Positions 1 through 64,000 of a DNA stretch of 64,000 bases are shown here, piece after piece. The stretch spans positions 124,001 through 188,000 of the forward strand of contig NZ_JABACI010000005.1 in NCBI RefSeq assembly GCF_012524205.1. The letters run 5' to 3'. The stretch comes from Microbacterium salsuginis. GTDB taxonomy: Bacteria > Actinomycetota > Actinomycetes > Actinomycetales > Microbacteriaceae. A program made the translations under genes and the position numbers. The first letter of the stretch is position 1. Every line of letters starts with the position of its first letter. Under the pieces are notes generated by a model. It saw nothing but the letters and a program-made list of their open reading frames with translations. It made no database searches and had not been told where the DNA came from.

Positions 1-1
1 C

Positions 2-1408
2 CTGGGGCTCAAGGAGCTTCTGCAGGTCTACCTCGACCACCGTCTGAGCGTCGTGACGCGTCGCAGCCAGTTCCGCCTGGCACGCCGCAAGGAGCGACTG
101 CACCTCGTCGAGGGGCTCCTGATCGCGATCCTCGACATCGACGAGGTGATCCAGGTCATCCGCACGTCCGATGACGGGGAGCAGGCACGCACACGCCTGA
201 TGGACGTGTTCGACCTGTCCGATCCGCAGGCGGAGTACATCCTCGAACTGCGCCTGCGTCGACTCACCAAGTTCTCGCGCATCGAGCTCGAGGCCGAGCG
301 AGACAAGCTCAAGGCCGAGATCGCCGAACTCGAGACGCTGCTCGCCAGTGATGTGCTGCTGCGCGCGCAGGTGGCCCGCGAACTCGATGCCACCGCCGAG
401 CAGTTCGGCACGCCGAGACGAACGCTGTTGCTCAACGGCGGCCCCGTGGCGCCGCGCTCGCGCGCCGCCGCGGCTGCAGCGGACCTGCAGATCGCCGACG
501 AGCCGTGCCGCGTCTTCCTCTCGGCCACCGGACGCATGGTCCGGGCGGCGCTTGCGGCCGACGCCGCGGGCGGCGGGATCGTGCCGCCGTCGCGGCGATC
601 CAAGCACGACGCCGTCCGCTCGGCGGTCGATTCGACCACGCGCGGGGACGTCGGAGCAGTGACCAGCGCGGGTCGCCTCATCCGCTTCTCGCCTGTCGAC
701 CTTCCCTCGGTTCCCGGCAATTCCGTCCAGCTGGCTGCGGGCACGCGTGCCGACCAGTACCTCGGGCTGTCCGGCGGCGAGCATGTCGTCGCACTGGTGC
801 CCCTCACCGAGGCGCCTCCCATCGCGATCGGCACGCAGCAGGGCATCGTCAAACGCGTCTCGGCTACCGAGCTCGGTACGAAGCACGACATCGAGATCAT
901 CGCGCTGAGGGACGGCGATCGCGTCGTGGGTGCAGCGCCCGCATCGGACGGCGCCGAGCTGGTGTTCGTCGCCAGCGATGCACAGCTGCTGCGCTTCGAT
1001 GCCTCGTCAGTTCGGCCGCAGGGGCGATCGGCGGGGGGCATGGCAGGGATCCGCCTCAGCGACGGCGCCCAGGTGATCGCGTTCGATGTGGTCGGACCCT
1101 CCGACTTCGAGGCCGTGGTCGTCACCGTCGCCGGCTCCACGACCGCCCTGGCGGGGACGGATGCCGGCAGCGCCAAGGTCTCGCTCTTCAGCGAGTTCCC
1201 CGCGAAGGGCCGGGCTACCGGTGGAGTGCGCGCTCAGCGCCTGCTGAAGGGCGAGGACGCGCTGACGCTCGCATGGGCCGGCACCGATCCGCGCGCCGTG
1301 GGCACCGATGGCGCGACGCGCGCGTTGCCGCCCGCTGGTGCGAAGCGGGACGCCTCGGGCGTGCCGCTGGACGGCGTCATCGGCGCGGTGGGCACCGGCG
1401 TGCGGTAG
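2..1408 (+). CDS. parC: DNA topoisomerase IV subunit A, C-terminal part (5' truncated by window)
   Basis: The reading frame is open from the first base, so the gene begins before the window. What remains is the coiled-coil and tail of a type IIA topoisomerase A subunit (roughly the last 468 residues). The early part carries the family's long helices, including LRLRRLTKFSRIELEAE. The rest is the beta-propeller DNA-wrapping domain with repeated blades of the type TSAGRLIRFSP, GTQQGIVKRVS and ASDAQLLRF. The catalytic tyrosine lies outside the window. The subunit works with the B subunit encoded convergently just downstream to decatenate and relax DNA using ATP. ParC rather than GyrA is inferred from the ParE-like partner and the lack of a visible GyrA-box (QRRGGKG-like) motif. 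The stop is 24 nt from the stop of parE. Confidence 0.85.
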   Translation: MGLKELLQVYLDHRLSVVTRRSQFRLARRKERLHLVEGLLIAILDIDEVIQVIRTSDDGEQARTRLMDVFDLSDPQAEYILELRLRRLTKFSRIELEAERDKLKAEIAELETLLASDVLLRAQVARELDATAEQFGTPRRTLLLNGGPVAPRSRAAAAAADLQIADEPCRVFLSATGRMVRAALAADAAGGGIVPPSRRSKHDAVRSAVDSTTRGDVGAVTSAGRLIRFSPVDLPSVPGNSVQLAAGTRADQYLGLSGGEHVVALVPLTEAPPIAIGTQQGIVKRVSATELGTKHDIEIIALRDGDRVVGAAPASDGAELVFVASDAQLLRFDASSVRPQGRSAGGMAGIRLSDGAQVIAFDVVGPSDFEAVVVTVAGSTTALAGTDAGSAKVSLFSEFPAKGRATGGVRAQRLLKGEDALTLAWAGTDPRAVGTDGATRALPPAGAKRDASGVPLDGVIGAVGTGVR

Positions 1409-1432
1409 CGACTGCCCCCAGCGCGAACAGCG

Positions 1433-3502
1433 TCACGCGTCGATGCGGTCCCGCGCGAGGCGGTCGCTGGAGTCGACGATGAACTCTTTGCGGGGCGCGA
1501 CGTCGTTGCCCATGAGCAGTTCGAAGACGGATGCCGCAGCCTCGGCATCCTGCATCCGCACGCGTCGCAGCGTACGGCCGGCACGATCCATCGTGGTGGT
1601 CGCGAGCTGGTCGGCATCCATCTCGCCGAGGCCCTTGTACCGCTGCACCGGCTCCTGCCAGCGCTTGCCGGACTTGGTGAGCTTGGTGAGCAACGCGTGC
1701 AGCTCCTGCTCCGAGTACGTGTAGATCGTCTCGTTCGGCTTGGTGCCCGGGTTCATCACCACCACGCGATGCAGCGGCGGGACGGCCGCGTAGACGCGGC
1801 CGTCGTCGATCAGGGGGCGCATGTAGCGGAAGAACAGCGTGAGAAGGAGCGTCCGGATGTGCGCGCCGTCGACATCGGCGTCGCTCATCAGGATGATCTT
1901 GCCGTAGCGGGCCGTGTCGAGGTCGAACGATCGGCCCGATCCAGCACCGATCACCTGGATGATCGCGGCGCACTCGGCGTTGGAGAGCATGTCGCTGACG
2001 GACGCCTTCTGCACGTTGAGGATCTTGCCCCGGATGGGCAGCAGCGCCTGGTACTCGCTGTTGCGCGCCAGCTTGGCGGTGCCGAGGGCGGAGTCGCCCT
2101 CGACGATGAACAGCTCGGACTCCGCCACGTCCGTCGACCGGCAGTCGGCCAGCTTCGCCGGCAGCGACGAGGACTCGAGCGCGTTCTTGCGTCGCTGGGT
2201 CTCCTTATGGGTGCGCGCGGAGATGCGCGCCTTCATCTCGGAGACCACCTTGTCCAGCAGCAGCGCGGTCTGCGCCTTGTCGTCGCGCTTGGGAGATGTG
2301 AACCGGGCCGTGAGCTCGCGGCTGACGACGTTCGTGACGATCTGGCGGACGGCCGGTGTGCCGAGGACCTCCTTGGTCTGGCCCTCGAACTGAGGCTCGG
2401 GCAGACGCACCGTCAGCACCGCGGTGAGCCCCGCGAGGATGTCGTCCTTCTCCAGCTTGTCTGTGCCCACCTTCAGGCGGCGTGCGTTCTGCTCGACCTG
2501 CGTGCGCAGCACCTTCATCAGCGCCTGCTCGAAGCCGGACTGGTGGGTGCCCCCCTTGGGCGTCGCGATGATGTTGACGAAGGACCGCGTGACCGTCTCG
2601 TAGCCGGTGCCCCAGCGCACCGCGACGTCGACCTGGCACTCGCGCTCGATCTCGGTGGGCACCATCGCACCCGAGGCCTGCAGCACCGGCACCGTCTCGG
2701 TGAAGGTTCCGGAGCCGGTCAGTCGCCATGTGTCGGTGATGGCGCTGTCGGGAGCGAGGAACTCGGTGAACTCCGAGATGCCGCCGTCGAAGCGGAAGCT
2801 CGTCTCGACGGGCTCCTCGCCGCGCTCATCGCTGATGACGATCTCGAGCCCGGGTACGAGGAACGCGGTCTGGCGGGCTCGCTGCTCGAGCTCCTGCACG
2901 TTGAATGCGGCGTCCTTGGTGAAGATCTGCGGGTCGGCCCAGTAGCGGATGCGCGTGCCGGTGACGCCGCGGGCGGCCTTGCCGACGACCCGGAGCTCGG
3001 AGCTCTTCTCGAAGGGTGTGAAGGCGGAGCTCGGGCTGCCGTTCGCGAAGATGCCGGGCTCGCCGCGATGGAACGACATTCCCCAGGTCTTGCCCCCGCG
3101 GTCGACCTCGACGTCCAGCCGCTCGGACAGGGCGTTGACCACGGAGGCGCCGACACCGTGGAGCCCGCCGGACGCGGCGTACGAGCCGCCGCCGAACTTG
3201 CCGCCCGCGTGGAGCTTCGTGAACACGACCTCCACACCGGAGAGGCCCGTGCGCGGCTCGATGTCCACCGGGATGCCACGGGCGCGGTCGCGGACTTCGA
3301 CGCTGCCGTCGGCGTGGAGGACGACGTCGATCCGCGTGCCGAAGCCGCCCAGGGCCTCGTCGACGGCGTTGTCGATGATCTCCCACAGGCAGTGCATGAG
3401 CCCGCGCGAGTCCGTCGATCCGATGTACATGCCCGGGCGCTTGCGGACCGCCTCGAGCCCCTCGAGCACCTGCAGATGATGGGCGGAGTACTCGGAGGTC
3501 AC
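1433..3502 (-). CDS. parE: DNA topoisomerase IV subunit B (ParE-type ATPase)
   Basis: This 689-residue protein is full length for the family. The N-terminal GHKL ATPase domain shows EAVRKRPGMYIGS, the nucleotide-binding ENA/DNAVDEAL helix and the glycine-rich GGLHGVGASVVNAL lid. A transducer domain follows. The TOPRIM domain has LFIVEGDSALG and the acidic DADVDGAH motif with LPIRGKILN between them. AKLARNSEYQA fits ParE better than GyrB. The ALG where AGG is usual in EGDSAGG is a small deviation. It hydrolyses ATP to drive strand passage by the ParC/ParE tetramer. The genes converge tail to tail rather than forming an operon, so they must be expressed from separate promoters. The start ATG gives the normal family N-terminus. 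Confidence 0.93.
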   Translation of the reverse strand: MTSEYSAHHLQVLEGLEAVRKRPGMYIGSTDSRGLMHCLWEIIDNAVDEALGGFGTRIDVVLHADGSVEVRDRARGIPVDIEPRTGLSGVEVVFTKLHAGGKFGGGSYAASGGLHGVGASVVNALSERLDVEVDRGGKTWGMSFHRGEPGIFANGSPSSAFTPFEKSSELRVVGKAARGVTGTRIRYWADPQIFTKDAAFNVQELEQRARQTAFLVPGLEIVISDERGEEPVETSFRFDGGISEFTEFLAPDSAITDTWRLTGSGTFTETVPVLQASGAMVPTEIERECQVDVAVRWGTGYETVTRSFVNIIATPKGGTHQSGFEQALMKVLRTQVEQNARRLKVGTDKLEKDDILAGLTAVLTVRLPEPQFEGQTKEVLGTPAVRQIVTNVVSRELTARFTSPKRDDKAQTALLLDKVVSEMKARISARTHKETQRRKNALESSSLPAKLADCRSTDVAESELFIVEGDSALGTAKLARNSEYQALLPIRGKILNVQKASVSDMLSNAECAAIIQVIGAGSGRSFDLDTARYGKIILMSDADVDGAHIRTLLLTLFFRYMRPLIDDGRVYAAVPPLHRVVVMNPGTKPNETIYTYSEQELHALLTKLTKSGKRWQEPVQRYKGLGEMDADQLATTTMDRAGRTLRRVRMQDAEAAASVFELLMGNDVAPRKEFIVDSSDRLARDRIDA

Positions 3503-3670
3503 AATCTCTCATCGTAATCGCGGTCGAGACCACCCCTGCGGCGACACGCGTCCGCGCCCCTGTCCGTACGCGCTCAGCGAAATGTGGAGGCTTCCGGGCA
3601 TTCTCCGAACCTGGGCGTGGTTGTATTTCATGACCGCGACGGAGTTCTACGCATACGAGGAGGCAACGAG

Positions 3671-3895
3671 ATGAACACGCTATCGACAACCCCAGAGCAG
3701 GGCGCCCTCCTCGAGTACCGTCTCACCGCGGCGGATCGCTGCGATTCGTGTGGTGCACAGGCGTACATCGCCGCGGAGGTCAACGGCAGCGAACTGCTGT
3801 TCTGCGCGCACCACGGACGCAAGTACGAAGAGAAGCTGCGCTCGATCGCCACGTCGTGGCACGACGAGACTGCTCGCCTGACCGAATCGGTCTGA
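3671..3895 (+). CDS. Small zinc-ribbon-like protein of the DUF7455 type
   Basis: A 74-residue protein starts at ATG 3671, chosen because a strong ribosome binding site (GAGGAGG, 3657-3663) sits seven bases upstream. The frame is open further upstream without such a signal. It has C-x2-C (CDSCGAQA) and, about 25 residues later, C-x2-H (FCAHHGRKY), which suggests one zinc-binding knuckle. The rest is a compact hydrophilic domain. Similar small proteins are widespread in actinobacteria, often near topoisomerase or sigma factor genes. I know of no established function. It stands alone between divergent parE and the convergent racemase gene, six bases from the latter's stop. Confidence 0.8.
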   Translation: MNTLSTTPEQGALLEYRLTAADRCDSCGAQAYIAAEVNGSELLFCAHHGRKYEEKLRSIATSWHDETARLTESV

Positions 3896-3901
3896 CGTCC
3901 G

Positions 3902-4951
3902 TCAGGCCCCGTCGTACAGCCGGGGCACGAGCGGCGAGACCCTGACGGCGATCTCCTCGCCGATGGTGCCGATCAGTTCGGCGAGATCGGTCGCCGTCGG
4001 CTCGTCCTGCAGACCCGGCCCGAAGACGGTCACGATGTCGCCGACGGCCGCACCCGGCCAGGCCTCGACCACCGAGTCCGATTCCCCGACGACGCGCAGA
4101 GCGCGTCGGCCCGCCGGTGTCCCGACCGTCGCGCGTCCTCGGAGCGACGAGGGGATCCCGTCCAGCGCGCCGATCCCGATCCGCACGTCGTCGGCATCGA
4201 CGGCCACCACGTCGGCCTGGAGTCGAGCGGCGGGCACGAGCCCGAGCTTCGCGGCCGACGGACCGCCGGCGGAGCGGATGCCATAGCAGAATGCCCCGAC
4301 GCGGACCATGTCGTAGCGGAACTCGGGGCGCGCGAACGAGGCCGCGCTGGCGGCGAGATGACGCTTCGTAGGCCGCAGACCCGCGGAGGCCGCTTCGCGC
4401 AGCGCCGCCTCGTAGACGGCTCGAGCCTGGTCGTCTTCGGCGTCGGACGCCTCGGCGATGTGGCTCCACACGCCCACCACCTCGATCGCCCCCTCGGCCT
4501 CGAGTTCGGCGGCCCGCGCCACGAACGCGGGCCAGGCCTCCGGACGCACGCCGTTGCGGTGCAGTCCCGTGTCGATCTTCAGGTGCACGCGTGCCGTCGC
4601 GCGGGCTTCACGCGCGGCATCCGCGAGTTCCTCGAGCAGCTCCGCGTCGCCGACGCCCATGTCGAGCCGGGCGGCGAGGGCCGCATCGAGGTCGGCCCGA
4701 GAGGCCGCGATCCACGCGAAGATGCGGGCATCATCGCCCGCCGTGGCGCGCACGGCGCCGCCGGTGCGCACGTCGAACGCCCCGAACCATTCGACCCCCG
4801 AGGCCTGGGCCCGACGCACGACCGGCTCCAGCCCGTGCCCGTAGGCGTCGTCCTTCACGACGAGCATGAGATCCGCCGGGCTCACGGTCGCGCGCACCCG
4901 GGCGATGTTCGCCGCGAGTGCCGCGAGGTCGACGTGGAGTCGTGCCGTCAT
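3902..4951 (-). CDS. Alanine-racemase-like PLP barrel protein lacking the catalytic tyrosine
   Basis: 349 residues. The N-terminal TIM barrel is well preserved: VVKDDAYGHG at 31-40 carries the PLP-binding lysine (K33), KIDTGLHRNG at 125-134 is the PLP-phenol-contacting arginine segment, WSHIAEA follows near 162, and MVRVGAFCYG near 215-224 matches the end of the barrel. The C-terminal beta-domain is degenerate: where alanine racemases have IGYADG with the catalytic tyrosine, this protein has IGIGALDG (258-265) with Ala262 at the Tyr position, and the GR-x-MDQ motif is lost (VVGESDSV). In the known enzyme that tyrosine acts in the active site of the other subunit. The gene overlaps by ATGA with an upstream gene whose product supplies exactly this tyrosine, so the two are probably halves of one enzyme (inference). 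The substrate may be alanine or another amino acid. Confidence 0.85.
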   Translation of the reverse strand: MTARLHVDLAALAANIARVRATVSPADLMLVVKDDAYGHGLEPVVRRAQASGVEWFGAFDVRTGGAVRATAGDDARIFAWIAASRADLDAALAARLDMGVGDAELLEELADAAREARATARVHLKIDTGLHRNGVRPEAWPAFVARAAELEAEGAIEVVGVWSHIAEASDAEDDQARAVYEAALREAASAGLRPTKRHLAASAASFARPEFRYDMVRVGAFCYGIRSAGGPSAAKLGLVPAARLQADVVAVDADDVRIGIGALDGIPSSLRGRATVGTPAGRRALRVVGESDSVVEAWPGAAVGDIVTVFGPGLQDEPTATDLAELIGTIGEEIAVRVSPLVPRLYDGA

Positions 4952-5670
4952 GGCGCCACCTGACGGACAGCGCGGAGCCCCGCGGTCGTGATGAGCTCCA
5001 TGACGGACATTGCCGTCACCCGCGCCCAATCGCGGACCGAGGGCTCGCCGCGGGCCGGGTCGCCGAAGAACACCACCCCATCTCCTCGCCGGACCGCGGC
5101 ATCCCGGATCTCCACGACGCACACGTCCATCGCGACGCGCCCGATGATCGGATGCCGCCGCGCGCCGATGGCGACCTCGACCGCGCCGCCGAGCGCGCGC
5201 ACGATCCCCTGCGCGTACCCGCCGGTGACAAGCGCCACGCGGGTGTCTGCGGGAGCGCGATAGGCGTAGCCGTACGAGACGCCCTCGCCGGCGCGCAGAT
5301 CCTTGACCGACAGCACGGTTCCCGTCATCCGCATCGCGGGCTGCGCGGGGCGGGCATCCGGCAGGCCGAAGAGCGTCTCGGGCGCGATGGCCGCGCGGCG
5401 CTGCGCGATCGGAGGTTCGGCGCCGGCAGCGGGTGTGCCCGGGTCTCCCGCGGCGCTGAAGCCCTCGGCCGCGAGCACCTCGGCCACGAGGTCCGCGCCA
5501 TGACCCCAGGCATCCGCCGCCATGACCGCAGGAGAGAAGAGACGGATGCCTTCGCTCCGAGCTGCCCGCGCGTTCGCAGCAAGCGCCGCGCGCGAGATCC
5601 ACGCCACCGGCGAGCTGAGAGGTGCGGCTCCCTCCGCCCACACGTCGGGGCCAGGGTCGGGGGAACTCAC
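4948..5670 (-). CDS. Truncated alanine racemase paralogue supplying the C-terminal domain with catalytic tyrosine
   Basis: 240 residues, far shorter than the usual 360-380. Residues 20-70 resemble the first strands and helices of the racemase barrel, but the PLP-lysine motif reads VMAADAWGHG (49-58), with alanine (A51) in place of lysine. The middle of the barrel is missing. From about residue 110 the complete C-terminal domain follows: GEGVSYGYAY, then GGYAQG with Tyr152 at the catalytic position, then PIIGRVAMDVCVV matching GRxxMDQ. It therefore cannot bind PLP by itself but has what the downstream protein lacks. Translation of the downstream gene is coupled through an ATGA overlap, implying near-equal amounts. 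The GTG start lies six bases after a TAGTCT -10 element, so the mRNA is probably leaderless. Confidence 0.82.
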   Translation of the reverse strand: MSSPDPGPDVWAEGAAPLSSPVAWISRAALAANARAARSEGIRLFSPAVMAADAWGHGADLVAEVLAAEGFSAAGDPGTPAAGAEPPIAQRRAAIAPETLFGLPDARPAQPAMRMTGTVLSVKDLRAGEGVSYGYAYRAPADTRVALVTGGYAQGIVRALGGAVEVAIGARRHPIIGRVAMDVCVVEIRDAAVRRGDGVVFFGDPARGEPSVRDWARVTAMSVMELITTAGLRAVRQVAP

Positions 5671-5675
5671 GCCTT

Positions 5676-5682
5676 TAGACTA
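5676..5682. promoter_or_regulatory. Bidirectional -10 element for the racemase pair and the ATP-grasp gene
   Basis: The heptamer TAGACTA reads as TAGACT on the plus strand and TAGTCT on the minus strand, so one symmetric AT-rich element can serve as -10 for both divergent genes. Toward the racemase-like pair the spacing to GTG 5670 is six bases (leaderless). Toward the ATP-grasp gene the transcript would carry a leader of about 25-30 bases with GGAG at 5706-5709. Divergent transcription from symmetric -10 elements is documented in bacteria; use here is predicted. Confidence 0.55.
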
Positions 5683-5714
5683 TCCGGGTCCCCCGTTCCC
5701 GACCCGGAGTACGC

Positions 5715-6737
5715 ATGCCCTCTCACGGCCTCGGCCTCGCGCCCCGCCTTCGCTACCTCGCCGGCCGAGCCCGCCGCATCGACGTGGGGTCGGTGTTCGC
5801 CCGCGCCAGAGAGAGCGCGCGCGATCACGGCCGCTGGATGCCCGCGGTGCTCGTCGACATGCTCTGGTCGGCGGGCTTCCGCCAGGTGGGCTTCCAGGAC
5901 TACGTCGACTACGACTTCGCGATCCTCAACCGGGCCGAGCGCGAGACCTACATGACGCATCCGGTGTCGAATCAGCTGTCGCAGAAGTACGACCATCCCG
6001 ACTTCCGTCACATCTTCCAGGACAAGATCGAGTTCGACCGGGTCTTCAGCGACTTCCTGCGCCGCGACTGGATGGTCGTCGAACCGGGCAACCGGGATGC
6101 CGTGCGCGCGTTCGTCGAGGGGCACGGCACCGTGGTCACGAAGGAGCCGGTGGGCCAGGCAGGAACGGGTGTGCACCGCTATCGCGCATCAGAGGTGGAG
6201 GACTGGGATGCTTTCCACCGCGGCTTGCTCGAGCGCGGCGAGCTGCTGATCGAAGAGGTGATCCGCCAGCACGCGGACCTCGCGGCTGTCTGCCCCGGAA
6301 CGGTCAACACCACCCGCGTGACGGCGTTCTTCGACGGCCGGCAGACGCACATCCTCGCCATCGCCCAGAAGTTCGGTCGTGGCGCGGTGAGCGATCAGAT
6401 GACGTTCGGCGGCTTCTACACGATGCTCGACGACGATGGAAAGGCCGTCGGCCCCGGCTACGACTCGCACGGCCACGTCCATGAGCGGCACCCCGACAGC
6501 GACTTCGTCATCGCAGACTTCCAGCTGCCGATGATCGAGCAGGTGCGCACGTTCGTCGACGAGGTGGCGCGCGTCGTGCCGCAAGTGCAGTACGTCGGAT
6601 GGGACATCGTGGTCACCCCCGACGGCCCCGTCCTCGTGGAGGGCAATTGGGGCGCCGGCGTCTACGAGAACAAGCCCAGCGTCACCGGCATCCGCACCGG
6701 GCACAAGCCTCGCTACCGCGCCGCGATCGGCTTCTGA
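5715..6737 (+). CDS. ATP-grasp protein, sugar-transfer-associated (ATPgrasp_ST-like)
   Basis: 340 residues starting at ATG 5715, with GGAG at 5706-5709. The N-terminal 100 residues are helical and specific to this group. The ATP-grasp fold follows: VVTKEPVGQAGTGVHRY near 130-150 resembles the nucleotide-binding strand and glycine loop, GELLIEEVIRQH is the adenine-binding hinge, and the C-terminal VLVEGNWGAG holds the E-x-N metal ligands. ATP-grasp enzymes activate a carboxylate as acyl-phosphate and join it to an amine, thiol or hydroxyl. The sugar-transfer-associated subfamily (PF14397-like) has no well-defined substrate. Sharing a bidirectional promoter with an unusual alanine-racemase-like pair suggests, as inference only, that it handles an amino acid or peptide for the cell envelope. 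Confidence 0.75.
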   Translation: MPSHGLGLAPRLRYLAGRARRIDVGSVFARARESARDHGRWMPAVLVDMLWSAGFRQVGFQDYVDYDFAILNRAERETYMTHPVSNQLSQKYDHPDFRHIFQDKIEFDRVFSDFLRRDWMVVEPGNRDAVRAFVEGHGTVVTKEPVGQAGTGVHRYRASEVEDWDAFHRGLLERGELLIEEVIRQHADLAAVCPGTVNTTRVTAFFDGRQTHILAIAQKFGRGAVSDQMTFGGFYTMLDDDGKAVGPGYDSHGHVHERHPDSDFVIADFQLPMIEQVRTFVDEVARVVPQVQYVGWDIVVTPDGPVLVEGNWGAGVYENKPSVTGIRTGHKPRYRAAIGF

Positions 6738-6756
6738 CGGCGTCGGAGGCGCGTCG

Positions 6757-6762
6757 TACCCT
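6757..6762 (+). promoter_or_regulatory. -10 element TACCCT, leaderless start
   Basis: TACCCT ends six bases before ATG 6769. There is no ribosome binding site between, so the reductase mRNA probably starts at its initiation codon. Confidence 0.55.
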
Positions 6763-6768
6763 TTCGGC

Positions 6769-7494
6769 ATGCCTCGACCGCATGTTGTGATCTACAACGC
6801 CGTCAGCATCGACGGCCGCATCGCCGGGTACGAGAACGACCCGCGCGTCTACTACCGCTACGGGTTCGAGATCCCGGCCGACGTCGTGCTGATGGGCAGT
6901 GCGACCGCGCTCGCCTTCGGGCCGGAAGAGCCCGAGCGCGATCAGTTCGTGGAATTGCGCGCGCCGGAACGCCTTCCGATCGTGGAGGGCTTCGAATCGC
7001 TCGTGACCGAGCCGCGCCCGCTTCTCGTGGTGCCCGATTCGGCCGGGCGGGTGCGGAACTGGATTCACGCCCTCGCCCAGCCGTGGTATCGCGACATCCT
7101 CGTGTTGACATCCGCCGCGACACCGGCCGAGTACCGCGACTACCTCGGGCGGCGAGGAATCCGTACGTGGGTCGTGGGAGAGGGCCGCGTTGACCTCGCT
7201 CGGGCACTGGAGCGCCTGCACGCCGACGAGGGGGCGCGCCATGTCCGCACAGACAGCGGCGGCCGGCTCAACGGCGCGCTCATCGCCGCAGGCCTCGCCG
7301 ATGAACTCGTCCTCATGGTCGAGCCCGTCGTCTCAGGTGCGCCGGGCGGCCCGGCGGTGATCCGTCTCCCGGGCGATCTCGATCCGCGAACCATCGCCTT
7401 CGAGCGAACCGGCGTGGAAGCACTTGACGGCGGCGAGGTGGTCGTGCGTTACGCGCTGACGGCGCGGACGACGCCGAGCGGGGTGGATTCGTGA
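6769..7494 (+). CDS. Dihydrofolate reductase family protein (RibD C-terminal type)
   Basis: 241 residues with the fold of the RibD reductase domain. The N-terminus VVIYNAVSIDGRIAG is the typical 'x-S-x-DG' opening strand. ADVVLMGSATALAF corresponds to the R/MGRxT nucleotide-binding segment, VVGEGRVDLARALERL and VRTDSGGRLNGALIAAGLADEL to the GGxxLxxxLLxxGLVDE signature, and LMVEPVVSG to the E-x-x-P-x-x-x-G end motif. NAD(P)H-dependent reductase activity is expected. No deaminase domain or riboflavin genes accompany it, so it is probably not the riboflavin enzyme itself. The last 46 bases overlap the convergent CofE-like gene. The start is set by the -10 element six bases upstream. Confidence 0.78.
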   Translation: MPRPHVVIYNAVSIDGRIAGYENDPRVYYRYGFEIPADVVLMGSATALAFGPEEPERDQFVELRAPERLPIVEGFESLVTEPRPLLVVPDSAGRVRNWIHALAQPWYRDILVLTSAATPAEYRDYLGRRGIRTWVVGEGRVDLARALERLHADEGARHVRTDSGGRLNGALIAAGLADELVLMVEPVVSGAPGGPAVIRLPGDLDPRTIAFERTGVEALDGGEVVVRYALTARTTPSGVDS

Positions 7495-8150
7495 CCCTGA
7501 CCCAGCGGGTTGTCCTTCAGGATCGCCACCAGGCGCTTCTCCCCCGCCCTGTCGAGCGTCGAGCCCAGGATGTTGCCGCCGAGGTCGTTGATGTCGACCA
7601 CGGCGACCTCGGGGACGTCGCCGAGCAGGCTCTTCAAGTGAGCCGCGACCTCGCGCGGGCGCTCCGGGCCGAGGACGACGGCCTTGTTGTAGGGCGGGAT
7701 GGTGCCGCTGGTCGGCCCGTCGATCGCGCGGGCCTTGTCGCCGGCGATGCGGTAGAAGTCACCCTTGCGTCCGAACGCCTTCGTGACGGCGGACACCGCC
7801 GCCGCGAACAGGATGCGGATCGTGCCGCACTCGCGCAGGGCCATCTCCATGGTCTCGGGCATGCCGAGGCCGATGCCGTACGGGGTACGAGTGACGTACT
7901 TGGAGAGGAACAGCGCGAGCCGGCGGGGCTTGATCTCCTCGACGAGGTAGGAGCGCCCCTGCGTGATCGCCACGATCTTCTCGGTGACGAACAGGAGGTC
8001 GCCCGGAAGGACGATCTCCTCGGCGTACTCCCGCACGAAGGCGTCCAGGTCGTCGCCCGGCATCACGACCCGCGTACGGATCGGGATGCGGGCGTACGAC
8101 GAGCCCTCGATCGAGACGGTGAGCGCCTTGCCGGCGTTCGCCTCACTCAC
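7449..8150 (-). CDS. Coenzyme F420-0:L-glutamate ligase-like protein (CofE family)
   Basis: 233 residues resembling the CofE fold. [17 protein letters not shown] and [19 protein letters not shown] match the N-terminal beta-hairpin and the GDx-x-V-x-x-K-x-x-S region of F420 gamma-glutamyl ligases. [19 protein letters not shown] and [16 protein letters not shown] match later conserved parts, with acidic residues that bind metals in CofE. CofE adds glutamate to coenzyme F420-0 using GTP; stand-alone homologues may modify other substrates. No other F420 gene is in the window. The GTG start overlaps the sigma factor stop by four bases (GTGA), so it is translated in direct continuation of the principal sigma factor gene. 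Its 3' end overlaps the convergent reductase gene. Confidence 0.72.
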
Positions 8151-9502
8151 TCGAGGTAGTCCCGCAGCGACTGCGATCGTGACGGATGCCGGAGCTTGGC
8201 CATGGTCTTGGACTCGATCTGGCGGATCCGCTCACGGGTCACACCGAACGTGTCGCCGATCTGGTCGAGCGTCTTGGGCTGACCGTCGCCGAGCCCGAAG
8301 CGCATGCGGATGACACCCGCTTCGCGCTCCGAGAGCGAGTCCAGGAGCGACTCGAGCTGGCGCTGCAGCATCGTGAAGCCCACCGCGTCGGCCGGGACGA
8401 CAGCCTCGGTGTCCTCGATGAGATCACCGAACTCGCTGTCGCCGTCCTCACCGAGAGGCGTGTGCAGCGAGATCGGCTCGCGGCCGTACTTCTGCACCTC
8501 GATGACCTTCTCGGGGGTCATGTCGAGCTCGCGGCTCAGCTCCTCGGGAGTGGGCTCGCGCCCCAGGTCCTGCAGCATCTGCCGCTGCACGCGGGCCAGC
8601 TTGTTGATGACCTCGACCATGTGCACCGGGATGCGGATCGTGCGAGCCTGGTCTGCCATGGCCCGCGTGATCGCCTGGCGGATCCACCACGTCGCGTACG
8701 TCGAGAACTTGAAGCCCTTGGTGTAGTCGAACTTCTCGACGGCGCGGATCAGTCCGAGGTTGCCCTCCTGGATCAAGTCCAGGAACTGCATGCCGCGACC
8801 CGTGTACCGCTTGGCGAGCGAGACGACGAGGCGCAGGTTCGCACCGAGCAGGTGGCTCTTGGCACGCTGGCCGTCACGCGCCACCCACTGCAGGTCCAGC
8901 CCCAGCTGGGACGACTTCTCGGCCGCCGACATGTGCGACAGCTTCTCTTCGGCGAACAGGCCGGCCTCGATGCGCATCGCGAGCTCGACCTCTTCGGCCG
9001 CGTTCAGCAGTGGCACCTTTCCGATCTGCTTGAGGTAGTCCTTGACCGGGTCGGCGGTCGCACCGGTGATCTGGGTCGAGTAGACAGGAACGTCATCCTC
9101 GTCGCTCGACGAGATGACGATCGCACCGGTCGGGAGAGGCTCCGTGAACGCCGGCTTGGTGCTCTCCTCGTCCTCGTCCTCGTCCTCGGTCGCGCCGGCG
9201 GCATCGCCCGCGGCCTTCGCATCGCCCTTCGCGGGCTGCTCGGCGTCATCGTCCGCGGTGACCTCGGCGACGTCGTCGGTCGCCTCGAGTTCGACGTCCT
9301 CGTCGATCTCTTCGACGTCGTCCTCGAACTCGTCGTCTGTCTTCGCGGCGCGCTTGGAAGCGGTCTTGGAGGTCGCCTTCCCCTTGGCGGCCGCCTTCTT
9401 GGCGGGGGCCTTCGCCGCTGCCTTGGTCGCAACGGGCGTCGTCTCCTCCGCCTCGGTGTCCTTCGCGGCCGCTCGGGCCTTGGTGTTCGTGCCTGGAGTC
9501 AC
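8147..9502 (-). CDS. sigA: Principal RNA polymerase sigma factor (RpoD/HrdB/SigA type)
   Basis: 451 residues from GTG 9502, preceded by GAAAGG six bases upstream; the frame is open to an earlier ATG at 9580 that lacks a ribosome binding site. The first 130 residues are a low-complexity Ala/Lys- then Asp/Glu-rich tail typical of actinobacterial principal sigma factors. Region 1.2 ([16 protein letters not shown]), region 2 ([19 protein letters not shown], then [13 protein letters not shown]) with -10 recognition residues, region 3 and region 4 ([22 protein letters not shown]) are all intact, the last being the -35-binding helix-turn-helix. It directs RNA polymerase to housekeeping promoters. 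The downstream CofE-like gene overlaps by GTGA. Confidence 0.95.
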
Positions 9503-9733
9503 GTTTCGCCTTTCACCGGTGGGCGTGCGCCTCACGCCCCGGTCGATTTCGGACACTAGTAAGACCCTTGTCAAGTCCACGTTTCGATGAGAAGCCTCAC
9601 CGAGACGGTTGACAACGGGTCAGGGCATCCAGTATCTCATACTTGCCGTGCGCCGCCAGCATCACCCCTGCCGACATGGCGCACCTCTGTTTCTGCAAGG
9701 AGAGAACGCCCGCCGGGGTCGTGGCATTCCGGA
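9503..9733. promoter_or_regulatory. Upstream region of sigA
   Basis: 231 bases without a convincing gene between sigA and the stop of the PAC2 gene, both on the minus strand. On the minus strand a TTGACA lies at 9571-9576 but no good -10 sits 16-18 bases from it. On the plus strand TTGACA (9609-9614) is followed after 18 bases by TATCTC, which would transcribe antisense into the PAC2 gene; nothing else supports it. Several AT-rich stretches stand out in the GC-rich background, consistent with a regulated promoter region. Confidence 0.35.
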
Positions 9734-10654
9734 TCAGATGCCGCGTTTGTCGTCGTCGCCGGGCCGTGTGGCCAGGAACCGCTCCAGTTCTGCGGCGAGC
9801 TCGTCCGCACTGGGCAGATCGCCGGTATGGATCATGGGTGTGGCCAGCGTCGATCCCGCCATATAGGCGTCGTAGCGCTCCTCGAGCCCCTGCACCATCC
9901 GAGCGAGCTCTTCGCTGCCTTCGATCTGTTCTCCGACCTTCGCCAGATAGTCGCGGTTCTCATCGCGCAGCTCATCACCGGCGAAGACGAGGCCGGTTGC
10001 CACGGTGAGGCTGTCCAGCGCCGCCAGGGCTGCCGCGGGGTACTCGGTGTCTCCCAGATAGTGCGGCACCAGCAGCACGAATCCGGCGATGCGCACGCCC
10101 GCCGCCGACAGGCGGTACTCGAGCAGGTGCCCCGCCGTCGCCGGGACCTGCGTGTGGGGCTGCCACACGGAGTGCGCCTCGGTGAGCTCGGCGCGGGTAC
10201 CGCTGACCGTGGTGCCGATCGGTCGCGTGTGCGGGACGGGCATGGGTATCGCGTGCACCCACGTCACGGTCGAGATGCCGTACGCGTCGACGAAATCGAC
10301 CACGGCCTGCGCGAAGGCATCCCACCCGAAGTCCGGCTCGTAGCCCGCGAGCAGCAGGAACGGCTGGCCGAGCGCGTCGTGCGCGAACGAGAGTTCGAGC
10401 CGTTGCGGGCGGTAGTCCGTCAGGTGGTCCTTCTCGAACGAGACGACGGGGCGGCGCGCGCGGTAGTCCAGCAGCGCGTCGTTCGAGAAGACCACCAGCG
10501 GCGTCGGCGACAGTTCGTCGCGGAAGTAGTCGATCACTCGGCTCACCGCGCTGCCCGCATCGGTGAAACCCGTGAGCGCGATGACCAGTGGCAGCCCGCG
10601 CGGGACCGGCGGTGCAGAGGCCGAGCGCTCGAAAAGCGGACCTGGGAAGGGCAT
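9734..10654 (-). CDS. PAC2 family protein (proteasome assembly chaperone-like)
   Basis: 306 residues. The PAC2 core is visible: LVIALTGFTDAGSAVSRVIDYF near the start, RPQRLELSFA, LLLAGYEPDFGWDAFAQAVVDF, VTWVHAIPMPVPHTRP in the middle, and GFVLLVPHYLGDTEYPAAALAALDSL later. This is the actinobacterial form, related to archaeal and eukaryotic proteasome-assembly chaperones. Its bacterial role is not established, and the window contains no proteasome gene. The C-terminal 70 residues are acidic and helical (LEERYDAYMAGSTLATPM). It is divergent from the leucyl aminopeptidase gene 85 bases away. No signal peptide or membrane segment is present. Confidence 0.82.
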   Translation of the reverse strand: MPFPGPLFERSASAPPVPRGLPLVIALTGFTDAGSAVSRVIDYFRDELSPTPLVVFSNDALLDYRARRPVVSFEKDHLTDYRPQRLELSFAHDALGQPFLLLAGYEPDFGWDAFAQAVVDFVDAYGISTVTWVHAIPMPVPHTRPIGTTVSGTRAELTEAHSVWQPHTQVPATAGHLLEYRLSAAGVRIAGFVLLVPHYLGDTEYPAAALAALDSLTVATGLVFAGDELRDENRDYLAKVGEQIEGSEELARMVQGLEERYDAYMAGSTLATPMIHTGDLPSADELAAELERFLATRPGDDDKRGI

Positions 10655-10726
10655 GGCTCCATGCTACGAGCACCGGGTGCGGGGCGGGCCGCGGCCGTGG
10701 CGCTCAGAGCGAACACGTCGCGTCCC

Positions 10727-10732
10727 TAGGAT
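10727..10732 (+). promoter_or_regulatory. -10 element TAGGAT, leaderless start
   Basis: TAGGAT ends seven bases before ATG 10740. It decides between two in-frame ATGs: the one at 10731 lies inside the element, so 10740 is the likely start. Confidence 0.5.
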
Positions 10733-10739
10733 GGACGTC

Positions 10740-12215
10740 ATGTCGTTTCCCGACCTCGAGTACCGCACCGTTCCGATCCGAGAGACCGACGCCGACGCGC
10801 TCGTGCTGGGGCTTCCCCCGCTCGAGGGCGACGAGGCCCCCGATCTCGCCGAATGGCCCGGGCTTCGGGACGCCCTGCTGACGGTCGGATTCACAGGTGG
10901 TGTGGGGAGCCTCGTCCGCGTCTACGCCCCGGAGGTCACGACGCGACCACTCGCCGTGGTGGGCACGGGAGCCACGCCGGATGCCTCGGCCCTGCGCGAT
11001 GCGGTCGGTGCGGCGATTCGGATCCTGACCGGTTTCACGGCCGTCGCGGTTGCGACGCCCTATGCGGATCCAGAGCTGTGGACGGCGGCGGCCGAAGGCG
11101 CCGCTCTCGGCGGCTACCGCTTCGACGGGTACAAGACCGAGCCCCCGAAGGCACGTGCGTCACGCGTGATCGTGCACGGCACGGCTCCCGCCGATGACGC
11201 GGCGCTGACCGTCGTCACCGAGACGGCCGCCGCGGTCGCGCTGGTGAAGGATCTCGTCTCCACGCCGGCCGAATGGCTCGGCCCCGCCGATTTCGCCCAG
11301 CGGGCCGCGGAGTCGGTCGAGAACCTCGCGGTGACCGTGGAGGTGCTCGACGAGGTCGCCCTCCGGGAGCAGGGCTACGGGGGCATCCTCGGCGTCGGGC
11401 AGGGATCTGATCGCCCGCCGCGCCTGGTACGACTCGAGTACGCGCCGAGCGATGCTCGGCGACATATCGCGCTCGTGGGCAAGGGCATCACCTTCGACAC
11501 CGGCGGACTGTCCCTCAAACCCGCCGCATCGATGGTGGGAATGAAGTACGACATGTGCGGCGCGGCGACCGCCCTGGCCGTCCTGCGCGGCGTCGCGGCC
11601 ATCGGCGCACCCGTGAAGCTCACCGCGTGGCTCTGCATCGCCGACAACATGCCGTCCGGTCGCGCCACGCGGCCCGGGGATGTGCTGCGCATGCTGGACG
11701 GGACGACCGTCGAGGTGCTCAACACCGACGCCGAGGGGCGTCTGGTCCTCGCGGACGGACTGGTCGCCGCCAGCCGCGAGCAGCCCGACCTGCTGATCGA
11801 CGTCGCCACTCTGACGGGCGCGATCACGATCGCCCTGGGCACCCGCCACGCCGGCGTCATGGGCGACGACGACGCGGTGGCCGAGTACCTCGCCGCCGCG
11901 GCCGAAGCGGGCGAGCCGGCCTGGCAGCTGCCGCTGCCGCCCCACATGGTCGACGAGCTGGACTCGCCGATCGCCGATCTGCAGAACGCCAAGATCGGCG
12001 ACCCGGCGGGAGGATCGCTGTTCGCAGGCCTCTTCCTGCAGCACTTCGTCGGACGTGTCGGCGAGGAGGCCGACGCCCCGCGCATCCCGTGGGTGCACCT
12101 GGACATCGCCGGGGTCGGCATGAACAAGGGCGGCGCGTACGGCTACATCGACAAGGGGCCGACAGCAGCCACGGTCCGCAGCCTCATCCGCCTGGCCCTT
12201 GCAGAGGAGTCCTGA
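10740..12215 (+). CDS. pepA: Leucyl aminopeptidase (M17 family)
   Basis: 491 residues from ATG 10740. The N-terminal 170 residues form the variable domain. The catalytic domain contains HIALVGKGITFDTGGLSLKP with the metal-binding lysine and aspartate, KYDMCGAA, and the hallmark NTDAEGRLVLAD with metal-binding Asp and Glu and the active-site arginine. It removes N-terminal residues from peptides, using two metal ions in a hexamer in the cytoplasm. Length and motifs are complete. It ends in TGATG, shared with the start of the lipoamide dehydrogenase gene, so the two are translationally coupled. An earlier in-frame ATG at 10731 would sit inside the -10 element. Confidence 0.93.
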   Translation: MSFPDLEYRTVPIRETDADALVLGLPPLEGDEAPDLAEWPGLRDALLTVGFTGGVGSLVRVYAPEVTTRPLAVVGTGATPDASALRDAVGAAIRILTGFTAVAVATPYADPELWTAAAEGAALGGYRFDGYKTEPPKARASRVIVHGTAPADDAALTVVTETAAAVALVKDLVSTPAEWLGPADFAQRAAESVENLAVTVEVLDEVALREQGYGGILGVGQGSDRPPRLVRLEYAPSDARRHIALVGKGITFDTGGLSLKPAASMVGMKYDMCGAATALAVLRGVAAIGAPVKLTAWLCIADNMPSGRATRPGDVLRMLDGTTVEVLNTDAEGRLVLADGLVAASREQPDLLIDVATLTGAITIALGTRHAGVMGDDDAVAEYLAAAAEAGEPAWQLPLPPHMVDELDSPIADLQNAKIGDPAGGSLFAGLFLQHFVGRVGEEADAPRIPWVHLDIAGVGMNKGGAYGYIDKGPTAATVRSLIRLALAEES

Positions 12216-13588
12216 TGACCGACCACAGCTTCGACCTCGTGATCCTGGGCGGCGGAAGCGGAGGATACGCCGCGGCCCTGCGTGCCGCCGAGCTGGGCAA
12301 GACCGTGGCGCTGGTCGAGAAGGACAAGGTCGGCGGCACCTGCCTGCATCGCGGCTGCATCCCGACCAAGGCCCTGCTGCACGCCGCCGAGGTCGCCGAC
12401 CTGGCTCGGGATGCCTCGGCCATCGGCATCCGTGCATCCTTCGACGGCGTCGACCCGGCGGGGGTCCGCGCGTATCGCGAGGGCATCGTCGCGAAGAAGT
12501 TCAAGGGCCTCGAGGGCCTGGTCAAGGCCCGCGGCATCACCGTCGTGCACGGCGAGGGGCGACTCGAGGCCGGACCGGCGGTCCGAGTGGGCGACGACCT
12601 CTACCGCGGCGCGGATGTCGTCCTCGCCACCGGCTCGTACAGCCGCACCCTGCCCGGTCTCGAGATCGGCGGGCGGATCCTGACGAGCGAGCACGCCCTG
12701 GAGCTCGACGAGATCCCCCGCCGGGTCCTCATCCTGGGCGGCGGGGTCATCGGCGTGGAGTTCGCCAGCGTCTGGCGGTCCTTCGGCGCCGAGGTCACGA
12801 TCGTCGAGGCGCTGGACCACCTCGTCCCGAATGAGGACATCGCGCTGAGCAAGGGACTGGAACGAGCGTTCCGCCGTCGCGGGATCGCCTCGTCCCTGGG
12901 GGTGCGCTTCCAGTCGGCGACGCAGACTGCCGACACCGTGACCGTGACGCTCGAGGACGGGAAGAGCTTCGAGGCGGATTACCTTCTGGTCGCGGTCGGG
13001 CGCGGCCCGGCGACGGGCGATCTCGGGTACGAAGAGGCGGGCGTCACCCTCGATCGCGGCTTCGTCATCACCGACGAGCGCCTGCGCACCGGAGTCGACC
13101 ACATCTGGGCGGTCGGCGACATCGTGCCGGGACTGCAGCTGGCGCACCGCGGGTTCCAGCAGGGCATCTTCGTCGCCGAAGAGATCGCAGGCCTGTCCCC
13201 CGCGGTGGTGCCGGATACCCAGATTCCGAAGGTGACCTACAGCCACCCCGAAGTCGCTTCCGTGGGGCTCACCGAGGCACAGGCGGCGGAAGCCCACGGC
13301 GCAGACGGCATCGTGGCGTACGAGTACAACCTCGCGGGCAACGGCAAGAGCGAGATCCTCGGCACGAGCGGTCTGGTGAAGGTCGTGCGCGCCAAGGACG
13401 GCCCCGTGCTGGGAGTGCACCTGATCGGCGACCGGGTCGGCGAACTCATCACCGAGGGCCAGCTCGCCGTGGGCTGGGAGGCGCACCCCGAAGACATCGC
13501 ACCCCTGGTCCACGCACACCCGACGCAGAGCGAGGCCCTGGGCGAGGCCTTCCTCGCGCTCGCGGGCAAACCGCTGCACGCGCTGTGA
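12215..13588 (+). CDS. lpdA: Dihydrolipoyl dehydrogenase (E3)
   Basis: 457 residues, complete. ILGGGSGGYAAALRAAELG is the FAD-binding Rossmann motif. GGTCLHRGCIPTKALL holds the redox-active disulfide cysteines. LILGGGVIGVEFASVW is the NAD-binding motif, IWAVGDIVPGLQLAH the second FAD motif, and HAHPTQSE the C-terminal His-Glu pair that completes the active site of the partner subunit. It reoxidises dihydrolipoyl groups of the 2-oxoacid dehydrogenase E2 proteins with NAD+. It overlaps pepA by one base (TGATG) and is followed 64 bases later by the E2 gene. E1 (aceE) lies about 17 kb downstream. Confidence 0.96.
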   Translation: MTDHSFDLVILGGGSGGYAAALRAAELGKTVALVEKDKVGGTCLHRGCIPTKALLHAAEVADLARDASAIGIRASFDGVDPAGVRAYREGIVAKKFKGLEGLVKARGITVVHGEGRLEAGPAVRVGDDLYRGADVVLATGSYSRTLPGLEIGGRILTSEHALELDEIPRRVLILGGGVIGVEFASVWRSFGAEVTIVEALDHLVPNEDIALSKGLERAFRRRGIASSLGVRFQSATQTADTVTVTLEDGKSFEADYLLVAVGRGPATGDLGYEEAGVTLDRGFVITDERLRTGVDHIWAVGDIVPGLQLAHRGFQQGIFVAEEIAGLSPAVVPDTQIPKVTYSHPEVASVGLTEAQAAEAHGADGIVAYEYNLAGNGKSEILGTSGLVKVVRAKDGPVLGVHLIGDRVGELITEGQLAVGWEAHPEDIAPLVHAHPTQSEALGEAFLALAGKPLHAL

Positions 13589-13652
13589 CGCCCAGGGGCG
13601 CTCTCGCCATCACTAAGCTAGATCCGATATCCATTCCGAAGGAGACATCGTC

Positions 13653-15434
13653 ATGAGCACTTCCGTGGTCCTCCCCGCTCTCGGTGAGAGCGTCACAGAG
13701 GGAACGGTCACCCGCTGGCTCAAGAAGGTCGGCGACACGGTCCAGGCGGACGAGGGCCTGCTCGAGATCTCCACGGACAAGGTCGACACGGAGATCCCGT
13801 CGCCCGTCAGCGGTGTGATCGAGGAGATCCTGGTCCAGGAGGACGAGACCGTCGAAGTGGGTGCCGTGCTGGCCAAGATCGGCGACGGCTCCGGTGCGCA
13901 GGCCGCGCCCGAGGCACCGGCCGCCGAAGCGGCAGAGCCTGCGGCCGCTCCCGCTGCGGAAGCCGCCTCAGAGGCGCCCGCGGCCGAGGCCGCGGCCCCC
14001 GCCGCGCAGGCACCCGCTGCAGAGGCCCCCGCGCCCGCTGCGCCCGCCGCCGGCGGCAAGGACGTCGTCCTCCCCGAGCTCGGCGAGAGCGTCACGGAGG
14101 GAACCGTGACCCGCTGGCTCAAGAAGGTCGGCGACGACGTCGCGGTCGACGAGCCGCTGCTCGAGATCTCGACCGACAAGGTCGACACCGAGATTCCCTC
14201 ACCTTTCGCCGGAGTGCTCCAGGAGATCCTCGTCCAGGAGGACGAGACGATCGCCGTCGGCTCGCCGCTCGCCCGTATCGGTGAGGCGGGCGCCGCCGCT
14301 CCCGCAGCAGAGGCTCCGGCGGCAGCGCCCGCCCCGGCAGCACCGGAGGCTCCCGCACCGGCCGCGGCACCCGCTCCCGCCGCCCCGGCTCCCGCTCCGG
14401 CTCCGGCTGCGGAAGCCGCTCCGGCACCTGCCCCGACGGCACAGGCCGCGCAGGCGCCGGCCCCCGCACCTGCTCCAGCGACTCCGGCACCTGCCGCTTC
14501 CGGGCTCGGAGCCTCGGACGACTCGGACGGCGTCGCCTACGTGACTCCGCTCGTGCGTCGACTGGCGCAGCAGCAGGGCGTGGACCTCGCGAAGGTGAAG
14601 GGCACCGGCGTCGGAGGACGAATCCGCAAAGAGGACGTCCTCAAGGCGGCGGAGGCGGCATCCGCACCCGCTCCTGCCGCGGCGGCCGCCCCTGACCCCG
14701 CACCGCTCGAGGTCTCGCCGCTGCGCGGCACCACCCAGCCGATGTCGCGCCTGCGCAAGGTCATCGCCGAGCGTGCCGTGGCCTCGATGCAGGCGACCGC
14801 TCAGCTCACGACGGTGGTCGAGGTCGACGTGACGAAGCTCGCGGCCTACCGCGACGCGGTCAAGGCCGACTTCCAGGCCAAGACCGGCGACAAGCTGTCG
14901 TTCCTGCCGTTCTTCGCGGTGGCGGCAGTCGAGGCGCTGCAGGCGTACCCGATCGTCAACGCCACCGTCGACGGCAACGACATCGTGTACCCCGCGAGCG
15001 AGAACATCTCCATCGCGGTGGACACCGAACGGGGTCTGCTGACTCCGGTGGTGAAGGATGCCGCAGGCAAGAATCTCGCGCAGTTCGCCCGCGAGATCGC
15101 CGACCTGGCCGCCCGCACGCGCGACAACAAGCTGAAGCCCGACGAGCTCGCCGGAGGCACCTTCACGCTGACGAACACGGGTTCGCGCGGGGCGCTCTTC
15201 GACACCCCGATCGTGTTCCTGCCGCAGTCGGCGATCCTCGGGCTCGGCGCCGTCGTCAAGAAGCCGGGTGTGGTCGTGGTCGACGGCAAGGACGCGATCT
15301 CGGTGCGTTCCTACGTCTACCTGGCGTTGTCGTACGATCACCGCATCATCGACGGGGCGGACGCCGCCCGCTTCCTCGGTGCCGTCAAGGCACGGCTCGA
15401 GGCGGCCGACTTCCAGGCTCAGCTCGGCATCTGA
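13653..15434 (+). CDS. sucB: 2-oxoacid dehydrogenase E2 with two lipoyl domains (dihydrolipoamide acyl/succinyltransferase)
   Basis: 593 residues, preceded by AAGGAG seven bases before ATG. Two lipoyl domains (about 1-75 and 139-213) each carry the lipoylated lysine in [14 protein letters not shown] and are nearly identical, also in DNA. Long Ala/Pro/Glu-rich flexible linkers follow each. A peripheral E3/E1-binding domain ([12 protein letters not shown] to [11 protein letters not shown], about 295-333) precedes the catalytic core, which ends with [12 protein letters not shown] containing the active-site His and Asp. The family transfers acyl groups to CoA. In actinobacteria one such E2 often serves pyruvate dehydrogenase with the homodimeric AceE E1, so succinyl versus acetyl specificity is not decided here. 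Confidence 0.92.
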
Positions 15435-15452
15435 CCCCCGCCCGCGTACCGG

Positions 15453-16781
15453 CTAGGGCTGCTGCGCGACGTCATGGACGTCGCGCAGCAGCCATTTCTC
15501 GTCCTGGCGCACCAGCACGGTCAGCTGCGCAGGCTGCGAGCCGTCGCCCGCGTCGACCCGCAGCACGGCGACGTCTCCGAAGTCGTCCAGCAGGGTCACG
15601 ACCCGCGCGGAAGACGGCAGATCGATGGCGCCGCCTCCGAACGGCGTCGAAGGATCCGCGAGAACGGTCACAAGACATTCGAGTTCACCCCCGCACGCGG
15701 TGCGCTCGTCGAGCAGCGCCGATGCGACCATCGCGAGATCCGGCGGTTCCACTTCCACCGCGGGATCGGACGGCGTAGTCGAGGCCGAGGGTACGGGCAT
15801 CCCTTCCACTGCGGTCGAGCCTGACGAATCGGGCCGGGACGGCCCGGACTGCGTCTCGCCGTCCGTCGCGGTGATCTCGCCCCCGGCTGCGGGCCACAGC
15901 GTCCCGCCGGCGAGGACCGCGGCGGCGACCGCACCACCGAGGATCCACGGCGCGCGCCGTCTCGGGCGTTGCGGGCCGCGCGCCCGCCGCCACAGCCCGG
16001 TCGTGACGCGCGACACCGTGTCGGCAAGATCGGCGTCCACGTGGCCGACGAGCATCTGCCACGTGGGGCGTGGGCGTTCCTGTGCGGGCACCTCGATGCG
16101 ATCCCGCGACAGCTGGGTCGTCTCCGCAGCACTGCGCGGGCTCAACGTCACCGTGGTGAGCGGCTCTGGGGCCGCCGCTGCGAACAGGGCGTCCTCGGCC
16201 TCGAGCAGGTCGCCCAGCGCGACCCGCTCGGCGCCGATCGCTCGACGCGCGTCGTCCCACGCGCGGTCCAGCGGAGGATCGACCACGAGCGAGCCGAGGG
16301 CCTCGGCGGCGGCATCCAGCGCCCGGCGGGCCGAGAGATCCGGCGCGAGCACCGGGCGGCCGGCATCGTCGAGCCACCACTCCCCCTTCGTGTCGAGGTT
16401 CGCCGCCAGCTCGGCGCAGCCCCGCAGCACGCTCACGGCGAGCGTCACCGCCTCGCCCGGGCGGAGCGGCATGCGGCTCGCACGGCGACGAAGGAACACC
16501 TCGAGAGGCTCCGTGCACACCGGGAGGACAACATCGTGCCCGTCGACCCGGCGGACGACATCCAGCGGTGACAGCACATGACCTCCGGGCGCCGCGTCCC
16601 ACCCGCTCCAGGCGCTGGCGAACACGGCGGCATCCACGAGTACGCGCGTCTCGCCTTCGGCTGTGCGCACGAGCCGGCCCGGCCACGGTCCGTCCTCGGG
16701 AGCACGCACGGCGCGCACGGTCCGGTACGGCGAGCTCAAGGGGTCTTCGGCAGTCACGTCGCCAGTCTTGATGCTCGACAT
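15453..16781 (-). CDS. Hypothetical single-pass membrane protein with a possible degenerate kinase-like N-terminal domain
   Basis: 442 residues, not assignable to a named family by eye. The N-terminal 250 residues are soluble. VLRGCAELAANLDTKGEWWLDDAGRPVLAPDL vaguely resembles the catalytic-loop region of protein kinases (HxDxxxxNVLLDxxGRPVLxDF) without the catalytic aspartate; this is suggestive only. An Arg-rich stretch precedes one transmembrane helix at about 282-302. A Ser/Thr/Pro-rich linker (315-345) and a C-terminal extracytoplasmic domain of about 95 residues with two cysteines (TACGGELECLV) follow, resembling the exported part of actinobacterial regulatory membrane proteins. Its last codons contain the terminator hairpin of the convergent sucB. 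The start is the first ATG; an internal GTG 15 bases later is possible. Confidence 0.6.
   Translation of the reverse strand: MSSIKTGDVTAEDPLSSPYRTVRAVRAPEDGPWPGRLVRTAEGETRVLVDAAVFASAWSGWDAAPGGHVLSPLDVVRRVDGHDVVLPVCTEPLEVFLRRRASRMPLRPGEAVTLAVSVLRGCAELAANLDTKGEWWLDDAGRPVLAPDLSARRALDAAAEALGSLVVDPPLDRAWDDARRAIGAERVALGDLLEAEDALFAAAAPEPLTTVTLSPRSAAETTQLSRDRIEVPAQERPRPTWQMLVGHVDADLADTVSRVTTGLWRRARGPQRPRRRAPWILGGAVAAAVLAGGTLWPAAGGEITATDGETQSGPSRPDSSGSTAVEGMPVPSASTTPSDPAVEVEPPDLAMVASALLDERTACGGELECLVTVLADPSTPFGGGAIDLPSSARVVTLLDDFGDVAVLRVDAGDGSQPAQLTVLVRQDEKWLLRDVHDVAQQP
15457..15493. terminator. Perfect hairpin ending the E2 gene, inside the convergent reading frame
   Basis: A 17-bp perfect stem (GGCTGCTGCGCGACGTC and its complement) with a three-base loop begins 23 bases after the sucB stop. 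It has no T-run, as is common for actinobacterial terminators. It lies within the last codons of the convergent gene, which ends at 15453. Confidence 0.65.
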
Positions 16782-16868
16782 CGCGCGGACGGCTCGACGG
16801 CGCGAAGCTGTGGGCGAACAGCGGGAGACGGCGCCTGTGGAGGAGCGGAGCCGAGGCGGCGCAAAAGG

Positions 16869-16874
16869 TAGGCT
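16869..16874 (+). promoter_or_regulatory. -10 element TAGGCT, leaderless start
   Basis: TAGGCT ends six bases before ATG 16881 of the DUF4191 gene. Confidence 0.55.
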
Positions 16875-16880
16875 GGGAGC

Positions 16881-17591
16881 ATGGCCGCCCGCAGTACCGC
16901 TCCCGAGAAGCGCCCCGGCTTCTTCTCGCAGATCCGCACCCTCTACACCTTCACGCAGAAGGAGTTCCGCTGGCTTCCGTTCCTGCTGGCCGGCATCCTC
17001 CTGCTCGGCATCGCCGTAGGAGTGGGCGTCGGGTTCGCGATTCCCCCCGTGGCACCGTGGAGCGTCGTGCTGTGGGGCATCACGGGCCTCATGCTCGGCA
17101 TCCTCGGCTCACTCATGACCATGACGCGTATGTCGACGCGCGCGATGTACAAGAAGATCGACGGGATGCCGGGCGCGACCGGTCACGTTCTGTCAACGTC
17201 GCTCGGCCGACGCTGGCAGGCCAGCGACATGCCGGTCGGCATCAACCCCAAGATGCAGGAGGCGGTCTACCGCGCCGTGGGCCGTGGCGGAGTCGTCATC
17301 ATCGGCGAGGGCGCCCGCGGGCGTCTCACCCGCCTGGTGAACGACGAGCGCGCCAAGGCGCAGCGCGTCGCATCCGGGGTGCCCATCACGGTGCTCTACG
17401 TCGGCCACGGCCCGGGCGAGGTCCCCATCGCGAAGCTCGCGTCGACGATCAAGGCGCTCCCCAAGAAGATCGACCGAGCCACGATGGCGGCCGTGATCAA
17501 GCGCATCGAGTCGGTCTCGCAGTCGCTCACGTCGCTGCCGATCCCGAAGGGCGTCGACCCGACCAAGGTGCGCGCACCGCGCCCGCGCTGA
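16881..17591 (+). CDS. DUF4191 family membrane protein
   Basis: 236 residues, recognised as the actinobacterial DUF4191 family. A short basic N-terminus is followed by FTQKEFRWLPFLLAGILLLG and a second hydrophobic helix (WSVVLWGITGLMLGILGSLM), giving two membrane segments at about 30-52 and 60-82. The remaining 150 residues are cytoplasmic, with GRGGVVIIGEGARGRLTRLVNDERAKAQRV and a C-terminal basic tail. No function is established; in related genomes the gene sits beside lipoate or glutamine synthetase genes, and here it lies just before the RDD gene and glnA. The -10 element six bases upstream fixes the start and predicts a leaderless mRNA. Confidence 0.85.
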   Translation: MAARSTAPEKRPGFFSQIRTLYTFTQKEFRWLPFLLAGILLLGIAVGVGVGFAIPPVAPWSVVLWGITGLMLGILGSLMTMTRMSTRAMYKKIDGMPGATGHVLSTSLGRRWQASDMPVGINPKMQEAVYRAVGRGGVVIIGEGARGRLTRLVNDERAKAQRVASGVPITVLYVGHGPGEVPIAKLASTIKALPKKIDRATMAAVIKRIESVSQSLTSLPIPKGVDPTKVRAPRPR

Positions 17592-17605
17592 GACGCCGGG
17601 CCGGG

Positions 17606-18016
17606 TCAAGAACGGACGAGCACCGTTCCGGCCACCTTGTCATGCAGGCCCCGCTGGTCGGCGTCCCAGATCACCGCGGGGATGACGACGATGAGCAGTG
17701 CCGTTCGGACGACGGGACGCCAGAGCCCCACCCATCCGCCCACGCGGCCCGCGGCGGCATCCGCCCGCACCAGGCGCAGACCGAACAGCCGGTGCCCCGG
17801 GCTCCCCTGCAGTGTAGGCAGGAACAGGATCTGGACCGCCGCGAACAGCGCCAGGATGGCGAGCGGATCCCAGGCGAAGAATCCCGAGATCAGGTACGCG
17901 GCGCCGTAGTCCACGAAGAGGGCGCCGACGCGGCGGCCCACGCGGCCGATCGATCCGACGCCCTCCCGGGGAAGACCGAGGCGTTCCCCGGGGTAGTCCT
18001 GCGCGCTCTGTGTCAC
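17606..18016 (-). CDS. RDD family membrane protein
   Basis: 136 residues from GTG 18016, chosen because TACGCT (18023-18028) ends six bases before it; a longer frame back to 18076 has no initiation signal. The family's Arg and Asp motifs appear as IGRVGRRVGALFVDYGAAYLISG in the first helix and GSPGHRLFGLRLVRAD in the loop, with three hydrophobic segments. RDD proteins are small integral membrane proteins of uncertain, possibly transport, function. In actinobacteria they are frequently next to glutamine synthetase, as here: the gene is divergent from glnA, and the GlnR-type box lies in the shared intergenic region. It converges on the DUF4191 gene with 14 bases between stops. Confidence 0.85.
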   Translation of the reverse strand: MTQSAQDYPGERLGLPREGVGSIGRVGRRVGALFVDYGAAYLISGFFAWDPLAILALFAAVQILFLPTLQGSPGHRLFGLRLVRADAAAGRVGGWVGLWRPVVRTALLIVVIPAVIWDADQRGLHDKVAGTVLVRS

Positions 18017-18022
18017 CTCACC

Positions 18023-18028
18023 AGCGTA
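18023..18028 (-). promoter_or_regulatory. -10 element TACGCT for the RDD gene
   Basis: On the minus strand TACGCT is followed by GGTGAG and the GTG at 18016. Spacing is six bases, indicating a leaderless transcript. Confidence 0.5.
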
Positions 18029-18039
18029 TCCAGGCGCCT

Positions 18040-18055
18040 GTAACATGCCGGAAAC
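18040..18055 (+). promoter_or_regulatory. GlnR-type operator upstream of glnA
   Basis: GTAAC, six bases, then GAAAC is an exact match to the half-site pair known for the actinobacterial nitrogen regulator GlnR (gTnAC-N6-GaAAC). A GTGAC follows four bases later. It lies about 35-50 bases upstream of the candidate glnA -10 (18088-18093), where an activator would bind. Confidence 0.65.
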
Positions 18056-18087
18056 ATAGGTGACACTGCCGGGCAATCCCCTGCGGG

Positions 18088-18093
18088 TACGTT
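18088..18093 (+). promoter_or_regulatory. Candidate glnA -10 element TACGTT
   Basis: TACGTT lies downstream of the GlnR box and about 57 bases before ATG 18151, leaving a leader with TGGAG before the start. Confidence 0.4.
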
Positions 18094-18150
18094 GCCAGCA
18101 AGTCCGCGCCCCGCGCGGGCGGTCCCGAATGCCCTACCTCTGGAGTCTTA

Positions 18151-19575
18151 ATGTTCAAAGATTCATCCGAGGTGCTGAAGTTCATCAAGGACGAGGACGT
18201 GAAGTTCCTCGACATCCGGTTCACGGACCTTCCTGGCGTGCAGCAGCACTTCAACATTCCGGCAGCCACCGTCGACGAGGAGTTCTTCACCGTCGGCCAG
18301 CTGTTCGACGGCTCCTCCATCCGGGGCTTCGCAAACATCCACGAATCGGACATGCAGCTGATTCCCGATGTCTCGACCGCCTACCTCGACCCGTTCCGCG
18401 AGGCGAAGACGCTCATCATGGTCTTCGACATCTACAACCCGCGCACGGGTGAGATCTACGGCAAGGACCCGCGCCAGGTCGCCAAGAAGGCCGAGAAGTA
18501 CCTCGCGTCGACCGGCATCGCCGACACCGCCTTCTTCGCCCCCGAGGCGGAGTTCTACATCTTCGACGACGTCCGCTACGAGGTGAAGCAGAACCAGAGC
18601 TTCTACTTCGTGGACTCCGAAGAGGGCGCCTGGAACAGCGGCCGCGTCGAAGAAGGCGGCAACCTCGCCAACAAGACCCCGTACAAGGGCGGCTACTTCC
18701 CCGTTTCGCCCGTCGACAAGCAGGCCGACCTGCGTGACGACATCTCACTCAAGCTCATCGAGTCGGGTCTGCACCTCGAGCGTGCGCACCACGAGGTGGG
18801 CACCGGTGGCCAGGCCGAGATCAACTACCGCTTCGACACCATGGTGCACGCGGCCGACGACATCCTGAAGTTCAAGTACATCGTCAAGAACACCGCACTC
18901 GAGTGGGGCAAGGTCGCGACCTTCATGCCGAAGCCGCTCTTCGGCGACAACGGCTCGGGCATGCACACCCACCAGTCGCTGTGGCTGGAGGGCAAGCCGC
19001 TGTTCTTCGACGAGAAGGGCTACGCGCAGCTGTCCGACACCGCTCGCTGGTACATCGGCGGCCTGCTCGCGCACGCCCCGGCGGTGCTGGCGTTCACGAA
19101 CCCGACGCTCAACTCGTACAAGCGACTGGTCAAGGGCTACGAGGCCCCCGTCAACCTGGTGTACTCGGCGGGCAACCGCTCAGCGGCCGTCCGCATCCCG
19201 ATCACGGGCTCCAACCCGAAGGCCAAGCGCATCGAGTTCCGCGCGCCGGACGCCTCGGGCAACCCGTACCTCGCGTTCGCCGCGCAGCTGATGGCCGGCA
19301 TCGACGGCATCATCAACCGCATCGAGCCGCACGAGCCGGTCGACAAGGACCTCTACGAGCTGCCGCCCGAGGAGGCCAAGAACATCCCGCAGGTGCCGAA
19401 CTCGCTGCTCGACTCGCTCGAGGCGCTGCGCGCAGACCACGAGTTCCTCACCCGCGGCAACGTGTTCACGCCTGAGCTGATCGAGACCTGGATCGAATAC
19501 AAGATCGAGAACGAGATCCAGCCGCTCAACGCCCGTCCTCACCCGTTCGAGTACGAGCTGTACTTCAGCGTCTGA
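18151..19575 (+). CDS. glnA: Glutamine synthetase type I (adenylylatable, GlnA1)
   Basis: 474 residues, the usual length. [17 protein letters not shown], the ATP-binding [30 protein letters not shown] and [24 protein letters not shown] are all present. [10 protein letters not shown] carries the tyrosine (about residue 402) modified by adenylylation, which makes this the form controlled by GlnE. It makes glutamine from glutamate and ammonia with ATP as a dodecamer. TGGAG precedes ATG. The GlnR-type box upstream suggests transcriptional control by nitrogen. A strong hairpin follows the stop. Confidence 0.97.
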
Positions 19576-19586
19576 GCACGTTCCAG

Positions 19587-19624
19587 CAGCACGAGGGCCC
19601 CGGGAGACCGGGGCCCTCGTGCTG
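19587..19624 (+). terminator. Long hairpin terminator after glnA
   Basis: A 15-bp perfect stem (CAGCACGAGGGCCCC with its complement), extended by two G-C pairs around a GAGA loop, begins 12 bases after the stop. No T-run follows. It also faces the end of convergent glnE and may act on both strands. Confidence 0.85.
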
Positions 19625-19673
19625 TGTCGAGGGATGCCTCGGGCCCAGGTGACGCGGTCGCCGGGTGGCAGGC

Positions 19674-22600
19674 TCAGCCGTAGAAGAGCTTCTCGAACAC
19701 ACGTCGCGCGCGACGGGTCGTGCCCAGATAGTCCTCTTCGACCTGCGTCGCCGAGCGGGGTGCGTACTCGAGGAGCCTGCCGATGCCGTCGAGCTTGTTC
19801 CGGTCCACCGGCAGGACGTCGCTCGTCTGCCCGGACAGCAGCGTGTTCGCGGAGCGGAGACGGCTGGCGAGCCGCCATGCCTCGGCGAGCCGATCGGCCG
19901 CGGCGGGGGCGATGAGTCCTGCCTCCTGTGCGGCTCGCAGGGCGCCGAGCGTCGACGTCGTGCGCATCGCGGGGACGGCGTGCGCGTGCTGCAGCTGCAG
20001 AAGCTGCACGAGCCACTCCACGTCGCTGAGCGATCCTGGTCCGAGCTTGAGGTGCCGGGCCGGGTCGACTCCCTGCGGGAGCCGTTCGCTCTCGACGCGC
20101 GCCTTGATGCGCTTGATCTCGCGGACGGCCGAGAGATCGATGCTCGCCGGATAACGCACCTGGTCGGCCATCCGGGTGAACGCATCGATGAGCTTCACGC
20201 TCCCTGCCATCCCTCGCGCGCGCAGCAGTGCCTGCGCCTCCCACGGCACCGCCCAGCGGCGGTAGTACTCCTCGTAGGCGTCGAGGGAGCGGGCGATCGG
20301 TCCGTTGCGTCCCTCCGGACGCAGATCGGCGTCGAGCTCGAGCGGGACGCGCTGGTCCTCCGAGTACGAGCGCAGCGCCGAGACCAGCTTGACGGCCAGT
20401 TCCTGAGCTCGCTGCGGCTCCACACCGTTGGCGCGGTAGACGTACATGACGTCTGCATCCGAGCCGAAGCCGAGCTCGGCGCCGCCGAAGCGCCCCATCG
20501 CGATGACCGAGAAATCGAGATCGGCGTCCTCGGGCGGGACGATCTCGCGCCGCACCGCTCGGAGCGTCGCCTGGATCGTGACGTCGGTGATCGTCGTGAG
20601 GGCAGCGGCAAGCTCGGTGATCGTGATGGACCCGAGGATCGCGCCCATCGCGACGCGCAGCTGCTCGCGCCGTCGGAGGGCCCGCACGGCACGCATCGCG
20701 TCGTCGATCGTGTCGTGGCGGGTCTGGATGGCGCGTGCTTCGTCCTGGAGGGCGACGCCGGAGCGCGGCCGCAGGAGCGCGGCGTCGTCGAGCCAGGCGG
20801 CCGATTCCGGGATCCACTCCATCAGCTCGCCCACGTAGCGGGACCCCGACAGCACGCGGGACAGGCTCTCGGCCGCCCCGGACGAGTCGCGCAGCATGCG
20901 CAGGAACCAGTGCGTGTCGCCGAGCTTCTCGCTGAGCCGGCGGAACGCAAGCAATCCGTAGTCCGGGTCGACGCCGTCCGCGAACCACCGGATCATGACG
21001 GGCATGAGGTGGCGCTGGATCGTCGCCTTGCGGCTGAGTCCGCTGGTGAGCGCGGCGATATGACGCAGTGCGCCCGCAGGATCGGCGAATCCGATCGCCG
21101 CGAGACGGTCGTGTGCCTGTGCGGTCGACAGGGCGCGCTCGTCGGCGGGGAGCGCGGCGACCGCGGACAGCAGCGGTCGGTAGAACAGCCGCACGTGGAT
21201 GTCGCGCACCTCGCGTTTGACGGACTCCCACAGGTCCCACACGCCTTCCCCGGTCTCGGCCAGGGCCGAGGATCGGGCCAGGACCCGCAGCTCCTCCGGA
21301 CGCGCCGGCATCAGGTGGGTGCGGCGGAGGTGCCGCAGCTGTGCGCGGTGCTCAAGGAGCCGCAGCACGCGATAGTCGTGGGAGAACGCGGATGCCTCGG
21401 CCCGGCCGATGTAGCCTTCCGCCACGAGCGCGTCCAGCGCCGCGAGCGTGCCGCGCTGGCGGATGCGATCGTCGGTCAGTCCGTGCACGAGCTGCAGCAG
21501 CTGCACCGTGAACTCGATGTCGCGGATCCCGCCTGGGCCGAGCTTGATCTGGTACGGGACTTCGGGCGCCGGAATATGCTCGGTCACGCGCTCGCGCATG
21601 CGCTGCACGCTGTCGACGAAGTTCTCCCTCGCCGCACTCGTCCACACCTTCGGCTGCACGGCGTCGATGTACGCGCTGCCCAGTCCTTCGTCACCGGCGA
21701 CCGGGCGTGCCTTGAGCAGCGCCTGGAACTCCCAGCTCTTCGCCCATCGTTCGTAGTACGCCTCGTGCGACTCGACCGTGCGCACGAGAGCACCCTGCTT
21801 GCCTTCGGGGCGCAGATTGGCGTCGACCTCCCACAGCGGCGGTTCCCGCTCCACCTCCGAGATGCCGCGCATCGTCTGGACCGCCAACCGCGTGGCGATG
21901 TCGACGACGCGGCTCTCCCCCAGTTCCTCCGCCGTGGCGTCGTCCGCGCCGGCGACGAAGATGACATCGACGTCGCTCACGTAGTTCAGCTCGCGGGCGC
22001 CCGTCTTCCCCATGCCGATGATGGCGAGCTTCGTGCGCGCCACCTGATCGCGGGGGAAGAGGCCGACACCGGCGGCACCGCCCGAGATCCGCGTGCGGGC
22101 GACGGCGAGGGATGCCTCCAGAGCAGCGCCCGCGGCATCCGCCAGTCTCGCCGACACCGCTGCGACCTCGTCCACGGGTGACGCGCTGAGCAGATCGAAC
22201 GCGGCGATGCGGGCCAGGATGCGGCGGTATCGTACGCGCAGGGCGACCCAGGCCGCTTCGCTGCTGTCAGCGGCGAAGCCGTCGGCGGCTCCCACCGACT
22301 CGAGCAGTGTCGTGCGCATCTCGTGCTCGGAGGGCAGGCTCAGGCCGGCGTCGCGAAGCTCGGCGACCTCGCCGGGGTGACGGAAGAAGAAGTCCCCGAA
22401 GCCCGTGGAGGCACCCAGCAGCGCCCACAGCGCCCTCCAGCCGCGCGGATCGACGCTGATCGCCCGCACTGCCTCCGCGTCCCGTCGCGCCAGCCTCGTG
22501 AGGGCACTGACCGCTTCGTCGGGATCGGCGGCGTACGTCGCGCCCTCCAGCGCCGCCTCCCGGGGCACGCCCGCCTCGTCGGCGAGCTCGCGCAGGAAGG

Positions 22601-22676
22601 CGTCGGCTTCGCCGAGACGGCTGAAGCCGAGTTTCGCGAGAGGGGTGAGGGACCCGGACCGTTCGCTCGCGGACAT
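19674..22676 (-). CDS. glnE: Bifunctional [glutamine synthetase] adenylyltransferase / adenylyl-removing enzyme
   Basis: 1000 residues with two homologous nucleotidyltransferase halves. The N-terminal (deadenylylase) half shows LAIIGMGKTGARELNYVSDVDVIFV, and the C-terminal (adenylylase) half shows FSVIAMGRFGGAELGFGSDADVMYV, each with the G-S/x-D-x-D metal site. Each is followed by LDADLRPEGRNG-type substrate loops and by helical domains (LGPGGIRDIEFTVQLLQL and LGPGSLSDVEWLVQLLQL). It attaches or removes AMP at the tyrosine of GlnA1 in response to nitrogen status. It lies 13 bases downstream of glnA2 in one operon and converges with glnA1. Confidence 0.96.
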   Translation of the reverse strand: MSASERSGSLTPLAKLGFSRLGEADAFLRELADEAGVPREAALEGATYAADPDEAVSALTRLARRDAEAVRAISVDPRGWRALWALLGASTGFGDFFFRHPGEVAELRDAGLSLPSEHEMRTTLLESVGAADGFAADSSEAAWVALRVRYRRILARIAAFDLLSASPVDEVAAVSARLADAAGAALEASLAVARTRISGGAAGVGLFPRDQVARTKLAIIGMGKTGARELNYVSDVDVIFVAGADDATAEELGESRVVDIATRLAVQTMRGISEVEREPPLWEVDANLRPEGKQGALVRTVESHEAYYERWAKSWEFQALLKARPVAGDEGLGSAYIDAVQPKVWTSAARENFVDSVQRMRERVTEHIPAPEVPYQIKLGPGGIRDIEFTVQLLQLVHGLTDDRIRQRGTLAALDALVAEGYIGRAEASAFSHDYRVLRLLEHRAQLRHLRRTHLMPARPEELRVLARSSALAETGEGVWDLWESVKREVRDIHVRLFYRPLLSAVAALPADERALSTAQAHDRLAAIGFADPAGALRHIAALTSGLSRKATIQRHLMPVMIRWFADGVDPDYGLLAFRRLSEKLGDTHWFLRMLRDSSGAAESLSRVLSGSRYVGELMEWIPESAAWLDDAALLRPRSGVALQDEARAIQTRHDTIDDAMRAVRALRRREQLRVAMGAILGSITITELAAALTTITDVTIQATLRAVRREIVPPEDADLDFSVIAMGRFGGAELGFGSDADVMYVYRANGVEPQRAQELAVKLVSALRSYSEDQRVPLELDADLRPEGRNGPIARSLDAYEEYYRRWAVPWEAQALLRARGMAGSVKLIDAFTRMADQVRYPASIDLSAVREIKRIKARVESERLPQGVDPARHLKLGPGSLSDVEWLVQLLQLQHAHAVPAMRTTSTLGALRAAQEAGLIAPAAADRLAEAWRLASRLRSANTLLSGQTSDVLPVDRNKLDGIGRLLEYAPRSATQVEEDYLGTTRRARRVFEKLFYG

Positions 22677-22689
22677 GCGTCAGCCGGGG

Positions 22690-24027
22690 TCAGAGCATCT
22701 CGAGGTTGCTCTTGAGCTCGAAGGGCGTCACCTGCGAGCGGTACTCCTGCCACTCGCGTCGCTTGTTCAGCAATACGTAGTTGAAGACCTGCTCGCCGAG
22801 GGTCTCAGCCACGAGCTCGGACTCCTCCATGTACTCCAGAGCGTGGTCCAGGCTCGCCGGCAGCGGCGCGTAGCCGAGCGCGCGGCGTTCGGCATCCGTC
22901 AGCGACCACACGTTGTCCTCGGCCTCCGCCGGGAGTTCGTACTCGTTCTCGATGCCCTTGAGGCCGGCGGCGAGCATGAGCGCGAAGGACAGATACGGAT
23001 TGGCGGCCGAGTCGAGCGCCCGGTACTCCACCCGGGACGACTGACCCTTGTTGGGCTTGTACAGCGGAACGCGAACCAGCGCGGAGCGGTTGTTGTGTCC
23101 CCAGCAGATGAAGCTGGGTGCCTCGTCGCCGCCCCACAGTCGCTTGTAGGAGTTGACGAACTGGTTGGTGACTGCGGAGATCTCGTTGGCGTGCCGCAGC
23201 AGACCCGCGATGAACTGACGGCCGACCTTCGAGAGCTGGTACTGCGCGCCCTCCTGGTAGAACGCGTTGACATCCCCCTCGAAGAGGGACATGTGCGTGT
23301 GCATGCCGCTGCCGGGCTTGCCGGTGAGGGGCTTGGGCATGAAGGTCGCGTACACGCCCTGCTCGATCGCCACCTCCTTCACGACGGTGCGGAAGGTCAT
23401 GATGTTGTCAGCAGTGGCCAGGGCGTCGGCGTATCGCAGATCGATCTCGTTCTGCCCAGGGCCACCCTCGTGATGGCTGAACTCGACGGAGATCCCGAGG
23501 TCCTCCAGCATCCGGACCGATCGCCGGCGGAAGTCGTGTGCCGTGCCGCCGGGAACGTTGTCGAAGTACCCTGCGGAGTCGACGGGCTCGGGTCCTTCGG
23601 CGCCGAACGACGACGACTTCAGCAGGTAGAACTCGATCTCGGGGTGGGTGTAGAACGTGAAGCCGGCGTCCGCTGCCTTCGCGAGCGTGCGCTTGAGGAC
23701 ATGCCGCGGGTCGGCCACCGCCGGCTGCCCGTCCGGCGTCGTGATGTCGCAGAACATCCGGGCTGTCGGGTCGATCTCGCCCCGCCAGGGCAGGATCTGG
23801 AAGGTCGTCGGATCGGGGTGGGCGAGCAGATCCGACTCATAAGAGCGCGTCAGGCCCTCGATCGCGGAACCGTCGAAGCCGAGGCCCTCGCTGAACGCGC
23901 CCTCGACCTCGGCCGGTGCGATCGCGACGGACTTGAGCGTGCCGATGACGTCGGTGAACCAGAGGCGGACGAACTTCACGCCCCGCTCCTCGATCGTCCT
24001 CAGAACGAAGTCACGCTGCTTGTCCAT
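22690..24027 (-). CDS. glnA2: Glutamine synthetase type I-alpha (GlnA2-like, not adenylylated)
   Basis: 445 residues, shorter than GlnA1. Core motifs are present: VRLWFTDVIGTLKSVAI, GLGFDGSAIEG, HPEIEFYLL, SHHEGGPGQNEIDLRY, TFMPKPLTGKPGSGMHTHMSL and NRSALVRVPLYKP. At the adenylylation position the sequence is EAEDNVWSLTDAERRALG, with no tyrosine, as in the GSI-alpha class. The start ATG follows GGAGAGGATGCG. A TAGTCT at 24099-24104 (minus strand) is a possible -10. The actinobacterial pairing with glnE directly downstream is standard, although GlnE acts on GlnA1. GlnA2-type proteins may make glutamine at low level or work on polyamines in some species; which applies here is unknown. Confidence 0.93.
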   Translation of the reverse strand: MDKQRDFVLRTIEERGVKFVRLWFTDVIGTLKSVAIAPAEVEGAFSEGLGFDGSAIEGLTRSYESDLLAHPDPTTFQILPWRGEIDPTARMFCDITTPDGQPAVADPRHVLKRTLAKAADAGFTFYTHPEIEFYLLKSSSFGAEGPEPVDSAGYFDNVPGGTAHDFRRRSVRMLEDLGISVEFSHHEGGPGQNEIDLRYADALATADNIMTFRTVVKEVAIEQGVYATFMPKPLTGKPGSGMHTHMSLFEGDVNAFYQEGAQYQLSKVGRQFIAGLLRHANEISAVTNQFVNSYKRLWGGDEAPSFICWGHNNRSALVRVPLYKPNKGQSSRVEYRALDSAANPYLSFALMLAAGLKGIENEYELPAEAEDNVWSLTDAERRALGYAPLPASLDHALEYMEESELVAETLGEQVFNYVLLNKRREWQEYRSQVTPFELKSNLEML

Positions 24028-24101
24028 CGCATCCTCTCCGGCGCCCGCTCCACTGGGTGCCCGCGCGGCCCGCAGGGCTGCGCGGCGCGGCCGATGCCAG
24101 A

Positions 24102-24326
24102 CTACTGGTCGTCGCGCGCGTCACCTGACACGCCGCTCCCCCAGTCGTTGTCGCGAGACTCCTCCTCCGCCCACGCGCGTGAGCGCTCACGCATGATCTC
24201 CGGTGCCCTCGCCGCCTCTTCCGGCGTCTCGAACGGTCCCGCGCGGTCGACCGCGGGCGACTCGAAGCCCTTCTCGACCTCGCCGGTCTTGAGGTTGTAC
24301 CAGTACTTCTCGTTGTCGCCGGTCAT
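24102..24326 (-). CDS. Small acidic conserved actinobacterial protein (sometimes annotated SPOR-like)
   Basis: 74 residues, rich in Glu, Asp, Trp and Arg. The core KYWYNLKTGEVEKG with ESPAVDRAGPFETPEEAARAPEIM reads as a short beta-strand pair plus helix and is recurrent in Microbacteriaceae; similar proteins are sometimes named SPOR-domain or mis-named methionine aminopeptidase. No cysteines, signal peptide or membrane segment. GAGGAG lies eight bases before the ATG. It precedes glnA2 on the same strand with 74 bases between. Function unknown. Confidence 0.7.
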   Translation of the reverse strand: MTGDNEKYWYNLKTGEVEKGFESPAVDRAGPFETPEEAARAPEIMRERSRAWAEEESRDNDWGSGVSGDARDDQ

Positions 24327-24407
24327 CGCGTACTCCTCACATCGCGGCAGTGATGCTCCGTCGGCTCGATCCTAGTGACGCCCCCGTTCCGAGTCGCCAG
24401 GTCTGGA

Positions 24408-24413
24408 TAGGGT
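24408..24413 (+). promoter_or_regulatory. -10 element TAGGGT, leaderless start
   Basis: TAGGGT ends six bases before ATG 24420 of ppgK. Confidence 0.55.
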
Positions 24414-24419
24414 GTTCGC

Positions 24420-25184
24420 ATGGCATCACTCGCGACGCGCGCCGTGGGCGTGGACATCGGCGGCACGGGCATCAAAGCGGGAATCGTGGATCTCGACCGC
24501 GGCGAGCTGATCAGCGATCGCGTCAAGGTCGCCACACCCGAGGGCGCGCAGCCGCCCGACGTGCTGGCCGCTGTCACCGAGGTGCTCTCGACCCTGGGCG
24601 TCGCCGACGACGAGACGGTGCCGCTGGGGGTGGCATTCCCCGCCATCGTCAAGAACGGCATGACGCTGTCTGCCGCCAATGTGTCGGATCGGTGGATCGA
24701 CTTCGAGGCCGAGAAGTTCTTCGAGAAGGGCCTCGGACGCGACATCCACTTCGCCAACGACGCCGACGTCGCAGGAGTGGCCGAGATGCGCTACGGCGCC
24801 GCCAAGGACCAGCGGGGTCTGACGATCCTCACGACGCTCGGCACGGGCATCGGGTCCGCGCTGCTGTATAACGGCGTGCTCGTGCCCAATTCCGAGCTCG
24901 GGCACGTGCAGCGGGCGAAGCATGGGAAGGACGCCGAGGCCTACGCCGCGTACTCCGCGATGGAGCGCGACGAGCTCTCGTGGGAGCAGTGGGCGGAGCG
25001 GCTGCAGTGGTACTACAGCCACATCGAGTTCCTCTTCAGCCCCGACCTCTTCGTCGTCGGGGGCGGCGTGTCCAAGCACGCCGACAAGTTCCTGCACCTG
25101 CTCGACCTCAAGACGCCGATCGTGCCGGCCGTTCACCGGAACAACGCGGGGATTATCGGCGCCGCCGCGCTCGCGCGGGACTGA
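24420..25184 (+). CDS. ppgK: Polyphosphate glucokinase (ROK family)
   Basis: 254 residues. AVGVDIGGTGIKAGIVDL is the phosphate-1 motif; NDADVAGVAEMRYGAAKDQRGLTILTTLGTGIGSAL contains the catalytic aspartate and the polyphosphate-glucokinase-type glycine loop, and GGGVSKHADKFLHLL closes the C-terminal domain. The protein lacks the ROK zinc motif, which is normal for polyphosphate glucokinases. It phosphorylates glucose with inorganic polyphosphate (and usually ATP), giving glucose 6-phosphate in the cytosol, complementing the PTS permease encoded at 42.3-44.2 kb. The mRNA is predicted leaderless. It converges on the RNase P RNA gene 20 bases downstream. Confidence 0.93.
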   Translation: MASLATRAVGVDIGGTGIKAGIVDLDRGELISDRVKVATPEGAQPPDVLAAVTEVLSTLGVADDETVPLGVAFPAIVKNGMTLSAANVSDRWIDFEAEKFFEKGLGRDIHFANDADVAGVAEMRYGAAKDQRGLTILTTLGTGIGSALLYNGVLVPNSELGHVQRAKHGKDAEAYAAYSAMERDELSWEQWAERLQWYYSHIEFLFSPDLFVVGGGVSKHADKFLHLLDLKTPIVPAVHRNNAGIIGAAALARD

Positions 25185-25204
25185 CGAGCACCGGCCGGCG
25201 AGAG

Positions 25205-25585
25205 GGCGAATGGGCCGGCCTGTACGCCGGGTTCTGTCCGGGGGCCGGAGCCCCGTGGACGGTCATCTCTCTCGGCGACACGTTGCCGTGCCGCTCCAGC
25301 GGCCTACCCGGGGACTCGGCGAGCCGCGTCATCATCCCCTGTCTGGCCTTGCTCCGGGCGAGGTTTGCCGTGCGGGCCGTGTCACCACGACCCCGGTGGT
25401 CTCTTACACCACCCTTTCACCCTTACCCCGACCGAGATCGGGGCGGTCTGCTCTCTGTGGCACTGTCTCGCGGATCGCTCCGGGTGGGTGTTACCCACCG
25501 CCCTGCCCTGTGGAGCCCGGACGTTCCTCGGCGCGCGGCGGCGAACCGCCCGCGACGCGACCGTCCAGCCGACCCATTCGCATCG
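25205..25585 (-). ncRNA. rnpB: RNase P RNA, class A
   Basis: Read on the minus strand the region has the conserved RNase P core: GAGGAACGTCCGGGCTCC near the 5' end, GGGTAACACCCACCCGGAG, a central GGTAAGGGTGAAAGGGTGG, and the 3' segment ACAGAACCCGGCGTACAGGC. The ends pair: CGAATGGGTCGGC (near 25580-25568) with GCCGGCCCATTCG (25219-25207), forming helix P1 with one G-U pair. It is the catalytic RNA that matures the 5' ends of tRNAs. Exact ends are uncertain by about ten bases. Confidence 0.93.
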
Positions 25586-25624
25586 CCGAGTCTACCGGCG
25601 GGGTCTGGGCGTGATCTGCGCGTC

Positions 25625-27355
25625 TCAGTCCTTCAGCGCGGTGCCGGCCACGCGGACATCCAGCGGGAAGTCGATGGGGAAGTCGCCGAACAGGATCCGT
25701 CCGGCGGTGGCCGCAGCATCCGTCACCGCCTGCGCAGCGGACTCGGCATGCTCGGCCGGCGCATGGACGATGACCTCGTCGTGGAGGAAGAAGGCGAGAT
25801 GCGCCCGCCGCTCGAACACCGGGCCGGAGCGGTGGGCGGCCCGGGCCGCGGGGACGGGTTCCACGGCGCTCAACCGGGCGCGCAGGTCGGCCATCCAGGC
25901 CAGCGCCCACTCGGCCGCCGTGCCCTGGACGACGAAGTTGCGCGTGAATCTGCCGCGATCGCGAGCCCATCGGCGCGCTCTGGTCTCATCCGCACCGGAT
26001 GCCTCGGCCTCCGTCGCGCGTGACTGCGCCACCGACCACTCGGCCGAGGGCGGCGGTGATGTGCGGCCGAGCCACGTGGAGACCAGACCGCCGTCCTCCC
26101 CGATGCGCGCCGCGTCGTCGACGAGGCCCATCGCACGCGGGTAGGCGCGCCGCAGTCGGGGCACGAGCCGACCGGACTCCCCCGTCGTCGCCCCGTACAT
26201 CGCGCCGAGAAGCGCGATCTTCGCCTCCTGCCGCGTCGCGACCGCTCCGCTGTCGACGATGCCGGCGTAGAGGTCCCGACCGCGGGCCGCACCGGCGAGG
26301 GCGTGATCCCCCGACATCGCCGCGAGCACGCGTGGCTCGAGCTGGGCGACGTCGGCGACGACGAGCCGCCAGCCCGGGTCGGCGCGCACGGCCTCGCGCA
26401 GCTGACGTGGCAGCTGCAGCGCGCCGCCGCCGGATGAGGCCCATCGGCCGGTCACGACACCCCCCGGCACGAAAACCGGCCGGAACCTGCCGTCCTGCAC
26501 CCATTCGTCGAGCCAGGACCACCCGTTCGCCGAGAGCAGCCGCGAGAGCTTCTTGTACTCCAGGAGCGGCTCGATGACGGGATGCCGCTGCTCGGCCAGT
26601 TCCCAGCGGCTCGTGGACTCGACGAGCACGCCGACGCGATGGAGCGCGCGCAGCAGTTTCGGCTGCGAGTCGAGGCTCGCGGCCGGATCGCCGAGAGCAG
26701 CACGGACGCGCGCAGCGGCCGCCGCGAGGAGTTCGGGCTGACCGCCGCCGCTGCGACGCCCGCCCAGCATCTCCGTGAGGATTCGGTCGTGCTCGGCCGC
26801 ATCCCACGGCAGGCCCGCCGCGCGCATCTCCACGGCGATCAGTGCTCCTGCCGATTCTGCGGCGATGAGCAGGCGGAGCCGTCCCGGGTCGCTGCTGTCC
26901 GCGATCGCCAGGCGTTGCCGAGCGAACTCCGCGAGAGCGGAGTCCACATCCGAGGGGGTTCCTGCCGAAGGCCCGGAATCCTCGAGGTCGAACAGCACCG
27001 GCGCCAGGGCATCCGGTTCGACGTACGGCACCGCGTCCCAGCCGACGGACCCGCGGACCGCCGCATCCGGCTGCACGAGCGCGGACCCGCGGAGGATCGC
27101 ATGACTCAGACGCAGGTCGTGACAGCGTGCCACTCGCACGCCGTGGTCGAGGAGGCCGCCGTACCACTGAGGGGTGTCGTTCCAGACCCACCGCGGGGAC
27201 GAGGACGATTCCTCGCCCGCGATCCACTCGGCGAATCCGGATGCCGCGATCCGGCGCCGGTCAGTCTCACGGCCGGTCGCGTCCAGACCGGCGGCGACCA
27301 CATCGTCGCCGCTGCGTCCGAGGACGATCCATGCAGGCGGGTCAGCGGCGCCCAC
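25625..27355 (-). CDS. DNA polymerase I-like protein (family A), proofreading domain degenerate
   Basis: 576 residues with a C-terminal family A polymerase domain. Motif A reads VVADVAQLEPRVLA (DYSQIELR in PolI, catalytic Asp kept), motif B RQEAKIALLGAMYGATTG (Arg, Lys and Tyr kept), and motif C FFLHDEVIVH (His-Asp-Glu kept). The N-terminal 200 residues occupy the place of the 3'-5' exonuclease, but I cannot find its DxE, and no 5' nuclease domain is present. This type is usually annotated 'bifunctional 3'-5' exonuclease/DNA polymerase' in actinobacteria and occurs in addition to PolA. Repair synthesis is plausible. It starts at GTG seven bases after the zinc-ribbon gene and forms an operon with it. 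Confidence 0.85.
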   Translation of the reverse strand: MGAADPPAWIVLGRSGDDVVAAGLDATGRETDRRRIAASGFAEWIAGEESSSSPRWVWNDTPQWYGGLLDHGVRVARCHDLRLSHAILRGSALVQPDAAVRGSVGWDAVPYVEPDALAPVLFDLEDSGPSAGTPSDVDSALAEFARQRLAIADSSDPGRLRLLIAAESAGALIAVEMRAAGLPWDAAEHDRILTEMLGGRRSGGGQPELLAAAAARVRAALGDPAASLDSQPKLLRALHRVGVLVESTSRWELAEQRHPVIEPLLEYKKLSRLLSANGWSWLDEWVQDGRFRPVFVPGGVVTGRWASSGGGALQLPRQLREAVRADPGWRLVVADVAQLEPRVLAAMSGDHALAGAARGRDLYAGIVDSGAVATRQEAKIALLGAMYGATTGESGRLVPRLRRAYPRAMGLVDDAARIGEDGGLVSTWLGRTSPPPSAEWSVAQSRATEAEASGADETRARRWARDRGRFTRNFVVQGTAAEWALAWMADLRARLSAVEPVPAARAAHRSGPVFERRAHLAFFLHDEVIVHAPAEHAESAAQAVTDAAATAGRILFGDFPIDFPLDVRVAGTALKD

Positions 27356-27361
27356 GGTGTG

Positions 27362-28093
27362 TCACAGACCGGACTCCTCATCCCGGACGAGGATGCAGCC
27401 GCACTCGGGACACGTGACGACCGCGTCCTCAGCGGCGTGCCGCAGGGTGTTGAGGTCGCTTCCGGAGAGCACCATGTTGCAGCCTTCGCACGTGCGACGG
27501 CGCAGCAGAGCGGCTCCGGAACTGCGCACCGCGAGCTTCTCGTACAGCGCGAGCAGGTCGGCGGGCACGGTGCCGGCCACGGCGGACCGGTCGCGCGTGG
27601 CCGCGTCGAACGCCGCGGTGGCCTCCGCGACGGCTCGCTTGCCCTCGGCGCTGAGGTCGGCGCCCTCGGCGTTCGTCGCCGCGATGAGCGCCTCCTGCTC
27701 GGCGACGGCGGCGTCTGCCTCTTCGAGGCGTTCCATCACCACCAGCTCGGCATCCTCGAGGTCGCTCTTGCGCCGGGCGAGAGCCTCGAGCTCGCTCTGG
27801 AAGCCCTGCACCTCCTTGGAGTTGCTCGATGCGGCGAGCCGTTCGGCATCGCGAGCGGCGCGTGCGTCCACGACGGCCACATCGGACTCGATGCGCGACA
27901 GCTCGGTGCGCAGGTCGTCGCGCGTTCCGAGACGCACGCTCAGCTCCTGCGAGAGCTGCTGACGGCGCGCGAGCAGCTCCTGCACGCGAGACGCCTGCGG
28001 CGGGTTCTTGCGGGCGTGCTCGGCCTGGCGGATGCGCGCGTCGAGCTGCGCGAGATCGATGAGGCGGCGCTGGTCGGCGGGGCTGGCGTTCAC
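27362..28093 (-). CDS. Coiled-coil protein with C4 zinc ribbon
   Basis: 243 residues. Residues 10-190 are almost entirely heptad-like helix (long antiparallel coiled coil, including RSDLEDAELVVMERLEEADA). The C-terminus has CEGCNMVLSGSDLN and, 22 residues later, CPECGCILVR, forming a four-cysteine zinc ribbon. This is the architecture of the CT398/HP0958-like family, conserved next to actinobacterial polymerase or RNase H genes; some members act as chaperones or RNA-binding proteins, but the role here is unknown. The GTG start is six bases after a TAGGTT element. Confidence 0.85.
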   Translation of the reverse strand: MNASPADQRRLIDLAQLDARIRQAEHARKNPPQASRVQELLARRQQLSQELSVRLGTRDDLRTELSRIESDVAVVDARAARDAERLAASSNSKEVQGFQSELEALARRKSDLEDAELVVMERLEEADAAVAEQEALIAATNAEGADLSAEGKRAVAEATAAFDAATRDRSAVAGTVPADLLALYEKLAVRSSGAALLRRRTCEGCNMVLSGSDLNTLRHAAEDAVVTCPECGCILVRDEESGL

Positions 28094-28099
28094 GGACCC

Positions 28100-28105
28100 A
28101 ACCTA
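28100..28105 (-). promoter_or_regulatory. -10 element TAGGTT, leaderless start
   Basis: On the minus strand TAGGTT is followed by GGGTCC and GTG 28093. Confidence 0.5.
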
Positions 28106-28180
28106 CCGCGGGGCGTCGACGCCGCGATGCTGCCCCGGGAGGTCTGCCCGTGGGATCAGCCACGCGGTGGGTATGGAGAC

Positions 28181-29041
28181 TCAGAATTCGTGGGCCAGGA
28201 AGTCCTCAGGATCGGAAGCAGAACCGGTGGTGAAGAAGATCCGCGACTCGTCTCCCGGCGCCGAGGGATCGTAGAGAACCGTCACCGGCGCCCCGACTGG
28301 CGGCACCTCCGTCGTCCGGTATCTCACGACGCGCTTCACCCAGCGATCAGTACCGCTGAGATCCGTGAAGGTCACCGTCAGGCTGAAGATCATCTGCGAT
28401 GCCTCGCTCGAGGGCACCGTGGACTCGGTGACCGAGCCCTGCACGCGACGGCCCGAGACGATGAGGCGCGACACCAGCTCCCGCCGCCGCGTCGCCCGTC
28501 GCCGCCCGCCGATCCCCAGCAGGAAGAACAGCACCGCGAACAGCGCGAACAGTGCCGGCAGCCACCATTGGGCGGAATAGAAGATCCAGGCACCCATCCC
28601 CCACGGCTCGTGCTCGCCGAAGGTCGGATCGATCTGCATCCCGACTTGATCCGGCGCCGTCCAAGACAGGCAGCCGATCCACACGCCGCCCGCCAGCCCC
28701 ACCGTCAGAAGGGTGAGCGGCCCCACTCCGGCGAATCGCATCCTGTCCCCGGTGTAGCGGTGATTCCACGTGGAGTAGAGCCACCAGGAGAAGATCGACG
28801 CGACGATGCCGATCGGCAGCCAGACGAACGGCGAGCTCATCTGCGATTCCCATGTCGAGAAGACGCTGTTGAGCTCCATCAATCGGAAGGTGTCGAGGAG
28901 GCCCGCGAAACCGAACCCGGCGACCGCGCCCGTCGCGATGATCAGGATTCCGGAGAACACGGCGGCGACGGCCGCTCCGGTGGTGCCGCGGTGCCGCTCG
29001 AAGCGTTCGCGGCGGGCTGCGGCCGGATCGACAGTGCTCAC
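28181..29041 (-). CDS. DUF3592-like multi-pass membrane protein
   Basis: 286 residues from GTG 29041, set by a TATGCT seven bases upstream. Four hydrophobic segments are visible: about 22-45 (VFSGILIIATGAVAGFGF), 70-90, 105-125 (GPLTLLTVGLAGGVWIG) and 155-178 (PALFALFAVLFFLLGIG). A basic stretch follows and then a cytoplasmic beta-rich domain of about 95 residues (VTFTDLSGTDRWVKRVVRYRT, VGAPVTVLYDPSAPGDESRI). That last motif, 'G-x-V-x-V-x-YDPxxP', is the signature of DUF3592-type proteins. Function is unknown. It is a single gene between the zinc-ribbon operon and the ECF sigma gene. Confidence 0.65.
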   Translation of the reverse strand: MSTVDPAAARRERFERHRGTTGAAVAAVFSGILIIATGAVAGFGFAGLLDTFRLMELNSVFSTWESQMSSPFVWLPIGIVASIFSWWLYSTWNHRYTGDRMRFAGVGPLTLLTVGLAGGVWIGCLSWTAPDQVGMQIDPTFGEHEPWGMGAWIFYSAQWWLPALFALFAVLFFLLGIGGRRRATRRRELVSRLIVSGRRVQGSVTESTVPSSEASQMIFSLTVTFTDLSGTDRWVKRVVRYRTTEVPPVGAPVTVLYDPSAPGDESRIFFTTGSASDPEDFLAHEF

Positions 29042-29048
29042 GGCGCAC

Positions 29049-29054
29049 AGCATA
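29049..29054 (-). promoter_or_regulatory. -10 element TATGCT, leaderless start
   Basis: On the minus strand TATGCT is followed by seven bases and GTG 29041. Confidence 0.5.
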
Positions 29055-29215
29055 ACGGGACGGTCCCCCGGGTGATGCGCGCCGGTGGATCCGCACGGGC
29101 ACCGGCTCCGGTGCCGTGCTCTGTCGATCGCGGGGTCTGAGCGGCGTTGCCCGAGAGGGCCATCGGCGAGACGAGTGGCGTGCCTCGTGCAGCCGTTCCC
29201 CCTCCGGCGACGTGT

Positions 29216-30139
29216 CTAGTCCCAGGCTCCGAGCTTGACGGGGTTTCTCATCGCCCAGACGTGCTGGATCCTGCCCGCGTGGTGGCTGAGGCTAATGACC
29301 GCGAGCGTGTGACCTGCGCCGGTGGCGACCAGGCCGAGTTCGCCGTTGACCAGCGCTACCCGGACTGTGAGGTCGGGCTGCCGTTCGTAGACGCCGAGGA
29401 AGAACCTCGCAACCGCATCGGCACCGGCGAGAGGTTCGATCGCGGCGGAGACGATGCCGCCGCCGTCGGTGATCGCGGTGGCATCAGGGTCCAGCAGGGT
29501 GACGAGGGCGGCGAGGTCTCCGCTCTCCCATGCGTTCTTGAAGGCGCGGACTACGGCGGCGTGCTCCGAGGGTGAGACCGCAGTACTGCGTGCACCGTGC
29601 ACGCGGCGACGCGCGGACGAGGCGAGTTGCCGGCAGGCCTCCGGCGTGCGTCCGACGACCTCGGCGATCTCGGGGAAGGTGTAGCGGAACACGTCGTGGA
29701 GGATGAACGCGACGCGCTCGGCCGGGGTCATGGATTCCAGCACGATCAGCAGTGCCATCGAGACCGACTCGTCCAGACTCACCCGGTCGGCGGGATCGCC
29801 GGGGTGGTTGCCATGGTGACTGGTCCAGGTGCCGGGGGTCGGCACTGGCTCTGGGAGCCACTCTCCGACGTACTGCTCGCGGCGGGCGCGGGCGGTGGTG
29901 AGCATGTCGAGACCGATGCGGCTGGCGGTCTTGATGAGCCATGCCCGCGGGGAGTCGATGTGACGACGCTCGGCGTCACTCAGCCGGTACCAGCGGATGT
30001 ACGTCTCCTGCACAGCGTCCTCGGCATCGGCGAGTGAGCCCAGCAGACGGTATGACAGTCCGAGGAGCACCCTGCGCTCACGGATGGCCTCGCGGAGGCC
30101 GGGCGGCTCGCTCGGGCCCCGATCAGTGGGGACGATCAC
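29216..30139 (-). CDS. ECF41-type RNA polymerase sigma factor with SnoaL-like C-terminal domain
   Basis: 307 residues from GTG 30139, preceded by GAAGGAAG at good spacing; the open frame continues upstream without signal. Region 2 (LLGLSYRLLGSLADAEDAVQETYIRWY) and region 4 (LESMTPAERVAFILHDVF and FPEIAEVVGRTPEACRQLASSARRRV) are intact. The ECF41 hallmarks follow: WLPEP in the linker, TDGGG in the SnoaL-like domain, and RNPVKL near the C-terminus (NPDKL in most members). In this group the C-terminal domain replaces an anti-sigma factor and modulates activity. Known members control an adjacent oxidoreductase or decarboxylase gene. Here the divergent neighbour is a monooxygenase gene with a matching promoter. 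Confidence 0.9.
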   Translation of the reverse strand: MIVPTDRGPSEPPGLREAIRERRVLLGLSYRLLGSLADAEDAVQETYIRWYRLSDAERRHIDSPRAWLIKTASRIGLDMLTTARARREQYVGEWLPEPVPTPGTWTSHHGNHPGDPADRVSLDESVSMALLIVLESMTPAERVAFILHDVFRYTFPEIAEVVGRTPEACRQLASSARRRVHGARSTAVSPSEHAAVVRAFKNAWESGDLAALVTLLDPDATAITDGGGIVSAAIEPLAGADAVARFFLGVYERQPDLTVRVALVNGELGLVATGAGHTLAVISLSHHAGRIQHVWAMRNPVKLGAWD

Positions 30140-30180
30140 GGTCTTCCTTCGTCTGCGTGTCGGTGGTCCAGCGCCTGCTC

Positions 30181-30207
30181 CCTCACAGTTCGGGGTGCTG
30201 TCTCGTC
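30181..30207 (+). promoter_or_regulatory. Predicted ECF41-dependent promoter of the monooxygenase gene
   Basis: CCTCACA, sixteen bases, then CGTC. The known ECF41 target is TGTCACA-N16-CGTC, so five of seven -35 bases, the exact spacer and the complete -10 match. It points toward the monooxygenase gene, with a leader of about 90 bases. Confidence 0.6.
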
Positions 30208-30306
30208 TCATCGTTGGAGCACGCGCTGGCATGCTCCCCGGCCGGACGCGCATCTGCGCGCCGGGCGCGAATCCGAATCGCAAGAACCATGAGAGGAAGT
30301 CCGGAC

Positions 30307-30609
30307 ATGTCCAGTCCCGTCACATTCATCAATGTCATCGACGTCGACCCTTCCCAGCAGCAGGAGGTGATCGACATCCTGCAGGAAGGAACCGAGAACG
30401 TCATCTCCCGGCGGCCGGGGTTCGTCTCGGCCACGATCCTCGCCAGCGCGGATGGGAGCCGCGTCATCAACGTCGCCCGCTGGGACAGCGCCGACGACGT
30501 GAAGGCGACGCAGGCCGACCCCGTGGCCGCGGAATACGCCAAGCGCACCGCCGCCATCGCGACGCCCGGCCCGGGCATCTACACGGCCGTGTCTGAGTTC
30601 GGCGCCTGA
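30307..30609 (+). CDS. Antibiotic biosynthesis monooxygenase (ABM) domain protein
   Basis: 100 residues, a single ABM ferredoxin-like fold: VTFINVIDVDPSQQQEVIDIL, then RRPGFVSATILASADGSRVINVARWDSADDVKA, ending TAAIATPGPGIYTAVSEF. GAGAGGAAG lies just before ATG 30307. Such small dimeric proteins oxidise quinone-like aromatic substrates or degrade haem; the haem-binding Asn-x-Trp set of IsdG is not evident. Divergent from the ECF41 sigma gene and preceded by a promoter of the matching type, so probably its target. The usual ECF41 partner is a carboxymuconolactone decarboxylase or oxidoreductase. Confidence 0.82.
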   Translation: MSSPVTFINVIDVDPSQQQEVIDILQEGTENVISRRPGFVSATILASADGSRVINVARWDSADDVKATQADPVAAEYAKRTAAIATPGPGIYTAVSEFGA

Positions 30610-30688
30610 TCCGGCTCGATCCGGTGGGCGAGAAGGTCTGAGACCTCGCTCACCGGATCGCGGATCTCGAAGCACAGTCGCGATCGGG

Positions 30689-30761
30689 TGGGCCCTGCCG
30701 GGATCGAACCGACGACATCCACGGTGTAAACGTGGCGCTCTACCAGCTGAGCTAAAGGCCC
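30689..30761 (-). tRNA. tRNA-Val (anticodon UAC)
   Basis: On the minus strand GGGCCTT pairs with AGGGCCC as acceptor stem (one G-U), the D-arm is AGCTCAGCTGGTAGAGC, the anticodon stem CCACG/CGTGG encloses TTTACAC with anticodon TAC, and the T-arm has GGTTCGATCCC. All cloverleaf elements are present; CCA is not encoded. Confidence 0.95.
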
Positions 30762-30806
30762 TCGCCGGCCAGTCTACGAGGTGCGTCCGTCAGCCCTCGA
30801 ACTCGG

Positions 30807-30812
30807 TAGGCT
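30807..30812 (+). promoter_or_regulatory. Candidate -10 element TAGGCT upstream of aceE
   Basis: TAGGCT lies 91 bases before the aceE GTG. No clear -35 is seen. It would give a leader of about 85 bases with GAAAGG before the start. Confidence 0.35.
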
Positions 30813-30903
30813 GGCAGATGGTGCGTTGTGCACGGCTGACAAAGCCTGCGCCGCTCCGGTAGCGATTACCTGGCACGATCTGCCAGACGACGAAAGGTCA
30901 TCT

Positions 30904-33633
30904 GTGACTGTCAACGATCAGGATCCGTACTCGCAGGAACCCCTCGACAGCGATCCCGATGAGACCTCCGAGTGGCAGGAATCCCTGCAGCAGCTCGTGC
31001 AGGCGAAGGGCCACGGTCGTGGCCGCGAGATCATGCTGAGCCTGCTGCAGACCTCGCACGAACTGCAGCTGAACGTGCCGCAGGTTCCCACCACCGACTA
31101 CATCAACACCATCGCGCCCGACAACGAGCCGGAGTTCCCCGGCGACGAAGAGCTCGAGCGGCGCTACCGCCGGTGGATCCGGTGGAACGCCGCGCTCACG
31201 GTCCACCGCGCGCAGCGCCCGGGGATCGGGGTCGGCGGGCACATCTCGACGTACGCCTCGTCGGCGTCGCTCTACGAAGTCGGCTTCAACCACTTCTTCC
31301 GGGGCCTGGACGACCCGAACGGCGGCGACCAGATCTTCATCCAGGGGCACGCCTCCCCGGGCATCTACGCCCGTTCGTTCCTCGAGGGACGACTCACAGA
31401 GACGCAGCTCGACGGCTTCCGTCAGGAGAAGTCGAAGGCGCCCGACGGCCTGCCGTCGTACCCGCACCCGCGGCTCATGCCCGAGTACTGGCAGTTCCCG
31501 ACGGTGTCGATGGGACTCGGCCCGATCAACGCCATCTACCAGGCGATGACGAACAAGTACCTCACCAACCGCGGCATCAAGGACCTCTCGAACTCGCGCG
31601 TGTGGGCCTTCCTCGGCGACGGCGAGATGGACGAGGTCGAGAGCCGCGGGCAGCTCCAGGTCGCTGCCAACGAAGGCCTGGACAATCTGACGTTCGTCGT
31701 CAACTGCAACCTGCAGCGCCTGGACGGCCCCGTCCGCGGCAACGGCAAGATCATCCAGGAGCTCGAGAGCTTCTTCCGCGGCGCAGGCTGGAACGTCATC
31801 AAGGTCGTCTGGGGCAGCGGCTGGGACGAGCTGCTGTCGAAGGATGTCGACGGCGCCCTCGTGCACCTGATGAACACGACTCCCGACGGCGACTTCCAGA
31901 CCTACCGTGCCGAGGACGGCGCCTTCATCCGCGAGCACTTCTTCGGGCGCGACGAGCGCACCGCCGCGCTCGTGAAGGACTGGTCCGACGAGGACATCTG
32001 GGGCAACCTGCGCCGCGGCGGCCTCGACTATCGCAAGGTGTACGCCGCGTACAAGGCCGCGACCGAGCACAAGGGCCAGCCCACGGTCATCCTCGCCAAG
32101 ACGATCAAGGGCTATGGCCTGGGTCATCACTTCGAGGGCCGCAACGCGACCCACCAGATGAAGAAGATGACGCTGCAGGACCTCAAGTACTTCCGCGACT
32201 CGATGCGCATCCCGATCACGGACGCGCAGCTCGACGAGAACCCGTACCAGCCGCCGTACTACAACCCCGGTCCGCAGGACGAGACGATCCAGTACATGCT
32301 GGAGCGCCGTCGCGAGCTCGGCGGGTTCCTGCCCGAGCGCCGTACGCACCACGTCGGTCTTCAGCTGCCGGGTGACGAGGCGTACGCGCTGCCCAAGAAG
32401 GGCTCGGGCACGCAGGAGATCGCCACGACCATGGCATTCGTGCGGCTCCTGAAGGACCTGCTGCGGGCCAAGGACTTCGGGCACCGAATCGTGCCGATCA
32501 TCCCCGACGAGGCGCGCACGTTCGGCATGGACGCGTACTTCCCGACGGCGAAGATCTACAACCCCCACGGCCAGAACTACACCTCGGTCGACCGGGAGCT
32601 CCTCCTCGCGTACAAGGAGAGCCCGCAGGGCCAGATCATGCACGTGGGCATCAACGAGGCTGGCGCCGTCGCGGCGTTCACCGCCACTGGCACGTCGTAC
32701 TCCACGCACGGCGAGCCGCTCATCCCCGTGTACGTGTTCTACTCGATGTTCGGCTTCCAGCGCACCGGCGACGCCCAGTGGGCGGCGGGCGACCAGATGG
32801 CGCGAGGCTTCATCATCGGCGCGACCGCCGGCCGCACCACGCTGACCGGCGAAGGCCTGCAGCACGCGGACGGACACTCCCAGCTGCTCGCGTCCACGAA
32901 CCCCGCGACGGTGTCGTACGACCCCGCGTACGGCTACGAGATCGCGCACATCGTCCGGGCCGGCATCGAGCGCATGTACGGCGGCAACCACCCCGACCCG
33001 AACGTCATGTACTACCTCACGGTGTACAACGAGCCCCTCGTGCAGCCGGCCGAGCCGGAGGGCGTGGACGTGGACGGCATCGTCCGCGGCATCCACCGCA
33101 TCTCGTCGCCCGAGGGCGAGGGGCCGCGCGCTCAGATCCTCGCGTCGGGTGTCGGCGTGCCGTGGGCTCTCGAGGCGCAGCAGCTGCTGCGCGACGACTG
33201 GGGCGTGCAGGCCGATGTGTGGTCGGTCACCTCGTGGACCGAGCTGCGCCGCGACGGCCTCGCCGCCGACGAGCACAACTTCCTCCACCCGGAGGCGGAG
33301 CCGAAGACGGCGTACATCACGCAGAAGCTGAAGGACACCCCGGGACCCGTCGTCGCGGTGAGCGACTTCATGCACGCGGTGCAGGACCAGATCCGGCCGT
33401 GGGTGGAGCACCGCTTCGTGACGCTCGGCGCCGACGGCTTCGGCTTCTCGGACACCCGCGCGGCCGCGCGTCGGTTCTTCAAGATCGACGGCCCGTCGGT
33501 CGTCGTGCGCACCCTCCAGGCCCTGGCTGCGGACGGCATCGTCGATCGCGGTCTCGCGGCTCAGGCGATCGAGAAGTACCGGCTGCACGATGTGACCGCG
33601 GGAACGAGCGGGAACGCCGGCGGCGAGAGCTGA
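30904..33633 (+). CDS. aceE: Pyruvate dehydrogenase E1 component, homodimeric type
   Basis: 909 residues from GTG 30904, with GAAAGG upstream; the frame extends further upstream but without signal or family similarity. The thiamine-diphosphate-binding region [32 protein letters not shown] is complete. [23 protein letters not shown] and the later [26 protein letters not shown] are typical of homodimeric E1. It decarboxylates pyruvate and passes the acetyl group to the lipoyl domains of E2 (13.6-15.4 kb here). The regulator gene follows eight bases later, so aceE is transcriptionally joined to the fatty acid synthesis cluster that consumes its product. Confidence 0.97.
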
Positions 33634-33641
33634 TCCGCCCC

Positions 33642-34859
33642 ATGCCCTCGACCGCAGCGATGGACAAGGACGATACGCTCGCGTGGCTGCGCCGCATCTC
33701 GGGCGACATCGCGACCGTCACCATCAAGCGGCTCGAAGACACCCTGCCCTGGTATGCCGAGATGCCACCGGCCCGGCGCTCCGCCGTCGGGCTGGTGGCA
33801 CAGGCCGGCATCACGTCGTTCATCCAGTGGTACGACGATCCCGGATCGACGCCGTGGATCGCGTCCGACATCTTCGCCGCCGCGCCCCGCGAACTCCTGC
33901 GCAGCGTCAGCCTGCAGCAGACGCTGCAGCTGATCCGCGTGACCGTCGAGGTCACCGAGGAGCGGGTCGCGGGCCGCGGTGAGCATCTGCGCGAGGCGAT
34001 CCTTCTCTACTCGCGCGAAGTCGCCTTCGCGGCTGCCGATGTCTACGCCCGCGCCGCCGAGGCGCGCGGGTTGTGGGATGCCCGGCTCGAGGCGCTCGTC
34101 GTCGACTCCATCCTCACCGGCGAGGCCGATGAGGAGCTGCCCAGCCGCATCGCCGCCCTCGGCTGGCATGGCCACGGCGAAGTCGCGGTGCTGGTCGGTA
34201 CCACTCCGCCCCAGTTCGACGTCGACCAGCTGCGCCGCACCGCCCGCAAGCTCGGTGTCGATGTTCTGATCGGCGTCCAGGGCTCTCGCCTGGTCCTCGT
34301 GCTCGGCCGGGCCGAGCTCTCGGCACGGCCCGACGAGCCCGACACCGACCTGCCGTTCGGCGAGATCGCGAGGCGGCTCGAGCCCGGATTCGGCGGCGGA
34401 TACCTCGTCCTCGGTCCGACCGTGCCGGCACTGGTCGACGCCGGTCAGAGCGCGCGCGGGGCTCTCGCGGGTTTTGCGGTGGCGCGCGCATGGCGTCATG
34501 CTCCGCGCCCCGTCGAAGCCGACGACCTGCTGCCGGAGCGAGCGCTGGCCGGGGATCCGCTGGCCAAGCAGACGCTCGTGGAGCGCATCTACCGCCCGCT
34601 GCAGTCGCACAGCGCCGACCTGGTGGCCACGCTGTGGGCTTATCTCGACAACGGGCGTTCCCTCGAGGCGACCGCCCGCGAGCTGTTCGTGCACCCCAAC
34701 ACCGTGCGCTACCGGCTCAAGCGCGTGTCGGAGGTCATCGGCTGGGACGCGACCGGACCGCGCGAAGCGCTGATCCTGCAGACGGCGCTGATCCTGGGAT
34801 CGATCGGAACGGATGCCACCCGGCGGCGCCCGACGCCGACCCGACGCGGCACCTCCTGA
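33642..34859 (+). CDS. fasR: PucR/CdaR-type transcriptional regulator, FasR-like activator of fatty acid synthesis
   Basis: 405 residues. The C-terminal 60 residues are the PucR-type helix-turn-helix: LVATLWAYLDNGRSLEATARELFVHPNTVRYRLKRVSEVIG. The upstream part is an all-helical sensor domain plus a GGDEF-like region without catalytic residues. Position between aceE and fabD is that of FasR, the activator of the fab operon described in Streptomyces, which supports this name. The start ATG is eight bases after the aceE stop. The binding target, if conserved, should be in the 100-base gap before fabD, where I cannot assign an operator. Confidence 0.85.
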   Translation: MPSTAAMDKDDTLAWLRRISGDIATVTIKRLEDTLPWYAEMPPARRSAVGLVAQAGITSFIQWYDDPGSTPWIASDIFAAAPRELLRSVSLQQTLQLIRVTVEVTEERVAGRGEHLREAILLYSREVAFAAADVYARAAEARGLWDARLEALVVDSILTGEADEELPSRIAALGWHGHGEVAVLVGTTPPQFDVDQLRRTARKLGVDVLIGVQGSRLVLVLGRAELSARPDEPDTDLPFGEIARRLEPGFGGGYLVLGPTVPALVDAGQSARGALAGFAVARAWRHAPRPVEADDLLPERALAGDPLAKQTLVERIYRPLQSHSADLVATLWAYLDNGRSLEATARELFVHPNTVRYRLKRVSEVIGWDATGPREALILQTALILGSIGTDATRRRPTPTRRGTS

Positions 34860-34962
34860 CGCAGGATCGCCCGCGCCGTGTGTACGGCACGCACAAAGCC
34901 TTCCGGCATTCTTGTGACGATACCGCCAGAACCCGCCCCGTGATCATTGACAGGATGGAACA

Positions 34963-35874
34963 GTGAGAATTGCGGTCTTCCCCGGGCAGGGCTCCCAGTC
35001 CCCCGGCTTCCTCGCCCCCTGGCTCGACGTGGACGGCGCGCGCGAGCGCCTCGCCCAGTACTCCGAGTGGTCGGGGATCGACCTCGTCGCGGCGGGAACC
35101 GAATGGGATGCGGACCGCATCCGCGATACGCAGGTGGCCCAGCCGCTGATCGTCGCCGCGAGCCTGCTGTCGTGGAACGCCCTTCCCGGCCGTGAGCGTG
35201 TCGGCGGCGTCGCCGGCCACTCGGTCGGCGAGTTCGCGGCAGCCGCGGCCGCCGGCATCCTGAGCGAGCAGGCGGCGCTCAGCCTCGTCGGCATCCGTGG
35301 GCGGGCGATGGCCGAGGCCGCCGCTGCCGCTGAGACAGGGATGAGTGCCGTGATCGGCGGCGATGAGGCATCCGTCCTCACCCGCCTCGCCGAGCTCGAG
35401 CTCGCGCCCGCGAACTACAACGGCGGCGGGCAGCTCGTCGTCGCCGGCGCCGCAGAGGCCCTGCGGGCGCTGGCCGCCGAGCCGGTCTCCGGGACCCGCG
35501 TGATCCCGCTCCAGGTCGCCGGTGCGTTCCACACGCACTACATGGCGCCGGCTGTCGAGACGCTCCGCGCCGCGGCCGATGAAGTCGCGGCCTCAGACCC
35601 CACCGTGACCGTGTGGAGCAACAGCGACGGGACGGCTGTCGAATCGGGCGCCGCGTTCGTCGAGCTGCTGGTCGATCAGGTGGCATCTCCCGTCCGCTGG
35701 GACCTGTGCATGTCTTCCTTCGCCGAGGCGGGCGTGGACGGACTCGTCGAGCTCTCGCCCGCCGGTACGCTGACGGGACTCGCCAAGCGCGCGCTGCGCG
35801 GCGTGCCCGCCGTGGCGGTCAAGACTCCCGACGACCTGGACGCTGCGGCAGCCCTGCTCGCCGCCGACGTGTGA
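34963..35874 (+). CDS. fabD: Malonyl-CoA:ACP transacylase
   Basis: 303 residues. IAVFPGQGSQSPGF at the N-terminus, GHSVGEFAAA with the catalytic serine (S87), and GAFHTHYMAPA with the catalytic histidine are all present. It loads malonyl groups onto ACP. The GTG start follows AGGATGGAACA. First gene of the fabD-fabH-acpP-fabF run; fabH starts 11 bases after its stop. Confidence 0.96.
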   Translation: MRIAVFPGQGSQSPGFLAPWLDVDGARERLAQYSEWSGIDLVAAGTEWDADRIRDTQVAQPLIVAASLLSWNALPGRERVGGVAGHSVGEFAAAAAAGILSEQAALSLVGIRGRAMAEAAAAAETGMSAVIGGDEASVLTRLAELELAPANYNGGGQLVVAGAAEALRALAAEPVSGTRVIPLQVAGAFHTHYMAPAVETLRAAADEVAASDPTVTVWSNSDGTAVESGAAFVELLVDQVASPVRWDLCMSSFAEAGVDGLVELSPAGTLTGLAKRALRGVPAVAVKTPDDLDAAAALLAADV

Positions 35875-35885
35875 CCGGAGACACC

Positions 35886-36887
35886 ATGACTCGAACCCTC
35901 GTTCAGCCCACCGGGGCCGCTCACACGCGCATCTACGCCTATGGCGCCGCCCGCGGCGAGATCGCCGTCCCCAACGACGACCTCGTCGGACCGATCGACT
36001 CGAGCGATGAATGGATCCGCCAGCGCACCGGCATCGTGACGCGCACGCGTGCCGTGCCCGAGACGGACGCGATCGACCTGGCGACGGATGCCGCGCGCGA
36101 GGCGATCGAACGCTCTGGCGTCGACCCGTCGCTTGTGGACGCCGTGATCGTCGCGACGGTGAGCAACCCCAAGCAGACGCCGTCGGTCTCGGCGATCGTC
36201 GCCGACCGGGTCGGAGCCAATCCCGCCGCGGCGTACGACCTCAACGCCGCATGCGCCGGCTTCGCATATGGCGTCGCCCAGGCCGATGCGCTCATCCGCG
36301 CGGGAGCCGCTCACTACGCGGTCGTCGTCGGCGCGGAGAAGCTCAGCGATATCGTCGATCCCACCGACCGCAGTATCTCGTTCCTCCTGGGTGACGGGGC
36401 GGGAGCAGTCGTCATCGGCCCGAGCGACACGCCCGGCATCGGTCCCACCGTGTGGGGATCGGACGGGTCGAAGGCCGACGCGGTCGGCATGAATCACACG
36501 CTCACCGAGTTCCGCGACGGCGCCGCGCCGTGGCCCACGCTGCGACAGGAGGGGCCGACGGTCTTCCGCTGGGCCGTGTGGGAGATGGTCAAGGTGGCAC
36601 GCCAGGCGCTCGAGGCTGCCGGCGTCGAGGCATCCGATCTCGCCGCCTTCGTGCCGCACCAGGCCAACATGCGCATCATCGACGAGTTCGCCAAGCAGCT
36701 CGGCCTTCCCGACACGGTCGTCGTCGGCCGCGACATCGAGACGACCGGCAACACCTCGGCGGCCTCGATCCCGCTCGCGACCCACCGACTGCTCGAGGAG
36801 AACCCCGGGCTGAGCGGCGGGCTGGCGCTGCAGATCGGGTTCGGAGCCGGGCTCGTCTTCGGTGCCCAGGTCGTCGTCCTTCCGTGA
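35886..36887 (+). CDS. fabH: 3-oxoacyl-[ACP] synthase III
   Basis: 333 residues. DEWIRQRTGI is the family's CoA-binding segment, NAACAGFAYG has the catalytic cysteine (C123), PHQANMRI the histidine and GNTSAASIP the asparagine of the Cys-His-Asn triad. It starts fatty acid synthesis by condensing a primer acyl-CoA with malonyl-ACP; actinobacterial FabH usually prefers branched primers. It starts at ATG 35886, spaced 11 bases from fabD. acpP begins 72 bases after its stop. Confidence 0.96.
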   Translation: MTRTLVQPTGAAHTRIYAYGAARGEIAVPNDDLVGPIDSSDEWIRQRTGIVTRTRAVPETDAIDLATDAAREAIERSGVDPSLVDAVIVATVSNPKQTPSVSAIVADRVGANPAAAYDLNAACAGFAYGVAQADALIRAGAAHYAVVVGAEKLSDIVDPTDRSISFLLGDGAGAVVIGPSDTPGIGPTVWGSDGSKADAVGMNHTLTEFRDGAAPWPTLRQEGPTVFRWAVWEMVKVARQALEAAGVEASDLAAFVPHQANMRIIDEFAKQLGLPDTVVVGRDIETTGNTSAASIPLATHRLLEENPGLSGGLALQIGFGAGLVFGAQVVVLP

Positions 36888-36959
36888 GCCGGCGGCGCGC
36901 GACTCTAGACTGAGACCCGCCCGCCCGGGCTGTCGTACCCCCAAGAAACAGGAGAAACC

Positions 36960-37208
36960 ATGGCATTCACCACCGACGAGGTCCTCGCCGGGCTCGCCGA
37001 GCTCATCACCGATGAGACGGGCATCTCGGCCGACGAGGTCGCTCTCGAGAAGTCGTTCACGGATGACCTCGACATCGACTCGATCTCGATGATGACGATC
37101 GTCGTCAACGCCGAGGAGAAGTTCGGGGTCACCATCCCCGACGACGAGGTCAAGAACCTCAAGACCGTCGGCGACGCCGTCAGCTACATCACGTCGAACC
37201 AGGCGTAG
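36960..37208 (+). CDS. acpP: Acyl carrier protein
   Basis: 82 residues, acidic and helical. DDLDIDSISMM contains the serine (S41) that carries 4'-phosphopantetheine; the usual DSLD context is DSIS here. CAGGAG lies before ATG. It shuttles growing acyl chains between FAS-II enzymes. Expected to be the most abundant product of the operon, and a stable hairpin directly follows its stop. Confidence 0.95.
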   Translation: MAFTTDEVLAGLAELITDETGISADEVALEKSFTDDLDIDSISMMTIVVNAEEKFGVTIPDDEVKNLKTVGDAVSYITSNQA

Positions 37209-37213
37209 CAGCC

Positions 37214-37239
37214 CCGGTGGGGGCTGCGGCCCCCACCGG
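37214..37239 (+). terminator. Intercistronic hairpin between acpP and fabF
   Basis: An 11-bp perfect stem (CCGGTGGGGGC and complement) with loop TGCG begins five bases after the acpP stop. No T-run. It may partly terminate transcription or protect the acpP end of a processed mRNA, allowing more ACP than FabF. Confidence 0.65.
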
Positions 37240-37263
37240 CTCACCCACGAGGATCTGGACCAC

Positions 37264-38502
37264 ATGAGCAACTCCCGCATCGTCGTCACCGGTATCGGCG
37301 CATCGTCGCCTCTCGGTGGCACGGCACCCGAGAGCTGGTCGGCGCTGCTGGACGGCGCCTCCGGCACCAGTACCCTGGAGCACGAATGGGTCGAGCAGTA
37401 TCAACTGCCCGTCACCTTCGCCGCTCAGGCGAAGGTGCGGCCCGACACCGTCCTCGACCGTCCTGTCGCCAAGCGACTCGATCCCGCCTCGCAGTTCGCG
37501 CTGGTCGCGGCGATGGAGGCCTGGGCGGATGCCGGAAGCCCCGACGTCGAGCCGGAACGCCTCGGCGTGGACTTCGCGACCGGCATCGGCGGTGTGTGGA
37601 CGCTCCTGGACGCGTGGGACACCCTGCGCGAGAAGGGTCCGCGCCGCGTCATGCCTATGACGGTGCCCATGCTCATGCCGAACGCCGCCGCGGGCAATCT
37701 CTCGCTGCACTTCGGCGCTCGTGCGTACGCGCGGACGGTCGCGAGCGCGTGTGCCTCGAGCACCGAGTCGATCGTGAACGCGGTCGAGCACATCCGTGCG
37801 GGCCTGGCCGACGTGGTGATCGCCGGCGGCACCGAGTCCGCCATCCACCCGATCACGATCGCGTCGTTCGCGTCGATGCAGGCGCTCTCTCGTCGCAACG
37901 ACGATCCGGCCACGGCGTCGCGTCCCTGCAGCGTCGACCGGGACGGCTTCGTCATGGGCGAGGGCGCCGGTGCGCTCATCCTCGAGACCGAGGAGCACGC
38001 GCGTGCGCGCGGCGCCAAGATCTACGGCGCTGTCGTGGGCGGCGGTGTCACGGCCGACTCGTACCACATCACCGCGAACGACCCCGAGGGGCTCGGCGCC
38101 GCCCGCGCCGTGCGCATGGCGCTGGCGATGGCGGATGCCTCGCCCGACGACGTCACGCACATCAACGCGCACGCGACATCGACGCCGGTAGGCGATCCCA
38201 ACGAGTACCAGGCGCTCAAGGCCGTCTTCGGCTCGCGAGTCGATGAGATCCCCGTGTCTGCCACCAAGGCCTCGACGGGCCACCTGCTCGGCGGCACCGG
38301 CGCTCTGGAGGCGATCTTCACGATTCTCGCGCTGCGCGACGGCATCGCTCCCCCGACGATCAACATCACCACGCAGGATCCCGACATCCCGTTCCGCATC
38401 TCGGGCTCGACGACTCCGCTGGGAGACGGCCCACAGCTGGCGATCAGCAACTCGTTCGGCTTCGGCGGACACAACGCCGTTGCGGCATTCGCCTCGGCCT
38501 GA
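37264..38502 (+). CDS. fabF: 3-oxoacyl-[ACP] synthase II
   Basis: 412 residues. The catalytic cysteine is in TVASACASSTESI (C163), and the two histidines in INAHATSTPVGD and KASTGHLLGGTGAL. IVVTGIGASSPLG opens the fold. It elongates acyl-ACP with malonyl-ACP. The gene lies 55 bases after acpP, past the intercistronic hairpin, and is followed by a strong terminator. Confidence 0.96.
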   Translation: MSNSRIVVTGIGASSPLGGTAPESWSALLDGASGTSTLEHEWVEQYQLPVTFAAQAKVRPDTVLDRPVAKRLDPASQFALVAAMEAWADAGSPDVEPERLGVDFATGIGGVWTLLDAWDTLREKGPRRVMPMTVPMLMPNAAAGNLSLHFGARAYARTVASACASSTESIVNAVEHIRAGLADVVIAGGTESAIHPITIASFASMQALSRRNDDPATASRPCSVDRDGFVMGEGAGALILETEEHARARGAKIYGAVVGGGVTADSYHITANDPEGLGAARAVRMALAMADASPDDVTHINAHATSTPVGDPNEYQALKAVFGSRVDEIPVSATKASTGHLLGGTGALEAIFTILALRDGIAPPTINITTQDPDIPFRISGSTTPLGDGPQLAISNSFGFGGHNAVAAFASA

Positions 38503-38523
38503 CACAGTCGCACGCACACACGA

Positions 38524-38556
38524 AGACGCCCCCGGTGAAGCCGACCGGGGGCGTCT
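38524..38556 (+). terminator. Terminator after fabF
   Basis: A 13-bp perfect stem (AGACGCCCCCGGT and complement) with a seven-base loop, 21 bases after the stop; followed by a mixed TGTCGTTCTC tract. Confidence 0.85.
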
Positions 38557-38660
38557 GTCGTTCTCAGGCGGCGGCGATTCGCTTTCTCAGTGCCAGGGGT
38601 TTCTTCACCGGCATCCGGTAATCACGCCGCGCCCCGCCTGACGTCTCTCCGAGCGCCGGA

Positions 38661-39164
38661 TCACCCCACCTTGTGCAGCCACACCACCGGGGCGTCGTCG
38701 CTGGCATGCCGGAACGGCTCGAGCTCGTCGTCCCAGGCTGCCCCGAGCGCGACCTGAAGCTCACGCTGCAGCTCGAAGGCGTCCCCGCCGGCGATGTCCA
38801 TGGCGTACCGGATCCGGTCCTCGCCGATGACGACGTTGCCGGCCGAGTCCGTCTGCGCGTAGTGGATGCCGAGACCCGGCGTGTGCAGCCAGCGTCCGCC
38901 GTCGCTGCGCGGGGTGGGGTCCTCGGTCACCTCGAAGCGCAGGTGCTCCCACCCACGGATCGCCGTGGCCAGCGCCGCACCCGTGCCGGCGGTGCCCTCC
39001 CAGTAGAACTCGCAGCGGCGGCTGCCGTCGAGCACCGGCTGGTCGGCCCAGTCGAAGTTCACGGCGCGCCCGAGGGCGCGTCCGACGGCCCACTCGAGGT
39101 GGGGGCACAACGCTCGTGGCGCTGAGTGAATGTAGATCACTCCGCGCGCCTGTGGTGTCGCCAT
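38661..39164 (-). CDS. DUF3145 family protein
   Basis: 167 residues, recognised as DUF3145, a family confined to actinobacteria and typically next to fabF. RGVIYIHSAPRALCPHLEWAVGRALG opens the domain, followed by WADQPVLDGSRRCEFYWEG and WLHTPGLGIHYAQTDSAGNVVIGEDRIRY. No membrane segments or catalytic motif is evident. The position, convergent with fabF, fits the family pattern; a lipid-related role is only a guess. Confidence 0.88.
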   Translation of the reverse strand: MATPQARGVIYIHSAPRALCPHLEWAVGRALGRAVNFDWADQPVLDGSRRCEFYWEGTAGTGAALATAIRGWEHLRFEVTEDPTPRSDGGRWLHTPGLGIHYAQTDSAGNVVIGEDRIRYAMDIAGGDAFELQRELQVALGAAWDDELEPFRHASDDAPVVWLHKVG

Positions 39165-39264
39165 GATCTCTCCGTTCGTCAGGTACGTCTTCCCCTACGA
39201 CCTGACTCACGCGTGGCGAGCTCATAGCATGCTGTTCGGTTGTGCTGCCGCCATTATCGCCGAA

Positions 39265-39302
39265 AGGGCGGCCGAATCACAAGGGTGTGATTCGGCCGCC
39301 CT
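39265..39302 (-). terminator. Terminator after the oxygenase-like gene
   Basis: A 17-bp perfect stem (AGGGCGGCCGAATCACA and complement) with loop of four bases, 22 bases past the stop of the minus-strand oxygenase gene. The region 39165-39264 otherwise holds the upstream region of the DUF3145 gene. Confidence 0.85.
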
Positions 39303-39323
39303 GTCAGCGGCGAACGAGGAGAC

Positions 39324-40097
39324 TCAGGCCTCGCTCATCGCCTGGACCTCGACCTGGCCCTTGGCGGCGTAGTAGGCGGCGCGAGCGGCATCCTTACGGG
39401 CCTGCTCGGCGTATCCGGCCTCGAGCACGTCCTGCGGCACCTCGACGCTGTCGACCTTGTTCACGCCGTGGTACTTCTCGATGTACGCGTCCAGCTCGGG
39501 GCCCGAGGTCCACGAGGTGATGAGGCAGTAACGAGGCTCGTCGCCCACGTGGGTGGCGGCGTGCCACAGGCGCTGCGTGTCGATGATCAGCTGCGCGCCG
39601 GCGGGAAGCGCGATACGCACCTCACCTGCCGGGTCCGTGCGGTTCTCACGCAGCACGAAGAAGCTGTCCTTGTCGTCGGTCAGGTTGAAGAACCCGCGCA
39701 CGACCCAGCCCGTCCCATCGGGGTTGAGACGGTTGTTGTCGTCCTGGTGCAGGTTGTAGAGGCATTCGCCGTAAGGGGTCGGCTGCAGCTCGATCACGCG
39801 GCAGCGACCGACGTTGGCGCCGGGCTCCTGGGCGCGGCGCACGAGGTTCGGGGCCTTCTCGACCTGCGAGTCGATCCAGACGCCGTCCTTGTCGGTGCGC
39901 GGCGGCTTGTGGTTCCAGAAGCCGTTGCACTCGATCTCGCCGAAGGCGCTGGCCAGCGGTGCGAACCGCGTGTCGCCCGACGACTTCCAGTCGTTGTACT
40001 CGATGTCGAGCCACTCCTTGGGGTCGAGCTCCTGGTTGTAGCGGTCGAGGACGACGTAGCCGGTCTCCTCGAGGGCGGCGGACTTGATGTAACCCAT
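39324..40097 (-). CDS. 2-oxoglutarate/Fe(II)-dependent oxygenase-like protein under iron-box control
   Basis: 257 residues. The cupin-like core shows a plausible facial triad: H-x-D in YNLHQDDNN (about residues 117-119) and a distal histidine in LWHAATHVG (about 180), followed by PRYCLITSW, whose arginine could bind 2-oxoglutarate. Thus an Fe(II)/2OG hydroxylase fold is likely, but I do not recognise the family or its substrate. The C-terminal 40 residues are Ala-rich helix. GAAAGG precedes the ATG. A DtxR-type iron box lies 52-65 bases upstream and covers the probable -10, so the gene should be expressed under iron limitation, unexpected for an iron enzyme. Single gene with its own terminator. 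Confidence 0.65.
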   Translation of the reverse strand: MGYIKSAALEETGYVVLDRYNQELDPKEWLDIEYNDWKSSGDTRFAPLASAFGEIECNGFWNHKPPRTDKDGVWIDSQVEKAPNLVRRAQEPGANVGRCRVIELQPTPYGECLYNLHQDDNNRLNPDGTGWVVRGFFNLTDDKDSFFVLRENRTDPAGEVRIALPAGAQLIIDTQRLWHAATHVGDEPRYCLITSWTSGPELDAYIEKYHGVNKVDSVEVPQDVLEAGYAEQARKDAARAAYYAAKGQVEVQAMSEA

Positions 40098-40148
40098 GAC
40101 GAATCATGCCTTTCGGTCAGCGGGCCAGCACGTTTTTACAGGCCCAAC

Positions 40149-40162
40149 TTAGGCAAGCCTAC
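40149..40162. promoter_or_regulatory. DtxR/IdeR-type iron box
   Basis: TTAGGCAAGCCTAC matches the core of the corynebacterial and mycobacterial iron box (TTAGG-N-TAGCCTAA-like dyad). On the minus strand TAGGCT within it (40156-40161) would be the -10 of the oxygenase-like gene, so repressor binding would block transcription when iron is plentiful. It lies 79 bases before the DUF262 gene on the other side. Confidence 0.65.
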
Positions 40163-40224
40163 ATCGAGGCTCTGCGGGGTCCCCGTGACCCTCCGGGCAA
40201 CTCTCGTGGCGGGCGTCCGGACCA

Positions 40225-40230
40225 TAGACT
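40225..40230 (+). promoter_or_regulatory. Candidate -10 element TAGACT of the DUF262 gene
   Basis: TAGACT ends ten bases before ATG 40241, giving a very short leader. Confidence 0.45.
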
Positions 40231-40240
40231 GGGTGGTGCC

Positions 40241-42247
40241 ATGGTCAGTGCCACGAATGTCGACGCCACCGCAGTCAACACGATCGGATGGCTGTCGGCA
40301 GCCGATTGGACCATCGTCGTCCCGGTGTACCAGCGCCAGTATCGGTGGGACATCGGCGCGTGCGAGCAGCTGCTCTCCGACATCCGAGCGGTGGCAGACC
40401 TCGATGACGGGCACATGCACTTCATCGGATCGATCCTGTCGTCCTCGGGAGGGCACGGCGACGGCGCAGAGCTCGTCCTCATCGACGGGCAGCAGCGCAC
40501 GACGACCCTGATGCTGCTCGTCGCGGCCCTGCATCACACCGTCCGCGAGGCCGACCCGGCACTGGCCGACCAGCTCGCGCGGGTGCTCGTGCATTCCGAC
40601 GATCCGTCTCTGACGAAGCTGCGCCCTCATCACGCGTGGGCGTCGGTCTTCGAGCGCGTGGTGCTCGACCAGGCGCTCCCGGCCGGCCAGTCCCGCGACT
40701 CGCGCTTCGACGACAACTACGCCTTCTTCCGCAGCCAGATCAGCCTCGACGAGGCACCGCACATCTGGCGCGGCTTGCAGAAGCTCGAGCACGTCTCGAT
40801 CACCCTCGGCGCCGGTGCCAACGCCCAGCAGATCTTCGAGAGCCTCAACTCCACCGGAGAGCCGCTGCGCGACCACGAACTCATCCACAATTACGTGCTG
40901 ATGGGGCTCGGTCACGCCGAACAGCGCCGGATCGAATCCGAATACTGGCGCGCGATCGAGCAGAACACCGGTGAGTCCATCGCCGACTTCTGGCGCCAGT
41001 ACCTGGTCATGAAGACGGGGCGCGAGGTCTCGATCGTCGGCGGTCGCGGCGTCTACGACGCTTTCCGCCATGAGTTCCCGCGCCTCGAGCTTGCCGACTT
41101 GATCGACAGCGCGGAGGAATGGCGTGCTCTGTCCCGGGTGTACCGGACGCTGCTCGTCCCCGCGGAGGCGCCCGATGCCGAGATCGCGCGTCACCTCGGG
41201 TACCTCAACACCTTCGGCACGACGATGTACCCGCTCGTCATGCTCGCGTACCGCGATTTCGAACGGGGTGTGATCACCCGCGACGATCTGATCGAGACCC
41301 TCGAGATGGTGCAGGCGCTTCTCGTTCGACGTTCCGTCGTCGGCACCGGCGTCGACCGCCTGGTCGCGCGCCTGTGCCGCGCTCGGGCGCAGGGCGCACC
41401 AGCCCTGGTCTCGGCGATATCGCGCATCACGCCCTCCGACGAACGCGTCGGCGCTGCGCTGAAGTACGTCGACCTCCCCCACCCGCACTACGTGCTCGGC
41501 CGCATCGCCGGTGTGGACGGCGCGGGCGGACTCGATCTCGAGCACATCGTGCCGCTCGCGCCCGGAGACACCTGGACCGGTGACGGCGCCCGCGAGTGGG
41601 CGGCGTACAGCGAGGACGAGCAGAACAGCCACCGTGCGCTCGCCAAGACGATCGGCAACCTGGCGCTGCTCGAGGAAGACCTCGCGGTGCGCGCGTTCGA
41701 CCGGTCGTTCCCCGAGAAGCGGGAGCTTTACGCGCGGAGTGCAGTGGCGACGACCGCGCCGATCGGTGCCATCGACCGCTGGAACACGGCGGCGATCTCC
41801 GCACGGTCGGCACAGCTCGCGGCGCGGTTCGTCGAGATCTGGCGGCGCCCGGGAGGCCCGGCCATCGACGACGACGGCCTCACGCCCATTCTCGACGCGG
41901 TCAGACGGCGCGGGTGGCCGCCCGGCTGGCAGCGCGAGTGGTCGTACGTGGAGTACTGCGGCGAGCACTGGGAGGTCTACGACGTCAAGTACCTCTTCAA
42001 CCGCGTCTTCAAGCGCCTGTGGGCGGACTCGCGCGAGGCGGTCGTCTCCTACAGCGGTCGCCGCGGCGGCCCGGTGTACACGGCGCAGTCCTGGAACGGC
42101 CAGTGGGACCGCCTGGACGACGAGCATTCGCTCTACATGGGCTGGGACTCCAGTTACATGCTGAGCGCCGTGCAGGGCGTGCTCGAGGAGGCGGGTCTGG
42201 CACCCGAGGTGTTCGTCAAGTACTCCTACATCGGCAACGCGATGTGA
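40241..42247 (+). CDS. DUF262/DUF1524 protein (GmrSD-like nuclease family)
   Basis: 668 residues. The N-terminal DUF262 (ParB-like) domain carries VPVYQRQYRWD (about 27-38) and VLIDGQQRTTTLMLL (about 77-90). A helical middle contains FESLNSTGEPLRDHELIHNYVL. The DUF1524 HNH-type region has LDLEHIVPLAPGD (about 428-440) and LAKTIGNLALLEED, giving the His and Asn expected in the active site. A C-terminal domain of about 90 residues (WSYVEYCGEHWEVYDVKYLFN) is an extra module I do not recognise. Relatives include GmrSD, a type IV restriction enzyme cutting modified DNA. It stands alone, with its own promoter and terminator. Confidence 0.82.
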   Translation: MVSATNVDATAVNTIGWLSAADWTIVVPVYQRQYRWDIGACEQLLSDIRAVADLDDGHMHFIGSILSSSGGHGDGAELVLIDGQQRTTTLMLLVAALHHTVREADPALADQLARVLVHSDDPSLTKLRPHHAWASVFERVVLDQALPAGQSRDSRFDDNYAFFRSQISLDEAPHIWRGLQKLEHVSITLGAGANAQQIFESLNSTGEPLRDHELIHNYVLMGLGHAEQRRIESEYWRAIEQNTGESIADFWRQYLVMKTGREVSIVGGRGVYDAFRHEFPRLELADLIDSAEEWRALSRVYRTLLVPAEAPDAEIARHLGYLNTFGTTMYPLVMLAYRDFERGVITRDDLIETLEMVQALLVRRSVVGTGVDRLVARLCRARAQGAPALVSAISRITPSDERVGAALKYVDLPHPHYVLGRIAGVDGAGGLDLEHIVPLAPGDTWTGDGAREWAAYSEDEQNSHRALAKTIGNLALLEEDLAVRAFDRSFPEKRELYARSAVATTAPIGAIDRWNTAAISARSAQLAARFVEIWRRPGGPAIDDDGLTPILDAVRRRGWPPGWQREWSYVEYCGEHWEVYDVKYLFNRVFKRLWADSREAVVSYSGRRGGPVYTAQSWNGQWDRLDDEHSLYMGWDSSYMLSAVQGVLEEAGLAPEVFVKYSYIGNAM

Positions 42248-42248
42248 C

Positions 42249-42290
42249 ATGCGGTGACGGATGCCTCGGCTGAGGCATCCGCCACCGCAT
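42249..42290. terminator. Bidirectional terminator between DUF262 gene and PTS gene
   Basis: A 19-bp stem with one mismatch and loop GGCT, starting two bases after the DUF262 stop and ending ten bases from the stop of the convergent PTS gene. The arms contain GGATGCC/GGCATCC. Confidence 0.8.
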
Positions 42291-42300
42291 TCTCGTCGGA

Positions 42301-44229
42301 TCAGGTGAAGTCGATCCGCGCGTTCTCGTTGTTGAGCACGATGACCGGCGTGACCGCGGGGTGTCCCGCGGCCCGGATCTTCGCGAGGTCGAACCGGAGC
42401 AGAGGAGTGCCCGCGGTGACCTTCTGGCCCTTCTCGACAAGGGTCTGGAAGCCGTCGCCCTTCATCTCGACGGTGTCGATGCCCACGTGGATCAGCAGCT
42501 CGGTGCCGTCGCTCAGCACGAGCGCCACCGCATGGCTGCTGTCGAAGGTGCCGCCGATGGTTCCGTCAGCCGGAGCGACGACCGTATCGCCCGTGGGCTC
42601 GATCGCGAGCCCCGGGCCCATGATCCCCTGACCGAACGTCGGGTCCGGCACCTCGGCGAGCGGAACGACTCTTCCCTGAAGCGGCTGGCGCAGGGTGATC
42701 GTGGTGGTGGCAGCCTCGGTCAGGACGCCGGTGCCTGCGGGGGCCGTGCTCGGCTCAGGAGCAGCCCCGGTGGGTGCTTCCGCCCGTCCGGTCATGATGG
42801 CCTCCATCGCGTCCTTCACGAACTGGACGTTCGTGCCGTAGACCACCTGGACCGACTTGCCGCCCGGCTTCATGGTGCCGGCGGCGCCGGCACGCCTGAG
42901 CGCGGTGTCGTCGACCTTGCTGACGTCGTCGATCTCCATTCGCAGGCGCGTGGCGCAGTTCTCGAGTTCGAGGATGTTGTCCTTGCCGCCGAGTGCCTCG
43001 ATGAAGCGACCGCCCGTGACGAGGTACTTGTCGTCCGTCGCGTGCGTGTCGTACTCGGTGTCGTCGGCGAGGATGTCGTCGTCCTCACGACCCGGTGTCT
43101 TCAGGTTGAAGCGCTTGATGATGAAGTAGAAGACGACGAAGTAGATGCCGAACCAGAAGACGCCCATCACGGGGATGAGCCACGGGTTCTGAGCCAACGG
43201 GTTCATCCAGCCGAGCACAAGGTCGATGAACCCGCCGGAGAAGCCGAAGCCCATGCGCACCGGCAGTATCGCGCTGATGGCCATCGAGATGCCCATGAAC
43301 ACCGCATGCACGAGGTACAGCACCGGGGCCAGGAACATGAAGGCGAACTCGAGCGGCTCGGTCACCCCCACGAAGAACGACGAGATCGCTCCGGAGAGCA
43401 GGATGCCGTAGGCGAGCTTCTTGCGCGTCGTCTTGGCCGTGAGGTACATCGCCAGAGCGGCGCCCGGGAGCCCGAACATCATGACGGGGAAGAACCCGGT
43501 CATGTACTGCCCGGTCACGCCGTAGGTTCCCGTGCCGTCGAGGAAGTTGTTGAGGTCGTTGATCCCCGCCACGTCGAACCAGAACACCGAGTTGAGCGCG
43601 TGATGCAGGCCGACGGGGATGAGCAGCCGGTTCAGGAATCCGTAGATGCCGGTGCCGATCGGCCCGAGCGTCACGATCCACTCGCCGAACCCGACCAGTC
43701 CGCCGTAGACGAACGGCCACAGGAAGAACAGGACGATGGCAACGACGAGCGAGAACCCGGCGGTGACGATCGCGACGGAGCGCTTGCCTGAGAAGAACGA
43801 GAGCGCGTCGGGGAGCTTGGTGTCCTTGAACCGGTCGTAGCACCAGGCGCCGATCAAGCCGCAGATGATGCCGACGAAGACGTTCTGGACCCGCAGGAAC
43901 GCCGGATCGACTTCGTTGACATCGTCGATGCCCGTGAAGAGCGCGACCGTCTCAGGCTTGAGCAGCGTCGTGATCACGAGCCATGACACCAGGCCTGCCA
44001 AGGCCGATGTGCCGTCCGATTTGCTCGCCATCCCGAGCGCGATGCCCACAGCGAACAGCAGCGCCATGTTGTCCAGCAGCGAGCCGCCGGCGGCGCTCAG
44101 GAATGTGGAGACGAGATTGTCTCCCGCGGCCGATTTGATCCAGTAGCCGATGCCGGACAGGATCGCAGCCACCGGCAGCACAGCCACCGGGAGCATGATC
44201 GATCGGCCGAGCCTCTGCAAGAACTTCAT
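42301..44229 (-). CDS. PTS permease EIICBA, glucose/N-acetylglucosamine family
   Basis: 642 residues from ATG 44229 with GGAGG upstream; the frame continues further upstream without signal. Order of domains: EIIC (1-410) with about ten membrane segments, beginning MKFLQRLGRSIMLPVAVLPV; EIIB with the phosphorylated cysteine in ENCATRLR; EIIA at the C-terminus with the phosphorylated histidine in LLIHVGIDTVEMKG. It imports and phosphorylates a hexose at the expense of phosphoenolpyruvate. Glucose or GlcNAc cannot be told apart by eye. EI and HPr are not in the window. Upstream a TAGCCT (44271-44276, minus strand) may be the -10. Confidence 0.92.
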   Translation of the reverse strand: MKFLQRLGRSIMLPVAVLPVAAILSGIGYWIKSAAGDNLVSTFLSAAGGSLLDNMALLFAVGIALGMASKSDGTSALAGLVSWLVITTLLKPETVALFTGIDDVNEVDPAFLRVQNVFVGIICGLIGAWCYDRFKDTKLPDALSFFSGKRSVAIVTAGFSLVVAIVLFFLWPFVYGGLVGFGEWIVTLGPIGTGIYGFLNRLLIPVGLHHALNSVFWFDVAGINDLNNFLDGTGTYGVTGQYMTGFFPVMMFGLPGAALAMYLTAKTTRKKLAYGILLSGAISSFFVGVTEPLEFAFMFLAPVLYLVHAVFMGISMAISAILPVRMGFGFSGGFIDLVLGWMNPLAQNPWLIPVMGVFWFGIYFVVFYFIIKRFNLKTPGREDDDILADDTEYDTHATDDKYLVTGGRFIEALGGKDNILELENCATRLRMEIDDVSKVDDTALRRAGAAGTMKPGGKSVQVVYGTNVQFVKDAMEAIMTGRAEAPTGAAPEPSTAPAGTGVLTEAATTTITLRQPLQGRVVPLAEVPDPTFGQGIMGPGLAIEPTGDTVVAPADGTIGGTFDSSHAVALVLSDGTELLIHVGIDTVEMKGDGFQTLVEKGQKVTAGTPLLRFDLAKIRAAGHPAVTPVIVLNNENARIDFT

Positions 44230-44381
44230 TGTTCGCCTCCACGTGGAGCCAGGGACAGGTGATGGGGATGAGGCTACACAGAAGGCGGGTGCACCGGCAC
44301 CGGCAGTCCCTCCGAAAGGGGGTAGCGCACACTCGAGTGCGGCGCAGTTAGTCGGTAGGGCGGTCGCGCGACACCCGCGCA
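44230..44381. promoter_or_regulatory. Upstream region of the PTS gene with two palindromes
   Basis: On the minus strand a -10-like TAGCCT lies at 44271-44276. CTCCACGTGGAG (44237-44248) is a perfect palindrome that includes the ribosome binding site. CACTCGAGTG (44330-44339) is a second perfect palindrome about 55 bases upstream of the -10. Either could be an operator for a sugar-responsive repressor; I cannot assign one. Confidence 0.35.
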
Positions 44382-44382
44382 A

Positions 44383-44421
44383 CGAGCGTCGCCGCCACCC
44401 TTCGGGCGACGGCGACGCTCG
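44383..44421 (-). terminator. Terminator after tRNA-Met
   Basis: A 12-bp perfect stem (CGAGCGTCGCCG and complement) with a smaller CCCTTCGGG hairpin in its loop directly follows the 3' end of the tRNA on the minus strand. Confidence 0.7.
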
Positions 44422-44495
44422 TAGGGCGGGTGGGACTTGAACCCACGATCGTCGGGTTATGAGCCCGCTGCCTTGACCAGCTTGGCCACCGCCCC
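44422..44495 (-). tRNA. tRNA with CAU anticodon (tRNA-Met, type unresolved)
   Basis: On the minus strand GGGGCGG pairs with CCGCCCT (G-U at the first pair), the T-arm is GTGGGTTCAAGTCCCAC, and the anticodon loop CTCATAA carries CAT between GGG and CCC. Three G-C pairs in the anticodon stem are a hallmark of initiator tRNA, but initiators have an unpaired 1-72 position and a different D-arm. It could be elongator Met or the Ile tRNA with modified CAU. Confidence 0.88.
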
Positions 44496-44547
44496 TCGCA
44501 CGTCTCCGTGCGCAGACGAGCCTACCGCGAGCCGCGGCCGGGTCGTC

Positions 44548-45636
44548 TCAGCGGCGTTCTGAGCCGTCCGCCGGGTCTTTTACGGGCGGCTCGGGCCACA
44601 CTTTGGCAACGGCCTCGCTGACGCGGACCGAACCGGTGCGCGGATGCGCGGCATCCACCCCGCCCCCACTGCTGCCCCGCTGGATCGGAAGCTCCTGGCT
44701 CTCGCTGATGATCTGCGGGTGATGGCGCGCGAGCTGGAAGACGCCCCACACGGCAACGGCGCCCACCGCCCCGAACGCGATGTACACCCACAGCGGCGCC
44801 CCGGCGACCTCTTGAAGCACGATCAGGCCGATGAGGATCGCGACGATCGGGTCGACAACGGTCAATCCGGCGACGACGAGATCGGGCGGACCGGACGAGT
44901 ATGCCGTCTGCACGAAGTAGGCGCCCACGATCGCGCTCACGATCAGAGCGGCGAGGCACAGCATCGTCAGCCACTCGAAGTCGCCGTTCTGAATGCGCAC
45001 GATGACGACCTTGGCCAGGGTCGCCACGAATCCGTAGATGACTCCGGCGGCGGTGATGTAGAAGAGCGGGCCGATGCGCTTGCGGAACCACAGGAACAGC
45101 CCCGCGAAGACGATCGTGACGACTCCCAGCAGCACCAGGATCGTGATCAGCTGCTGGTTCGACACCGGCTTCTCGGTCGCGAACAGCGCGGCGATCGTGA
45201 CGAAGACGAAGATGCCGCCCACACACGCCGCGATCGCGATGAGCGACCGCCTGGTGGGCTTGTGACCGCTGATCTGCGCGTTCAGCAGTGTGGTGATGAC
45301 CAGGGCGATCGCCCCGAGTGGTTGCACCACGATCAGGGGCGCGTAGGCGAGCGCGGTCAGCTGGCAGATGATCGCAACGCCCAGCATGACGGTTCCGAGC
45401 ACCCACGAGGGCCTCGAGAGGAGCTTGAGAAGGTGACCGGCACTCAGTCCCTGGTGCGCCGTCGCACCGCTGAGCTGTTCGACCTTGGTGACTCCGCGAT
45501 GCTGGTACTGCGCGCCGAACGACATGAAGACCGCACCGAGCAGGGCCAGCGGGATGCCGATGAGAAGGCCAGGGTTCTGGAAGGCGCCGACGAGCTGATC
45601 GCCCACGTCCTCGAGCTCGGACACCATCCACACCAC
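44548..45636 (-). CDS. DMT/NIPA-like multi-pass membrane transporter
   Basis: 362 residues. Nine or ten hydrophobic helices in the first 300 residues, such as IGIPLALLGAVFMSFGAQY, TLLNAQISGHKPTRRSLIAIAACVGGIFVF and VVDPIVAILIGLIVLQE, match the DMT superfamily (EamA/NIPA-like; several NIPA proteins move magnesium). VVQPLGAIALVITTLLNA is a typical duplicated-domain motif. The last 60 residues are hydrophilic and probably cytoplasmic. Substrate unknown. The GTG start is six bases after TAGTGT, divergent from def. Confidence 0.78.
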   Translation of the reverse strand: MVWMVSELEDVGDQLVGAFQNPGLLIGIPLALLGAVFMSFGAQYQHRGVTKVEQLSGATAHQGLSAGHLLKLLSRPSWVLGTVMLGVAIICQLTALAYAPLIVVQPLGAIALVITTLLNAQISGHKPTRRSLIAIAACVGGIFVFVTIAALFATEKPVSNQQLITILVLLGVVTIVFAGLFLWFRKRIGPLFYITAAGVIYGFVATLAKVVIVRIQNGDFEWLTMLCLAALIVSAIVGAYFVQTAYSSGPPDLVVAGLTVVDPIVAILIGLIVLQEVAGAPLWVYIAFGAVGAVAVWGVFQLARHHPQIISESQELPIQRGSSGGGVDAAHPRTGSVRVSEAVAKVWPEPPVKDPADGSERR

Positions 45637-45642
45637 GTACCG

Positions 45643-45648
45643 ACACTA
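45643..45648 (-). promoter_or_regulatory. -10 element TAGTGT, leaderless start
   Basis: On the minus strand TAGTGT is followed by CGGTAC and GTG 45636 of the transporter gene. Confidence 0.5.
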
Positions 45649-45666
45649 ACCTGCGACGCCGGTCGA

Positions 45667-45672
45667 TAGGCT
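45667..45672 (+). promoter_or_regulatory. -10 element TAGGCT, leaderless start
   Basis: TAGGCT ends six bases before GTG 45679 of def, 18 bases from the divergent -10 of the transporter gene. Confidence 0.55.
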
Positions 45673-45678
45673 CAAGGC

Positions 45679-46245
45679 GTGGCAGTTCTCCCGATTCGCA
45701 TCATGGGTGATCCCGTCCTCCACTCCCCCGCCGCGCCGGTGGAGGAGATCACGGATGAGATCCGCACGCTGGTCGCCGACATGTTCGAGACGATGGATGC
45801 CGCTCCCGGGGTGGGGCTGGCGGCTCCGCAGGTGGGGGTGCCGCTGCGGATCTACACCTACTCCTACGCCGACGACGACGGCGCGCCCTGGCGCGGGGTG
45901 ATCATCAACCCGGAGCTGTGGATGCGTCCGCTCGAACCGGGCGAACCCGATCCTGACGACGAGGCCGAGGGATGCCTGTCGTTCCCCGGCGAGCGGTTCC
46001 CGCTGCGCCGCTCCGACGAGGTGCTGGTGACGGGCCTGGACGTCGATGGTCAGCCGGTGCGCGTCCAGGTGGACGGCTGGCGTGCCCGCATCATGCAGCA
46101 CGAGTTCGACCACCTCGACGGCATCCTCTACGTCGACCGTCTCGGCGACGGCGACTGGAAGACGGTGCAGAAGATCGCCCGCAAGCGCGGCTGGGGCCGG
46201 CCGGGCCAATCCTGGACACCGGGAATCGACGACCTCGAGGGCTGA
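45679..46245 (+). CDS. def: Peptide deformylase
   Basis: 188 residues. Motif 1 GVGLAAPQ (44-51), motif 2 EGCLS with the metal cysteine (C99) and motif 3 HEFDH (141-145) with metal histidines and the catalytic glutamate are all intact. It removes the formyl group from nascent proteins. The C-terminal tail of about 25 residues (GWGRPGQSWTPG) is actinobacterial. GTG start set by the -10 element six bases upstream. Confidence 0.96.
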   Translation: MAVLPIRIMGDPVLHSPAAPVEEITDEIRTLVADMFETMDAAPGVGLAAPQVGVPLRIYTYSYADDDGAPWRGVIINPELWMRPLEPGEPDPDDEAEGCLSFPGERFPLRRSDEVLVTGLDVDGQPVRVQVDGWRARIMQHEFDHLDGILYVDRLGDGDWKTVQKIARKRGWGRPGQSWTPGIDDLEG

Positions 46246-46276
46246 GGTCGCCTGACCCAGCCTGGCCCAGACGAAT

Positions 46277-46308
46277 GAAGGCCCCGGGGGTGGAGCCCCG
46301 AGGCCTTC
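46277..46308. terminator. Terminator between def and tRNA-Asn
   Basis: GAAGGCC pairs with GGCCTTC, and inside them GGGG with CCCC, forming a two-part stem 31 bases after the def stop. It lies directly 3' of the tRNA on the opposite strand, so it may serve both. Confidence 0.7.
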
Positions 46309-46309
46309 G

Positions 46310-46382
46310 CTCCCCCACTTGGACTCGAACCAAGAACCTATCGGTTAACAGCCGATTGCTCTGCCAATTGAGCTATGGAGGA
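46310..46382 (-). tRNA. tRNA-Asn (anticodon GUU)
   Basis: On the minus strand TCCTCCA pairs with TGGGGGA (one U-G), D-arm AGCTCAATTGGCAGAGC, anticodon stem ATCGG/CCGAT around CTGTTAA with anticodon GTT, T-loop GGTTCGAGTCC, discriminator G. Complete. Confidence 0.95.
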
Positions 46383-46456
46383 ATGCCCCTCGCCGCAGCG
46401 CGGGCAACCAGTCCATATTAGCAAAGCTCGCAGGGTGGTCGTGACACCGGGTCCGG

Positions 46457-47242
46457 TCAGCTGACCAGACGCCGGTCGGCTTCTCCGCTGGGGGTCCACA
46501 GCAGATCGTGGGTGCCGTGACCGAAGGCGACCGCGTGACCCGCCCTCAGCACGAGCACGTCGGCATCGAGCTCGCGGACGACCTCCGGCTCGTTCGTGAC
46601 GACCAGCGTCGCCATGCCGAAGTCGTGCCGCCGACGCACCAGCGCGTCGCGGGCGGCTTTGCGGACCTCGACGTCCATGTTGGAGAACGGCTCGTCGGCG
46701 ATCAGCACGCGCGGCTGGAGCACCAGCGCTCGAGCGAGCGCGACACGCTGCCGCATCCCAGCGCTCAGCTCGTACGGATACTTCGCCGCCGCGCCCAGCG
46801 GAAGCAGCATCTCGTCGAGCAGGGTCGCGACGCGGACGGCCAGTGCGCGAGGATTCACCCGCTTGTCACGGCTGGTGATCGGCTCGCCGATGACATCGCC
46901 GACGGTCAGCCTGGCGGGAAGGTGCGCACCCGCGGACTGCGGGAGGTACCCGGCGTAGTACGTCAGTTGCCGGTGGGCGCGTCCGGGATTGCGCACCGGG
47001 ATCCCCTCGACCTCGGCCGTGCCTCCGACCACCGTGAGCCCCGTCTCGCCGGCACCGGCGAGGACAGCGGCGAGCGAGGACTTGCCGGCGCCGGTCGGGC
47101 CCATGAGCGCCAGCGTGCCGCCGTGCGGCAGCTCGAACGATACGCCGTCGACCACTCGCTGCGTGCCGCCGGCGCGTCCGGATCGCGCGAGGGAGAGATC
47201 CACGCACCGGACGGCGACATCGGCATCTCGACGGCGAGGCAT
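46457..47242 (-). CDS. ABC transporter ATP-binding protein without a neighbouring permease
   Basis: 261 residues from ATG 47242 (AGGA seven bases upstream). Walker A GPTGAGKSS, the Q-loop near YLPQSAG, signature LSAGMRQRVALA, Walker B VLIADEPFSNMD and the H-loop region all occur; the Walker B ends in Glu-Pro as in importers. PYELSAGMRQRVALARAL resembles peptide/nickel (Dpp/Opp) ATPases. At the switch position VVTNEPEVV has Asn where histidine is usual, which may reduce activity. No permease or binding protein is adjacent. It follows dnaG by 64 bases. Confidence 0.82.
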   Translation of the reverse strand: MPRRRDADVAVRCVDLSLARSGRAGGTQRVVDGVSFELPHGGTLALMGPTGAGKSSLAAVLAGAGETGLTVVGGTAEVEGIPVRNPGRAHRQLTYYAGYLPQSAGAHLPARLTVGDVIGEPITSRDKRVNPRALAVRVATLLDEMLLPLGAAAKYPYELSAGMRQRVALARALVLQPRVLIADEPFSNMDVEVRKAARDALVRRRHDFGMATLVVTNEPEVVRELDADVLVLRAGHAVAFGHGTHDLLWTPSGEADRRLVS

Positions 47243-47306
47243 GAGTTCATCCTGCCGTGACACGCGGTCGCGGCGCCAGCCGACACGTCGTGCGGGAGTG
47301 TTGCCG

Positions 47307-49157
47307 TCAGGCGCCGTCGGCCAGCGCCTGTCGCTCGGCGTCGAGCTCGCGCAGTCGCAGCCGGATGCGACGCCCTTCCTCGGAGGCGGCCGGCACACGC
47401 TGGATGGCGCCCAGCAGCTCGCTCTTCTCGCCGTCCAGGCCGCGCATGATCAGCCTTCGCACCAGGTCGTGGGCGGACGCGACGGCCTCGTCGTCGTGCA
47501 AGGCGGGAAAGTCACCCGCGAGCAGCTCGGCGGCGAGCGAGCGGTACGGCTCGCGGACCGTCGCCACGGCATCCACAGCCCAGCCCGGGCGCTGCCGATC
47601 GGGCGCGCTGTGGATCGAGACTCGGACGGCGTCCAGTGCCGGATGCCGGAAAGGCAGGTCGAGCGCGCGTGCGACGAGTGTCGTGTCCATGCGGTGGCCG
47701 AACTGCAGGACGCCCATGAGAGCGTCCCGCTCCAGCCCCACTTCGGGGCTGCGTGGAAGGGAGGCGAGCGACACACGCATCGCGGTTTCGTCGGCAGGGG
47801 CGCGCGCCGGCTCCGCCGAGGCCCCCGCTTCCGCGCGGCCGCCGCGGCCCACGCGGCCGACTTCACGGCGAACCGCCTCGGTGTCCATGCCCAGACGGCG
47901 GGCCAGCACCCGCACGTATTCCGGCTGCAGCAGCGGATCGCGCAATTCCGCCACGACCGGCGCCGCCGAGCGAAGGGCGCCGACGCGCCCCTCGACGCTG
48001 GCGAGGTCGAATCCCGAGACGCGCTGGTCGAGAACGAACTCGACCATGGGCACCTTGGCATCCATCAGCGCGCGCACCGCGCCGTCCCCTCGGGCGAGAC
48101 GGAGGTCGCACGGATCGAGCCCCTCCGGCCCGGTGGCGACGTAGGTCTGCGCGTTGAACCTCTTGGCGTCGGCGAAGGCGCGCAGCGCCGCCTTCTGGCC
48201 CGCAGCATCCGGATCGAAGGTGAAGACCACCTCACCGGCGGTGGAATCGTCGCCCATCACCCGCCGCAGCACCGTGATGTGGTCCGATCCGAAGGCCGTG
48301 CCGCACGTCGCGATGGCGGTGGTGATCCCCGCGAGATGGCACGCCATGACGTCGGTGTAGCCCTCGACCACGACGACCCGGTGCTCGCGCGAGATGTCGC
48401 GCTTGGCGAGATCCAGCCCGTAGAGGACCTGCGCCTTCTTGTAGATCGTCGTCTCGGGTGTGTTGAGGTACTTCGGCCCGTTGTCGTCGTCGTACAGCCG
48501 GCGCGCACCGAACCCGATCACCTGCCCGGTGACGTCGCGGATCGGCCACACCACACGCCCGCGGAACCGGTCATACACACCGCGCTGGCCCTGCGAGACG
48601 AGCCCTGCGGCGCTGAGCTCCTCATCGCTGAACCCGAGCTTGCGCAGCGCGCCGTGCATGTTCGACCAGCCCTTCGGCGCGTACCCCACACCGAAGTGAG
48701 CGGCCGCGCCGGCGTCGAACCCCCGCTGCCCCAGAAAGCTGCGCGCCGCGTCGGCCTCCGGCGTCGCGAGCTGTGCCCGGAAGTACTCCGCAGCGGCCGC
48801 GTTGGCCGCGTAGAGGCGGGATCGGCCGGCCGTCTCGGGCGCGGCGCCGCCATCCTCGTAGTGCAGCGTGAATCCGAGTCGCCCGGCGAGGCGTTCGACG
48901 GCCTCGGTGAAGGTGACGTGGTCCATCGCTCGCAGGAACGAGTAGACGTCGCCGGACTCACCGCACCCGAAGCAGTGGTAGAAGCCCGCCTGCGGCCGGA
49001 CGTTGAAGCTCGGACTGCGCTCGTCGTGGAAGGGACACAGACCCTTGAGGGACCCCACGCCCGCGGACTTCAGCGCGACGCGCTCCCCGATGATGTCGGC
49101 GATGTTCGTCCGCGCCTTGACCTCGTCGACGTCGGCCTGACGGATGCGACCTGCCAT
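47307..49157 (-). CDS. dnaG: DNA primase
   Basis: 616 residues from ATG 49157. The N-terminal CHC2 zinc domain has CPFHDERSPSFNV and CFGCGESGD. The TOPRIM core has VVVVEGYTDVM and TFDPDAAGQKAA with the catalytic acidic residues, and SREHRVVVVEG in between. A C-terminal helicase-binding region of about 190 residues follows. It makes RNA primers for DNA replication. It shares one base with the stop of dgt (TGATG), forming the operon dus-dgt-dnaG. Confidence 0.96.
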   Translation of the reverse strand: MAGRIRQADVDEVKARTNIADIIGERVALKSAGVGSLKGLCPFHDERSPSFNVRPQAGFYHCFGCGESGDVYSFLRAMDHVTFTEAVERLAGRLGFTLHYEDGGAAPETAGRSRLYAANAAAAEYFRAQLATPEADAARSFLGQRGFDAGAAAHFGVGYAPKGWSNMHGALRKLGFSDEELSAAGLVSQGQRGVYDRFRGRVVWPIRDVTGQVIGFGARRLYDDDNGPKYLNTPETTIYKKAQVLYGLDLAKRDISREHRVVVVEGYTDVMACHLAGITTAIATCGTAFGSDHITVLRRVMGDDSTAGEVVFTFDPDAAGQKAALRAFADAKRFNAQTYVATGPEGLDPCDLRLARGDGAVRALMDAKVPMVEFVLDQRVSGFDLASVEGRVGALRSAAPVVAELRDPLLQPEYVRVLARRLGMDTEAVRREVGRVGRGGRAEAGASAEPARAPADETAMRVSLASLPRSPEVGLERDALMGVLQFGHRMDTTLVARALDLPFRHPALDAVRVSIHSAPDRQRPGWAVDAVATVREPYRSLAAELLAGDFPALHDDEAVASAHDLVRRLIMRGLDGEKSELLGAIQRVPAASEEGRRIRLRLRELDAERQALADGA

Positions 49158-50521
49158 CAGCGGCCCTCGACGGAATCGACCGATGCCCGGCGCGGTGCGT
49201 CGACGACTGGGCGCGCTCCGGGCGACCAGACGCCGAGGGAGGACGCGTCCACCGGTCCGACCAGGGCACCGTGCCACGCGATCGCGAGCTGATCGGTCAG
49301 GCTCGCCACCTGGTCGACGATGACACGACGACGCGCCCGGTCCGTATCGGCCAGGGACAGGTCTTGCGCGTGGAGCGGGTCCAGGGCGTCGGGCCGCTCC
49401 CACAGCGCGGAGGCGAGGCGCTTGAGGACCCGCCGCTGCTCCTTGTAGAGGTCCTTGCGTCCCTCGATCGACACCACGACGGCTCCGATGATGCCCTTCA
49501 GGACGGCCATCTCCGCCTCCACGACCCGCGGCACCACCAGGTGGCCCCGATATCGGGTGAGCACGGTGGTGGCATAGGCCTCGCGGGTCGCGGTCGTGGC
49601 CGCGCGGGCGAACCGCCCGATCAGATCCGAGGTCAGGTTCTTCAGCCGTGCCAGCGAGGCACGGGTGCCGTCGAACGCGTCGATCCACTCCGGCATCCGC
49701 ATGAGGCGGTACAAGGCGTCCTCGAGCTCGTCTCGCGCGAAGTCGAAGCCGACCCACGACTGGATGGCGCTGAGCAGCGCCTGGTGCTCAGCAGGGTCCG
49801 CGAGCCGGGCCGGATCGAGATAGCCGTTGACGACGGCATCCTCGAAGTCGTGCACGGAGTAGGCAATGTCATCCGACAGGTCCATCACCTCGGCTTCGAT
49901 GCAGCGCACTCGCCCTGGCGCGTCGGAGCGCAGCCACGCGAAGACGTCCTCGTCCTCGGGGTACACGCCGAACTTCAGCCGCCCGCCGGGATCCGGAAGC
50001 GGGTGGGCCGCCGTCCAGGGATACTTGCACGAGGCGTCGAGGCTCGCACGCGTGAGGTTCAGGCCGAAACTGCGTCCATCGCCGTCGACCACCTTCGGCT
50101 CGAGCCGCGTGAGGATGCGCAGGGTCTGCGCGTTCCCCTCGAACCCACCGAAGTCCTCGGCCCACTCGTTCAAGGCACGCTCGCCGTTGTGCCCGAACGG
50201 CGGGTGGCCGAGGTCGTGGCCGAGACACGCCGTGTCGACGACGTCCGCGGCCAGACGCAGCGATGTCGCGAGCTCCCGGCCGACCTGCGCGACCTCGAGT
50301 GAGTGCGTGAGGCGGTTCCGGGCGAAATCCGCCGGACTGGCGGGGCTGAGCACCTGCGTCTTCGCCGCGAGGCGGCGCAAGGCGGCGGAGTGCAGCACGC
50401 GGGCGCGGTCCCGCGCGAAGTCGTCGCGCTGCGAACGGTGCTCTTCGGCGTGGAAGCGAGCGGCGTCGGCATCGTCGTAGCCCGGTGGGCGCTCCGCGGC
50501 GCCCTCCGCGTCAGCCACCAC
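49157..50521 (-). CDS. dgt: Deoxyguanosinetriphosphate triphosphohydrolase-like HD protein
   Basis: 454 residues. The start is GTG 50521 (or GTG 50518 in the next codon), both overlapping the dus stop. The HD motif is complete: NRLTHSLEVAQVGRE with the first His, CLGHDLGHPPFGHNGE with His-Asp, and DLSDDIAYSVHDFEDA with the last Asp. These proteins hydrolyse dNTPs to deoxynucleosides and triphosphate. The C-terminal 130 residues (YRGHLVVPRVVEAEMAVLKGII) are typical. Translationally coupled to dus and dnaG. Confidence 0.94.
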   Translation of the reverse strand: MVADAEGAAERPPGYDDADAARFHAEEHRSQRDDFARDRARVLHSAALRRLAAKTQVLSPASPADFARNRLTHSLEVAQVGRELATSLRLAADVVDTACLGHDLGHPPFGHNGERALNEWAEDFGGFEGNAQTLRILTRLEPKVVDGDGRSFGLNLTRASLDASCKYPWTAAHPLPDPGGRLKFGVYPEDEDVFAWLRSDAPGRVRCIEAEVMDLSDDIAYSVHDFEDAVVNGYLDPARLADPAEHQALLSAIQSWVGFDFARDELEDALYRLMRMPEWIDAFDGTRASLARLKNLTSDLIGRFARAATTATREAYATTVLTRYRGHLVVPRVVEAEMAVLKGIIGAVVVSIEGRKDLYKEQRRVLKRLASALWERPDALDPLHAQDLSLADTDRARRRVIVDQVASLTDQLAIAWHGALVGPVDASSLGVWSPGARPVVDAPRRASVDSVEGR

Positions 50522-51686
50522 TGTGGTCGAGTTCCGCGTCGGCGAGGGCACAGGACTCCTCGGTCGCGAGATCCCGCGAATCCAGCCAGTGCTCGGGGAG
50601 CGCCGGTCGCTTCGGCGTACCGGCACGTCCGCGCTGGCCCTCGGCCGCCGCGCCCGGGTACGGAGCATCCAGGTCGAGGGTAGAGAGGAGTTCGTCGATC
50701 TCGGCCAGGCTCGACACCGTGGCCAGGGCGGCACGGAGTTCGCCGCCGACCGGGTACCCCTTCAGGTACCACGCGACATGCTTGCGGATGTCGCGGCAGC
50801 CTCGGGTCTCGTCCTCGAAGAAGTCCACGAGCAGCTCCGCGTGCCGGCGGAACGCGGCGGCGACGAATCCGAGGGTCGCATCGACGGGTTCGGAGGGGGC
50901 GGCGCCCGGTCGCCCGAGGGTGCGCGCGAGGTCGCCGAACAGCCATGGGCGGCCGAGGCATCCGCGGCCGACGACGACGCCGTCGCATCCGGTCTCGTCC
51001 ATCATGCGAACGGCGTCCTCGGCCGACCAGATGTCGCCGTTGCCGAGCACCGGGATGCTGGTGACGGTCTCTTTGAGCTTGGTGATGGCCGACCAGTCCG
51101 CGGTGCCGGAGTAGAACTCGGCCGCGGTCCGTGCGTGCAGCGCCACGGCCGCGACTCCTGCGTCCTCGGCGATCCGGCCCGCATCCAGGTACGTCAGGTG
51201 GTCGGAGTCGATGCCCTTGCGCATCTTGACGGTCAGCGGGATGTCACCGGCGGCACGCGCCGCGCGCGTGACGATGTCACGGAACAGGCCGATCTTCCAC
51301 GGCAGCGCGGCACCCCCGCCCTTGCGGGTGACCTTGGGGACGGGGCATCCGAAGTTCAGATCGATGTGATCGGCGCGATCCTCTTCGACGAGAAGGCGCA
51401 CAGCGGCCTCCGTCGTCGCCGGATCGACGCCGTAGAGCTGGATCGACCGCGGAGTCTCGGACTCATGGTGGGTGATGAGCCGCATCGTGGTGGCGTTGCG
51501 CTCGACCAGGGCGCGGGTCGTGATCATCTCGCTGACGTACAGTCCCGCTCCGTATTCGCGGCACAGCCGGCGGAAAGCGGTGTTGGTGATGCCCGCCATC
51601 GGAGCCAGCACGACGGGCGCGTCGAGTTCGATGGGCCCGATGCGCAGGGTGCGCTCTGGGGCGATGGCAATGGTCACGGGTCCCAT
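50511..51686 (-). CDS. dus: tRNA-dihydrouridine synthase
   Basis: 391 residues from ATG 51686; a GTG nine bases further in is an alternative. LAPMAGITNTAFRRLCREYGAGL, the FMN-binding IDLNFGCPVPKVTRKGGGAAL with its catalytic cysteine, LTVKMRKGID, ALHARTAAEFYSG and IPVLGNGDIWSAEDA are characteristic. It reduces uridine in the D-loop of tRNAs with NADPH. First gene of the dus-dgt-dnaG operon; a TATAAG just before the start may belong to its promoter. Confidence 0.94.
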   Translation of the reverse strand: MGPVTIAIAPERTLRIGPIELDAPVVLAPMAGITNTAFRRLCREYGAGLYVSEMITTRALVERNATTMRLITHHESETPRSIQLYGVDPATTEAAVRLLVEEDRADHIDLNFGCPVPKVTRKGGGAALPWKIGLFRDIVTRAARAAGDIPLTVKMRKGIDSDHLTYLDAGRIAEDAGVAAVALHARTAAEFYSGTADWSAITKLKETVTSIPVLGNGDIWSAEDAVRMMDETGCDGVVVGRGCLGRPWLFGDLARTLGRPGAAPSEPVDATLGFVAAAFRRHAELLVDFFEDETRGCRDIRKHVAWYLKGYPVGGELRAALATVSSLAEIDELLSTLDLDAPYPGAAAEGQRGRAGTPKRPALPEHWLDSRDLATEESCALADAELDHSGG

Positions 51687-51726
51687 TCTCTTATAGGAAT
51701 CCGATGCGCGGCTGAATGCCGGGGCA

Positions 51727-51732
51727 TAGCCT
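51727..51732 (+). promoter_or_regulatory. -10 element TAGCCT, leaderless start
   Basis: TAGCCT ends six bases before ATG 51739. Confidence 0.55.
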
Positions 51733-51738
51733 GGGGAT

Positions 51739-52242
51739 ATGACCGAGGCCACCACGACCGATCTGCGCTCCATCCCGTTCCAGACCGCCGACGGCGGCAC
51801 GGCGACGCTGGCCGATTACGGCGATCAGGTGGTCCTCGTGGTCAACGTCGCGTCTCGATGCGGGCTGACGCCGCAGTACGAACAGCTGGAGCAGCTGCAG
51901 CGCGCGTACGCGGACCGCGGCTTCACTGTGCTCGGCTTCCCGTGCAATCAGTTCATGGGGCAGGAGCCCGGCTCGATGGATGAGATCCTCGAGTACTGCG
52001 CGACGACGTGGGGCGTCACGTTCCCGGTCTTCGACAAGGTCAAGGTGAACGGCGGCAAGGCCGCACCCCTCTACAAGTCGCTCAAGCAGACGCGCGACGA
52101 GGACGGCAAGAAGGGCCCGGTCCGCTGGAACTTCGAGAAGTTCGTCGTGACGCCGGGGGGAGGCATCCATCGCTTCCGTCCGCAGACGAAGCCCGACGAC
52201 CCGGCGATCGTCGAGGTGATCGAGGCGAACCTCTCCCGCTGA
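51739..52242 (+). CDS. Glutathione peroxidase-family thiol peroxidase
   Basis: 167 residues. NVASRCGLTPQYEQL has the peroxidatic cysteine (C41), FPCNQF the second conserved cysteine and KGPVRWNFEKF the tryptophan/asparagine of the active site. Actinobacteria lack glutathione, so thioredoxin or mycothiol is the likely reductant (family knowledge). It detoxifies hydroperoxides. It ends seven bases from the convergent DsbA gene. Confidence 0.94.
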   Translation: MTEATTTDLRSIPFQTADGGTATLADYGDQVVLVVNVASRCGLTPQYEQLEQLQRAYADRGFTVLGFPCNQFMGQEPGSMDEILEYCATTWGVTFPVFDKVKVNGGKAAPLYKSLKQTRDEDGKKGPVRWNFEKFVVTPGGGIHRFRPQTKPDDPAIVEVIEANLSR

Positions 52243-52248
52243 GGCGGG

Positions 52249-52929
52249 TCAGCCGTCGACGACCGCCGGCTCGCGGCGCTCGTCCCACACCTGACGCACG
52301 ATCTGCGCGAACGCCTCGGCGGGCTGTGCGCCCGAGACCCCGTACTTTCCGTCGATCACGAAGAACGGCACGCCGTTGATCCCGTAGGCCTGGGCCTGCG
52401 CCTGGTCGGCGCGCACCGCGGCGAGGTAGCGAGCGCTGCGCAGCGCGTCGCGGGCGGCGTCGGCGTCGAGGCCGGCATCCGTCGCCAGTTGCACCAGTTC
52501 GTCTTCGCGACCGAGGTGACGGCCCTCGGTGAAGTACGCCGACATCAGCCGTTCCGCGAGCTCGTGCTGCCGGCCGTTCTCCTTGGCGAAGTGCAACAGC
52601 TCGTGTGCCTTGACCGTGTTGGTGTGCTGCAGGAGGTCGAAGCGGTACTCCAACCCGGCCGCCGCGGCGACGCCCGTGACGCGCTCCAGCATCTGCTGCA
52701 CCTGCTCGCGCGGCATGCCCTTGTGGGTGGCGAGGAAGTCGAGTTCATCGCCCTCGAAGTCCACCGGAGTGTCGGGCGAGAGCTCGAAGGAGTGGAAGGT
52801 CACCTCCACGGCGGGAGCGTCGTCGTCGGCGGATGCCGCGGCCAGACCCTTCTCCAGATTGCGCTTGCCGATGTAGCACCAGGGGCAGGCGATGTCACTC
52901 CACACGTCGATCTTGATGGCATCCGTCAT
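52249..52929 (-). CDS. DsbA-family thiol oxidoreductase (FrnE-like)
   Basis: 226 residues from ATG 52929. VWSDIACPWCYIGKRNLEKGL has the CPWC redox motif (C15-C18) without a signal peptide, so it is cytoplasmic. FFVIDGKYGVSGAQPAEAF is the cis-proline loop region (GVPFFVID). This group resembles FrnE and 2-hydroxychromene-2-carboxylate isomerase-like proteins. Substrate unknown. It is downstream of uppS on the same strand. Confidence 0.9.
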   Translation of the reverse strand: MTDAIKIDVWSDIACPWCYIGKRNLEKGLAAASADDDAPAVEVTFHSFELSPDTPVDFEGDELDFLATHKGMPREQVQQMLERVTGVAAAAGLEYRFDLLQHTNTVKAHELLHFAKENGRQHELAERLMSAYFTEGRHLGREDELVQLATDAGLDADAARDALRSARYLAAVRADQAQAQAYGINGVPFFVIDGKYGVSGAQPAEAFAQIVRQVWDERREPAVVDG

Positions 52930-52986
52930 ACCGGGCACAACCTGCCCAGTGCGGTGATCTATTCCGTCGAATGCGATCAGGACGGG

Positions 52987-53790
52987 TCAGGCACTCGGGG
53001 CGTCGACGGCGCCGCCGAACCGCCGTTCCCGGCCCAGGTAGAGATCGATGCCGTGCCACAGGTCCGCGCGCGTGAAGTCGGGCCACAGTGTGTCGAGGAA
53101 GACGAACTCCGCATAGGCCGACTCCCACAGGAGGAAGTTCGAGGTGCGCTGCTCTCCGCTGGAGCGGATGAACAGATCCACGTCCGGCATGCCGGGCTGG
53201 TAGAGGCGACGCTGGATGAGCTTCTCCGACACCGCCGACGGCTTGAGCCGTCCCGCCGCGACATCGTCGGCGATCGACCGCATCGCGTCGACCAGCTCCA
53301 CGCGTCCGCCGTAGTTGACGCACATCGTCAGCGTGAGCACGTCATTGCCGGCCGTCAGGCGCTCGGCGTACTGGAGCTCCTTGATGACCGAACCCCACAA
53401 GCGGGGCTTTCGGCCGGCCCACTGGATGCGGACGCCCCATTCGTTCAGCTGATCCCGTCGCCGGTGCAGCACGTCGCGGTTGTAGCCCATGAGGAAGCGC
53501 ACCTCCTCCGGAGAGCGCGACCAGTTCTCGGTCGAGAACGCATAGACCGAGAGGTGCTTCACGCCTGCCTGGATCGCTCCGGCGACCACATCGAGGAGCG
53601 CCGCCTCGCCGGCTTTGTGGCCCTCGATGCGGGTGAGGCCGCGGCGATTCGCCCAGCGGCCGTTGCCGTCCATCACGAGCGCGACATGTCCCGGCACCGC
53701 GCCCTTCGGATAAGCCGGCGGATACACACCGGTCCAGTCCAACGGGCGATACGGCACCGCGTCGCGATGCGTGTACGGCTTCGGTGTCAC
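52987..53790 (-). CDS. uppS: Isoprenyl (undecaprenyl) diphosphate synthase, cis type
   Basis: 267 residues from GTG 53790. [15 protein letters not shown] has the catalytic aspartate, [18 protein letters not shown] and [26 protein letters not shown] are the other substrate-binding motifs of cis-prenyltransferases. It makes the polyprenyl carrier for peptidoglycan. The start overlaps the recO stop by four bases (GTGA). Confidence 0.95.
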
Positions 53791-54527
53791 CGGGTGCCTT
53801 CCTGCGGGCTCGCGACGTGCGAGAGCGAACGGATGCCGCGCTCGAGGTGCCACTGAGCGTACGCCGCGATCAAGCCCGACGCGGCCGCCGATGACGCCGC
53901 GGTCGCGGCATCCACCCGCTCCCATTCGCCGGCCATGAGCGACTGGAGCAGTCCGACAGTGGCTCTGTCGACGCGGGCCGCTCCGGTGGGCGCGCAGTCG
54001 GAGCACACGATCCCGCCCTGCTGGGCGACGAAGGTGTCGTGGGTGCCTGCACGCCCGCAGCGCGCGCATTCGCCCAGCCCGGGCGCCCAGCCTGAGAGTG
54101 CCATCGCGCGCAGCAGGTAGGAGTCGAGCACGCTGCGGGAGGCGTGCTCGCCGCGCGCGAGCGCGCGCAGTCCGCCCACGAGGAGCAGGTACTGCTGCGG
54201 AGTGGCCTCGGCCTCGTTGAGCCGGTCGGCGGTCTCGACCATCGCGTGGGCCGACGTGTAGCGGTCGTAGTGCGCCGCGATGTCGGCGCCGTACGAGCCG
54301 AGCGACTCGGCCTGCTGAATGATGTCGAGCGAACGGCCCTGATACAACTGCACATCCGCGACCATGAACGGCTCGAGCCGTGCCCCGAAGCGCGACGACG
54401 TGCGCCGCACGCCCTTCGCGACGGCCCGCAGCTTGCCGTGCCGGCGGCTGAGCATCGTCACGATCCTGTCGGCCTCACCCAGCTTGTGGGTGCGCAGGAC
54501 CACGACTTCATCGCGGTAGGTGGGCAC
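53787..54527 (-). CDS. recO: DNA repair protein RecO
   Basis: 246 residues. An N-terminal OB-fold ([34 protein letters not shown]) is followed by a helical domain and a zinc site (C-x2-C ECARCG and VCSDC). It loads RecA at gapped DNA with RecR. The GTG start is six bases after GATAAT on the minus strand (54534-54539), indicating a leaderless mRNA. uppS overlaps its end. Confidence 0.95.
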
Positions 54528-54533
54528 CCGTCA

Positions 54534-54539
54534 ATTATC
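54534..54539 (-). promoter_or_regulatory. -10 element GATAAT for recO
   Basis: On the minus strand GATAAT is followed by TGACGG and GTG 54527. Confidence 0.5.
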
Positions 54540-54632
54540 CCCGGCGGCGGCCGGAAGGAGGCGGTGCGCCGCGGCATGGGTTCGAGGCCGACCGGATGCG
54601 ACCGCGCTTTGTGGTGGCGCTAGCACATTATG

Positions 54633-54638
54633 TATGCT
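54633..54638 (+). promoter_or_regulatory. -10 element TATGCT and possible MarR operator
   Basis: TATGCT ends seven bases before ATG 54646. It lies in an unusually AT-rich stretch (54620-54645) with an imperfect dyad AGCACATTATGTATGCT that overlaps it and could be an autoregulatory operator. Confidence 0.45.
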
Positions 54639-54645
54639 GTTCACT

Positions 54646-55113
54646 ATGTCCGGCACGCAGATTCTTGACACCCTCCTCGCGATCTCGCAGCTGCTCGAGG
54701 CGGACCAGACGAGCGAGCTGGAGCGGCGCGGTCTCACGACGTCGCGCACGCACCTGCTGTGGGTGCTCCATCACGGCGGACCTGCGACTCAGATTCAGCT
54801 GGCGGAGGCCATCGGCGTCACCCCGCGCAATGTCACGGCCCTCGTCGACGCACTCGACGCCACCGGCTTCGCGCGGCGCGAACCGCACCCGACCGACCGG
54901 CGCGCGGTGCACGTGACCCTCACCGAACGCGGTCGGTCGATCATGGAGACGATGGACGCGGAGCACACCGCTCTCGGCAGCGACCTCGTGGCCGGACTCG
55001 ACGACGACGAACTGCAGATCACGTCCCGGGCGCTGCAGCACATCCTCGACCGGCTTCAGTCCCTGATCGCCGAGCACGCAGCCCGGCAGGCCGAGCGGAG
55101 CGACCTCGGATGA
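54646..55113 (+). CDS. MarR family transcriptional regulator
   Basis: 155 residues. The winged helix-turn-helix is IQLAEAIGVTPRNVTALVDALDATGFARREPHPTDRRAVHVTLTERG, with the DRR wing typical of MarR. Flanking helices form the dimer interface. No conserved cysteine. The ATG is seven bases after the -10 element. Its stop overlaps the start of the following membrane protein gene by ATGA, making that gene a likely target. Confidence 0.9.
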   Translation: MSGTQILDTLLAISQLLEADQTSELERRGLTTSRTHLLWVLHHGGPATQIQLAEAIGVTPRNVTALVDALDATGFARREPHPTDRRAVHVTLTERGRSIMETMDAEHTALGSDLVAGLDDDELQITSRALQHILDRLQSLIAEHAARQAERSDLG

Positions 55114-55742
55114 GCGTCATGACCGAAGAGGCACCCGGTCGCGGTCGCGTCGCGCGGATCGCCCGGATGGCATGGCGCGCCGAGGTCGGCGTGTGGCAGA
55201 GCCTGTATCGCTGGCTGTTCCGCCGCCCGCGCGTGCCGGCAGGCGCGAGCGGCTTCGCCTATCACTCCCCCGTCATGACGATCCTCGTGATCTTCATCGT
55301 GCTGTCCGCCGTCGAGATACCGATCGTCGATCTCATCGTCCATCCGTGGCCGTGGGTGCGGATCCCGCTCCTCGCACTGGGCATCTGGGGCGTCACCTGG
55401 ATGGTCGGTCGGATGCTGGGCTACCTCACACGCCCTCACTCGGTCGGGCCTGACGGCATCCGCGCGCGTCTGGGGACCGACCTCGACATCGACCTGCCGT
55501 GGGAGGCCGTCGCGTCGGTGGAGCGATCTCGCGACGTCACCGAGAAGGCCCCCAAGATCCGCGACGAAGCGCACGGACGCACCCTCGCGATCCGGATGGC
55601 GAACGAGACCAACATCCTGGTCACGCTCGAGCACCCGGTGACCACCGAGGTGTCAGGCCGACCGGCAGAGCTCGACGCCGTCCGGCTGTGGGTGGACGAC
55701 CCGGACGGATTCATGTCCGCGGTGCGGACTCACATCCCCTGA
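55110..55742 (+). CDS. Membrane protein with PH-like C-terminal domain
   Basis: 210 residues. An N-terminal basic segment is followed by two membrane helices (about 53-75 MTILVIFIVLSAVEIPIVDLI and 80-100 VRIPLLALGIWGVTWMVG). Residues 105-205 are a beta-rich domain (SVGPDGIRARLGTDLDIDLPWEAVASVE) that resembles bacterial PH-like domains. Function unknown. Coupled to the MarR regulator by ATGA overlap; a start at ATG 55119 is also possible. Confidence 0.72.
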   Translation: MSVMTEEAPGRGRVARIARMAWRAEVGVWQSLYRWLFRRPRVPAGASGFAYHSPVMTILVIFIVLSAVEIPIVDLIVHPWPWVRIPLLALGIWGVTWMVGRMLGYLTRPHSVGPDGIRARLGTDLDIDLPWEAVASVERSRDVTEKAPKIRDEAHGRTLAIRMANETNILVTLEHPVTTEVSGRPAELDAVRLWVDDPDGFMSAVRTHIP

Positions 55743-55779
55743 TCCCGCGTCCTGCGCCTCGGGCGGCGACAATGGAACG

Positions 55780-56466
55780 GTGGACGAGCCGCTCTTCGTG
55801 ATCCCGCTGTGGGCCGACCTGGTCGCCGTCGGCCTCGGCGGCATCCAAGGAGCGCTGTTCGCTTCGGGCTTCCGCGGCGAGCGGCGCCTGGATCTGCTCG
55901 GTGTCGCGATCATCGGCGTCGTCATGGGCATGGGCGGCGGACTCATCCGCGATCTGCTGCTCAACGTGACGCCGACCACCCTGCAGAGCAATTGGTACCT
56001 GCTGACCGCCACGGGGGCGGCTCTGCTCGGGATGCTGCTGGCCGGGGTCTTCCAACGACTCAATGCCGTCATCGTCGGGCTCGATGCGCTCGTGATCGGG
56101 CTTTTCGGGGCGTTCGGCACGAGCAAGGCGCTCGTGCTCGGCCTGCCGCTCGTCCCCGCGGTGTTCGTCGGCGTGTGCGCCGCGGTCGGAGGCGGCATTC
56201 TGCGCGACATGATCATGGGGCTTCCGGTGGCGATCATGCACGTCGGCTCCCTCTACGCCGTGGCCGCGGCAGCGGGATGCCTGGTGCTGGCCGGCGCGCA
56301 TCAGCTCGGAGCGAACGTGGTCGTGGCCGCGGCCATCGGCATCGCCGTGACCACGGTCATCCGGCTGCTGGCCGTGATCTTCGACATCTCCCTCCCCGAG
56401 CAGCGGGCGCTGTACCGACGCAAGGTGGCGGTCGAGACGTCGGCGATCCCGATCGTCAAGCGCTGA
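55780..56466 (+). CDS. TRIC cation-channel/UPF0126 family membrane protein
   Basis: 228 residues with seven hydrophobic helices. The duplicated domain has GVVMGMGGGLIRDLLLN and GVCAAVGGGILRDMIMG, the glycine-rich kinks lining the pore in trimeric intracellular cation channels. GTG start, with GACAAT six bases upstream. Ion transport role is by family. Follows the PH-like gene but in its own unit. Confidence 0.88.
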   Translation: MDEPLFVIPLWADLVAVGLGGIQGALFASGFRGERRLDLLGVAIIGVVMGMGGGLIRDLLLNVTPTTLQSNWYLLTATGAALLGMLLAGVFQRLNAVIVGLDALVIGLFGAFGTSKALVLGLPLVPAVFVGVCAAVGGGILRDMIMGLPVAIMHVGSLYAVAAAAGCLVLAGAHQLGANVVVAAAIGIAVTTVIRLLAVIFDISLPEQRALYRRKVAVETSAIPIVKR

Positions 56467-56509
56467 CGGCGGGCCGTCTCCGACCCGCCGTCAGCGCGAC
56501 GCCTGCGGA

Positions 56510-59116
<2,607 letters not shown>

Positions 59117-60043
59117 CTAGAAGCCCAGACGGCCGAGCTGCTTCGGGTCGCGCTGCCATTCCTTCGCGACCCGCACGTGGAGCTTCAGGAACACCTTGGT
59201 GCCGACGAGCGGTTCGATCTGGGCGCGTGCGCGCGCTCCGACATCCCTCAGCCGCGAGCCCTTGTGCCCGATGATGATCGCCTTCTGGCTGTCGCGCTCC
59301 ACGACGAGGTTCGCGTAGATGTCGGTCATGCTGCCGGTGTCGCGCTCGGACATGTCCTCGATCGTGACGGCGATCGAGTGCGGCAGCTCGTCGCGCACGC
59401 CCTCGAGGGCGGCCTCACGGATGATCTCGGCGATGCGGTCCTCCGTCGACTCGTCCGTCACGACTCCCTCGGGGTAGAGAGGCGGACCGGCCGGCATCAG
59501 TGACAGCAGCTCGTCCGTGAGCACGTCGAGCTGGTCGCGCGTGAGCGCCGAAAGCGGGATGACGGCCGCCCAGTCCTCGCGCAGCTGATCGACCTCGATG
59601 AGTCGCTCGGTGATCTGCTCACGGGTAGCGGCATCCGTCTTCGTCACGATCGCGACCTTCTTCGCGCGCCCATAGCCGTCGAGCGATTCTGCGATACGAC
59701 GGTCTCCGGGTCCGACCTTCTCGGTGGCCGGCACGCAGAACCCGATGACGTCGACGTCGCCGAGCACTTGCTCGACGAGGTCGTTGAGCCGCTGGCCGAG
59801 GAGCGTGCGAGGCTTGTGCAAGCCGGGCGTGTCGACGATGACGAGCTGGCCCGACGGCCGGTTCAGGATGCCGCGGATGGCGCGCCGTGTCGTCTGCGGC
59901 TTGTCGCTCGTGATGGCGACCTTCTCGCCGACGAGCGCGTTCGTGAGCGTGGACTTGCCGACGTTCGGGCGCCCTACGAAGGTGACGAAGCCTGAGCGTC
60001 CCGCGGGCTGCTCGGGCGACGCAGCGGTGTGCGGTTCGGTCAT
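59117..60043 (-). CDS. era: GTPase Era
   Basis: 308 residues. G1 GRPNVGKSTL, G3 DTPGLHKP, G4 TKTD and the switch regions are complete. The C-terminal KH domain has IIGHKGSRLRDVGARARAQIEPL. It binds 16S rRNA 3' end and helps assemble the small ribosomal subunit. It overlaps the CBS protein by ATGA and is the last gene of the chain from the HIT gene. Confidence 0.96.
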   Translation of the reverse strand: MTEPHTAASPEQPAGRSGFVTFVGRPNVGKSTLTNALVGEKVAITSDKPQTTRRAIRGILNRPSGQLVIVDTPGLHKPRTLLGQRLNDLVEQVLGDVDVIGFCVPATEKVGPGDRRIAESLDGYGRAKKVAIVTKTDAATREQITERLIEVDQLREDWAAVIPLSALTRDQLDVLTDELLSLMPAGPPLYPEGVVTDESTEDRIAEIIREAALEGVRDELPHSIAVTIEDMSERDTGSMTDIYANLVVERDSQKAIIIGHKGSRLRDVGARARAQIEPLVGTKVFLKLHVRVAKEWQRDPKQLGRLGF

Positions 60044-61392
60044 GGGTTCTCCCCCTTCTTGGGAGCGCGCACCTCGCCGGTGCGGGCTCCGATGGTACGG
60101 ATCTCGCCGGTGCGCGGCGAGCGTCCGAACTCTGGTCGTGTCTCGCCGCGCTCGACGAAGACCGTGGAGATCCCGCGCCCGCGACCGCGCGATGCGCCGC
60201 CGGTGAGCACCAGCCCGGCGATCTCGGCCGTGGCGCCGGGCTGCGGAACACGTCCGAGCGCCTTGCCGAGCAGGCCGCCGATCGAGTCGACGTCCTCATC
60301 TTCGAGCTCGATGCCGAACAGATCGCCCACCTCGTCGAGGCCCATGCGGGCGCTCACCCGGTAGTGCCCGGGCTCGAGCTCGGTCACCTCGTCGCCGCGT
60401 GGGTCATATTCGTCGGAGATGTCGCCGACGAGCTCCTCGATGAGGTCCTCGAGCGTCACCAGGCCCGACACGCCGCCGTACTCGTCGACGACGAGACAGA
60501 CATGAACGGCATCGCGCTTCATCTGCTGCAGCAGAGTCTCGGCCTTCATCGACTCCGGCACGAACACCGCCGGTCGCGCGATGCGGCTGATGGGCGCGTC
60601 GCGCCAGCCGTCCTCGTCGCGGAAGCCGAACTGCACGAGGTCTTTCAGGTACAGCACGCCGACCACGTCGTCGGCATCATCGTCGACGATCGGGACCCGC
60701 GAGATGCCCTTGTCGAGGAACGTCGCCATCGCCTCGCGCGTGGAGGCCGAGGCATCCACCGTCACCATGTCGGTGCGCGGCACCATGACCGCGCGCACGA
60801 ACGTGTCGGTGAAGTCGAACACCGAGTGGATCAGCTCGCGGTCGTCCTGCTCGATGAGCTCGTTCTCTGCCGCCTCGTCGATGATGCTGAGCAGCTGCTC
60901 CTCCGATGCGAACGATGACCCTCGAGAGGCGCCGGGAGTGATCCGGGTGCCGAGCGCGACCAGTCCGTGGGCGAGCGGTCCGAGCAGGATGCGCACGCCG
61001 CGGATCACCGGGGCCGCGCCCCGCAGCAGGCTCTTCGCGTGCAGTCGTCCGACGGTGCGGGGGCTCGCTCCCACGACGACGTACGACACGCCCGTCATCA
61101 GAACGGCTGCCGCGAGCATCGCCCACCCGATGTTGTCGAACAGCAGCACAAAGGCGACCGTGACGAGCACCGCGGCAGTGGTCTCGGCGAGCACACGGAT
61201 GAAGATCACCGCGTTCGCGTGCGCCTCGGGATCCGCGGCGATCCGCTGCAGCGATCGTGCGTTGCGGCCATCGGCGCCGAGCTCGGCGAGATCCGCGCGC
61301 GAGGTCACCCCGAGTGCGGCGTCGATCGCGACCATGAGGGCGCCGAAGGCGAGGAGCAGGACCGCACCGACCAGGAGGAGTGCCTCGGTCAT
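60040..61392 (-). CDS. CNNM/CorC-type membrane protein with CBS pair
   Basis: 450 residues from ATG 61392. An N-terminal DUF21/CNNM domain with three or four helices (LLLVGAVLLLAFGALMVAID, TAAVLVTVAFVLLFDNIGWAML, VLMTGVSYVVVGASP) is followed by two CBS domains (MVPRTDMVTVDA to GVLYLKDL, and ARPAVFVPESMKAETLLQQM to GLVTLEDLIEELVGDI) and a CorC_HlyC tail (YRVSARMGLDEVGDLFGIELEDEDVDSIGGLL). Relatives take part in Mg2+/Co2+ transport. Overlaps ybeY and era by ATGA each. Confidence 0.92.
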   Translation of the reverse strand: MTEALLLVGAVLLLAFGALMVAIDAALGVTSRADLAELGADGRNARSLQRIAADPEAHANAVIFIRVLAETTAAVLVTVAFVLLFDNIGWAMLAAAVLMTGVSYVVVGASPRTVGRLHAKSLLRGAAPVIRGVRILLGPLAHGLVALGTRITPGASRGSSFASEEQLLSIIDEAAENELIEQDDRELIHSVFDFTDTFVRAVMVPRTDMVTVDASASTREAMATFLDKGISRVPIVDDDADDVVGVLYLKDLVQFGFRDEDGWRDAPISRIARPAVFVPESMKAETLLQQMKRDAVHVCLVVDEYGGVSGLVTLEDLIEELVGDISDEYDPRGDEVTELEPGHYRVSARMGLDEVGDLFGIELEDEDVDSIGGLLGKALGRVPQPGATAEIAGLVLTGGASRGRGRGISTVFVERGETRPEFGRSPRTGEIRTIGARTGEVRAPKKGENP

Positions 61393-61859
61393 GCGCGGGG
61401 TCGTCGCCGTTCCGCCGCCTGGAACGATGCGATGAGCTCGCGCTGCAGCCCGAACATCTCGCGCTCCTCCTCCGGCTCGGCATGATCGAAGCCGAGCAGG
61501 TGCAGCAGGCCGTGGGTCGTCAGCAGGATCAGCTCGTCGAGCGTGCTGTGCTTGGCGGCGACGGCCTGGGCCTCGGCGACCTGCGGGCACAGCACGATGT
61601 CGCCGAGCAGCCCGGCCGGCGCCGGGGCATCCTCTGTTCCGGGGCGCAGCTCGTCCATCGGGAAGCTCAGCACATCTGTCGGGCCGGGTTCGTCCATCCA
61701 CTGCACGTGCAGAGCTTCCATCGCCCCCTCGTCGACGAGCAGGATCGCCACGTCGGCCTCGGCGCTGACGTGCAGCTCGGCCAGGTTGTGCTCCATGAGC
61801 CGCAGCAGCACCGTCTCATCGACGTCGACTCCCGACTCGTTGCCGATCTCGATGGTCAT
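61389..61859 (-). CDS. ybeY: Endoribonuclease YbeY
   Basis: 156 residues. The zinc motif HGLLHLLGFDHAEPEEE (H-x3-H-x5-H) and PMDEL with DVLSFP earlier are diagnostic. It is required for 16S rRNA maturation and ribosome quality control. Four-base overlaps join it to phoH and to the CBS protein gene. Confidence 0.96.
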   Translation of the reverse strand: MTIEIGNESGVDVDETVLLRLMEHNLAELHVSAEADVAILLVDEGAMEALHVQWMDEPGPTDVLSFPMDELRPGTEDAPAPAGLLGDIVLCPQVAEAQAVAAKHSTLDELILLTTHGLLHLLGFDHAEPEEEREMFGLQRELIASFQAAERRRPRA

Positions 61860-62950
61860 GAGCGTCCTCGCTTGGGGATGTGGTCGCGCGGACCTGCCGG
61901 GCGCGCCGCCGCGCGCCGTTCGGCGCGATTCGCGAACTCGGATGCCTCGTCCCGCTCGCGTCGCGAAGCGAGCCGGCGCTCGTCGTACTCGGTGTAGGCG
62001 TCGACGATCCGCCCGACGAGGGTGTGCCGCACCACGTCCTCGCTGGTGAGGTAGGCGAAATGGATGTCGTCGATGTTGCCGAGGACGCGCGTCACCAGCC
62101 GCAGGCCCGAGGCCCCTTGGGGCAGGTCGATCTGAGTGATGTCCCCGGTGACCACCATCCGCGTGCCGAACCCCAGCCGCGTGAGGAACATCTTCATCTG
62201 CTCGGGCGTGGTGTTCTGGGCCTCGTCCAGCACGACGAACGAGTCGTTGAGCGTCCGGCCGCGCATGTACGCCAGCGGAGCGACCTCGATCGTGCCGGTG
62301 GCCATGAGCTTGGGCACCAGCTCGGGGTCCATCATCTCGTTGAGGGCGTCGTAGAGCGGCCGCAGGTACGGGTCGATCTTGTCGGTCAGCGTGCCGGGAA
62401 GGAATCCGAGCCGCTCCCCCGCCTCGACGGCCGGACGGGTCAGAATGATGCGGCTGACTTCCTTGCGCTGCAGGGCCTGCACGGCCTTCGCCATCGCGAG
62501 ATAGGTCTTTCCGGTGCCGGCGGGACCGATGCCGAACACGATCGTGTTCTCTTCGATGGCGTCGACGTACGCCTTCTGCCCGAGCGTCTTGGGCCGGATC
62601 ACTTTGCCCCGCGACGAAAGGATCGCCTCGCCGAGCACCTCGGACGGACGCGGTCCGCCCTCGGTCCGCAGGATCCGATTGGACGAGGTCACATCTTCCT
62701 CGCCCAGGGAGTGACCGGCCTTGGTCATCGCCAGGAGCTCGTCGACGAGCGACTTCGCAGCGGCGACGGCGGCGGGGTCCCCGGTCAGAGTGATCTCGTT
62801 CCCGCGGACGTGGACGTCGACGTCCGGATGCTCCTTCTCGACGACGCGCAGCAGCCGGTCCTGGGGACCGAGCAGCTGGACCATCGCGACTCCGTCGGCA
62901 TAGATCCGCTCGACGGCGCCTGCGCCGTCGGTCGTGGGTTCGTCAGGCAC
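61856..62950 (-). CDS. PhoH-like ATPase
   Basis: 364 residues from GTG 62950. Walker A GPAGTGKTYLAMA, the LTRPAVEAGERLGFLPG segment, Walker B SFVVLDEAQNTTPEQMKMFLTR and TGDITQIDLP define the family. The first 80 residues are a KH-like domain (VEKEHPDVDVHVRGNEITLTGD). PhoH proteins are probable RNA helicase-like ATPases linked to YbeY. The start overlaps the HIT gene's stop by eight bases. Confidence 0.94.
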   Translation of the reverse strand: MPDEPTTDGAGAVERIYADGVAMVQLLGPQDRLLRVVEKEHPDVDVHVRGNEITLTGDPAAVAAAKSLVDELLAMTKAGHSLGEEDVTSSNRILRTEGGPRPSEVLGEAILSSRGKVIRPKTLGQKAYVDAIEENTIVFGIGPAGTGKTYLAMAKAVQALQRKEVSRIILTRPAVEAGERLGFLPGTLTDKIDPYLRPLYDALNEMMDPELVPKLMATGTIEVAPLAYMRGRTLNDSFVVLDEAQNTTPEQMKMFLTRLGFGTRMVVTGDITQIDLPQGASGLRLVTRVLGNIDDIHFAYLTSEDVVRHTLVGRIVDAYTEYDERRLASRRERDEASEFANRAERRAAARPAGPRDHIPKRGRS

Positions 62951-63290
62951 CAAGGCTCGCTTCCTGAAGTCCTCCGGCGAGCACGTGGGCGTGCACATGG
63001 AAGACGGTCTGGCCCGCGTTCGGGCCGGTGTTGAAGATCAGACGGAAATCGCCGTCGGCGTGCTCGGCGGCGAGGGAGTTCGCCAGTCCGACCAGTTCGG
63101 CGAGGAGGTCGGGATCGCCCGCGGCGAGCTCGACGACGTTGCGGTACTGCTCGCTCTTGGGGATGACGAGCAGGTGCACGGGGGCCTTCGGCGCGATGTC
63201 GCGGATCGCGAACGCGTTCTCGGTCTCGGCGATGATCTCGGACGGGATCTCTCCGTCGAGGATGCGCGTGAAGATCGAGGGTTCGCTCAT
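62943..63290 (-). CDS. HIT family nucleotide-binding hydrolase
   Basis: 115 residues. The histidine triad is TVFHVHAHVLAGG, with DIAPKAPVHLLVIPK upstream. It probably hydrolyses nucleotide phosphoramidates or dinucleotides. First gene of the chain HIT-phoH-ybeY-CBS-era. The ATG is six bases after TAGACT, so the whole operon mRNA likely starts with the HIT start codon. Confidence 0.94.
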   Translation of the reverse strand: MSEPSIFTRILDGEIPSEIIAETENAFAIRDIAPKAPVHLLVIPKSEQYRNVVELAAGDPDLLAELVGLANSLAAEHADGDFRLIFNTGPNAGQTVFHVHAHVLAGGLQEASLGA

Positions 63291-63296
63291 GCCCTC

Positions 63297-63302
63297 AGTC
63301 TA
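63297..63302 (-). promoter_or_regulatory. -10 element TAGACT for the HIT-era operon
   Basis: On the minus strand TAGACT is followed by GAGGGC and ATG 63290. Confidence 0.55.
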
Positions 63303-63344
63303 TCGACGAGGCGGCTGACGAGGTCATGGCCGCTCGGAACGGCC

Positions 63345-63375
63345 GGAGCCGTGCGGCGGTACGCCGCACGGCTCC
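63345..63375 (-). terminator. Terminator after the 5'-nucleotidase-like gene
   Basis: A 14-bp perfect stem (GGAGCCGTGCGGCG and complement) with a three-base loop, 26 bases after the stop on the minus strand. Confidence 0.8.
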
Positions 63376-63400
63376 TCGATACGCCGATGCGCTGTCGGTG

Positions 63401-64000
63401 TCAGTCCTGCACGGCCCTCACGCGATCGAGCGCGGGCGGTGTGACCGGGGAGTGGGCCGTCAGGTAGCCGGCAACGGCATCCGCGCCGGAGAACGCCGTC
63501 CGATGCTGATCCTCAGCGCCCTGCAGTGCGGTGAACGGCGGGCGGAAGCCGGTCTGTGCGAAGTTGTTCGACAGTGCAGCGATGCGATAGGTCTCGTTCG
63601 GCTTCAGCGGAGCACCGTTGACCCGCACCTGCCCGAACGCGACTCTGTCGCCGACGGCGGCCGACGCGTCGTACCGGTACGTGACGTTGCCCGACACGGC
63701 CAGCGCCTGGAAGGTCTCGGCACCTGCGGCATCCAGCTGCCACTGGCTCTCGAGCAGATCGTGGATCTGCCGCCCGGTCACGTCCCCGGTGACGACCGCC
63801 CAGCCGATGCCGTTCTCGACGACCAGGCCGAAGAACACCTCACCGAAGGTCACCGCGCCCGGCGCGTCACCCGGCACCGCACTGCTCGGCGCGTGCGGCA
63901 GATCCCGCAGCAGCGTTCCGGGCATCGACACGGCGAGGTCGGCCGCGTCGCCGTCCTCCCCCGCCGCCCACAGGTACGCATCGGCCGTCAGGTTCGCGAG
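63401..64000 (-). CDS. 5'-nucleotidase C-terminal domain protein (5' end beyond window)
   Basis: The last 199 residues of a longer protein whose start lies beyond the right edge. The fragment opens with LANLTADAYLWAAG, equivalent to the G-N-L-x-A-D-A motif that begins the C-terminal domain of bifunctional UshA-like 5'-nucleotidases. GPNETYR/KPNETYRIAALSNNF is a later family motif. The upstream metallophosphatase domain and any signal peptide are outside the window. Expected to be secreted and to hydrolyse nucleotides. Followed by a terminator. Confidence 0.82.
   Translation of the reverse strand, partial: LANLTADAYLWAAGEDGDAADLAVSMPGTLLRDLPHAPSSAVPGDAPGAVTFGEVFFGLVVENGIGWAVVTGDVTGRQIHDLLESQWQLDAAGAETFQALAVSGNVTYRYDASAAVGDRVAFGQVRVNGAPLKPNETYRIAALSNNFAQTGFRPPFTALQGAEDQHRTAFSGADAVAGYLTAHSPVTPPALDRVRAVQD

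Follow-up and report, generated by a model that had tools for sequence, protein, structure and literature searches.

A putative heterodimeric racemase of the alanine racemase fold with a divided active site in Microbacteriaceae

Alanine racemase is known as a homodimer with two equal active sites, in which each chain provides both a PLP-binding lysine and a catalytic tyrosine. The window analyzed here, a stretch of 64,000 nucleotides from Microbacterium salsuginis, harbors at positions 3902-5670 two overlapping genes, A and B, each of which resembles only a part of this enzyme. The initial annotation had predicted an obligate heterodimer that arose by duplication and partitioning. Its coordinates were right, and both ORFs exist with the ATGA overlap listed in Table 1. 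Along the minus strand, B comes first and A lies downstream.

Table 1. Features of the racemase-like gene pair and its surroundings in the window
Feature	Coordinates	Strand	Remarks
Type II topoisomerase B subunit (gyrB/parE type)	1433..3502	(-)	Flanking gene, marks conserved locus
Small DUF7455 protein	3671-3895	(+)	Between topoisomerase gene and A
Gene A (putative barrel subunit)	3902..4951	(-)	349 aa; PLP lysine K33, Glu332 at Tyr354 site, Tyr265 loop deleted
Overlap ATGA, B stop/A start	4948..4951	(-)	
Gene B (putative C-terminal-domain subunit)	4948..5670	(-)	240 aa, GTG start; Tyr133, Ala51 at lysine site, most of barrel missing
ATP-grasp protein (ATPgrasp_ST), divergent from B	5715..6737	(+)	PF14397, 110.9 bits against cut-off of 31.4; proposed ligase module
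RibD C-terminal-domain reductase	6769-7494	(+)	Between ATP-grasp and CofE-like genes; its end overlaps the CofE-like end on the other strand
CofE-like protein (F420_ligase domain)	7449..8150	(-)	PF01996, 37.7 bits against cut-off of 25; proposed ligase module
Presumed principal-type sigma factor	8147..9580	(-)	Flanking gene, marks conserved locus

The Pfam scan of A revealed the Ala_racemase_N domain (PF01168) in full (E 4.7e-52, 177.3 bits against a gathering cut-off of 24.1) and the later part of Ala_racemase_C (PF00842, profile positions 37-127, 29.1 bits against a cut-off of 25). B matched PF00842 in full (E 1.1e-30, 106.2 bits), and the same scan matched no N-terminal domain model in B. 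Both proteins scored below the 168-bit cut-off of the NCBIfam equivalog model TIGR00492 (135.9 bits for A and 103.9 for B). Alignment with solved structures matched A to Streptomyces and Mycobacterium alanine racemases across the barrel, and B across the C-terminal domain. The predicted structure of B (mean pLDDT 88.3, pTM 0.85) superposed on Mycobacterium tuberculosis alanine racemase (8b8h_A) over 218 residues with a Z score of 24.1 and an rmsd of 2.1; apart from the middle of the barrel, the Alr fold is predicted to be retained in B.

Residue numbers and roles (K39, Tyr265, Tyr284, Tyr354, etc.) follow Bacillus alanine racemase. The PLP lysine corresponds to K33 of A (VVKDDAYGHG, codon 4855-4853) and the equivalent site in B is Ala51 (VMAADAWGHG, codon 5520-5518), in agreement with the annotation, which had the downstream gene keeping the barrel and the lysine and the upstream gene losing the lysine and most of the barrel. 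When aligned with ordinary enzymes from this family, A shows K39, Y43, K129, R136, H166, and R219, but the Tyr265 stretch is deleted, Tyr284 and Met312-Asp313 are altered, and Tyr354 is replaced by Glu (codon 3958-3956). B lacks the lysine and ∼150 residues of the barrel and retains Tyr265 (GVSYG), Tyr284 (GGYAQG), and Met-Asp (RVAMD), the last of which had been recognized at the outset along with the C-terminal domain. Tyr133 of B (GEGVSYGYAY, codon 5274-5272) aligns to GEGVSYGHTW of the M. tuberculosis enzyme. Hence, the catalytic tyrosine sits in GVSYG and not in GGYAQG, to which it had been assigned and which is the Tyr284 site. Likewise, the loss of the tyrosine from the downstream gene was correctly called, but the Ala-for-Tyr exchange in IGIGALDG through which it was explained falls at the Tyr284 site. 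Alanine racemase carries Lys and Tyr in one chain; here, Lys is present in A only and Tyr in B only.

A therefore shares with alanine racemase (Alr, EC 5.1.1.1; TIGR00492) the fold, the PLP-lysine motif, and the barrel residues, and B shares Tyr265, Tyr284, and Met-Asp. The pair differs from Alr in that the Lys and Tyr roles reside in different genes and in that A has Glu or Asp in place of Tyr354. By its presumed way of working, the pair is regarded here as a racemase of the Alr fold, related to alanine racemase but not an alanine racemase proper. Very likely, the A and B proteins assemble into an obligate heterodimer, a PLP racemase of fold-type III with a single composite active site. A would give the barrel, the PLP lysine, and Arg136/His166/Arg219, and B, through its C-terminal domain, would give the opposing base Tyr265 together with Tyr284 and Met312-Asp313. 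We are highly confident that the two together would catalyze racemization, and neither half should work alone. The heterodimer reading draws on four kinds of relatives described below: racemase genes of full length in tandem, B genes of full length whose lysine is lost, fusions of B with A, and a single-chain enzyme of genus g74 split in the same manner (9/9 chains).

The pair is widespread in Microbacteriaceae, a family of bacteria from soil and plants. Of 398 genomes of the family, 197 were matched by the A profile at E<=1e-104, as were 49 of 85 genera. These counts are an upper bound, because this threshold is also passed by full-length proteins related to A and by certain ordinary enzymes (L127, L133, genus g80); on residue checking, A was present in 30 of the 85 sampled genera. 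Within Microbacterium, A was found in 131 of 159 genomes (118 of the 143 of good quality), and one of the 28 A-negative genomes, G482, carries a divergent pair (L253). Ten of 296 genomes of the class passed E 1e-108, comprising seven Microbacterium and three g80 genomes; G240 (L133, g80) proved on checking to hold an ordinary racemase, and G142 and G280 (g80) are counted by score alone.

The residue survey covered 200 racemase units, all distinct, at the loci retrieved. K39 without Tyr265 was seen in 140 units, in which site 354 was Glu (85), Asp (43), or Tyr (10, all from g74), two units being cut short. The survey defined A by an acid at 354, so that the acid is no independent count there; outside g74, every complete unit with K39 but without Tyr265 had Glu or Asp at this site. 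The five first-shell residues of the barrel, K39, Y43, R136, H166, and R219, were present in all 128 distinct A proteins and K129 in 126, and Tyr265 was present in none (0/128). B lay directly upstream on the same strand in 123 cases and was fused to A in two, and the remaining three A genes were at contig ends. The losses are thus reciprocal, as proposed earlier, and conserved. The arrangement is no coincidence, since B adjoined A or was fused to it in 125/125 testable cases. A 4-base overlap (ATGA, GTGA, or TTGA) was found in 108 of the 123 B-A pairs. Rough dN/dS estimates over seven relatives were 0.16-0.31 for A and 0.22-0.41 for trimmed B, suggesting that both genes are constrained.

These data bear on three other explanations of the pair. 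The first sees in the two ORFs an assembly error or what is left of a gene pair that has decayed, and indeed neither ORF encodes the whole canonical protein. The recurrence of the same architecture in 30 of the 85 sampled genera leaves this practically no likelihood, and it was rejected on the occurrence of A in 131 of 159 Microbacterium genomes and on dN/dS values well below 1. The second holds that A and/or B associate not with each other but with the cell's ordinary alanine racemase. An ordinary racemase of the same fold, with all of the residues named above, is encoded in the same genome, in line with the earlier guess that the D-Ala enzyme lies elsewhere; however, A and B were adjacent or fused wherever testable, usually with a 4-base overlap, and such pairing is highly improbable. 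Pairing of A with B is supported indirectly by the fusions (L068 and L136) and by the g74 chains.

According to the third explanation, A would work alone without the tyrosine in some other PLP reaction, with B as a regulatory or chaperone-like pseudoenzyme. PLP enzymes of fold-type III, the fold of A, include decarboxylases. Dead paralogues that activate a partner are also known: trypanosomatid deoxyhypusine synthase is reported to have an impaired and an inactive paralogue that are active only together (PMC3663545). Its fold is unrelated, and its inactive paralogue is described there as an allosteric activator, whereas the A and B chains would each hold one catalytic base. B retains exactly the partner-side residues that A has lost, Ser-Tyr-Gly of the catalytic loop being invariant in 16/16 aligned B proteins, and the g74 single chain arrived at this split on its own. 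The pseudoenzyme explanation is hence improbable, and the composite-site heterodimer is retained in what follows.

The pair would have originated by tandem duplication of an alanine racemase gene followed by complementary loss. In B, the lysine would have gone first and the greater part of the barrel later; A would have lost the loop that carries the tyrosine. Along the A lineage, Tyr354 would have given way to an acid, probably ahead of the loop loss. Stages consistent with the duplication and partitioning put forward in the initial annotation were found in related genera. Two adjacent full-length copies, both with K39 and Tyr265, occur in g8, g12, g27, g32, g35, g41, and g72. In tandem full-length pairs (14 distinct), site 354 was Asp or Glu in the downstream copy only and Tyr in the upstream copy. 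B was full length or nearly so in g58 (L048-L050), g9 (L103), and g85 (L120), with the lysine changed to Asp, Thr, or Ser, and the partner A at these loci was without the tyrosine loop. B was truncated in most pairs, and B-A fusions occurred in two genomes, G234 (L068) and G243 (L136). Relatives in which one gene stands by itself with both Lys and Tyr had been named beforehand as evidence against the heterodimer. No lone A or B was seen at the testable A loci, but genes with both residues do exist as the adjacent full-length pairs of other genera, and these are read as the ancestral state.

In a tree of 93 units, A and the full-length copies with an acid at 354 formed one group (SH-aLRT 99) apart from the ordinary enzymes, and inside this group, A was not one clade. 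A single A clade, i.e., one loss of the tyrosine, was rejected by a barrel-only AU test (p-AU 0.0146). Hence, at least two losses of the tyrosine loop are probable in the acid-354 lineage, and the split itself seems to have occurred there at least twice, unless gene conversion between neighbors restored the loop in some lineages, which could mimic repeated loss.

The tandem full-length racemases of g32 (L069-L072 and L077) showed Asn at the Asp313 site in the upstream copy and Lys at the K129 site in neither copy. These changes indicate that the copies were already diverging before the loss of Lys39 or Tyr265.

A further, apparently separate origin of the same split was found in genus g74, the second racemase of which (L086-L095) is one chain of 612-677 aa. 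The first half keeps K39 and Tyr354 and has no Tyr265 loop; the second half has Tyr265, Tyr284, and Met-Asp, with no lysine and little of the barrel. This residue pattern was seen in 9/9 chains, and in the tenth genome (L090), only the first half was found. The A-halves of g74 formed a clade of their own (support 100) that grouped with ordinary enzymes (support 93). In two genomes, G136 and G389, the single chain was the only racemase match at E<=1e-20, the G389 assembly being ∼90% complete. This case is the strongest argument, taken from sequence, that complementary halves may make a working racemase. AlphaFold2 prediction of one g74 chain from a 9-row alignment gave a pTM of 0.83 and a mean pLDDT of 79.1 (63.7-79.1 over five models); residues 1-366 of the model matched Alr chains with a Z score of 36, a match that is silent on the docking of the second half. 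Genus g74 also contains a further full-length racemase-like protein (L096-L099) with Ala at 354 and Ser at the K129 site, which is distant in the tree and is possibly a racemase of another amino acid.

No earlier report of a heterodimeric alanine racemase was found in the open-access literature. A textbook homodimer and antibiotic target appears to have turned into an obligate heterodimer with one site per dimer. The intermediate stages in related genera and the separate single-chain repeat make the much-discussed course from duplication through complementary loss to an enforced heteromer directly testable. If true, duplicated dimers with an active site at the interface would be driven into heterodimers as if by a ratchet, repeatedly.

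The substrate was considered from the residue at site 354. Tyr354 of alanine-specific enzymes is Glu in the A protein of the window and Glu (85) or Asp (43) across the A set, and a basic side chain could be bound by this acid. In group B peptidoglycan, the cross-link runs through the α-carboxylate of D-Glu, the group on which MurT acts. The acid, this cross-link, and the occurrence of MurT led to the proposal that A/B makes a D-diamino acid that a neighboring ligase module attaches. The substrate would most likely be one of the basic diamino acids Orn, Dab, and Lys, destined for the type B2 bridge, and the module, either MurT with an altered GatD or an ATP-grasp/CofE-like module, would join it to the D-Glu α-carboxylate. 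Ornithine or lysine is named in PMC11319209. The explanation as a whole, i.e., a heterodimeric racemase, its origin, and a probable diamino substrate, is considered likely; for the narrower claim that A/B supplies, by racemization, the D-diamino acid found in type B2 peptidoglycan, the chances appear even. Slightly below even stands the combination of a D-diamino-acid racemase, a neighboring D-Glu α-carboxylate ligase, and repeated evolution of the split through an interface-site ratchet.

Site 354 governs alanine specificity, and lysine-preferring racemases lack the tyrosine (PMC3485190). The lysine-preferring Lyr and the broad-specificity Bar belong to the same superfamily and have Thr391 and Ala393, respectively, at the Tyr354-type site (PMC3485190). 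Unlike A/B, they are described as dimers with both catalytic residues in each chain, and the acid found at this site in A is shown for neither of them in the sections available (PMC3485190). Beyond the superfamily, what A/B shares with Lyr and Bar is only the lack of the Tyr354-type residue.

An alternative is that A/B is a second alanine (or serine) racemase, likewise heterodimeric, with no diamino-acid link and with the ligases incidental. The family is that of alanine racemase, the g74 single-chain enzyme with Tyr354 probably makes D-Ala, and the ligase module is also found without A/B. This alternative is nevertheless doubtful, given the ordinary alanine racemase in the same genome and the replacement of Tyr354 by Glu or Asp throughout A; moreover, A/B is absent from about one-sixth of the good Microbacterium genomes and hence is not essential for D-Ala there. 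In the diamino-acid reading, the Microbacterium genomes without A would come from bacteria with L-Lys walls, for which no D-diamino acid is required, and the one-sixth of good genomes without A fits this idea. The record of Microbacterium galbinum, a D-Orn species, has the pair (L179). The wall of Microbacterium enclense is reported to contain L-Lys (PMC10757982); a record under this name, strain ZYFD042 (L149), has the pair, which counts against the diamino link. If the substrate reading is true, the locus offers candidates for the genes that supply the D-amino acid of group B peptidoglycan and encode its cross-bridge ligase, for which no assigning paper was found in the open-access literature, and the pair with its ligase-like neighbors may explain how the unusual cell walls of these bacteria are built.

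At most loci, A/B is flanked by a gyrB/parE-type gene on one side and a sigma factor gene on the other; the window protein at 8147..9580 is presumed from its sequence to be of the principal type. Among the 141 loci with a marker match, MurT-like and/or GatD-like genes were found at 61, ATP-grasp and/or CofE-like genes at 73, both at none, and neither at seven, some genomes being counted two times, once under a G handle and once through a named record; one locus with both MurT and ATP-grasp came up later (L239, G018). In a set of 86 genomes, with each genus represented once and one additional genome, MurT was present in 65, ATP-grasp in 14, both in three, and neither in 10, two of the three genomes with both resting on weak partial MurT matches.

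The MurT- and GatD-like genes, found at many loci and not in the window, lie side by side and match the Staphylococcus aureus and Streptococcus pneumoniae proteins of lipid II isoglutaminyl synthase (MurT/GatD). They differ from that system in the GatD-like protein, which at the locus lacks the catalytic glutaminase cysteine in 73/73 distinct sequences (e.g., L048:10223-10969 and L043:8447-9202). The cysteine was present in 2/2 GatD-like proteins located elsewhere (G003 and G014), and the catalytic histidine column was His in 37/75. One GatD and one MurT scanned against NCBIfam reached 40.5 of 450 and 99.3 of 800 bits, below the cut-offs, and no report on MurT/GatD in Microbacterium was found in the open-access literature. 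A relative of the CofE-like protein (L039:7221-7916) scored 24.2 bits, below the 180.65-bit cut-off of TIGR01916 (CofE); for the window protein, the result is from the Pfam scan only. Queries with the ATP-grasp and CofE-like proteins against solved chains gave no match at E 0.01 and 0.1.

The module also occurs without A/B in G021, G045, and G063, three genomes that have no pair at this locus and gave no A match at the threshold of E<=1e-104. Of 19 Microbacterium genomes scored as A-less, 18 keep the ATP-grasp gene, and the 19th is G482 with the divergent pair. A strict one-to-one link between racemase and ligase was therefore rejected, and the occurrence of the module without A/B renders the substrate link indirect. 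At seven A-less loci around an ATP-grasp gene beside a parE-type gene, A/B was simply missing. Four of these seven Microbacterium loci (L249, L250, L251, and L255) showed tandem ATP-grasp genes between the parE-type and CofE-like genes, the place that A/B occupies in relatives; such a tandem could fit a two-residue bridge.
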